Below, in pieces: positions 1 to 33,270 of a DNA stretch of 33,270 nucleotides (within the stretch, counting starts at the first letter, position 1; each line of letters starts with the position of its first letter). The position numbers and the translations under genes are program-made. The notes under the pieces are model-generated. The model searched no databases, was not told the origin of the DNA, and was given only the letters and a program-made list of their open reading frames with translations. The DNA comes from an uncultured Ruminococcus sp. (GTDB lineage: Bacteria; Bacillota; Clostridia; Oscillospirales; Acutalibacteraceae). The stretch spans positions 1 to 33,270 of the forward strand of contig CACWOX010000026.1 in NCBI GenBank assembly GCA_902762615.1. Reading direction: 5' to 3'.

Positions 1-74
1 AAAAACTTGGGCTTATTGACACTTCTCCCACTCCTAAACGTAAGCCCGGCAGACCTCCTAAAAATTGTGTATAG
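1..74 (+). CDS. C-terminal end of an unidentified protein (partial, enters from the left edge)
   Basis: Reading frame 3 is open from the window edge to a TAG at 72-74 and encodes 23 residues ending in TPKRKPGRPPKNCV. The basic KRKPGRPPK stretch resembles an AT-hook, a tail seen on some transposases and DNA-binding proteins. No start or domain is visible because the gene lies mostly outside the window. Given the insertion sequence 430 bases downstream, a remnant or neighbour mobile-element gene is possible, but this is inference. Only the open frame and its composition support it. Confidence 0.4.
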   Translation, partial: KLGLIDTSPTPKRKPGRPPKNCV

Positions 75-498
75 TCTTATCTTTTGGGATAGTAGTATTA
101 GATTATTTCAAATGATAATCACAGCCTGATAAAAAATTATCATCTCCTTTTGTTCTGCATAAGCCGCTTCCCGAAAAGCCTTCATAAAAATGAAGGTTAG
201 TGAGGTTTTTTGGTAATATAGGGTAATTGGGTATAATTGTAAAAAGATTGTGTAAGAAGATTAATCCTTGACGGACTGATGAACGGGAATGACTTATGTC
301 TGTTAGGGCTAAACAATGAACAATAACAACAGTCCAAATGCAATACATAGGATAAATACATAATCTCCACTGGGTAAGCATTGCCGCAGACAAACCATTG
401 GGGAAAATTAATTTATGGCGGCATTGCCTGTGAAGCGATCTGTTTTTATTCCTCTTCCCTTTTGCACGGTCGGAACGTGCAAGGGCAGATGTTCAATT
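75..498. other. Intergenic stretch left of the insertion sequence, no convincing gene
   Basis: This AT-rich stretch has no open frame with a ribosome binding site and family-like sequence. Two hairpins are visible. CCTTCAT (179-185) pairs with ATGAAGG (190-196) around AAAA, followed some bases later by a T run near 206-211. CCCTT..GCACG (457-468) pairs with CGTGCAAGGG (476-485) just before the left end of the insertion sequence. The second hairpin may be part of the insertion target or an old terminator. Confidence 0.4.
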
Positions 499-2119
499 GC
501 CAACTGTCAATTCAGCCCGTGCAAAAACCTTTAAAACATGCTATAATATAGGTAACACAGCAAACGGAGTGATGACAGATGAAACACATCGAAGGAATCA
601 GCAGAGATCAGATAATGATGACTGATTTGGAGAGTCTGATACCGGCAAACAGCGAGTGCCGCGTCATAGATATTTTTTGTGACAAGCTGGATATGGTTAA
701 GCTGGGATTTATGCACGCTGAAACAAAGGACGAAGGTCGTCCTCCGTATGATCCTACGCCCTTGCTCAAGCTATATCTGTACGGATTGCTCAACCGCATT
801 TGTTCCTCGGGCAAGCTTTCGCTGGAAACAACGCGAAACATTGAAGTGATTTGGCTGATTAACGGAATGCGTCCCAGCAAGCGCACACTTTGCTACTTTA
901 AGGAAAACAACAAGGAACAGCTGCGCAAGGTTTTTGTTGAGTTCAATCAATTCTATAAGAAAATTGGTTTGTTTGGCAAGCAAACCGTTGCGTTGGACAG
1001 CGTCAAGGTCAAGGCAAACAACTCAAAAAAGAGAAATCACAACCAAAAGACCATAGATAGAACTCTCAAGAAGACGCAGGAGAGAATAGACGAATATCTC
1101 GATGCGTTAGATGAAGCCGATAAGAATGACGGCTTCAACGAGGAACGTGAGCTGACGAGCGACCAAATCAAGGAAATAATCGAGAAGCTGAGTGCGAAAA
1201 AGGAAAAGTTCGAAAATCTCCACAACGAACTCAAAAAATGTGGAGAAACGCAGATTTCCGAAACCGATCCCGACGCTCGCTGTATGAAGCAGGGAAGCGG
1301 AAAAGGAATGGACGTCAGCTACAATACGCAAGTCGTGGCGGAAGCCGAGTCGAAAATGATCGTTGATTACAAAACAACCAACAACGGTTCGGACAAAGGG
1401 CAGCTCACAGAAATGGGTAAAACCGCCAAGGAATTTCTTGAAGCAGATAAGCTCACTATGCTCGCCGACACCGGTTATCACGATGGAAAAGATATGCTCG
1501 AAGCCGAGAAAAACGGCGTCACCTGCCTCGTCCCCAAGGGAAAAGACGGAAATCAGAAAGCCGAGGAAGGCTACAAGAGAAAAGATTTCACATATGATGT
1601 GGAAAAAGATGAATACACCTGTCCCGAAGGTCACACGCTGAAGCATATGCGCGACCAGACGGATTCAAACGGCGACACATCATTTGTATATGCAAACTAT
1701 TCCGCTTGCTCGAACTGTCCTAACAGAGAAAAGTGTACCAAAGGAAAACACCGCGAAATTGCGCGAAAGAGTTTTCAAACTGCGGTTGACGAACTCGATA
1801 AGCGTTTCATCAAACGAAAAGGCGAATACAAAAAGCGGCAGGAAATCATAGAGCACCAATTCGGCACAATCAAATGGGTCTGGGGCTTCGACCGCTACTA
1901 TACAAAGGGCATTGAATTTGCAGCCGCAGAGAATGCCCTCAGGTTCACTGCGTACAATTTGCGGAGAGCAATCAATATGATGGGCGTAGAAGGGTTGTGA
2001 TAGAGGCCATAAAAGCCTGCCTTTCGGCTGCTTCACGCCAAATCTACACTGTCATTTTAAAGTTGTTCATCTTAGCGTACGCAAAATAAGTTTTTGCACA
2101 GTCTGAATTGTCATTTTGC
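499..2119 (+). mobile_element. IS1182-like insertion sequence with terminal inverted repeats
   Basis: A single transposase gene is enclosed by imperfect inverted repeats. The left repeat spans 499-532 (core CAATTCAG then GTGCAAAAAC at 508-528). The right repeat spans 2086-2119 in reverse complement (CAATTCAG, GTGCAAAAAC at 2090-2110). About 27 of 34 positions match, and the best-matching part is 505-532 against 2086-2113, so the outer boundary could be 505/2113. No clear target duplication flanks either end. A likely -10 (TATAAT, 542-547) sits inside the left end. The size of about 1.6 kb and the single ORF fit the IS1182 family. Confidence 0.8.
579..2000 (+). CDS. IS1182 family transposase
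   Basis: This 473-residue DDE transposase catalyses movement of the surrounding insertion sequence. An N-terminal DUF772-like region (about 15-110, with PPYDPTPLLKLYLYG) is followed by the catalytic domain. The likely acidic triad is D140 (VALDSVKVKAN), D297 (LADTGYHDG) and E425 (EIIEHQFGTIK). A charged, probably coiled-coil insert lies at about 160-220, and a cysteine cluster (CPEGH, CSNCPNREKC) at 348-386 is typical of the family. GGAG at 566-569 precedes the ATG by 9 bases. The frame is uninterrupted, so the enzyme may be active. The family call is firm; activity is inferred. Confidence 0.92.
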   Translation: MKHIEGISRDQIMMTDLESLIPANSECRVIDIFCDKLDMVKLGFMHAETKDEGRPPYDPTPLLKLYLYGLLNRICSSGKLSLETTRNIEVIWLINGMRPSKRTLCYFKENNKEQLRKVFVEFNQFYKKIGLFGKQTVALDSVKVKANNSKKRNHNQKTIDRTLKKTQERIDEYLDALDEADKNDGFNEERELTSDQIKEIIEKLSAKKEKFENLHNELKKCGETQISETDPDARCMKQGSGKGMDVSYNTQVVAEAESKMIVDYKTTNNGSDKGQLTEMGKTAKEFLEADKLTMLADTGYHDGKDMLEAEKNGVTCLVPKGKDGNQKAEEGYKRKDFTYDVEKDEYTCPEGHTLKHMRDQTDSNGDTSFVYANYSACSNCPNREKCTKGKHREIARKSFQTAVDELDKRFIKRKGEYKKRQEIIEHQFGTIKWVWGFDRYYTKGIEFAAAENALRFTAYNLRRAINMMGVEGL

Positions 2120-2326
2120 CTTTCACTAATATAACGTTTCAAAAGCCAAGAAAGTAACGCTTTTTTTGAAAAAATTTTTTGCTGTTTTTGTTTTTAGCCA
2201 TTTTCACAAATACGAGCATAATAATTGTGCAAATAATGACAAATCTCTTTTCTGCTTTTGTTTAATGAAAATATACAAACATACAAGCATTTAAAACAGC
2301 CACAGAATAATTAAAAAAATACAAAA

Positions 2327-2377
2327 GCCGTGCAGAGCGTTTCCCGAAACTGAGAATTACCCTGCACGGCGTTTTTT
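2327..2377. terminator. Bidirectional intrinsic terminator after the tex operon
   Basis: GCCGTGCAG (2327-2335) pairs perfectly with CTGCACGGC (2362-2370). On the plus side the stem is followed by T6 (2372-2377). On the minus side it is followed by TTTTGTATTTTTTT (2312-2326). It lies directly after the stop of the DUF1292 gene at 2405, so its main role is probably to end the minus-strand tex operon. It may also block read-through from the insertion sequence. Confidence 0.85.
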
Positions 2378-2404
2378 ATTATTAAACGGAAGAAGTAAAA
2401 TTCA

Positions 2405-2761
2405 TTACTCGCCGCAGTGACCGCAGCCGCAGCCGTCTTCGTGGACATGACCTTCCTCAAATTCCTTGCGCATATTCTCCATAAATACGTTGAAAACGGC
2501 GTCAAGCACTTCCTCGTCGTCTGTGCCCTCAAATTCAAGCGAATCGTCCTCGTGGTGTATCATTTTAAGAATAACCACCTCGGTGTCCTCGCTGTCATCT
2601 TCCTCGGACTCGTCCGCCGGGAAAAACACCGCGTAGTCCTCGCCGTTGTAGGGAATAACGTCCAGCAGGTCAAAGGGATAATCATTGCCTTCCTCGTCTG
2701 TCAGGTAAATGTGGTCGTCCTCTTCTTCTGTCTCGGGTGTGATGTTCTCGTCTTTGATCAT
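2405..2761 (-). CDS. DUF1292 family protein with a Cys/His-rich tail
   Basis: The product is 118 residues, very acidic, and fits the DUF1292 family of small Firmicutes proteins: DHIYLTDEEGNDYPFDLLDVIPYNGEDYAVFFP, then EVVILKM and a C-terminal helix DEEVLDAVFNVFMENMR. The molecular function of this family is not known. The last 14 residues, HVHEDGCGCGHCGE, hold three Cys and two His and could bind a metal. AGGA lies 9 bases upstream of the ATG. The gene starts 39 bases after the lipoprotein gene and ends at a strong terminator, so it is probably the last gene of the tex transcript. Confidence 0.85.
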   Translation of the reverse strand: MIKDENITPETEEEDDHIYLTDEEGNDYPFDLLDVIPYNGEDYAVFFPADESEEDDSEDTEVVILKMIHHEDDSLEFEGTDDEEVLDAVFNVFMENMRKEFEEGHVHEDGCGCGHCGE

Positions 2762-2800
2762 AGTGCATTTTCCTTTCGTGCAATAAGCAATAATTATAAA

Positions 2801-3790
2801 TTAATTTTTCTTTATATTACAGATCGACGCAGCCGATTCCGTAAATGTGTATTTTTTGTCGCCCGACTCAATCACGCCGGAATTCTCCTGATACGACGAC
2901 TGCTCCTGTATCATGCGATTGTCCAGAGCAATCACCAGCGAACCGCTCAGCGGCTCCCGTTTCTTATAGGTGTATTTCATTCCGTCGCTTGTGTACGGCT
3001 CGGGAAGGTCGAGCTTCTTCCCTTTGATATTGACGTACACGCTGCCGTCCTTGATGCTGCTCACTGTGTAGGTGTTTGTCAATCCCACCTGATCAAGGCT
3101 CCATGAGCTGCCCTGCGATATGCTGCCGCTCATTTTGTAAAACAGATCGGCAGCGACCTCCTTCATGTTGTCATTAGTCACGATGTCGGAGGTGTAGGGA
3201 TATTTCTTGTGTATTGCGTCAATGCCCTTGACCGTGAGCTTGTAGTCCTTGGAGATATTCACCGTGAAGCTCTGCCCGATGAGATCGTAATACACCGCAT
3301 TGTCCTCATTCCTGCCGGATTTGTCATTGGTATCGGCAGTTATCGCGCCGTCTGTGTCCTCATATCCCGTGCGTATCCGCTTGAAGGTGTAAACCGCCGT
3401 CATACTGCCGTCTTTTTTGACCGTCAGCTTGATTGCGTAGGTATAAGTCTGCGTCATACGTGTGAAGGACACAACCGATTTGCCACTGTAAAAAAACTGC
3501 TCGTTGACCGATGAGGATTCCATCGTGTAACTGCCGGATTTGAACGGGGGCGTTGTGTATTTTTTCGCTTTAGCGGTAGCAGAAGCGGCTGTTTCTTCGT
3601 CACTTTCGGGCTGAGAGGATTCTTGCTCCTCTGTCTGAGAGGAAAGTGCTTGGGAAGAAACATCACTGGAGGAATACTTGCCGTCCAGTCGCCCCGGCAT
3701 TTTCTTCTGACAGGCTGTCATGCCGCAAAGCATGGCGGCAATAACTGTAATGGATATGAATTGTTTACGAAATCCCCATAAGCGCTTCAT
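2801..3790 (-). CDS. Putative lipoprotein of unknown function
   Basis: The product is 329 residues. The N-terminus MKRLWGFRKQF is followed by a hydrophobic segment and a lipobox ending at Cys27 (CGMTAC), so it is probably a lipid-anchored surface protein. A Ser/Glu/Gln-rich linker (about 38-85) precedes a soluble, beta-rich domain with no family I recognise. The ATG chosen at 3790 overlaps the tex stop as ATGA, with AAGGAG in the end of tex, so translation is probably coupled to tex. A longer frame running back into tex (to 3859) lacks a signal peptide at its start and is less likely. Confidence 0.75.
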   Translation of the reverse strand: MKRLWGFRKQFISITVIAAMLCGMTACQKKMPGRLDGKYSSSDVSSQALSSQTEEQESSQPESDEETAASATAKAKKYTTPPFKSGSYTMESSSVNEQFFYSGKSVVSFTRMTQTYTYAIKLTVKKDGSMTAVYTFKRIRTGYEDTDGAITADTNDKSGRNEDNAVYYDLIGQSFTVNISKDYKLTVKGIDAIHKKYPYTSDIVTNDNMKEVAADLFYKMSGSISQGSSWSLDQVGLTNTYTVSSIKDGSVYVNIKGKKLDLPEPYTSDGMKYTYKKREPLSGSLVIALDNRMIQEQSSYQENSGVIESGDKKYTFTESAASICNIKKN

Positions 3791-5958
3791 TGCTTCTTGG
3801 GTTCTCCTTTCATGGTAAGACCGATGCGTCCCTTGGCTTCGTCGATGGAGAGCACCCACACCTTCACGATATCGCCCACCTTGAGCACCTCGGAGGGGTG
3901 CTTGATGCGGCGGTTGGCGATCTGTGAGATATGAACCAGTCCGTCCTGATGCACGCCGATGTCCACAAACGCGCCGAAGTCAATGACGTTGCGCACGGTA
4001 CCCTGCATTTCCATACCGACTTTGAGGTCTTTGATGTCCATGACGTCGGTGCGCAGCATGGGCTTGGGAAGCTCGTCGCGCGGGTCGCGCCCCGGGCGCA
4101 TCAGCTCATTGATGATGTCGGTGAGAGTCGGCACACCGATGCCCAGCTGCCCGGCGGTCTTGTCGTAGCCCATACGTGCGACAGTCTCCTTGAGCTTGCC
4201 GAGCGAACCGTTCTTGATGTCGGCAGGTTGGAAGCCGCAGAGCTTCAGCAGTGCTTCGGCAGCCGCGTAGCTTTCGGGGTGAACCGCCGTGCCGTCAAGG
4301 GGATTGGCGCTCTCGCTCACCCGCATGAAGCCGGCGCACTGCTCGAATGCCTTGGGTCCGAGCTTTGCCACCTTCAACAGCTCTTTGCGGCTCTTAAATT
4401 CGCCGTTTGCCTCGCGGTAGGCGACGATATTCTTTGACACGGCGGAGGAAATTCCCACCACCTTGCTCAGAAGTGCGGGTGAAGCGGTGTTCAGATCGAC
4501 GCCGACGGAATTCACGCAGTCCTCCACAACGCCGTCAAGCGCTTCGGAGAGCCGCTTCTGCGGCATGTCGTGCTGATACTGCCCCACGCCGATTGCTTTG
4601 GGGTCGATCTTTACAAGCTCCGCCAGCGGATCCTGCAAGCGGCGCGCAATGGATATTGCCGAGCGGACGTTTACGTCGTAGTCGGGGAATTCCTCGGCTG
4701 CCAGCTTGCTTGCGGAATAGACCGACGCGCCCGCTTCGCTCACCACCATGTAGGCGACGTTCAGCTTCTGCTCCCTGATAAGCTCGGCGGCAAATATCTC
4801 GGTTTCCTTGCCGGCTGTGCCGTTGCCGATGGCGATGATCTCCACACCGTAGGCTTTGATGAATTTGGTGACGGTTTTCTTGGCTTCCTCAATCTTGGCG
4901 GGGGAATGCATGGGGCGCACGGGGTAAATGACCGTGGTGTTGAGCAGTCTGCCTGTTGCGTCCACCACGGCGACCTTACATCCCATGCGGTAGCCCGGGT
5001 CAAGTCCCATCGCCACCTTGCCCTTGACGGGCGGCTGCATGAGCAGCTGGTGCAGGTTCTCGGAAAACACCTTGATGGCGTTTTCCACCGCCGCGTCGGT
5101 CAGCTCGCCGCGCAGCTCGTTCTGTATGGAGGGGAAGATCAGTCGGTCGTAAGCGTCCTCGGCGGCTGTGCGCACAGCATCGGTGCAAGGGAGATCGCCC
5201 CTTTTGAGCACCGCCTTGGCGATGATATCAACGCCCCGCGAGCGGTCAAAGTCGATGGAGACCTTGAGGAATTTTTCTCTCTCGCCGCGGTCGAGCGCCA
5301 GAATCTTATATCCGGCAGCCTTCTTCATCGGCTCGGTGTAATCGTAGTAATTTTCATAAACCGACTGCGCTTCGGGGTCGGCGGCTTTGGAAACGATATT
5401 GCCGTGCTCGAATGCCACAGTGCGCAGGCGCTTGCGGATTTCGGCGTTGTCGGAAATATCCTCCGCGATGATGTCCAGTGCGCCTTGCAGCGCTTCTTCG
5501 GGGGTACCCACCTCCTTCTCGGGGTTTATGTATCCCTGCGCCATGTCGATGGGATATTCGCGTGTATCCTGCGCGAAGATGGCGGCGGCAAGCGGCTCCA
5601 AACCCTTTTCACGGGCGACAGACGCGCGTGTCTTGCGCTTGGGCTTGTAGGGGCGGTAGATGTCCTCGATTTCGGTAAGAGTCGCGGCTTTGTCGAGCGC
5701 GGCGGTGATCTCATCGGTGAGCTTGCCGAGATTTTCGATGGAGGCAAGCACCTCATTGCGGCGTTTGTCGAGATTTTGCAGATATTGATAGCGCTCGGAA
5801 ATCTCGCGGAGCTTCTGGTCGTCCATGGAGCCGTGCATTTCCTTGCGGTAGCGTGCGATAAAGGGGATTGTGTTGCCGTCGTCGATCAGCTTGAGAATAT
5901 TCTCGCTGTATTCGAGCTTGATGCCGAATTCGGCGGCAAGTGCCTGTGCGAAATTCAT
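3787..5958 (-). CDS. tex: Tex family RNA-binding transcription accessory protein
   Basis: At 723 residues this matches full-length Tex (B. subtilis YdcI-like), a cytoplasmic nucleic-acid-binding protein linked to transcription. The order is: helical Tex N-terminal region (1-~190); YqgF/RuvC-like fold beginning near VAMGLDPGYRMGCKVAVVD (~315-450); helix-hairpin-helix repeats (LNTASPALLSKVVGIS and ELLKVAKLGPKAFEQCAGF, ~490-560); and a C-terminal S1 domain (GTVRNVIDFGAFVDIG to GRIGLTMKGE, ~650-718). AAGGAAG lies about 12 bases before the ATG. The stop overlaps the start of the downstream lipoprotein gene. Its role in this organism is inferred from the family. Confidence 0.96.
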   Translation of the reverse strand: MNFAQALAAEFGIKLEYSENILKLIDDGNTIPFIARYRKEMHGSMDDQKLREISERYQYLQNLDKRRNEVLASIENLGKLTDEITAALDKAATLTEIEDIYRPYKPKRKTRASVAREKGLEPLAAAIFAQDTREYPIDMAQGYINPEKEVGTPEEALQGALDIIAEDISDNAEIRKRLRTVAFEHGNIVSKAADPEAQSVYENYYDYTEPMKKAAGYKILALDRGEREKFLKVSIDFDRSRGVDIIAKAVLKRGDLPCTDAVRTAAEDAYDRLIFPSIQNELRGELTDAAVENAIKVFSENLHQLLMQPPVKGKVAMGLDPGYRMGCKVAVVDATGRLLNTTVIYPVRPMHSPAKIEEAKKTVTKFIKAYGVEIIAIGNGTAGKETEIFAAELIREQKLNVAYMVVSEAGASVYSASKLAAEEFPDYDVNVRSAISIARRLQDPLAELVKIDPKAIGVGQYQHDMPQKRLSEALDGVVEDCVNSVGVDLNTASPALLSKVVGISSAVSKNIVAYREANGEFKSRKELLKVAKLGPKAFEQCAGFMRVSESANPLDGTAVHPESYAAAEALLKLCGFQPADIKNGSLGKLKETVARMGYDKTAGQLGIGVPTLTDIINELMRPGRDPRDELPKPMLRTDVMDIKDLKVGMEMQGTVRNVIDFGAFVDIGVHQDGLVHISQIANRRIKHPSEVLKVGDIVKVWVLSIDEAKGRIGLTMKGEPKKQ

Positions 5959-5999
5959 TATTTTACCGTCTTCCTTTGCGTTGTGTTTTTTAAAAGGTT

Positions 6000-6005
6000 A
6001 TTATA
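6000..6005 (-). promoter_or_regulatory. Probable -10 element for the tex operon
   Basis: On the minus strand TATAAT lies 42 bases before the tex ATG in a very AT-rich stretch. No good -35 is seen at 16-18 bases upstream, so only the -10 is proposed. The DUF1624 gene upstream ends at 6070 without an obvious terminator, so read-through into tex is also possible. Confidence 0.45.
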
Positions 6006-6069
6006 ACATATATTTTTTTCAGAATTATGAACCACAGTTTAATTTGTAAACAGATGTAATCCATGAGGG

Positions 6070-6861
6070 CTACCTTCCTGTTTTCATCAGAAAATCAACC
6101 GCATACACCAGCGCCAGAATAATCGGCTGATGGAGGATATAGATGATCAGGGTGTGCCGACCGATGAAGCTCAGCCACGGCAGGGGGTTGGCATAGCAGA
6201 AGGAGGGCAGACGGTCGCGGTGCTTGACGATAAGACCGCCGATATAGGCGCCGCCGAAATACAGGAAGAACCACGGCAGCAGCGGAACGTAATCCACCGA
6301 CGCAAAGCCTGCCTTGATGAAGCCGAAGGGATAGAGCAGATTGTTTTGCAGCAGCTCGGCGGGCAGTTCCCATTCAAACAGACCCTTGATGCCGACAAAT
6401 CCCTTGCTGATCTCATAGGTGAGGGTGAATATTACCACACAGAGAGCTATCATCGGTATGGCGGGAAGTTTTTTAAAGAAATCTTCAAACGCGCCGTAAA
6501 ACACCATGCTCAGACCCATCAGATGAAGGATCCCGAAATAGATCGCCTCTCCGGGAAAGACAAATGCCGTCACAAGCGTAAAGACTACGGAAATGGCGAG
6601 CAGCCTTCCGCCGCGCTTTAAATTGCTCCGGCTGAACGCGCTGGACACGCCCGCAAGCAGTATGAAGGAAGCCGTGTCGAACACAATAAAATTGTCGTTG
6701 GCGTAATAGGCAGCCTTTCCCCATTCGGTAGGCACGACAAACGCCATATCAAAAAGGAAGTGATAGATGGTCATGTAAATCAGCGCAAGACCTCTGAAAT
6801 TGTCGATAAAGACGATTCTGCGCCTTTCAGAAATGCTGTTAGATTCTGCGGATAGTTCCAT
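6070..6861 (-). CDS. DUF1624 / HGSNAT-like multipass membrane protein
   Basis: This 263-residue membrane protein starts with a short cytoplasmic segment and the family-typical FIDNFRGLALIYMTIYHFLFDM (18-39), including D20, R23 and H34. About seven to eight further hydrophobic helices follow, among them LLPWFFLYFGGAYIGGLIV and a final helix region, HTLIIYILHQPIILALVYAV. It belongs to the heparan-alpha-glucosaminide N-acetyltransferase catalytic (DUF1624) family, whose members are thought to move acetyl or other acyl groups across membranes; the bacterial substrates are mostly unknown. AAGGAG lies about 11 bases before the ATG. It is transcribed away from nifJ and may be a single gene. Confidence 0.85.
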   Translation of the reverse strand: MELSAESNSISERRRIVFIDNFRGLALIYMTIYHFLFDMAFVVPTEWGKAAYYANDNFIVFDTASFILLAGVSSAFSRSNLKRGGRLLAISVVFTLVTAFVFPGEAIYFGILHLMGLSMVFYGAFEDFFKKLPAIPMIALCVVIFTLTYEISKGFVGIKGLFEWELPAELLQNNLLYPFGFIKAGFASVDYVPLLPWFFLYFGGAYIGGLIVKHRDRLPSFCYANPLPWLSFIGRHTLIIYILHQPIILALVYAVDFLMKTGR

Positions 6862-7127
6862 GTAACGGCATGCTCCTTTATTAAATATATCATTTTTATT
6901 TTACCATAAAAGGGTTATGTATGATCGCAGGCGTTTGTAAATATTTTAAGTATAAAATATGAGCGCTTTTTAAACGTGCCGTTGCCTTATCCGAAAATCG
7001 GTAAAAAGGCGGATGCGCCCCATCTCTGGCTGCGGAAGGAAAGGCACTTCATAGCGTGATTTTTGACAAAAAATAGGCAGGTATTTTGAATAAGGCATTA
7101 ATTTTTGAAAAATTAGATGATTTGCGC
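6862..7127. other. Divergent intergenic region between the DUF1624 gene and nifJ
   Basis: No gene is visible here. A folded element, GCCTT..CCGA/TCGG..AAGGC, lies at about 6984-7010 with an internal loop. TTGACA (7063-7068) is followed after 17 bases by TTGAAT (7086-7091), a possible second, weaker nifJ promoter upstream of the main one. On the minus side a TAAAAT-like -10 occurs in front of the DUF1624 gene, without a convincing -35. Confidence 0.4.
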
Positions 7128-7156
7128 TTTACATACGAATAAAAAAGTGTTAAAAT
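7128..7156 (+). promoter_or_regulatory. nifJ promoter
   Basis: TTTACA (7128-7133) and TAAAAT (7151-7156) are separated by 17 bases, a good sigma-A-type match. Transcription would begin near 7163, leaving a leader of about 190 nt before the nifJ start at 7352. Confidence 0.7.
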
Positions 7157-7162
7157 ATACGG

Positions 7163-7351
7163 TGATGAATTGCGATGTCCGCAAGACGTCTCAATATGGA
7201 TTTCTGCGGTGTGTGCGCTGGTAGGCGGCTCTGACCGCAGACGGCGAATTCGTTCTCCCTCTTACGAACCGAGCCGCATTGTAAACCAAGCATTAGCATC
7301 GCATCGCATTTCAAATCTTTTTAAAAAATTCCTAAGGAGGAAAATATCAAC
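7163..7351 (+). promoter_or_regulatory. Structured 5' leader of nifJ with possible alternative hairpins
   Basis: TCTGCGGT (7203-7210) can pair with ACCGCAGA (7234-7241). The same TGCGG (7205-7209) could instead pair with CCGCA (7179-7183), so the two folds exclude each other. A further stem, CGGC..TTCGT with ACGAA..GCCG, spans 7242-7276. Short frames start at ATG 7164 (18 codons) and ATG 7175 (19 codons). No known riboswitch class is recognised. The leader ends in a strong AAGGAGG (7334-7340), 11 bases before the ATG. A regulatory role is inference. Confidence 0.4.
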
Positions 7352-10300
7352 ATGGCCAGAAAAATGAAAACCATGGACGGCAACAACGCCGTGGCTCACG
7401 TATCCTATGCGTTTACCGACGTTGCTGCCATTTACCCCATCACGCCTTCTTCCGTAATGGCTGATGAAACCGACAAGTATGCCGCAGCAGGCAGAAAGAA
7501 CCTCTTCGGCAGAGAAGTGCAGGTCACAGAAATGCAGTCCGAAGGCGGCGCGGCAGGCGCTGTTCACGGCTCCCTTTCCGCAGGCGCTCTCACCACCACC
7601 TACACCGCTTCTCAGGGCTTGCTCCTTATGATTCCGAACATGTACAAGATGTCCGGTGAGCTGCTCCCCGGCGTTATCCATGTTTCCGCCCGTTCGCTGG
7701 CATTCCACGCACTCTCCATCTTCGGCGACCATTCCGACGTTTACGCCTGCCGTCAGACCGGCTACGCAATGCTCTGCTCCAACAATCCTCAGGAATGTAT
7801 GGACCTCGGCGCTGTGGCTCATCTGGCAGCTATCAAGGGGCGTGTGCCTTTCCTCCATTTCTTCGACGGCTTCCGCACCTCTCACGAGATTCAGAAGATC
7901 GAGACATGGGATTATGAGGATCTCGGCGACATGCTCGACTGGGACGCAGTTGACGCATTCCGCCGCCGTTCTCTCAACCCTGAGCACCCCGTACTCCACG
8001 GCTCCGCTCAGAACCCCGACATCTTCTTCCAGACCAGAGAAGCATGCAACAAGTTCTATGACGCCGTTCCCGGCATTGTCGAGGAATACATGGACAAGGT
8101 GAACGCAAAGATCGGCACCAATTACAAGCCCTTCAACTACTACGGCGCACCCGACGCCGACAAGGTCATCATCGCCATGGGCTCCGTCTGCGACACCATC
8201 GAGGAAACCATCGACTACATGAACGCAGCCGGCAAGAAGTGGGGCGTTGTGGAAGTTCACCTCTACCGTCCGTTCAGCGCAGAGCGTCTGGTTGCCGCTA
8301 TTCCTGACACAGCCAAGTACATCAGCGTTATCGACAGAACCAAGGAGCCCGGCTCCATCGGCGAGCCTCTCTATCTTGATGTTGTGGCTTCCCTTGCAGA
8401 CAGCAAGTTCGCCGGCGTCAAGATGACCTCCGGCCGTTACGGCATCGGTTCCAAGGACACCACTCCCGCACACATCATCGCTATCTACAACAACATGGAC
8501 GCTGCCGACAGCAAGAAGAGATTCACCGTCGGTATCGAGGACGACGTTACCCATCTGTCCCTCAAGGTCAGCGAGAATCCCAACACCACCCCCGAAGGCA
8601 CCATCTGCTGCAAGTTCTGGGGTCTCGGCTCTGACGGTACCGTCGGCGCCAACAAGAACTCCATCAAGATCATCGGCGACCACACCGACATGTACGCACA
8701 GGGCTACTTCTCCTACGACTCCAAGAAGTCGGGCGGTGTAACCGTCAGCCATCTGCGCTTCGGCAAGTCCCCCATCAAGTCCACCTATCTGGTCAACAAG
8801 GCAAACTTCGTCGCCTGCCATAATCCCTCCTATATGGACAAGTACGACATCGTTGAGGATCTCGTTCCCGGCGGAACCTTCCTTCTCAACTGCATCTGGT
8901 CGGGCGAAGAGCTGGAAGCCAACCTCCCCGGCAAGGTCAAGAAGTACATTGCCGACAACAATATCAAGTTCTACACCATCAACGCTATCAAGATCGGTAA
9001 GGAAATCGGTCTGGGCAGCCGCGTGAATACCGTTCTTCAGGCAGCCTTCTTCAAGCTCTCGGGCGTTATCCCGATCGAGGACGCTGTCAAGTTCATGAAG
9101 GACGCCGCCACCAAATCCTACAGCAAGAAGGGCGAAGCCATCGTCAAAATGAACCATGACGCTATCGACGCAGGCGTTGGCGCCATCGTTGAGGTCAAGG
9201 TTCCCGAGGCATGGAAGAACTGCACAGACGACACCAAGGCACATGTTGCCACCGGCAACAGACCCGAGCTGGTCAAGTTCGTCAATGACATTCTCATTCC
9301 TGTCAACGCACAGCAGGGCGACAAGCTGCCCATCTCCACCTTCATGGACAATGTGGACGGCACTCTGCCCCAGGGCTCCGCTGCTTACGAGAAGCGCGGT
9401 ATCGCCGTTGACGTTCCCGAATGGAATTTCGCCAACTGTATCCAGTGTAACTTCTGCTCCATGGTCTGCCCGCACGCGGTTATCCGTCCTGTCGCTATGA
9501 CAGAGGCTGAGGTCGCCGCCGCTCCCGCTGGCACCAAGGCAACCGATATGACCGGTCTGCCCGGCTTCAAGTTCGCTATGACAATTTCCACCCTCGACTG
9601 CACAGGCTGCGGCAGCTGCGTCACCGTATGTCCCGGCAAGAAGGGCGAGAAGGCTCTCACCATGAAGCCCATCGCCACTCAGATGAACGAGCAGGCAGTG
9701 TTCGATTACGCACAGACACTCGACGAGAAGCCTGAGGTTGCCGCCAAGTTCAGCGACGCCACCGTCAAGGGCAGCCAGTTCAAGCAGCCGCTGCTCGAGT
9801 TCTCCGGTGCATGCGCAGGCTGCGGCGAAACTCCTTACGCTAAGCTGATGACACAGCTCTTCGGCGACAGAGCCTACATCGCCAACGCAACAGGCTGTTC
9901 CTCCATCTGGGGCGGTTCCGCACCTTCCACTCCTTACACCGTCAACAAGAAGGGCTATGGTCCGGCATGGGGCAACTCCCTCTTTGAAGATAACGCAGAG
10001 TTCGGTCTCGGCATGAACCTCGCCCAGAGAGCCATCCGCGACAGACTCAAGGAATATGTCGAGAAGGTCGCCGGCTGTGACGAAGCTCCCGCTTCTGTCA
10101 AGGCAGCCGCTGAGGAATACCTCGCGACATTCGACAATTCCGCTACCAACAGAGCCGCTACCGACAAGCTCATCGCAGAGCTGGAGGCAATGGGCACCTG
10201 CGGCGAGACAGTCAAGAAGATCCTTGCTGACAAGGACTTCCTCGCCAAGAAGTCCATGTGGATCTTCGGCGGCGACGGCTGGGCATACGACATCGGCTTC

Positions 10301-10909
10301 GGCGGTCTGGATCACGTCCTCGCTTCCGGTCAGAACGTCAACGTGCTGGTATTCGACACCGAGGTTTACTCCAACACAGGCGGTCAGGCTTCCAAGGCAA
10401 CACCTGTCGGTTCCGTTGCACAGTTCGCGGCAGCAGGTAAGGCCATCAAGAAGAAGGATCTCGCTCAGATCGCTATGAGCTACGGCTATGTCTACGTCGC
10501 ACAGTGCGCTATGGGTGCTGATTACAACCAGACACTCAAGGCATTCCGCGAGGCTGAGGCATACAACGGACCTTCCCTCATCATCTGCTATGCTCCCTGT
10601 ATCAACCACGGCATCAAGGGCGGCATGGGCATCTCCATGACCGAGGAGAAGAAGGCTGTTGCAGCAGGCTACTGGCATATGTTCCGCTTCAATCCCGCTC
10701 TGGCTGATGAGGGCAAGAATCCCTTCACCCTCGACAGCAAGGCACCGAGCGCAAGCTACCGTGACTTCATCATGGGCGAAGTCCGTTACAACGCCCTCAC
10801 CCGCGCATTCCCCGAGAGAGCCGCTCAGCTCTTCGAGAAGGCAGAGAAGTGCGCAGAGGAGAAGTACAACCATCTCGTAACCCTCGAGAAGGTCTACGGC
10901 GAGGAATAA
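7352..10909 (+). CDS. nifJ: Pyruvate:ferredoxin (flavodoxin) oxidoreductase, single chain
   Basis: This 1185-residue cytoplasmic enzyme oxidises pyruvate with CoA to acetyl-CoA and CO2 and reduces ferredoxin, a central step in clostridial fermentation. The N-terminal pyrimidine-binding domain (VAAIYPITPSSVMAD) is followed by domain II, the CoA region and a two-cluster ferredoxin insert, with CIQCNFCSMVCP near 696 and CTGCGSCVTVCP near 750. The proximal cluster and thiamine domain follow, with CAGCGETPY (C821, C824), GDGWAYDIG (~974-982), the EVYSNTGGQASKATP loop and C1083 (APCINHG). Length and all cluster cysteines match full homodimeric PFOR. The start is fixed by AAGGAGG. Strong bias to C-ending codons suggests very high expression. 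Confidence 0.98.
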   Translation: MARKMKTMDGNNAVAHVSYAFTDVAAIYPITPSSVMADETDKYAAAGRKNLFGREVQVTEMQSEGGAAGAVHGSLSAGALTTTYTASQGLLLMIPNMYKMSGELLPGVIHVSARSLAFHALSIFGDHSDVYACRQTGYAMLCSNNPQECMDLGAVAHLAAIKGRVPFLHFFDGFRTSHEIQKIETWDYEDLGDMLDWDAVDAFRRRSLNPEHPVLHGSAQNPDIFFQTREACNKFYDAVPGIVEEYMDKVNAKIGTNYKPFNYYGAPDADKVIIAMGSVCDTIEETIDYMNAAGKKWGVVEVHLYRPFSAERLVAAIPDTAKYISVIDRTKEPGSIGEPLYLDVVASLADSKFAGVKMTSGRYGIGSKDTTPAHIIAIYNNMDAADSKKRFTVGIEDDVTHLSLKVSENPNTTPEGTICCKFWGLGSDGTVGANKNSIKIIGDHTDMYAQGYFSYDSKKSGGVTVSHLRFGKSPIKSTYLVNKANFVACHNPSYMDKYDIVEDLVPGGTFLLNCIWSGEELEANLPGKVKKYIADNNIKFYTINAIKIGKEIGLGSRVNTVLQAAFFKLSGVIPIEDAVKFMKDAATKSYSKKGEAIVKMNHDAIDAGVGAIVEVKVPEAWKNCTDDTKAHVATGNRPELVKFVNDILIPVNAQQGDKLPISTFMDNVDGTLPQGSAAYEKRGIAVDVPEWNFANCIQCNFCSMVCPHAVIRPVAMTEAEVAAAPAGTKATDMTGLPGFKFAMTISTLDCTGCGSCVTVCPGKKGEKALTMKPIATQMNEQAVFDYAQTLDEKPEVAAKFSDATVKGSQFKQPLLEFSGACAGCGETPYAKLMTQLFGDRAYIANATGCSSIWGGSAPSTPYTVNKKGYGPAWGNSLFEDNAEFGLGMNLAQRAIRDRLKEYVEKVAGCDEAPASVKAAAEEYLATFDNSATNRAATDKLIAELEAMGTCGETVKKILADKDFLAKKSMWIFGGDGWAYDIGFGGLDHVLASGQNVNVLVFDTEVYSNTGGQASKATPVGSVAQFAAAGKAIKKKDLAQIAMSYGYVYVAQCAMGADYNQTLKAFREAEAYNGPSLIICYAPCINHGIKGGMGISMTEEKKAVAAGYWHMFRFNPALADEGKNPFTLDSKAPSASYRDFIMGEVRYNALTRAFPERAAQLFEKAEKCAEEKYNHLVTLEKVYGEE

Positions 10910-11075
10910 TTTTTTTCCTTCACATTATTTATCCATCTTATCTTGACAAATAATCAATAAAATCCACGTTTACCGGACTGCTTCGGAAAAAGCCGCTGTG
11001 CCAAGTACGTGCAGAAGGGCATTCCGAAGCCGCCGTGAGCGATGGATTGTCATAATTGTAAAAAACAAAAAACAT
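10910..11075. other. Spacer between convergent nifJ and argB with a long-range stem
   Basis: No gene is supported. GCTTCGGA (10980-10987) can pair with TCCGAAGC (11023-11030) around a 35-base loop that is itself GC-rich, which stands out from the AT-rich surroundings. It may be an intergenic repeat or the foot of a structured transcript end; I do not recognise it. Confidence 0.3.
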
Positions 11076-11128
11076 AACCGCCGCAGTTATCAGCGAAGCA
11101 AGCCGAAAACCGCGACGGTTTTTATTTT
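11076..11128. terminator. Bidirectional terminator between nifJ and argB
   Basis: AACCGCCGC (11076-11084) pairs with GCGACGGTT (11112-11120) with one mismatch. T-rich tracts lie on both outer sides: TTTTTATTTT on the plus side, and ATGTTTTTTGTTTTTT on the minus side. It serves the converging nifJ and argB transcripts. Confidence 0.7.
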
Positions 11129-11187
11129 GTGTTGTGTGTTTTGGATTTTGTATTTTGTGTTGTAAACAGTATTGTGTTTTTGAAAAA

Positions 11188-12078
11188 TCAATAGAACATG
11201 GTGCCAATGCCCTGATCGGTGAACATTTCAATAAGGATCGAGTGCGGAATTCTGCCGTCAATGATATGGGCGCGTCCGACGCCCTGACGAACAGCCTCCA
11301 CACAGCAGTCGATCTTGGGAATCATGCCGCCCGAGATAATGCCCTGCTTTTTGAGCAGCGGAACCTCGCTGACATTCACCACCGGAATAAGCGTGCTCTC
11401 GTCGTCCTTATCTGCAAGGAGTCCGGCGATGTCGGTCATGAGAATGAGCTTGCTCGCCTTGAGCTTGGCAGCAATTTGGGCAGCTGCGGTGTCGGCGTTG
11501 ATGTTGTAGACCTCGCCGCCGTAGCCGCCCGCAATGGTGCTGACAACAGGGGTGTAGCCCTTGTCAATCGCGTCCTGAATCACGCCGGTATTGACCTCCA
11601 CAATCTCGCCGACAAAGCCGAGGTCGTCCTTATTCATCAGCTTTTCCGCCATAAGCATACGTCCGTCCAGACCGCAAAGCCCCAGCGCCTTGCCGCTGTG
11701 GTGCATGAGATGCTGCACAAGGCTCTTGTTGACCTTGCCGGCGAGAACCATCTGCACAATGTCCATTGTCTCCTCGTCGGTGTAGCGCATTCCATTGATG
11801 AATTTGCTCTCCTTGCCAATTTTGTCGAGCATGGCGTTGATTTCGGGACCGCCGCCGTGAACAAGCACGGTGTTGATACCGACCAGTTGCAGCAGCACAA
11901 TGTCGCTCATCACCGCTTCTTTGAGTTCCTCGCTGAGCATGGCGTTGCCGCCGTATTTGACAACAATGGTCTTGCCTGCCCATTTCTGAATGTAGGGAAG
12001 CGCCTGAATGAGCACGTTTGCTCTGTCCTCGGTGGAAATGTTGGACTTGGTCTTTTCGGTATGTTCTATGTCTGTCAT
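11188..12078 (-). CDS. argB: Acetylglutamate kinase
   Basis: This 296-residue cytoplasmic kinase phosphorylates N-acetylglutamate with ATP, the second step of arginine synthesis. The glycine-rich TIVVKYGGNAM (about 36-46), VLVHGGGPEINAML (about 72-85), and a C-terminal region with KLILMTDIAGLL and GGMIPKIDCCVEAVRQGVGRAHIIDGR match the amino-acid kinase fold of ArgB. Length is normal. GGGAG lies about 11 bases before the ATG. It is the last gene of the arginine region and ends at the terminator shared with nifJ. The GVGRAHIIDGR-type C-terminus resembles arginine-sensitive forms, but inhibition is not shown by sequence alone. Confidence 0.97.
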   Translation of the reverse strand: MTDIEHTEKTKSNISTEDRANVLIQALPYIQKWAGKTIVVKYGGNAMLSEELKEAVMSDIVLLQLVGINTVLVHGGGPEINAMLDKIGKESKFINGMRYTDEETMDIVQMVLAGKVNKSLVQHLMHHSGKALGLCGLDGRMLMAEKLMNKDDLGFVGEIVEVNTGVIQDAIDKGYTPVVSTIAGGYGGEVYNINADTAAAQIAAKLKASKLILMTDIAGLLADKDDESTLIPVVNVSEVPLLKKQGIISGGMIPKIDCCVEAVRQGVGRAHIIDGRIPHSILIEMFTDQGIGTMFY

Positions 12079-12120
12079 GGTGAGATTACTCCCTTTTTAC
12101 AATGATGATAATATTTATAC

Positions 12121-12151
12121 GCGTCCGAAAATTCGTCGGACGCATTTTTTT
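12121..12151 (+). terminator. Intrinsic terminator whose T tract is on the plus strand
   Basis: GCGTCCGA (12121-12128) pairs perfectly with TCGGACGC (12136-12143) and is followed by A then T7 (12145-12151) in the plus direction. In the minus direction, in which all neighbouring genes run, the stem is followed only by GTATAAATATT, so termination there would be weak. It lies between the DUF3783 gene and argB. Confidence 0.6.
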
Positions 12152-12177
12152 CAGAATAAATAGAAGAATATGAAAAA

Positions 12178-12558
12178 TCAGCCGTGAAGCTGCCGGTGTT
12201 CCTCGGCAAGCTCCTTGTAAAGCTGCGCCGCGCTCCATGCCATGTTGTGCGGAGTGAGCGTCGCCTTGAGCCAGACCGGAGGTATTCCCATCTCGCGGTA
12301 TGCTTTCAGAAAAATATCCAGCTCGTTAGGTTGAAAGCCGCATATCACCATCATTTCCTGCGCGAAGTCATCGCCGCGATACGGCTCGTTGGTCATCTTA
12401 TAGATGGGTATTCCCGCTAGCGCACCGATGCTTTCTCCGTACTGCGGACGGTATATTTTTATAAGCCGCACATTCAGATTGCCGCAAAGCGTGCGGATGA
12501 GCGAAACTTTGGATTCGTCCATGTTGAACAGGAGCAGTTTTTTATTGGAATTTGGCAC
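12178..12558 (-). CDS. DUF3783 domain protein
   Basis: This 126-residue soluble protein fits DUF3783, a small clostridial family of unknown function. The diagnostic part is the second half: MMVICGFQPNELDIFLKAYREMGIPPVWLKATLTPHNMAWSAAQLYKELAEEH. The start is a GTG at 12558, supported by AAGGAG 9 bases upstream; the first residues are MPNSNKKLLLFNMDE. It follows the PH-like membrane gene by 33 bases and precedes argB by about 100, so it probably belongs to the same minus-strand transcript. No catalytic motif is evident. Confidence 0.85.
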   Translation of the reverse strand: MPNSNKKLLLFNMDESKVSLIRTLCGNLNVRLIKIYRPQYGESIGALAGIPIYKMTNEPYRGDDFAQEMMVICGFQPNELDIFLKAYREMGIPPVWLKATLTPHNMAWSAAQLYKELAEEHRQLHG

Positions 12559-12591
12559 GTTGTCACTCTCCTTGAAATTTTCAAATCATTT

Positions 12592-13092
12592 TTAAACACT
12601 GATCTGCCTGTAATGCAAAGAATTTTTCTCCGCCATTCTCTTCATGCATTCGTCCAGACCCTTTTGCGGGTGGTCTATTGAAATAAATCTGCCCTTGTGC
12701 TTTTTTCTCTGTAGAATGCCCATGCTGTCAAAGTGAACGATCTCTTCATTCGACATTGTATCGGTGGAAATAAAGACAAACTGCCTGACCTGATTGCCCG
12801 ACAGATAGGTGCAAACGCCGACATCGGATATTTTTGATATTTCCATTTGGTTGAAAGCAAAGCACAGCCATTTTTCAGTCACATATTTTTCGTCAATTGT
12901 AACTGTTCTGTGGGCGATTGGCGAACCGATAAATAGTATCAATTCCAAAACCAACAAAAGAATCACACTTGTACTGAAATCTTCCCAATTTTGAATCGGG
13001 CAGATAATGATTAATACTATCCATAAGGCTAATATCAGCAAATGCATGAAAATCATGCCCCAATAGGCTATCGCTGAACCCTTGAATTTCAT
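12592..13092 (-). CDS. Small membrane protein with a PH-like cytoplasmic part
   Basis: The product is 166 residues. Two transmembrane helices (about 10-31 and 41-57) are followed by a soluble segment that begins VTIDEKYVTEKWLCFAFNQMEISKISDVGV. This pattern is common in bacterial PH-like (bPH) membrane proteins. No catalytic residues or specific family can be named. AAAGGAAAGGA lies before the ATG. It sits 35 bases after argJ and 33 before the DUF3783 gene, within the arginine region. Its function is unknown. Confidence 0.75.
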   Translation of the reverse strand: MKFKGSAIAYWGMIFMHLLILALWIVLIIICPIQNWEDFSTSVILLLVLELILFIGSPIAHRTVTIDEKYVTEKWLCFAFNQMEISKISDVGVCTYLSGNQVRQFVFISTDTMSNEEIVHFDSMGILQRKKHKGRFISIDHPQKGLDECMKRMAEKNSLHYRQISV

Positions 13093-13126
13093 ATTGATTC
13101 CTTTCCTTTACTCTTTCTGAAAAAAT

Positions 13127-14398
13127 CTATTTTTTCAGAATATCCCTCAGCTGCTCCGCTCGGTAATCTCCGCTGATTCTCACATAATCGTATGTCAGGT
13201 CGCAACCGTATGCCTCGGCTTTGCCGTCGCCGCTGCCGCAGCTTATGTCAATCATAATCTCGTCGGCAAGCAGTATCTCTTTCGCTCTTGCCTCGTCAAA
13301 ATCAATTCCCGCACCGTTCTGACAGACAATGATTCTCCCCCGTTCCGACACAAACGCCACTTCCACCTGTGAAATGTCACATTTCGCGCCGGAATAGCCT
13401 ATTGCACAGAGCACTCTGCCCCAGTTCGCGTCCGAGCCGAATATCGCCGCCTTGACCAGACTCGAGCATATCACGGACTTGGCGATAATGCGGGCGTTTT
13501 CCTTATCCACCGCACCGTGAACCGTGCAGGTCAGAAGCCGCGTCGAGCCTTCCCCGTCGCGTGCTAATTCGCGGCAGATGGTGATGCAGATTGCCTTCAG
13601 CGCGTGAGTGAAGCGGTCGAAAGCATACCCCTCGCTGTCAATAATGGGATTTCCGGCAAGTCCCGAAGCCATGATTGCCGCAGTGTCGTTGGTGGAGGTG
13701 TCTCCGTCCACTGAAACCATGTTGAAGGTCTGCGGCACCACTTTGGCAAGGGATTTGCGCAGCATTTCGGGCGTTATCGCCGTGTCGGTGGTAATGAAGC
13801 AGAGAATGGTCGCCATGTTCGGGTGAACCATTCCGGATCCTTTCGCCATCGCGCCGAAGCGAACCGTCGTGCCGCAGAGGTCGTATTCAAAGGAAATCTC
13901 CTTGCGGTAGCGGTCGGTGGTGAGTATAGCGTCAGCCGCTTCGCTGCCGCCGTCGTAACGCAGGCGGGAAGCCAGTTCCCCGGCGGAATGGCGTATGGGG
14001 TCGAGATTCAGCGGCTGTCCGATCACGCCTGTGGAAGCCACAATCACGTCCTCGGGGGCAATGTCCATCGCGTCGGCGGCAATGCGGCACATCTCACGCG
14101 CCTTCTGTTCGCCGTCGGCATTGCAGGTATTGGCGTTGCCGCTGTTGCAGATGATGCCCTGCGCCCAACCGTCCGAGATATTTTCCCGCGTAACGGCAAT
14201 GGAAGCGCCTTTTACCAGATTCTGTGTATAAGCTCCCGCAGCAGCGCACCGAACGTCACAGCGAACCATTGCAAGGTCGCGCTTGGTCTTGTTGCGACGC
14301 ATACCGCTGTGGATTCCGGCAGCCTTAAAGCCGAGCGGAGCGGTTATTCCGCCGGGAATAATTCGTGATTTGGAGAGCCTCAGCAGAAATTTTGACAT
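13127..14398 (-). CDS. argJ: Arginine biosynthesis bifunctional protein ArgJ (glutamate N-acetyltransferase)
   Basis: This 423-residue enzyme transfers the acetyl group from N-acetylornithine to glutamate and, in bifunctional forms, can also use acetyl-CoA. Family marks are the N-terminal GGITAPLGFKAAGIHSGM, ICNSGNANTCNADGE (82-96), VIASTGVIGQPL (119-130), and the self-cleavage site KGSGMVHPNMATIL, where the chain would be cut between A196 and T197 to expose the Thr nucleophile. The ending YVRISGDYRAEQ is close to the usual C-terminus with about eight extra residues. AGGTGA lies 6 bases before the ATG. Its presence implies the cyclic acetyl pathway; whether it also uses acetyl-CoA cannot be read from the sequence. 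Confidence 0.96.
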   Translation of the reverse strand: MSKFLLRLSKSRIIPGGITAPLGFKAAGIHSGMRRNKTKRDLAMVRCDVRCAAAGAYTQNLVKGASIAVTRENISDGWAQGIICNSGNANTCNADGEQKAREMCRIAADAMDIAPEDVIVASTGVIGQPLNLDPIRHSAGELASRLRYDGGSEAADAILTTDRYRKEISFEYDLCGTTVRFGAMAKGSGMVHPNMATILCFITTDTAITPEMLRKSLAKVVPQTFNMVSVDGDTSTNDTAAIMASGLAGNPIIDSEGYAFDRFTHALKAICITICRELARDGEGSTRLLTCTVHGAVDKENARIIAKSVICSSLVKAAIFGSDANWGRVLCAIGYSGAKCDISQVEVAFVSERGRIIVCQNGAGIDFDEARAKEILLADEIMIDISCGSGDGKAEAYGCDLTYDYVRISGDYRAEQLRDILKK

Positions 14399-14417
14399 AC
14401 AGTATCACCTAAAAAAC

Positions 14418-14747
14418 TCATTCCTTGTTTATCGGCTTGTCGAGGTCGATTTTTTCATGGCAATCGGGACATTCGTCATGGATGACCGCCGGTATGCCGA
14501 AAAGTGTTGTCTGAACTATTTTCTTGGAGCCGCATTTGGGACAAAACAGATAATCCTTCCCTCTGTGTCCCAATATACTGCAAATAACAGCAATTACAAA
14601 CAGCAATGATATCATTGCAAACAATGTGGAATAGCCGCCATTTACAATAAAACACATCTGAATGAGAAAAATGACGGCGCAATAAAGCGCAAACGCGAGA
14701 AACATAAATAATCTGCGTGAACGAAAATATTCCCTTCTCGATTTCAT
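14418..14747 (-). CDS. Small membrane protein with a C-terminal zinc ribbon
   Basis: The product is 109 residues: a basic N-terminus (MKSRREYFRSRR), two transmembrane helices (about 13-34 and 40-60), then a soluble tail with CPKC (C69, C72) and CPDC (C93, C96) that should bind one zinc. The ATG at 14747 is preceded by GGAGG 11 bases upstream; a TTG at 14753 is possible but too close to that site. It starts 6 bases after the stop of the small decarboxylase-signature gene and ends 19 bases before argJ. No function is known. Confidence 0.7.
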   Translation of the reverse strand: MKSRREYFRSRRLFMFLAFALYCAVIFLIQMCFIVNGGYSTLFAMISLLFVIAVICSILGHRGKDYLFCPKCGSKKIVQTTLFGIPAVIHDECPDCHEKIDLDKPINKE

Positions 14748-14753
14748 ATGCAA

Positions 14754-15029
14754 TCAGTCCTCCGTATATTTTTTGACAAGTGCGAGCAGCAGGGTTGAAA
14801 TAGCCGCGATAATGGTTGACCATGTGGCGACAAATTTCAGGAATGTCTTTACGGGATTGTCGTCATTGGAAATGAATACCGCCGTGGGACCGTCTGCTCC
14901 ACCGATAATTCCCAACCGTTTCTGATCCTTGCCGGTCAGATTTCTTACACCTGTTGCCAGACCAATTGTGCTGAAAAAGCACAGAATCAGCGAGGTGATT
15001 TTTTTGTAAAAGCTTTTAAGTAGATCCAC
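14754..15029 (-). CDS. Short membrane protein with the GIIGGADGPT signature of Na+-pump decarboxylase beta subunits
   Basis: The product is about 91 residues. A first hydrophobic helix (about 11-28) is followed by TGKDQKRLGIIGGADGPTAVFIS (about 32-54) and a second helix (64-86). RLGIIGGADGPTA is the signature of OadB/GcdB/MmdB beta subunits, which are multipass proteins of roughly 370-430 residues; here the rest of such a protein is absent. It is therefore not a complete decarboxylase subunit. GGAG at 15039-15042 supports the GTG at 15029; an ATG at 15044 lies 4 bases after the GNAT stop but has no binding site. Function unknown. Confidence 0.65.
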   Translation of the reverse strand: MDLLKSFYKKITSLILCFFSTIGLATGVRNLTGKDQKRLGIIGGADGPTAVFISNDDNPVKTFLKFVATWSTIIAAISTLLLALVKKYTED

Positions 15030-15047
15030 ATCATCACGCTCCATTCA

Positions 15048-15515
15048 TCACAAAATATGTTCCATGCCTATTTTCTGAGGGACAAGCCCGCAGCTCTCGT
15101 AGAATTTGATGGCGGAGGGATTGCAACTCCACACATTCAGCGTGACGTTGTAGCAGCCGGATTCTTTGGCAAATTGCAGTACGAATTCATACAATTGCCG
15201 CCCGATGTGCTGCCCCCTGCAATGCTCGTCTACGCAGAGGTCGTCTATGTAGAGCGTCTTGATGTCGGTCACACAGGTATCATTCAAATGCTGTTTGAAC
15301 ACGCAGAAGGCGTATCCCTTCACGCCTTCCTCTGCAACCGCGACGAATATCGGACGGCTGTCGTCCCGAATTAATTCCGCAAGCTGTTCCGGGGTGTATT
15401 TTGTACCCTCCGGCTTGAAGAGATCGGGTCTGCCCTGATGATGCACATTACACACCTGCCGCAGCAGTTCGCTGAGCGCCGGAATGTCATTTTGTGAAGC
15501 CCTGCGTATGGTCAT
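15048..15515 (-). CDS. GNAT family N-acetyltransferase
   Basis: This 155-residue cytoplasmic protein has the GNAT fold: MTIRRASQNDIPALSELLRQV at the start, IKTLYIDDLCVDEHCRGQHIGRQLYEFVLQFA as beta4 and the acetyl-CoA loop, and LNVWSCNPSAIKFYESCGLVPQK as the closing motif. The loop reads RGQHIGR, with His where the first Gly of the usual R-x-x-G-x-G is expected, a change seen in some related members. The substrate is unknown. AAAGGAG lies 8 bases before the ATG. It follows argH by 34 bases. It could not be assigned as the arginine-pathway acetylglutamate synthase from sequence. Confidence 0.88.
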   Translation of the reverse strand: MTIRRASQNDIPALSELLRQVCNVHHQGRPDLFKPEGTKYTPEQLAELIRDDSRPIFVAVAEEGVKGYAFCVFKQHLNDTCVTDIKTLYIDDLCVDEHCRGQHIGRQLYEFVLQFAKESGCYNVTLNVWSCNPSAIKFYESCGLVPQKIGMEHIL

Positions 15516-15549
15516 AAAGATAACTCCTTTGGGTTTGGTAAATGGGTAA

Positions 15550-16923
15550 TTAGCCGTTGATAATTTCTCTTATCCTCTTGACATTAGCAATCGTGTTCTC
15601 CTTGGCGGGGCCGCCTGCGCTCTTGCGCTGGCTGACGCAGACGTCGAGATTGATCGCTTCATAAACGCCCTCGTCGAAGGTGTCGCAGATCTTTTTGTAT
15701 TCCCCGAGGGGTAATGTTTCCAGCGTTTCGCCCATCTCAATGCACTTTGCCACAAGGGTGCCTGTCGCCTTGTACGCGTCGCGGAAGGGCAGTCCCTTCT
15801 TGACCAGATAATCCGCGCAGTCGGTGGCGTTGATGAAGCCCTTGGCGGCGGCGGCTCTCATGTTGTCTTTGAGAACCGTCATGGTGTCGAGCATGGGAAT
15901 AAAGGTGGTAATGCACATCTTCACGGTATCGAAGGAATCGAAGATGGCCTCCTTGTCCTCCTGCATATCTTTGTTGTAGGCAAGCGGAATGCCCTTCATT
16001 ACGGTGAGCAATGTCATCAGGTCACCGAACACCCTGCCCGACTTGCCGCGAACCAGCTCGGCAATATCGGGATTCTTCTTCTGCGGCATGATGGAAGAAC
16101 CTGTGGAAAACGCGTCGTCCAGCTCGATAAATTTGAATTCCCATGAGCACCACAGAATGATTTCCTCGGCAAAGCGGGAGAGATGCACCATGACGATAGC
16201 CAGAGCCGAAGCCAGTTCCAGACAGAAATCGCGGTCGGAAACGCCGTCCAGACTGTTGCGCGAATAATCGTCCATTCCGAGCGCGGCAGTGGTCAGGCTG
16301 CGGTCAATTTCGTATGTCGTTCCGGCAAGGGCGCAGCTGCCGAGAGGATTGACGTTCATGCGCTTCTTTGCGTCCTCGATGCGTGCAATGTCGCGTAAAA
16401 GCATTTCGGCATACGCCAGCAGATGATGCCCGAAGGTGATCGGCTGCGCACGCTGCAAATGTGTGTAGCCCGGCATGACGGTCTCGGCGTTCTCCTCCGC
16501 CTTGTTGCAGATGACATTCACCAATTCTTTGAGATTGGCGAGAATTTCGTCCGCCTGCTTGCGGAGATTCAGGCGAATGTCGAGCGCCACCTGATCGTTG
16601 CGGCTGCGTGATGTATGCAGGCGTTTGCCCGTACTGCCGAGACGCGCGGTGAGTTCGCCCTCCACGAAGGTGTGAATGTCCTCCGCCTCCATGTCGATGG
16701 GAAGCGTGCCGCTCTCGATGTCCGCTAAAATACCCTTCAATCCCTCGATGATCTTGTCGGCTTCCGAGCGGTCGATGATGCCGCAGGTGCCGAGCATATC
16801 GGCATGCGCTATGCTGCCCTCGATGTCCTCGCGGAACATGCGGCTGTCAAAGGAAATAGATGAATTGAAGTCGTTGGTTTTTTTGTCGATCGCTTTAGAA
16901 AAGCGTCCCTGCCAAAGCTGCAT
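15550..16923 (-). CDS. argH: Argininosuccinate lyase
   Basis: This 457-residue cytoplasmic enzyme splits argininosuccinate into arginine and fumarate, the last step of arginine synthesis. It has LHTSRSRNDQVALD (102-115), GYTHLQRAQP (152-161, catalytic His155), and the fumarase/lyase superfamily signature GSSIMPQKKNPD (275-286) with the active-site Ser at 276-277. The start MQLWQGRFSK at 16923 is chosen because AAAGGAG lies 9 bases upstream; a longer frame to 16965 overlaps the preceding gene and has no such site. It follows a small membrane protein gene by 19 bases. Length is normal. Confidence 0.97.
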   Translation of the reverse strand: MQLWQGRFSKAIDKKTNDFNSSISFDSRMFREDIEGSIAHADMLGTCGIIDRSEADKIIEGLKGILADIESGTLPIDMEAEDIHTFVEGELTARLGSTGKRLHTSRSRNDQVALDIRLNLRKQADEILANLKELVNVICNKAEENAETVMPGYTHLQRAQPITFGHHLLAYAEMLLRDIARIEDAKKRMNVNPLGSCALAGTTYEIDRSLTTAALGMDDYSRNSLDGVSDRDFCLELASALAIVMVHLSRFAEEIILWCSWEFKFIELDDAFSTGSSIMPQKKNPDIAELVRGKSGRVFGDLMTLLTVMKGIPLAYNKDMQEDKEAIFDSFDTVKMCITTFIPMLDTMTVLKDNMRAAAAKGFINATDCADYLVKKGLPFRDAYKATGTLVAKCIEMGETLETLPLGEYKKICDTFDEGVYEAINLDVCVSQRKSAGGPAKENTIANVKRIREIING

Positions 16924-16942
16924 ATTTTTATTTTCTCCTTTG

Positions 16943-17299
16943 CTATTTACATAATTTCCTGTCAAACACGGATTTCAAAAGAAATCCCGCAATCATACCC
17001 ACTGTACCCAAAACGGCACAGATACAGCCCATAACAAATGCTGAAATAAACAGTCCCGATAAATCTCCGTCAGGTGAGTCGCCTGAACTGCAAAGCAATC
17101 CAAACAGGCACTGTACAACTCCCATCGCAAACACAACATATATACCCTTCAGCCTTAACGCGAAATAGGCGAATACGCCGGCAAGCAGCATAAGCAATAG
17201 GGAGAGAATGGCGGTCATGTCATTCAACAAAAATCCTATCATCGAACCAATGCAGCAGAGTACCGAGATTGCAATGAGAATGTTGGTTTTCTTATTCAT
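16943..17299 (-). CDS. Small hydrophobic membrane protein, four helices, unknown function
   Basis: The product is 118 residues, beginning MNKKTNILIA. Four hydrophobic segments (about 7-25, 29-48, 52-70 and 84-110) make it an integral membrane protein. The loop CSSGDSPDGDLSG lies between the last two. No family is recognised. The start at 17299 has a CGGAGA site about 9 bases upstream; the longer frame to 17392 would begin inside the SPFH gene and lacks support. It sits between the SPFH gene and argH on the same strand. Confidence 0.65.
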   Translation of the reverse strand: MNKKTNILIAISVLCCIGSMIGFLLNDMTAILSLLLMLLAGVFAYFALRLKGIYVVFAMGVVQCLFGLLCSSGDSPDGDLSGLFISAFVMGCICAVLGTVGMIAGFLLKSVFDRKLCK

Positions 17300-17357
17300 A
17301 GTGTTGTTTCTCCGTCTGTATTCACCTAAGTCAGTTGTGAATCGCCGCATGCTCGCT

Positions 17358-18188
17358 TTATTTATTCTTCTTGCTGAACTCCGAGAAATCAATGATCGTG
17401 CTGCCGTCCGTGACCATAGGCAGCTCGCCGTTCCACTTCTTCATCATCTCGTAGCGAATCAGATTGTCATTGAGCGACTTGCTGAGAATATTGTTCGCCC
17501 TCGCCTGTGCCTCCGACTGAATTCTCAGTGTCTCGGCTTCTGCCTCCGCCTTGACAATGGCTTCCTCCTTCTCGGTCTTTGCCTTGAGAAGGCGCTGCTC
17601 GGCAACCTGCTTTTCCTCGATGGCAGCAATGTAAGCCTCGGAGAACTCGAAGTTGATGATGTTTACGTCCTCCACATAAATGCCGTTCTTGTTGAGCTTG
17701 TTGTTCAGTTCCTCGATCAATCCCTGAGAAATGAGCGAACGGTTGGCGACGCTCTCTTCCGCGGTGTATTTGGCGGTGATTGCCTTCAATACCTCGTTGA
17801 CGGCGGGGCTGACCAGAATTGTCTCGTAATCGCTGCCCACATTCTTATAAATGGCGTAGGATTTATCCTTGGATACGCGGTAATTGATCGCGAGCTTGGT
17901 TTCCACCGTCTGCAAATCCTTCGAGAATGCCTCGGTTTCCACTTCCAGCTTGACAATACGGTTGTCCATTTTGATAATTGTCTGAACAAACGGCACTTTG
18001 AGGTGAATACCCTCCTGCAGGACGTTTTCGCTGACGTTTCCGAGCGTGTTGATAACGCCTGTGTGACCCGCGTCAACTATCGTTATGCTGTTGAAGAGAA
18101 CGAGCAAAGCCGCCAATGCTGCGATGACAAGCGCGATTGTCTTTTTGGGAAGGTTGATTGTCTTTTTTTCGTTGATGATAACTGCCAT
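17358..18188 (-). CDS. SPFH/prohibitin-like membrane protein
   Basis: The product is 276 residues. A short N-terminus (MAVIINEKKTINLPKK) and one transmembrane helix (about 17-37) are followed by the SPFH (band 7) domain: IVDAGHTGVINTLGNVSENVLQEGIHLKVPFVQTI, LAINYRVSKDKSYAIYKNVG and the VEDVNIINFEFSEAY strand. An alanine/glutamate-rich coiled coil (EKQVAEQRLLKAKTEKEEAIVKAEAEAETLRI) comes next. Such proteins form large ring assemblies in membranes and often organise proteases or lipid domains. The start at 18188 has AAAGGA before it; the frame continues to 18248 without support. It lies between argG and argH, with an argG terminator upstream. The partner is unknown. Confidence 0.9.
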   Translation of the reverse strand: MAVIINEKKTINLPKKTIALVIAALAALLVLFNSITIVDAGHTGVINTLGNVSENVLQEGIHLKVPFVQTIIKMDNRIVKLEVETEAFSKDLQTVETKLAINYRVSKDKSYAIYKNVGSDYETILVSPAVNEVLKAITAKYTAEESVANRSLISQGLIEELNNKLNKNGIYVEDVNIINFEFSEAYIAAIEEKQVAEQRLLKAKTEKEEAIVKAEAEAETLRIQSEAQARANNILSKSLNDNLIRYEMMKKWNGELPMVTDGSTIIDFSEFSKKNK

Positions 18189-18235
18189 GATTTTGATGTC
18201 CTTTCTGAAATAAAAAAATAATAAATAATAAATTA

Positions 18236-18283
18236 TAAAAAATCGCACAGAGCAGAGAAATCCCTTTTTTCCCTGCCCTGCGC
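18236..18283 (-). terminator. Probable terminator after argG
   Basis: On the minus strand CGCAGGGCAG (18282-18273) pairs with CTGCTCTGTGCG (18255-18244), with a two-base bulge and a G-T pair, and is followed by ATTTTTTAT. It lies about 35-80 bases after the argG stop and before the SPFH gene, so argG may be partly or wholly a separate transcript. Confidence 0.55.
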
Positions 18284-18315
18284 AATTAATTACCGAAATT
18301 CACATCGGAAAAACA

Positions 18316-19542
18316 TTACTTATCCTGTTTTGCGGCAGCCTGTTCCTTCATAGCCTGAACCTTAATGGGCAGTCCGAAAAGGTTGATGAAGCCTGCCGAA
18401 TCGTTCTGGTCGTAAACCTCGTCCTCGTCGAAGGTCGCGATATCCTCGTCATAGAGAGAGTAAGGAGATTTTACGCCTGCGTCGATGATGTTGCCCTTGT
18501 AGAGCTTCAGACGGACGTCGCCTGTGACCTTCTCCTGTGTGCTGTCGACAAACGCCGAAAGTGCTTCGCGGAGAGGTGTGTACCACTGACCGAAGTAAAC
18601 CAGCTCGGCAAAGCGGATGCCCACCTGCTGCTTGTAGTGGTAGGTGTCGCGGTCGAGGCAGATTTCCTCGAGCTTGTTGTGTGCGTGATAGAGAATGGTT
18701 CCGCCGGGAGTCTCATAAACACCGCGGCTCTTCATGCCGACCAGACGGTTCTCCACCATGTCGGCAATGCCGATACCGTTCTTGCCGCCCAGCTCATTGA
18801 GCGCTGCGACCATTGCGGGGCCGTCGAGCTTTTCGCCGTTGAGGGCAACCGGAATGCCTTTCTCAAAGCTCAGTGTGATGTAGGTCGGCTCGTCGGGAGC
18901 CTTCTCGGGAGAAACGCCCATCTCAAGGATCTTGTCGTACATAGGCTCGTTCCAGGGGTTTTCGAGGTCAAGACCTTCGTGCGAAAGGTGCCAGAGGTTC
19001 TTATCCTTGGAGTAGTTGGTTTCTCTGTTTATTTTAAGAGGAATGTTGTGCTGCTCGGCGTACTCAATCTCCTGCTCACGGCTCTTGAATTCCCATGTTC
19101 TCCAGGGAGCGATGATCTTCATCTGGGGAGCAAATCTCTTGATGGCAAGCTCGAAGCGCACCTGATCGTTGCCCTTGCCGGTGCAGCCGTGGCAGATAGC
19201 GTCAGCGCCCTCAGCCAGAGCGATTTCGACGATTCTCTTGGCGATGATAGGACGTGCAAAGCTGGTGCCGAGAAGATACTTGTTCTCATAGACAGCGTCG
19301 GCTTTCAGCGTGGGATATACGTACTCCTCGACGAATTCCTTCTTCAAGTCCTCGATGTAGAGCTTGCTTGCGCCGGTGGCTAACGCCTTTTCCTCCAGAC
19401 CGTCAAGCTCCGTTCCCTGTCCGACGTCGCCCGAAACGGCGATGACTTCGCAGCCGTTGTAATTCTCCTTGAGCCACGGAATGATGATGGATGTGTCAAG
19501 TCCGCCCGAATAAGCGAGTACTACCTTTTTGATCTCAGACAT
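18316..19542 (-). CDS. argG: Argininosuccinate synthase
   Basis: This 408-residue cytoplasmic ligase joins citrulline and aspartate at the cost of ATP, forming argininosuccinate. The nucleotide-binding AYSGGLDTS (10-18), [11 protein letters not shown] (~33-43), [15 protein letters not shown] (the second synthase signature) and [17 protein letters not shown] identify type 1 ArgG. The start is [10 protein letters not shown] at 19542 because GGAGG lies 7 bases upstream; the frame extends to 19578 without a site. A strong promoter and a palindrome lie directly upstream. It heads the arginine region, with argH, argJ and argB downstream on the same strand. Confidence 0.97.
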
Positions 19543-19575
19543 GTTGTTTCCTCCGTATTTCTTATTAATTTGCTT

Positions 19576-19606
19576 CAAATCATTTCAATTATATCACAAT
19601 GATTTG
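19576..19606. promoter_or_regulatory. Palindromic operator candidate over the argG -10 region
   Basis: CAAATCATT (19576-19584) and AATGATTTG (19598-19606) form a perfect 9-base inverted repeat with a 13-base gap, covering the argG -10 element and the start site. Such a position would suit a repressor, for example an arginine-responsive one, but the halves do not closely match the standard ARG box (TGAAT-n4-ATTCA). Confidence 0.5.
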
Positions 19607-19616
19607 GCTTTTGCAA
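19588..19616 (-). promoter_or_regulatory. argG promoter
   Basis: On the minus strand TTGCAA (19616-19611) and TATAAT (19593-19588) are separated by exactly 17 bases. Transcription would start near 19581, giving a leader of about 38 nt before the argG ATG at 19542, too short for a riboswitch or T-box. Confidence 0.75.
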
Positions 19617-19860
19617 TTACAAAATGATTATACGGCTTTTCGATGAATAAATCAAGAGCAAAAATGTATATTTATACAAAAATTGATATTTTCGTACATT
19701 TGCAGAGATTTCTGGTTATGCATCCGATAAAAATATGCATTTTTTCTTATTTTTCCCAAATTGCCCGTATTTTATCGCATTTACAAGAATTAGTGCAACT
19801 GGTTTTTGTTATATTTATCTCGAATAATTATTCGCAATATACACTAATAATGAATATTTC
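19617..19860. other. AT-rich intergenic region upstream of argG, no convincing gene
   Basis: An open frame of 74 codons on the plus strand (19643-19867) lacks a ribosome binding site and looks like chance in AT-rich DNA. A perfect palindrome TGTATA-TT-TATACA lies at 19665-19678, and TGAATAAATCA at 19644-19654 and TGAATATTTCA near 19851-19861 resemble loose ARG-box halves. These could be upstream regulator sites for argG; that is inference. Confidence 0.35.
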
Positions 19861-19904
19861 AAAATAAAAAGCGGCAGATCTTCGCTAAATTGCAGACCTG
19901 CCGC
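19861..19904 (-). terminator. Terminator after the HtrA gene
   Basis: GCGGCAGATCT (19871-19881) pairs with AGACCTGCCGC (19894-19904) with one mismatch. On the minus strand the stem is followed by TTTTTATTTTG. The hairpin begins about 40 bases after the HtrA stop. A T-rich run also lies on the plus side, so it may work both ways. Confidence 0.8.
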
Positions 19905-19944
19905 CAAAAGAGATTTTAATTTTTTTTGATGATTGCAAAAAGTA

Positions 19945-21285
19945 TCAATCGGTTGCGCCTGTGTCCTTGAGAAGCTTAACTTCGATGTCAAATGTCTCTG
20001 ATTGGCTTGTTGTGCTCGCGGGGCGGTAAATTGTCAGCTTAACGGTATCACCCGCATTCTTTTCAAACATGATGTCCTGGAGCTGCGACAATTCTGTGAT
20101 TCTCTTGCCATCACAGTGTGTGATGATGTCGTACTTCTGCACCTTGCCGTTCATGTCGGAATCGCTGTTGATATCGTATATCTGCAATCCGGCAGGAATT
20201 CCCTGATTCTCATATGCGCTCGAAATAGTCACGCAGGTGATTCCGAGCTTTACTCTGCCTTCCACATAACCGTAGCTGATAAGGTCGGAAACGATCTCCT
20301 TGACCTTGGTGGAGGGAATGGCAAATCCCATGCCCTCATAGCCTGTTGCGGAAATTTTGGCAGTATTGACGCCGATGACCTGACCGTACATATTGACCAA
20401 AGCACCGCCGGAATTGCCGGGGTTGATAGCCGCGTCGGTCTGGATATAGCGCATAGCACTGGTGGATTCCGTATCCTCGGTGTCAATGATTCTGTCCACG
20501 CCGGAGACAATGCCCATTGTGACCGAGCCTGCGAACTGTCTGCCGCCGGGATTGCCGATGGCTACCACATAATCGCCCAGCACAAGCTGGCTGCTGTCGC
20601 CAAGCTCACATTCCGGCAGTCCCGTGGCGTCAATTTTAAGCACGGCAAGATCGGAACGCACATCATAACCCACAACTTTAGCATCATATGTTGTGCCGTC
20701 GCTGGTAATGACCGAAACCTCATACTTGCTGCTGTCGCCTATGACATGGGAATTGGTAACAATGTATCCGTCCGATCTGATGATAATGCCGGAGCCTTCG
20801 CCGCTGTTCTGTGACATATAGTTCAGATTATCAACCGTTACCACGCTGACAATAGAGGGACGAACCTTTGCCGCAACCTGTGCGGGTGTGAGCAGCTCGC
20901 CTGCGCTGCCGACGGTCGTATCGGTCTTGGGGGTCTCTACCTCATTGAATGAAAATGCACTCTCGCCGCTCTTTGCGGAATTCGAGCCGCTGCCGGCAGT
21001 GTTCAGACCTGCTCGGAGAAGGGCTATTCCGCCAAAGCCAACCAATGCAACCGCAAGAATGACTGCCACTATGGCAACCGCGACCTTCCCGCCGCCGGAC
21101 TTCTGGGTAGTCTGCTGCGCGGGATACTGCATGGCTGATGGCTGCACCTGATACTGAGGTACCGGCTGCGTCTGCCTCTGCACCTGCTGAGGCGGAACAT
21201 ATCCGTAGCCTGTGGTGCCGGCATTTGTCGAACGATATGCGTTAGCCTGATTCTGCTGAACGCCGTTTGGATTCTGCTGATTCAT
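19945..21285 (-). CDS. htrA: HtrA/DegP-like membrane serine protease with a PDZ domain
   Basis: This 446-residue protein should degrade or refold damaged proteins outside the membrane. The first 66 residues are a Gln/Pro/Asn-rich cytoplasmic tail (PPQQVQRQTQPVPQYQ). A transmembrane helix (about 67-90) is followed by a linker and a trypsin-like domain with the complete triad H180 (VTNSHVIG), D212 (VRSDLAVL) and S292 (NPGNSGGALVN). One PDZ domain lies at about 345-440. GAGG lies 8 bases before the ATG. It follows a sensor kinase gene by 113 bases on the same strand, and a terminator closes the unit. Regulation by that kinase is inferred from position. Confidence 0.93.
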   Translation of the reverse strand: MNQQNPNGVQQNQANAYRSTNAGTTGYGYVPPQQVQRQTQPVPQYQVQPSAMQYPAQQTTQKSGGGKVAVAIVAVILAVALVGFGGIALLRAGLNTAGSGSNSAKSGESAFSFNEVETPKTDTTVGSAGELLTPAQVAAKVRPSIVSVVTVDNLNYMSQNSGEGSGIIIRSDGYIVTNSHVIGDSSKYEVSVITSDGTTYDAKVVGYDVRSDLAVLKIDATGLPECELGDSSQLVLGDYVVAIGNPGGRQFAGSVTMGIVSGVDRIIDTEDTESTSAMRYIQTDAAINPGNSGGALVNMYGQVIGVNTAKISATGYEGMGFAIPSTKVKEIVSDLISYGYVEGRVKLGITCVTISSAYENQGIPAGLQIYDINSDSDMNGKVQKYDIITHCDGKRITELSQLQDIMFEKNAGDTVKLTIYRPASTTSQSETFDIEVKLLKDTGATD

Positions 21286-21398
21286 AAATAATTCCTCTTT
21301 TCAAATTAAGATTTTGCCTTCTGCAAAATATAATAGCTCTAAAAAGTGTTGGAATTGTGATAAAATGATGATAGTCGCGTAAAACATATTCCATAGCA

Positions 21399-23102
21399 TT
21401 ATGCTTGGCTCTCATCACTCTGTTTTTTGGAACGTGCAGTATTGCGGGAACCTTCCGACGCCTCGGGCAGCGTGAATATTATATTGCAGTAATTGCCCTC
21501 AGAACCTTCGGCATGTATTCTGCCGCCGTGAAGGGTGACAATAGTCTTGACGATATACAGTCCCAGACCAACGCCCTGCCGGTCGAAGCTGCGGCTCTTG
21601 TCGGTCTTGTAAAACCGCTCAAATATGTGTGACAGCTCCTCGGTGGAAACGCCTATGCCGCTGTTGGAAATGCTTACAGTGACCACCTTATTCTGTACAG
21701 TGGCTTTCACGCGGATGTATCCGCCCTCATTGGTGAATTTCACCGCGTTGTCAAAGAGATTGTAAAGCACCTGATGAATGAGATCCGCGTCTCCGTTGAC
21801 GGTTATCGTCTCCAGATCATCAAATCCCTGAATTTCGATGTGCTTTTCATCAATCCTGTGTTCAAATGACAGCAGCGCCTGGAAAATGACCTCCGACAGG
21901 TTGAATTTCTGCTTTTTGAGCTGCATGGCGCCGCTGTCAATCCTCGACAGATCAAGCATAGAGCGCACCAGACGGGCAAGGCGCTTGGTCTCGTCAGAAA
22001 TAATGCGAAGGTATTTGTCCTGCTGTTCAGGCGGAATGGTACCGTCGAGCAGTCCGTTGACATAGCCCGAAATATTGGTCATGGGCGTTTTCAGCTCATG
22101 GGATATATTGGCTATAAAGCTTCGGTTAATAGTCTCACTTTCGGCGAGCTTAGCGCCCATTTCATTAAGTGCGTCGGCAAGCTGCCCGACTTCGTTTTCA
22201 CTTTTGAAATTGATGCGCATGGTAAAATCGCCGTCGGAATACTTCTGCGCCGCCTTGACCATTTCCCTGAGCGGCTTGACCTGCTTGTATGTCAGCATAT
22301 ACACCATGCAGAATGAAATAATGGCGGCAATCAGAACGGCTACCACCACGATTCTTGACACATCGCTTCTGAAATCCGATATAGCCGAGGCAGAGGAAGC
22401 AACAAAGACAAATCCCGCGATATATTCCTTTTCCACATCGCCGCCAGCCACAAAAGGCACAGCCACGATAAAGTGATTCTGGTCATAGATGCCGCCCAGC
22501 TTATCGGTTACGCGATATTCCCTGACCTTTGCCGCCGCCGATATCACCGAGGCTGAAATGCTCTTTTTCTGATGGCGGCATTTAAATTCCTCGTCGTCCG
22601 GCGTATCCGCGTGGAGATATTCCTCGGAGCATATGACGGTGGTACCCTGCGCGTCTACGATGAATATATCCGCACCGCAGCTCGAGCTGAGAATACCGAG
22701 AGTGGAACGCAGCTTCTCTTTGCCGGTATCGGTGACGACGTACTGAATGGTCTGGTTCATGCTGTCGTCACTCGTGCGGGTCGGCACCGGAATGATGTAG
22801 GCATTCATCCTGTCGGCTACAATGTGCGCATTGTCGGCAAGCTGCTGCTGCTTTTCGCTTCGCCAGCGGTTAGATATCAGCGTCGACATAATGATACCGA
22901 AAATGATCAGACTGCAAATCAGCACAGCCGATGTGACAAACAGATATTTGGTAAAGAGCGAACGTGAGGCAATGTGCTTCATCTCGCTGAAAATGCCGAT
23001 AAGCCACGACTTCAGCCCCCGCTTTTTCAAGCCTTTGCCGCCCGAAGAACTGAAATTGCCTTTAAACTCGCCGTCAATGATGTTATTACTGTCAAACTGC
23101 AT
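21399..23102 (-). CDS. Sensor histidine kinase, membrane-bound
   Basis: The product is 567 residues. A basic cytoplasmic N-terminus is followed by TM1 (about 54-75), an extracellular sensing region of about 175 residues with a GADIFIVDAQGTTVICS strand pattern typical of Cache/PAS-like folds, TM2 (about 251-271), and a HAMP domain (272-324). The HisKA domain has H335 in FIANISHELKTPMTNI. The ATPase domain has NLFDNAVKFTNEG (N box) and QGVGLGLYIVKTIV (G2). The G1 box reads NSGIG, with Asn where Asp is usual. The start is 15 bases after the regulator stop and has no clear binding site, suggesting coupled translation. The signal is unknown. Confidence 0.93.
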   Translation of the reverse strand: MQFDSNNIIDGEFKGNFSSSGGKGLKKRGLKSWLIGIFSEMKHIASRSLFTKYLFVTSAVLICSLIIFGIIMSTLISNRWRSEKQQQLADNAHIVADRMNAYIIPVPTRTSDDSMNQTIQYVVTDTGKEKLRSTLGILSSSCGADIFIVDAQGTTVICSEEYLHADTPDDEEFKCRHQKKSISASVISAAAKVREYRVTDKLGGIYDQNHFIVAVPFVAGGDVEKEYIAGFVFVASSASAISDFRSDVSRIVVVAVLIAAIISFCMVYMLTYKQVKPLREMVKAAQKYSDGDFTMRINFKSENEVGQLADALNEMGAKLAESETINRSFIANISHELKTPMTNISGYVNGLLDGTIPPEQQDKYLRIISDETKRLARLVRSMLDLSRIDSGAMQLKKQKFNLSEVIFQALLSFEHRIDEKHIEIQGFDDLETITVNGDADLIHQVLYNLFDNAVKFTNEGGYIRVKATVQNKVVTVSISNSGIGVSTEELSHIFERFYKTDKSRSFDRQGVGLGLYIVKTIVTLHGGRIHAEGSEGNYCNIIFTLPEASEGSRNTARSKKQSDESQA

Positions 23103-23117
23103 AGCGAATCATGCCCG

Positions 23118-23804
23118 TTATTTTACTTCAAACTTGTAGCCAACGCCCCATACGGTCTTGAGCGACCACTGATCGCTGACGCCCTCTAACTTTTCGCGCA
23201 GACGCTTAACGTGAACGTCAACGGTGCGGCTGTCTCCGTAGTAATTGAAGCCCCACACCTCGTCGAGCAGCTGATCGCGCGAGAATACGCGGTTGGGATT
23301 GCTGGCAAGATGATAGATCAGTTCCATCTCTTTGGGCGGAGTGTCTACCTGCACGCCATTGACCTTCAGCTCGTAATTGTTCAGGTTGATAGAGAGCTTA
23401 TCGAAGGTGACAACCTTCTTTTCGTTGGGATCCTGCTTGCCGCTTCTGCGCAGCACCGCCTTAATGCGGGCGAGGATCTCCTTCGGCTCAAAGGGCTTGA
23501 CGACATAGTCGTCCGCGCCAAGCTCCAACCCCAGCACCTTGTCAAAGGTTTCGCCCTTCGCGGTCAGCATGATGATGGGGCACTGGGATTTCTTGCGTAT
23601 CTCGCGGCAAACCTGAAAGCCATCCTGCTCGGGCAGCATAATGTCCAGCAGAATGATATCCGGGCTTTCCTGCTCGAAGCACTCCACTGCCTTGCGGCCG
23701 TCGTGAGCAATAGCGACGGTATAGCCTTCCTTCTCGGTGTAGAGCCTGAGAAGCTCACATATATTCTGATCATCGTCCACTATAAGTATTTTTCCTGTTT
23801 CCAT
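23118..23804 (-). CDS. OmpR/PhoB family response regulator
   Basis: The product is 228 residues. The receiver domain (about 4-118) has the acidic pocket D10-D12, the phosphorylation site D54 (IILLDIMLP), T81 and K103 (VVKPF). A winged-helix DNA-binding domain follows (about 130-227), with SRDQLLDEVWGFNYYGDSRTVDVHVKRLREKL and the closing KTVWGVGYKFE. It is the partner of the downstream kinase and may control htrA, the next gene. AAGGGA lies about 11 bases before the ATG. A TATAAT-like element lies about 80 bases upstream. Target genes cannot be read from sequence. Confidence 0.95.
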   Translation of the reverse strand: METGKILIVDDDQNICELLRLYTEKEGYTVAIAHDGRKAVECFEQESPDIILLDIMLPEQDGFQVCREIRKKSQCPIIMLTAKGETFDKVLGLELGADDYVVKPFEPKEILARIKAVLRRSGKQDPNEKKVVTFDKLSINLNNYELKVNGVQVDTPPKEMELIYHLASNPNRVFSRDQLLDEVWGFNYYGDSRTVDVHVKRLREKLEGVSDQWSLKTVWGVGYKFEVK

Positions 23805-23881
23805 ATTATAATTCTTCCCTTCATTTTTATTATTTATAATAATAGGTCATATGCATCAGAAAATACATTACCTATCAAATT

Positions 23882-23887
23882 ATTATA
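23882..23887 (-). promoter_or_regulatory. Possible -10 element for the two-component operon
   Basis: TATAAT on the minus strand lies about 78 bases before the regulator ATG, in an AT-rich gap. No -35 with a good match is found at 16-18 bases, so activator dependence, including self-activation, is possible but unproven. Confidence 0.4.
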
Positions 23888-23989
23888 CACCATTTTTTAG
23901 TGAATTGATTGATTTTTTATTAAAATCCGTTCTGTAAATAATAAATTTTCAAAAATAAAAATTCAAAAAACCTGTCCCGAAAGCTCACG

Positions 23990-24985
23990 TCAATTTTCGC
24001 TGTCTCCGTAAATATTCTGCTCCCAGATATTGTTTTCTATTTCGCGGAAATCAGTAAGCTCGAAGTTTTCTTTCAGATATGCGCCAAGATAATCCGATAC
24101 TTTTTCGGCGCCATAAACATTCAGATGACCCGGATCCGAAAAATCCTTTTTACCGTCAAATCCCACTTCATCGTACAGCTCGAAAAAATCAAGATAATAG
24201 CAGCCGTTTTCCTGAGCATATTTCGTCATTGCATCACGGTAATTGTATTCGCCGCGATAGGGATTGGTAAAGAAAACTATCTCGATGTTGTTTTTTTTGC
24301 ACAGCGCGACAATCTTATCCAATTCACTTATTGCCAAATCGCTGAGTTCCAATTGCTCAAACTGTGAGCTGTCATACAAGCTTATCGTATAAACGTTTTC
24401 ATCATGAGAAAACCCCATTGCCTTCTTATAGCCTTCCCCTATTTCAATAAAGCCAAAGTTTTCTTTTTTAAGAGAGCTCCAATTTTCATGCAGAATGAGC
24501 ACAGGGAAATAATAGGCTACATAGCTTTTGTAATTTGTACCAAAACTGTTTTTGATATATTCGCGTTTGGCTTTTTCGTTTCTCAGGTATTTTGAAGTAA
24601 AAATCTCCGCTCCGGGATCTGAATTTTGCCTGACAATACCGACATTGAATGCTTCAATAAGAGCCACCTTCGGCTTCTGATATTCCAGAGAGTCCTCAAT
24701 AAACAATCTGGTTGTATTGATTTTTTGCCAGTTCCACGCAAAATTAAAGGCGCCTATACCGTAATTGTCATAAAATACCTTCGGCTTTACGCCTCTGAAA
24801 GCATGGCTGGAGCCGTATATCATTACCTCTACGCTGTCTTTTGGAAGAGAATAAAAAAATGCAGTGCGATATTGGCAGTCAATAATATCATTCGGCTGAA
24901 AAACAGAGCTCATTTCATACAGGAAAAAGATGATCAGTCCGAGTGTAATCATACAGCTCAATATTCTTTTTAATGTTTTTTTCAT
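23990..24985 (-). CDS. SGNH-like extracellular protein (AlgX/DltD-like partner of MBOAT)
   Basis: The product is 331 residues. An N-terminal membrane anchor (about 8-25) is followed by an extracellular SGNH-hydrolase-like domain: VEVMIYGSSHAFRG with the likely nucleophile S60 after G58, VALIEAFNVG, IEIVFFTNPYRGEYN, and a C-terminal DPGHLN with D284 and H287. This matches proteins that work with MBOAT acyltransferases to O-acylate an extracellular polymer. It begins 12 bases after the MBOAT stop, with GAGGTC before the ATG, so the pair is almost certainly co-expressed. The polymer is not known from the sequence. Confidence 0.85.
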   Translation of the reverse strand: MKKTLKRILSCMITLGLIIFFLYEMSSVFQPNDIIDCQYRTAFFYSLPKDSVEVMIYGSSHAFRGVKPKVFYDNYGIGAFNFAWNWQKINTTRLFIEDSLEYQKPKVALIEAFNVGIVRQNSDPGAEIFTSKYLRNEKAKREYIKNSFGTNYKSYVAYYFPVLILHENWSSLKKENFGFIEIGEGYKKAMGFSHDENVYTISLYDSSQFEQLELSDLAISELDKIVALCKKNNIEIVFFTNPYRGEYNYRDAMTKYAQENGCYYLDFFELYDEVGFDGKKDFSDPGHLNVYGAEKVSDYLGAYLKENFELTDFREIENNIWEQNIYGDSEN

Positions 24986-24997
24986 GCTAATTGACCT

Positions 24998-26494
24998 CTA
25001 AAACTGGAAATATATAAATGCCGCGCTGTCAAGTCTCTCACCGTACTTGCCAAAAAGCAGCACTGCACAGACACATATCGCTATAAACAGCCATCTGAAC
25101 CAGTAATCCTGCTTGAGAATGATCTGCCTGATCTGTATGCCTTTTCTTTTCAATATATCCGCCATCAGCAGAATAACCGCACAAACCATAAGCAGTCTGA
25201 AATTTTGAATGTCCAGACCGCATTTATAAATGGAGCCGTCAAAGATCACCCATGGGTTTTGGACACAGAATATGGAATCTATGATATGGAATGCGTCTTT
25301 TATGCTCTGCGCTCTGAAAAAAATCCATGAAAAATCCACCAGCACAAAAGTCATGACGGTACACGCAATCCTGTGACCAAGTGAATCTCTGTGGAGTCTG
25401 AGCAGCGATACTGCCTTATCCCGAACAGGCTGAAGCGCCTCGCCGATGACCTGATAGAGTCCATTGAGTCCGCCCCACGCAAGATAGGTAAACTGGGCAC
25501 CGTGCCACAGTCCGCTGATCAGAAAGACCGTCATTTTATTCAGATATTTGCGCACCGTACCCTTGCGGCTGCCGCCCAGAGGTATGTAGAGATAATCCTT
25601 GAACCACGACGTCAGGGAGATATGCCAGTTTCTCCAGAATTCGCCAACCGATCGGGAAAGATACGGCGCATTGAAGTTTTCCATCAGCCGTATGCCCAGA
25701 AACATGGCGGCTCCCATTGCGATTGTGGAATATCCTGAAAAATCACAGTAGATCTGCACCGCAAAAAGCACCGTGGCAACTATCAGATAATAGCCCCCAT
25801 ATGTCGTGTAATCGCCGTAAACCGTATCCACGAACACCGCTATTCTGTCGGCGACAACCAGCTTCAGAAAGAAGCCCCACAGCATAAGCAGAAAGCCTTC
25901 CCTCGCCATGTCATAGTCAAACTTTTTAGGCTCGGCAAGCTGCTTGAGCAGGTTTTTCGATCTCTCGATGGGTCCTGCTACAAGCTGCGGAAAGAAAGAG
26001 ACAAACAGCGCGTATTGAAAGAAATTTCTTTCGGCGTATATCTCATCGCGGTAAACGTCCATTGTATAGCTCAGTGCCTGAAACGTGTAAAATGATATGC
26101 CAACCGGCAAAATCACATCCACTGTCGGCGCCGACAGGCTTATATGCATAAGGGCAAAAATCTTTGTGAGATTAAACAGAATAAAATTGGCATATTTAAA
26201 ATAGCATAATATTCCTAAATTTGAAACAAAGCTCAGCGCGACGACGGTTTTTTTATACCTTCTCTTTTTGACAGCATCTGCCTCCATTTTCTTGACTTTT
26301 TCCAGAAGCAATCCGCTGGCATATGTGATAGCGGTCGATGTGAAAATCAGAATGGCGTATTTCGCATTCCAGCACATATAAAAATAATAACTCGCCGCAA
26401 GAAGCCAGAGCTGCTTGACTTTTTTGGGAATTACAAAATACACCAGCAGCACAATCGGAAAGAAAACCAAGAAACCTACTGAATTAAATAACAT
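24998..26494 (-). CDS. MBOAT family O-acyltransferase (AlgI/DltB-like)
   Basis: This 498-residue multipass membrane protein transfers acyl groups across the membrane. Typical parts are FPIVLLVYFVIPKKVKQLWLL near the start, PVGISFYTFQALSYTMDVYR, FPQLVAGPIERSKNLL, FCDFSGYSTIAMGAA-like YCDFSGYS, FWRNWHISLTSWFKDYLYIPLGGSRKG, and the catalytic His in ISGLWHGAQFTYLAWG. These fit the PatA/AlgI group. The start MLFNSVGFLV at 26494 has GAAAGG 10 bases upstream; an ATG at 26512 gives six more residues but no site. It lies 60 bases after the polyferredoxin gene, so one long transcript is possible, and it is followed closely by its SGNH partner. Confidence 0.93.
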   Translation of the reverse strand: MLFNSVGFLVFFPIVLLVYFVIPKKVKQLWLLAASYYFYMCWNAKYAILIFTSTAITYASGLLLEKVKKMEADAVKKRRYKKTVVALSFVSNLGILCYFKYANFILFNLTKIFALMHISLSAPTVDVILPVGISFYTFQALSYTMDVYRDEIYAERNFFQYALFVSFFPQLVAGPIERSKNLLKQLAEPKKFDYDMAREGFLLMLWGFFLKLVVADRIAVFVDTVYGDYTTYGGYYLIVATVLFAVQIYCDFSGYSTIAMGAAMFLGIRLMENFNAPYLSRSVGEFWRNWHISLTSWFKDYLYIPLGGSRKGTVRKYLNKMTVFLISGLWHGAQFTYLAWGGLNGLYQVIGEALQPVRDKAVSLLRLHRDSLGHRIACTVMTFVLVDFSWIFFRAQSIKDAFHIIDSIFCVQNPWVIFDGSIYKCGLDIQNFRLLMVCAVILLMADILKRKGIQIRQIILKQDYWFRWLFIAICVCAVLLFGKYGERLDSAAFIYFQF

Positions 26495-26553
26495 TTCGCA
26501 AAAACCTTTCATTCATGATTGCATTCACCGTTGCCCCGGCAATGTTTTATGTT

Positions 26554-27414
26554 CTATGCTTTATGCTTTGAATCTATCGTTCCCGCATGATTTCTGACAG
26601 TCAGACATGTAAAGCAGATGGCTCCGTGAGGGCAGCCGCTCACGCATTTGCCGCACCTGATGCACTCGGGATGATTGGGCGCAGCAACAGGATTCACCGC
26701 CATATCGCATACCTTGGCACATGCGCCGCAGTTCACGCATTTATTGCCGTCCACATGAAGACGGACTGCCGACACCTTATTGAACAAAGCGTAAAATGCG
26801 CCGAGGGGACAGATGTATTTGCAGAAGGGTCGTGCGATAACGATTGAGGTAAAAACCACAGCCATCAGCACTGTTGCCTTCCATGTGAATATCCCGCCCA
26901 ACAGCGATCTGAGTCTGCTGTCAGCTGCCGACAGCATTATGCCCGAGAGCGTGCCGGACGGACAGACATATTTGCAGAAAAACGGCGTGAATTTATAAGT
27001 AAACGGCAATATCAGCACCATGATAAGAAGCATGGCGTATTTGATATATCTGAGCTGCCTGTCGCCTCGGAATGTGCGCAGCTTCTTGGGCGAAGGCACC
27101 CTGAAAAGCAAATCCTGCAAAAATCCGAACGGACACAGAAATCCGCAGATCAGCCTGCCGAATGCCGCGCCGAAGAACATCATCAGCCCCAATACATAGT
27201 ACGGAAATCTGAATTTCCACGCCGAAACGGCATTTTGCAGCGACCCCAGCGGACAGGCTCCCAGCGCTCCGGGGCAGGAATAGCAGTTCAGTCCCGGCAC
27301 GCATACATTTTTTCCCGCGCCGGTATAAATCTGCCCTGTAAAAAAGCCTTTGACATTGGCGTTTTGCAGCGCAGCCGCAGCAGCCTGAATGAACGTTCTC
27401 TTTTTGTTATCCAA
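26554..27414 (-). CDS. Membrane polyferredoxin, 4Fe-4S binding (NapH/CcoG-like)
   Basis: The product is 286 residues. A Cys-rich N-terminal motif VCVPGLNCYSCPGALGACP (C38, C44, C47, C54) is followed by about four to five transmembrane helices with CGFLCPFG (C90, C94), CKYVCPSG (C147, C151) and CKYICPLG (C198, C202). Two ferredoxin-type clusters come next: C226/C229/C232/C236 and C251/C254/C257/C261, then CFTC. Such proteins pass electrons through or along the membrane. The likely start is TTG at 27414, with GGAG 10 bases upstream. It overlaps the stop of the CXXC peptide gene by 8 bases. The frame continues to 27453 without a site. Confidence 0.88.
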   Translation of the reverse strand: MDNKKRTFIQAAAAALQNANVKGFFTGQIYTGAGKNVCVPGLNCYSCPGALGACPLGSLQNAVSAWKFRFPYYVLGLMMFFGAAFGRLICGFLCPFGFLQDLLFRVPSPKKLRTFRGDRQLRYIKYAMLLIMVLILPFTYKFTPFFCKYVCPSGTLSGIMLSAADSRLRSLLGGIFTWKATVLMAVVFTSIVIARPFCKYICPLGAFYALFNKVSAVRLHVDGNKCVNCGACAKVCDMAVNPVAAPNHPECIRCGKCVSGCPHGAICFTCLTVRNHAGTIDSKHKA

Positions 27415-27556
27415 TGCCGATACACTCCAGACAAATCCGAACAGCCTTGGCAAGCACCTGATGATTCTGTTTCATGGCGACGCCGGCAGCAATTAATATC
27501 ACGGCGGTCAAAAGCAGCCCAGCCGTCAGAAGATTTTCATTTTTGAGCCAACTCAT
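27407..27556 (-). CDS. CD1871A family CXXC motif-containing small membrane peptide
   Basis: This 49-residue gene has GAGG six bases before the ATG at 27556. MSWLKNENLL is followed by a transmembrane helix (about 10-27) and then HQVLAKAVRICLECIGIG, ending directly after the CLEC motif. The ICLECIGIG ending is the hallmark of the CD1871A-type clostridial peptides, whose function is unknown. It is 13 bases after the thioredoxin-like lipoprotein gene and overlaps the polyferredoxin start, so the three are probably translated together. The CXXC could act as a thiol relay or hold a cluster; this is inference. Confidence 0.85.
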   Translation of the reverse strand: MSWLKNENLLTAGLLLTAVILIAAGVAMKQNHQVLAKAVRICLECIGIG

Positions 27557-27569
27557 TTTTTTCCTCATT

Positions 27570-28103
27570 TCAGCCCTTGAGATAAGAGAGAATCACGCCT
27601 TCCCACTCCTCATAGGACTTCGAGCCGACATAAGGCACATCGGAAAGCACCTTGCCGCTGCCGTCGGTGAAAAAGGTGGTGGGTACATATCCGGTCTGGA
27701 ATTTATCAAACGCCGCGCAGGACTTTATCATGGGATATTTTATACCGTTTTCGCTGATGATATCCTTCAGACCGTCGGTGTCGCTGTAAACACCCACTAT
27801 CATCAGACCCTCGGACTTGTATTTTTTGTAGAGCTTCTGCAAATCGGGCAGTTCACTTCGGCAGGGAGCGCACCACGGCTCCCACATGTTGAACATAATC
27901 ACCTTTGCCGTGCTGTAATCTTCAAATGTGACCTTCTTGCCGTTGATATCGGTAGTGGTAAAGCTGAATTCTTCCGCCTGCTCCGCTTTGGCAGAGCGGG
28001 TATCAGTATCGCTGACAAAGTTCTTTTTGGGAGAGGAACAGGCAACAAGAAGAAACACGGAAACCGCCAGCAGAACCGCAAGCGGCTTTTTTACGATTTT
28101 CAT
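27570..28103 (-). CDS. TlpA/ResA-like thioredoxin-fold lipoprotein
   Basis: The product is 177 residues. The signal ends in a lipobox with Cys22 (LLVACSS), so the protein is probably anchored outside the membrane. The redoxin domain begins at about 45 (FSFTTTDINGKKVTFEDYS) and has the active site WCAPC (C78, C81) in IMFNMWEPWCAPCRSELPDL, and the cis-Pro P142 in GYVPTTFF. A further Cys130 is present. This fits thiol-disulfide reductases such as ResA/TlpA. AGGAGG lies before the ATG. It heads a group with the CXXC peptide and the membrane polyferredoxin, which suggests that it receives electrons from them. Confidence 0.93.
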   Translation of the reverse strand: MKIVKKPLAVLLAVSVFLLVACSSPKKNFVSDTDTRSAKAEQAEEFSFTTTDINGKKVTFEDYSTAKVIMFNMWEPWCAPCRSELPDLQKLYKKYKSEGLMIVGVYSDTDGLKDIISENGIKYPMIKSCAAFDKFQTGYVPTTFFTDGSGKVLSDVPYVGSKSYEEWEGVILSYLKG

Positions 28104-28178
28104 TCAAATACCTCCTGCATAAAAATACTCATTATAATTTAACCATATTCCGCCCCAATTATCAAGTGATTTTTGAAA

Positions 28179-28231
28179 TAAAAAGCAAAATCGCACACGC
28201 CGCTCTGATCCAGCAGGAGTAACGTGTGCGA
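28179..28231 (-). terminator. Terminator after the CHAP/Ig-repeat gene
   Basis: TCGCACACG (28191-28199) pairs perfectly with CGTGTGCGA (28223-28231). On the minus strand the stem is followed by TTTTGCTTTTTAT. It lies 16 bases after the stop of the CHAP gene and before the thioredoxin-like gene. Confidence 0.85.
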
Positions 28232-28246
28232 AAATGCAATTGTCGA

Positions 28247-30364
28247 TTATTTCAGAGTAATGGTTGCCGGATTGGAATTGACGCTTTTGCCGGAGACATC
28301 GGTTATCTTGCAATAGACCTTCATGCCGTTCCAGCTGTTATTTGCTGTAGCCGTGGTAGCAGCTGTAGTGTGCCCATTCCACAGGCTCCACGCGCTCGCG
28401 CCGGATTTCCTGTAGTACCACTGATACTTCAGACCCTCACCTTCCGCAACTACGGTAAAGGCAACTGTATTGCCGGATTTTACCGAAATGTCGGCAGGTT
28501 GAGCCGTTATTTTGAGCGCCTTGATAAGAGTGACGGTAACGGTATCGGATTTCACGGAATTGCCGCTGCCGTCCTTTACCAGACAATAAAGCTGTATGCC
28601 GTTCCATGTGGAGTTGGGCGTCACGGTTTCAGACGCGTGAGTGCGTCCGTTCCATACAGACCACGCGGAAGCGCCCTTTTTCTTGAAATACCACTGGTAT
28701 GTCAGACCGCTGCCGGTTGCTTTGACAGATAAAGTCAGCGAGTCTCCCTGATGAATCGTTTTGCTCTGGGGCTGCGATGTTATCTTAATCGCGGAAACAA
28801 TCGTAATGGTTGCAGCGCTGGAATTCACCGAATAACCGCTGCTGTCGCTCACCTTACAGTAAACCTTCATGCCGTTCCAGCCGTCGTTTGAAACAGCGGT
28901 AGTGGTGGCAGTGGTGTGGTTCTTCCACAGGCTCCATGATGTCGCGCCGGATTTCTTATAATACCACTGGTATTTGAGCCCCTCACCGCTTGCCACAACC
29001 GTGAATGCAACGTTACTGCCCGACTTTACCGAAATGTCGGCAGGTTGAGCCGTTATTTTGAGCGCCTTGGCAACAGTGATGGACGCGGCATTGGAATTGA
29101 CCGAATAGCCGTTTCCGTCGGTCACTTTGCAGTAAACCTTCATACCGTTCCATGTGTCATTTGACACGGCGGATGTGGTTGCGGTGGTATGATTATTCCA
29201 TACGCTCCAATCAGAAGCGCCTGATTTTTTATAATACCACTGGTATTTCAGACCGCTTCCGGTGGCTGCAACGGTAAAGCTCACCTTATCGCCCGACCTT
29301 ACCGAAACATTGGCAGGCTGTGTCGTAATTTTGACCGGAGGGTTGACGGTGACAAATAATGTGCGCGTCTTTCCGGCGTAGCTCACGGTGATGGCTTGTG
29401 TGCCCGTTTTACCGAGAACGGAGGGCGAACAGGTAAAGCCGCTTGTAATGCTCCTGCTGCTGCCGTCCTCATAATTTACGGAAAGTATCATGCCGCTTGC
29501 GTCGAACTTCTCGCCCAGCAAATATGTCATTTTATTCGGATTCTGCTTGACGGTAATGGAGGAAACTACCTTTTCTCCGGTTGTAGTGAGGGATTTCACG
29601 CCGGACTGGTACTCATTGCCGTCAACCACCACAAAGAATTTATAATAATATGTCGTTCCGGAATACAGCGTGATGCCGCACTCGCTCGTGAGATCATACC
29701 AGATATTCTCGGTGTATTTGCCGATCGACTCGGTGTGACGCTTGGTCATATTGCCGGTTGATGTCCCGAGATAAAATCCAGCCGACGTAATGCTCATGCC
29801 CGAAATCGTAGCACGTATAACAGAATTGGTATTGGTGGTGTTTTCGCTCCATACATTTGTGAACGGCCATGTGCCGGAACCGCTGTTCCAATTGGGGCGG
29901 ATAACGCCCCAGTAGGGATTGCCAAGCCCGTTGTATTTATAGCCGACCTTTTCCACATATGAATGGTAATTGAAATTCTGATGATATGTCACATAATCGG
30001 ATTCATATATGGCGACATGTCCGTAGGGGTTGGAATCGTTTCCGGAATATACAAGGATATCACCTTTCTGAGGCTGTGCGCCCTGGATTCTCTGCCATCC
30101 CGCGGGAAGCGTATTCCAGGCATAATCGCAGGCATTGCCGGAGGAACGGCTGACGCCCAGATAATCGTAATACGCAAGAATCAGATCGACGCATTGTGCG
30201 CCGTACGAACCGTCCATATCGAGGCTCTGTCCAACCTTGCTCTGCACCCACGATATCGCATCATTCTGCGTTCTGCTCGTTGCGTGCGCCATAGCGGAAG
30301 GCATAGCAAGAAACGCCATCATCAATGCTAAAAGAACACTTGCAAGTCTAACGCGTCTTTTCAT
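28247..30364 (-). CDS. Secreted CHAP-domain peptidoglycan hydrolase with Ig-like repeats
   Basis: The product is 705 residues. A signal peptide (1-~27, ending AMAHA) is followed by a CHAP domain (about 34-160) with C58 (GAQCVDL) and H116 (YGHVAIY), the pair expected for an amidase/endopeptidase on cell-wall peptides. A fibronectin-like segment (~165-265) and a Big_3-like domain (~268-342, YLLGEKFDASGMILSVNYEDGS) come next. Four Ig-like repeats of about 91 residues (344-705) each contain a YQWYYKKSGA..W..W core and WNGMKVYCKV. No sorting signal or binding motif such as LPXTG is seen, so it is probably released or held by its repeats. It has a consensus promoter and its own terminator. Confidence 0.93.
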   Translation of the reverse strand: MKRRVRLASVLLALMMAFLAMPSAMAHATSRTQNDAISWVQSKVGQSLDMDGSYGAQCVDLILAYYDYLGVSRSSGNACDYAWNTLPAGWQRIQGAQPQKGDILVYSGNDSNPYGHVAIYESDYVTYHQNFNYHSYVEKVGYKYNGLGNPYWGVIRPNWNSGSGTWPFTNVWSENTTNTNSVIRATISGMSITSAGFYLGTSTGNMTKRHTESIGKYTENIWYDLTSECGITLYSGTTYYYKFFVVVDGNEYQSGVKSLTTTGEKVVSSITVKQNPNKMTYLLGEKFDASGMILSVNYEDGSSRSITSGFTCSPSVLGKTGTQAITVSYAGKTRTLFVTVNPPVKITTQPANVSVRSGDKVSFTVAATGSGLKYQWYYKKSGASDWSVWNNHTTATTSAVSNDTWNGMKVYCKVTDGNGYSVNSNAASITVAKALKITAQPADISVKSGSNVAFTVVASGEGLKYQWYYKKSGATSWSLWKNHTTATTTAVSNDGWNGMKVYCKVSDSSGYSVNSSAATITIVSAIKITSQPQSKTIHQGDSLTLSVKATGSGLTYQWYFKKKGASAWSVWNGRTHASETVTPNSTWNGIQLYCLVKDGSGNSVKSDTVTVTLIKALKITAQPADISVKSGNTVAFTVVAEGEGLKYQWYYRKSGASAWSLWNGHTTAATTATANNSWNGMKVYCKITDVSGKSVNSNPATITLK
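28250..29335 (-). repeat. Four tandem ~273-bp repeats inside the CHAP gene
   Basis: Residues 344-434, 435-525, 526-616 and 617-705 are four direct repeats of 91, 91, 91 and 89 residues, each an Ig-like domain. Repeats 2 and 4 are closest (both begin LKITAQPADISVKSG), and repeat 3 is the most diverged (IKITSQPQSKTIHQGD). This pattern suggests duplication of domain units followed by drift, and the copy number could change by recombination. Confidence 0.88.
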
Positions 30365-30409
30365 AAATCATCGACCTTTCTTCAATTTATCATACTGACA
30401 CAAATGCAC

Positions 30410-30430
30410 GAAACAGACATTTCCTGTTTC
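30410..30430. promoter_or_regulatory. Inverted repeat just downstream of the CHAP gene start site
   Basis: GAAACAG (30410-30416) and CTGTTTC (30424-30430) are perfect inverted copies with a 7-base gap, lying within the first 25 bases of the expected CHAP transcript. It could be a protein-binding operator or a 5' stabilising hairpin. Confidence 0.4.
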
Positions 30431-30441
30431 CGTCACCTATC

Positions 30442-30469
30442 ATTATAAGCATTTATTTCAAAATGTCAA
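30442..30469 (-). promoter_or_regulatory. Consensus promoter of the CHAP gene
   Basis: On the minus strand TTGACA (30469-30464) and TATAAT (30447-30442) match the consensus fully with 16 bases between them. The expected start is near 30435, about 70 bases before the ATG at 30364. Confidence 0.82.
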
Positions 30470-30491
30470 TCAGAATAAAAAAAACAAAAAA

Positions 30492-30558
30492 TTCCTTCCG
30501 CCGAATAAATCGCCGCATTCCCGTCAATAATCACAGCGACATTCCAACCGAAGGAAGG
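30492..30558 (+). promoter_or_regulatory. Ribosome binding site of the FAD oxidoreductase gene, possibly hidden by pairing
   Basis: AAGGAAGG (30551-30558) lies 8 bases before the TTG start at 30567 and decides that start. TTCCTTC (30492-30498) upstream can pair with GAAGGAA (30550-30556), which would cover the site if transcription begins before 30492. No strong promoter was found for this gene. Confidence 0.4.
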
Positions 30559-30566
30559 CAATTGCA

Positions 30567-31847
30567 TTGAGAAAACCCGATTACGGCATAAAGCGGAAAC
30601 CACCGGCATTCATCGGAAAAATACCCAAATTGTACCCGTGGCTCAGTGAGGACAGACACTGCGATATATGCGTGATTGGCGGTGGACTGACGGGAGCAAT
30701 GTGCGCCATGGCGGCAGCTGAAATGGGATTGAGTGTCACATTGATTACTTCCGGCGGCGTTGGCTTCGGAAGTACCGGACACAGCACAGGCTGTGCGCAG
30801 TTTGACTGCGGGAGCACTCTCACTGAAGCCGACAGAGTAATGAGCACGGACGAAGCTCTTCGGCTGTACGCTCTTGGCTTTGAGGCTCTCGATGACCTCG
30901 GCAATCTCTGCAACGCTCTCGACGGCGAGTACAAAAAATCCGGCTTATCTGCCGATTTTATACGCCGTGATTCTCTGCTGTTTACATCCGATCCCACCGA
31001 GCTTGAACTGATGGAAAGGGAATATATCGCGCGGAACAAAAAATTTTCCGGCTGCACATTCATTACCCGCAAGACCGCCGAGAATTCATTTGAATTTCCC
31101 ATCTGCGGCGGTATTCTGACAAAAGAAGGCGGAGCCGCGCTCAATCCCTACGCACTTGCGCACCTCTGCCTGATGAAAGCGGAAGAACTCGGCGCCGGCA
31201 TATTCGAGCAAACCGAAGCCATCGACATTCAGACGCCCAAAAATGACGAAGGATGCGTTATCATAAAAACCTCAACCTATCGCACGATATACGCCGACAG
31301 GCTGATTTTCGCCACGGGGAGCAAAGGCATTCGCGCCATGACCGAGCGCAGCAGGAAATATATATCCTTCACAGAAATCGCTCCATTGCCTGAGGGAACG
31401 GCAGGCTGGTCGGGAAAGTGCATTCTGCGTACATTCGGCGGACGCGAAAGAAACGGGATCAGCAGCGTCATTCGCCCTGACGGGAAAATCGCCGTCTCAA
31501 CGGTGTGCAAAAGTGGGATAATAGAAAAGTTTTCCCGCAGAGACGAGACGAATTTCGCCAAATATGACAAACTGCGGGAAACGATTCAAAAGCTGCTTCC
31601 GGATGTAAGCGAAACAAAAATTCAATACGAGTATTCGTATGAATTTTCAGCTATTTACGACGGATTACCCATCATAGGCAGACATGAAGAGTACAAAAAC
31701 TGCCTATTTGCGCTGTGCGGATTGTCCGGCATATTCACAGAAGCAGCCCTGCCTGTATTCTCGCAAATCGCACGCAATTGCGCTGTAAAAATGCTTGAAA
31801 GCAATTCGACAGAGAACGACCCGCTGTTCGACCCGATGAGACTGTAA
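30567..31847 (+). CDS. FAD-dependent oxidoreductase (DAO family)
   Basis: The product is 426 residues. A leader of about 30 residues (PAFIGKIPKLYPWLSEDRHC) is followed by the nucleotide-binding fold CDICVIGGGLTGAMCAMAAAEMGLSVTLI (G38-G43). GSTGHSTGCAQFD (~68-80) and a C-terminal SAIYDGLPIIGRHEEYKNCLFALCGLSGIF are both typical of DadA/glycine-oxidase-like flavoenzymes. The substrate cannot be named. The Rieske domain sometimes fused to such proteins is absent. The start is TTG, supported by AAGGAAGG. It is transcribed divergently from the CHAP gene and ends one base before the stop of the opposing zinc-ribbon gene. Confidence 0.88.
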   Translation: MRKPDYGIKRKPPAFIGKIPKLYPWLSEDRHCDICVIGGGLTGAMCAMAAAEMGLSVTLITSGGVGFGSTGHSTGCAQFDCGSTLTEADRVMSTDEALRLYALGFEALDDLGNLCNALDGEYKKSGLSADFIRRDSLLFTSDPTELELMEREYIARNKKFSGCTFITRKTAENSFEFPICGGILTKEGGAALNPYALAHLCLMKAEELGAGIFEQTEAIDIQTPKNDEGCVIIKTSTYRTIYADRLIFATGSKGIRAMTERSRKYISFTEIAPLPEGTAGWSGKCILRTFGGRERNGISSVIRPDGKIAVSTVCKSGIIEKFSRRDETNFAKYDKLRETIQKLLPDVSETKIQYEYSYEFSAIYDGLPIIGRHEEYKNCLFALCGLSGIFTEAALPVFSQIARNCAVKMLESNSTENDPLFDPMRL

Positions 31848-31848
31848 G

Positions 31849-33078
31849 TTAGCCCAATTTAAAGTCGGTCACAACCCAGTCGTAGTCCTTAATGCTGTAT
31901 TCGGTGGAACAGAACGGACAGTGCTTTTCTTTGGTAGCGTCGAAGCTGCCGCCGCAGCTATGGCATTTGATTGCCTTAACGTTAAAGCCGTAATCCTCCG
32001 GCGCGGACGCGCTTCTGCACACTGTCATGCAGAATTTTCTGCTGCCGCTGCTGATCTTCCCGTCCTTGCAGGAAACAACATTCATATCCATATTGAGGTT
32101 GATGTAGAGATAACCGCTCTTTTCGACGCATTCTCTCACATCAATGATGCCATTGTAGCTCATGTCGATGATGTCGGAGAGATTGTCGACGATGGGTTTT
32201 CCACAATACAGTGCGCAATTGTCAATATCTTCACTGTAGACAATGATATTCAGCATTGAAATCAGCTTGCCCACAAAGCGGTCGCTCGAAAAATCCGGCG
32301 AATAGCGACGCATGAAATTGGGCAGACGTCTTTTTGCCGTGCCGTATTTAATGATGTCGGGAATGGAAGCGATCGCGCGGACAATCATCTCAAAGAAAAT
32401 GGAAAAAACCCCCACCACATACCCTAAAAATGTGCCGACAACCGCAGCAATTGCCGCGTAAAACAGCCAGCCGATGAGGGAAAGGATTCCTCCCGAAGCG
32501 ATTCCGGCGGAAACATCCCTGAAATTGTAGACAAGACCAAATGCCGCCATCGCAATTGCTCCGACAATTGCAAAAGGCTTAAGCCTCTTGAGGAGTTCCT
32601 GTGCCGCCGGAAGTGTGTAGTAATTGATCGCCTTGGGATAAAGCTCGCTGGCAATAAATCGGGTGCCGCAGAATTTGCAGCCTTCCGTGAGATTGCCGAG
32701 GGTAGTCGCGCCGCCGCAGTTCGGGCAGGAATAAGGCGCGTCGGGCTGCTGCGCTCTGTTCCAAACGATGTAGGAGTAGAGTATTTCCTTTTTGTCGAAG
32801 GATTTGTTTATACGCCCGTCGACAGAATAATCCCTCTTTGTATTCACATAGGTAAAAGGGAGCCGCGTGATATATCGGGCGTCAGAATCCATTTTCCACG
32901 AAACGCCGGATACCAGCGGATCATCAGGCTCATGGGTAACTGTGAGCGTTACGCCCTTAGCCTTGAGACGTTTCCCTTGCAGCATGCGGGAATACTTGAG
33001 ATCGGCGGAGCACAGCTTCGGCGCGTCCTCGGAATCAATCGGTGAAGCATTGAGCTGCGTAATGAATTTACCATTCAT
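31849..33078 (-). CDS. Membrane protein with two zinc ribbons, possibly Tim44-like
   Basis: The product is 409 residues. The N-terminal half has a zinc ribbon with CPNCGG and CKFCGT (C118, C121, C134, C137). Two or three hydrophobic helices lie at about 168-186 and 197-235. A soluble domain follows (about 255-370, FVGKLISMLNIIVYSEDIDN...), and a second ribbon with CHSCGG and CPFCST (C372, C375, C387, C390) ends with DWVVTDFKLG. The domain resembles Tim44-like clostridial zinc-ribbon proteins, but this is only a guess. The ATG has no binding site and lies 2 bases after a TATAAT, so the true start is uncertain; the next Met is residue 32. Confidence 0.75.
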   Translation of the reverse strand: MNGKFITQLNASPIDSEDAPKLCSADLKYSRMLQGKRLKAKGVTLTVTHEPDDPLVSGVSWKMDSDARYITRLPFTYVNTKRDYSVDGRINKSFDKKEILYSYIVWNRAQQPDAPYSCPNCGGATTLGNLTEGCKFCGTRFIASELYPKAINYYTLPAAQELLKRLKPFAIVGAIAMAAFGLVYNFRDVSAGIASGGILSLIGWLFYAAIAAVVGTFLGYVVGVFSIFFEMIVRAIASIPDIIKYGTAKRRLPNFMRRYSPDFSSDRFVGKLISMLNIIVYSEDIDNCALYCGKPIVDNLSDIIDMSYNGIIDVRECVEKSGYLYINLNMDMNVVSCKDGKISSGSRKFCMTVCRSASAPEDYGFNVKAIKCHSCGGSFDATKEKHCPFCSTEYSIKDYDWVVTDFKLG

Positions 33079-33080
33079 CT

Positions 33081-33109
33081 ATTATAGCATTATTTACTCA
33101 CAATAACAA
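33081..33109 (-). promoter_or_regulatory. Promoter for the zinc-ribbon membrane protein gene
   Basis: On the minus strand TTGTTA (33109-33104) and TATAAT (33086-33081) are 17 bases apart. Only AG separates the -10 from the annotated ATG at 33078, so a transcript from here would start at or within the first codons. It lies directly after the rRNA terminator. Confidence 0.6.
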
Positions 33110-33130
33110 GCCTGCACACCCATATACAAC

Positions 33131-33158
33131 AAAAAAAGCTGACCGCCATGCGATCAGC
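33131..33158 (-). terminator. rRNA operon terminator
   Basis: GCTGATCGC and GCGGTCAGC pair (9 pairs, one G-T) around a 3-base loop, and the minus-strand stem is followed by T7 (33137-33131) and GTTG. It is the first terminator after the 23S gene end at the right edge of the window. Confidence 0.88.
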
Positions 33159-33248
33159 CGATTTGCAAAATATTCGGTACACTCAAAACCGAACAAAGGG
33201 GAAGGGATAAGGAAAGGGGTTTATTTGCAACGAGCCATCCAAAAGAAA
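33159..33248 (-). other. Spacer after 23S rRNA with a hairpin and no 5S gene
   Basis: About 90 bases separate the 23S end from the terminator. TTCGGT (33173-33178) and ACCGAA (33188-33193) form a small hairpin that may aid processing. The stretch is too short for a 5S rRNA (about 117 nt) and holds no tRNA-like fold. Confidence 0.6.
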
Positions 33249-33270
33249 TTGGACAAGCCCTCGACCTATT
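33249..33270 (-). rRNA. 23S rRNA, 3' end (partial, continues beyond the right edge)
   Basis: Read on the minus strand, the last bases of the window match the conserved end of Firmicutes 23S rRNA: AATAGGTCGAGGGCTTG, then TCCAA. The normal form is ...CTAATAGGTCGAGGGCTTGACC. The following spacer and terminator agree with an rRNA operon ending here. Only about 22 bases are visible, so the call rests on that conserved string; the mature end is placed near 33249. Confidence 0.82.

Follow-up and report, generated by a model that had tools for sequence, protein, structure and literature searches.

The genes for a TlpA-like lipoprotein, a CD1871A-family peptide, and a membrane polyferredoxin, which follow one another in this order on the minus strand of the analyzed window (the whole stretch of 33,270 nucleotides from an uncultured Ruminococcus sp.), form a real conserved module. 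The gene order, the motifs, the co-occurrence of the peptide with the polyferredoxin, the proximity of TlpA, and a lower frequency of CcdA were all established directly. We consider it likely that the module constitutes a ferredoxin-driven transmembrane thiol-reducing pathway that operates in place of CcdA. With somewhat less assurance, we also lean toward a broader reading, by which the polyferredoxin and a CxxC peptide of about 50 residues, once possibly containing selenocysteine, export electrons to TlpA and, in a considerable fraction of anaerobic Clostridia and related bacteria, replace CcdA/DsbD. The interpretation is well supported as a module and partly supported as a pathway.

In the proposed scheme, the three proteins would make up one transmembrane thiol-reducing pathway doing the job of CcdA/DsbD by another route. 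Reduced cytoplasmic ferredoxin, produced, e.g., by NifJ, would donate electrons to the polyferredoxin at its two C-terminal 4Fe-4S clusters, and the electrons would cross the membrane via the inner CX3CP motifs (Cys90/94 and Cys198/202) and the outer cysteines (Cys38/44/47/54 and Cys147/151). The peptide, bound to the polyferredoxin, would use its outward-facing CxxC to switch from the one-electron chemistry of Fe-S clusters to the two-electron chemistry of a dithiol. The TlpA lipoprotein would accept the electrons from the peptide and reduce disulfides or other oxidized thiols outside the cell. Of this scheme, we infer the donor, the direction, the relay order, and the substrate. A similar conversion of one-electron ferredoxin chemistry to two-electron disulfide reduction is performed by ferredoxin:thioredoxin reductase, a soluble enzyme with a different fold. 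We know of no settled account of how anaerobes devoid of both CcdA/DsbD and classical menaquinone keep their extracytoplasmic thiols reduced. The module would offer a concrete, testable answer to this question, give a role to a named but uncharacterized peptide family, and represent a membrane Fe-S-to-thiol converter.

Organization of the Locus

Reading of the sequence and its open reading frames confirmed the gene order, the 13-base gap, and the 8-base overlap given in the preliminary description of this DNA (Table 1). The gap between TlpA and the peptide (27557–27569) includes a Shine-Dalgarno-like GAGG at 27566–27563. The overlap of the peptide and polyferredoxin genes, with an in-frame start codon, recurs in 102 of 184 loci. 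The cysteine clusters 226–236 and 251–261 are indeed two classical 4Fe-4S motifs, and the membrane CX3CP motifs, also mentioned earlier, number three. NifJ was likewise confirmed in the window, well above the profile cut-off of 911 bits; it is a possible source of reduced ferredoxin and is not linked to the trio. Two further observations were made: an earlier in-frame ATG lies upstream of the chosen peptide start, at 27568, and the N-terminal set Cys38/44/47/54 of the polyferredoxin is absent from the preliminary description.

Table 1. Features of the trio and of NifJ in the analyzed window.
Feature	Position	Strand	Basis
TlpA/ResA-like thioredoxin-fold lipoprotein, 177 aa	27570..28103	-	AhpC-TSA, Redoxin, PDB ResA, lipobox
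TlpA active site Cys78-Ala-Pro-Cys81 (WCAPC)	27861..27872	-	Sequence
CD1871A-family peptide, 49 aa, ATG at 27556, stop at 27407	27407..27556	-	NF040920
Peptide CxxC, Cys42-Leu-Glu-Cys45	27422..27433	-	Sequence, alignments A1 and A4
Peptide/polyferredoxin overlap, 8 bases, polyferredoxin start TTG, TTGGATAA	27407..27414	-	Sequence
Membrane polyferredoxin, 286 aa, 18 Cys (Fer4_5 superfamily, NCYSCP subfamily)	26554..27414	-	Fer4_5, AlphaFold2
Polyferredoxin Cys38, 44, 47, 54, CVPGLNCYSCPGALGACP, predicted outside	27253..27303	-	A3, A2, loop charge
CX3CP motif 1, Cys90/Cys94, predicted cytoplasmic face	27133..27147	-	A3 70/70, loop charge
CX3CP motif 2, Cys147/Cys151, predicted outer face	26962..26976	-	A3 70/70, loop charge
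CX3CP motif 3, Cys198/Cys202, predicted cytoplasmic face	26809..26823	-	A3 70/70, segment charge
4Fe-4S motif Cys226-229-232-236	26707..26739	-	Fer4 match; A3 70/70
4Fe-4S motif Cys251-254-257-261	26632..26664	-	Fer4_6 and Fer4_9 matches; A3 70/70
NifJ, pyruvate:ferredoxin (flavodoxin) oxidoreductase	7352..10909	+	TIGR02176, 1832 bits

Co-occurrence and Genomic Neighborhood

The peptide profile NF040920 matches 25 of the 148 genomes in the class sample, and the polyferredoxin profile, built from alignment A2, finds the same 25 at E ≤ 1e-60, with a lowest score of 382 bits. Since the latter profile was built from pair-bearing genomes, the informative part of this result is the other 123 genomes, none of which reached the threshold. 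In the phylum sample of 398 genomes, which overlaps with the class sample in some genomes, the peptide profile matches 63 genomes and the polyferredoxin profile 64 (E ≤ 1e-40), with all 63 in common. The sole additional genome is G626; its polyferredoxin and the second copies in G273 and G390 differ in their N-terminal motifs (CQYCR, CSSCP rather than CYSCP), and directly upstream of these three copies no peptide was seen.

The preliminary description had suggested co-occurrence of the three families in clostridial genomes as a check and their rare conjunction elsewhere as a refutation; in fact, they are found together in most loci. The polyferredoxin is encoded on the same strand as the peptide in 184 of 187 loci, and in 158 the pair has a same-strand TlpA no more than 500 bases away. 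The distance from the peptide end to the polyferredoxin is within 150 bases in 175 of the 184 loci and 151–500 bases in 6, while three lie beyond (L172, L186, L189). The three loci that lack a same-strand polyferredoxin are L073, situated at a contig end, L205, with a cysteine-less relative, and L062, where TlpA and the peptide are present and another gene follows instead of the polyferredoxin. TlpA precedes the pair in 124 loci (4 of which have one after it as well) and is found only after the pair in 34. By set, TlpA lies within 500 bases in 20/25 class loci, 19/19 loci of the second set, 72/80 named loci, and 47/63 loci of the last set. Some of the 29 loci with no TlpA at this distance are those where the contig or the fetched stretch ends, and wider reads around the loci of G096, G067, and G028 did not reveal TlpA either. 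Some species are present in two collections (e.g., L103 and L159), so that not every one of the 187 loci is independent; duplicates (L021, L035, L045, L143), wide re-reads (L138–L142), and SelB loci (L027–L034) were excluded from the counts, and L047/L048 were counted once, as L205/L206 (family-of-G096 sample), in the last set.

A trivial explanation, namely a chance neighborhood of three unrelated redox genes, might appeal to tight gene spacing, which on its own is common in bacteria. It is ruled out by the coinciding genome sets (the same 25 of 148; 63 and 64 of 398) together with the frequency of TlpA at the 187 loci, and its probability is negligible.

The named loci (80 of at least 430 confirmed relatives) include members of Lachnospiraceae, Ruminococcaceae, and Oscillospiraceae and, outside these families, Selenomonas, Treponema, another member of Spirochaetaceae, Atopobiaceae, Desulforamulus, and Peptostreptococcus. 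Plasmid and phage collections yielded four further matches, of which three were read, all with the three genes: in a replicon of Peptoclostridium acidaminophilum, TlpA is separated from the pair by a transporter gene on the opposite strand, and the complete trio is also carried by two contigs of faecal origin that had been deposited as phage.

Clustering of 690 neighbor ORFs, with groups present in at least four loci considered, gave two commonest other groups, found in 18 and 17 of 143 loci and consisting, by reading, of generic ABC ATPases and histidine kinases; the next group occurs in 7. A further conserved partner of the trio, such as Msr, a cytochrome, or CcdA, was sought among them, and no group extends beyond 18 of the 143 loci.

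The Lipoprotein and the Peptide

In a Pfam scan, the TlpA protein matches AhpC-TSA above the cut-off (64 bits) as well as Redoxin, and it matches ResA in PDB (E 6e-21). The sequence contains a lipobox, LVAC, with Cys22, and the active site W77-CAPC-R. Having a thioredoxin-like domain, the WCxxC motif, and a lipobox, the protein is a member of the TlpA/ResA thioredoxin-fold lipoproteins; its score with the ResA profile NF002854, 77 bits, is below the cut-off of 170, and hence it is not assigned to ResA proper.

The peptide belongs to the CD1871A family, scoring 48.4 bits with NCBIfam NF040920 (CD1871A_fam; cut-off 32) and having the C-terminal CxxC. Its C-terminus reads CLECIGIG; a second branch of the family ends in CIGIQ, CIGIE, or CIGLR. 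The AlphaFold2 model (pLDDT 77.7, pTM 0.37) features a membrane helix at residues 5–27 and a second helix at 31–45, which ends with the CxxC, and the peptide profile has no match in PDB at E 1. The CxxC is invariant in alignment A1, where the UGA of locus L017 was entered as C, and in alignment A4 (78 named peptides and the peptide of the window), whose loci came from a pattern requiring both cysteines. The search pattern behind the 80 named loci required both cysteines and the glutamate, and these loci are therefore uninformative on the invariance of the three residues. The N-terminal side of the peptide is more positively charged in 66 of 78 homologues and less positively charged in 5, suggesting that the CxxC is outside, where the lipoprotein is also located. 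In a casual look at the loci read, no natural fusion of the peptide to TlpA or to the polyferredoxin was noticed.

The Membrane Polyferredoxin

The polyferredoxin is a member of the Fer4_5 family (PF12801; 78.4 bits, cut-off 22), which is matched at E 0.001 by all 70 homologues in alignment A3. It does not belong to NapH/MauN as defined by TIGR02163 (71.3 bits, below the cut-off of 213.05), and its Pfam families at E 0.1 do not include the FMN-binding domain of NosR/RdhC. A3 comprises 69 of the 80 named polyferredoxins and that of the window; sequences that were cut off, over-long, contained X, or had no CYSCP-type motif were left out. All 18 cysteines are retained in 70/70 of these proteins, although Cys44 and Cys47 belong to the motif by which the sequences were selected. 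In A2 (23 rows, 22 from class-search loci and one from the window), Cys38, Cys44, and Cys47 are present in all rows and Cys54 in 22, L016 being the exception. The AlphaFold2 model is confident (pLDDT 88.3, pTM 0.84). A Foldseek search of solved structures gave no match at E 0.001 or better, and the best 60 of 150 matches in a sequence search for solved relatives are ferredoxin-type proteins, with the best stretches at the C-terminal cluster region.

The number of lysines and arginines per 10 residues is 0.88 in the Cys38–54 loop and 0.46 in the Cys147/151 loop, both predicted outside, and 3.08 in the N-terminus, 1.97 in the Cys90/94 loop, and 1.30 in the Cys198/202 segment, predicted inside. 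Combined with the charge of the peptide, this predicts that TlpA is faced by six polyferredoxin cysteines and by both cysteines of the peptide. The topology of both proteins is thus supported at the sequence level, and the placement originally assumed, with the C-terminal clusters inside and the peptide CxxC and TlpA outside, agrees with the evidence from charge and lipobox. Whether the CX3CP motif acts as a cluster ligand or forms a disulfide in related proteins is unsettled, according to the parts of an earlier study available to us (PMC5928378).

The stricter association of the peptide with the polyferredoxin than with TlpA (184 vs. 158 of 187 loci) indicates that the peptide may be a polyferredoxin subunit. 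One could suppose that its role is structural, its two cysteines and Cys147/151 holding an outer 4Fe-4S cluster, and that the complex reduces TlpA directly; the overall pathway would be unchanged, with the peptide no thiol relay. With its two cysteines added to the six outer ones of the polyferredoxin, there would be eight, enough for two clusters, and such an arrangement is consistent with the nearly one-to-one occurrence of the two proteins, with the conservation of the six outer-face cysteines, and with the existence of pairs that have no adjacent TlpA. However, the paralogues L207, L208, and L209, just upstream of which no peptide was seen, keep Cys147/151, and a UGA at the first peptide cysteine in L017 fits a redox-active thiol better, although this is one case and UxxC Fe-S proteins also appear in the part of the selenoproteome review available to us (PMC13188914). 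We regard a structural subunit as possible but rather unlikely and retain the peptide as a probable thiol relay.

Predicted Selenocysteine in TlpA Partners

The first active-site cysteine of the TlpA partner is replaced by an in-frame UGA in 22 loci. SelB scores over its cut-off in 19 of 20 genomes with a UGA-containing TlpA, compared with 9 of 22 hand-chosen genomes with a cysteine-containing one (p 2e-4); the test covered 20 genomes, the named UGA loci L103 and L137 being outside it, and the only exception is G423, listed as 90% complete. By the rule for bacterial SECIS hairpins, with cut-offs that we set ourselves, a SECIS-like hairpin with a 5-base stem follows the UGA in 22/22 loci vs. 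21/131 cysteine loci, and one with a 6-base stem in 8/22 vs. 10/131. The mean folding z is -1.05 for UGA-containing and -0.15 for cysteine-containing TlpA; locus L187, with a false motif, was excluded from the hairpin counts and is still included in the z values. With UGA, SelB, and the SECIS-like hairpin, the TlpA partners of the 22 loci qualify as bacterial selenoproteins, and this evidence supports, at the sequence level, selenocysteine in many TlpA partners. Selenocysteine TlpA itself is already known, since a UGC-containing TlpA is listed in the selenoproteome review; a term search of the available part of that review found neither NF040920 nor CD1871A (PMC13188914).

Among 186 peptide loci with the motif, a single one, L017 of genome G096, has a UGA, at the first cysteine of the CxxC, and this genome encodes SelB. 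With a z rank of 52 among 185, the folding energy of the L017 hairpin is not unusual. A 6-base-stem hairpin like that of L017 is present in 5/184 cysteine peptides, the criterion having been picked after L017 was seen. A search with Rfam yielded six matches for L017, all under the gathering scores and none to a SECIS family.

Distribution of CcdA/DsbD and the Possible Electron Donor

CcdA/DsbD was scored as PF02683 at E ≤ 0.001. The Pfam scan gave no match to this family in the trio, and none was found in genome G000 (listed as 95.92% complete). In the class sample, CcdA/DsbD is present in 74/148 genomes, namely in 7/25 with the pair and 67/123 without it (Fisher p 0.027, uncorrected for phylogeny). 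In the phylum sample, it is present in 270/398 genomes, 19/63 with and 251/335 without the pair (Fisher 2e-11, also uncorrected for phylogeny). Thus, a separate CcdA-like partner, which the preliminary description had considered fatal to its proposal, is not seen in G000, and CcdA/DsbD is rarer where the pair occurs. By impression, with negatives partly listed, CcdA is absent from the pair genomes of four families in the phylum sample (f85, f90, f93, and f112) and present in their listed pair-less relatives, while families f83 and f97 have both CcdA and the pair in most or all of their pair genomes.

The distribution of CcdA bears on two further alternatives. TlpA- and ResA-type proteins serve the assembly of cytochromes and copper sites, and TlpA of the trio might similarly act in maturation, keeping the outer cysteines of the polyferredoxin and of the peptide reduced for cluster assembly, with the pair feeding some other acceptor, as pairs with no adjacent TlpA might suggest. 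Such a TlpA would itself have to be reduced by some partner, but CcdA is rarer in genomes with the pair, and there is no commonly recurring gene for another acceptor nearby; this explanation is unlikely. Still less probable, to the point of being doubtful altogether, is the reverse direction, in which electrons would be taken from TlpA for disulfide making, with ferredoxin or another carrier as the sink. Although sequence fixes no direction, the ResA-like sequence of TlpA and the complementarity with CcdA point to reduction. Moreover, low-potential 4Fe-4S clusters favor electron export, and selenocysteine is found mostly in reductases.

MenB is above its cut-off in 0/25 pair-bearing class genomes vs. 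7/14 controls, which makes menaquinol of the classical pathway a less likely donor; the sub-cut-off best matches in 9 of the 25 genomes (147–168 bits vs. 342.7) are, by reading, crotonase relatives. Because of the C-terminal clusters and NifJ, ferredoxin would be the natural alternative.

Comparison with Known Systems

Similarly to the CcdA/DsbD-ResA/StoA/TlpA pathways, the trio combines a membrane carrier with an extracytoplasmic TlpA/ResA-like lipoprotein, and the genome distributions of the two are partly complementary. The carrier of the trio, however, is an Fe-S polyferredoxin accompanied by a CxxC peptide of one helix rather than a thiol-only DsbD_TM protein. With NapH/MauN, NosR, and RdhC/PceC, the polyferredoxin shares the Fer4_5 membrane module with CX3CP motifs and, with NapH and NosR, the C-terminal 4Fe-4S clusters. 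It differs from them in having three CX3CP motifs instead of the reported two, four more outer cysteines, no match to an FMN-binding domain, and TlpA and the peptide as partners, as well as in the lack of MenB in the 25 class genomes with the pair. A flavinylation-linked DsbD cluster with a DUF4266 CXC micro-protein uses, in the part of the report available to us, DsbD, ApbE, and DUF3570, i.e., families different from those of the trio (PMC8238504).

A literature search for CD1871A found no paper, and neither a CcdA-replacing ferredoxin-driven mechanism nor the co-occurrence evidence, complementarity with CcdA, or the selenocysteine evidence was found in the literature searched. A preprint of November 2025, of which a part was available to us, describes a three-gene operon from Clostridia stool contigs that encodes a 4Fe-4S protein, TlpA, and a CxxC protein; its authors regard the operon as novel and propose that it functions in redox balance (PMC12637426). 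This operon corresponds to the trio by description, the likeness being one of wording rather than of compared sequences; the part available contains no work on topology, transmembrane mechanism, genome distribution, or selenocysteine. Hence, the operon has already been noticed, and the two claims of novelty in the preliminary description stand in part. That no pathway had been described for the CD1871A-type peptide holds insofar as the available part of the preprint offers no transmembrane electron path, but an operon of this description is reported there. The notion of an undescribed thiol-reducing system independent of CcdA/DsbD is likewise favored by the conserved module and the lower frequency of CcdA and qualified by the earlier notice of the operon. 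According to the same preprint, the operon predicts immune-related adverse events of immunotherapy in two melanoma cohorts, and as such an operon is reported as a stool marker for the side effects of this treatment, the function of the trio bears on that clinical correlation (PMC12637426).

Genes flanking the trio

The MBOAT acyltransferase encoded downstream of the trio is DltB-like, with a score below the DltB cut-off.

Genes adjoining the TlpA–peptide–polyferredoxin trio (positions in the window)
Feature	Position	Location	Domains
705-aa protein with Ig-like repeats	28247-30364	immediately upstream of trio	Ig_3, Big_3
MBOAT acyltransferase and weakly GDSL-like protein	23990-26512	immediately downstream of trio	

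Variation of the locus in other genomes

At locus L172 (G273:C1:2792000-2799500), the polyferredoxin is separated from the peptide by approximately 2 kb, including a 443-aa ORF that, by eye, resembles a group II intron reverse transcriptase. At two other loci (L128, L135), no TlpA match adjoins the peptide–polyferredoxin pair; the sole one is located about 3.8 kb upstream. One contig of a metagenome-assembled genome (L062) is an exception to the rule, as TlpA and the peptide are present and the downstream polyferredoxin is missing. Three polyferredoxin paralogues (L207, L208, L209) have the N-terminal motif changed to CQYCR or CSSCP and retain the outer cysteines; no peptide was seen immediately upstream of them.

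Peptides from eight loci (L176, L181–L184, L186, L188, L189) form one branch with the C-terminus CIGIQ, and no TlpA match was found in the stretch read at these loci. At L181 and L188, a neighboring ORF on the opposite strand has a 2Fe-2S-like start containing RCGKCK. This may point to a different acceptor.

A relative of the peptide that lacks both cysteines (SLHYIGIG) occurs at L205 (G198:C1), where no polyferredoxin was found within the 7.5 kb read. The peptide of L048/L206 (G176:C1) has a disrupted reading frame, and TlpA is absent from its vicinity.

In C. difficile 630, according to two reports (PMC3158075, PMC12772354), the conjugative transposon CTn5 includes genes CD1863-CD1870, and CD18710 carries the label conjugative transposon. 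Judging by its gene number, the CD1871A locus may itself be mobile in this strain.
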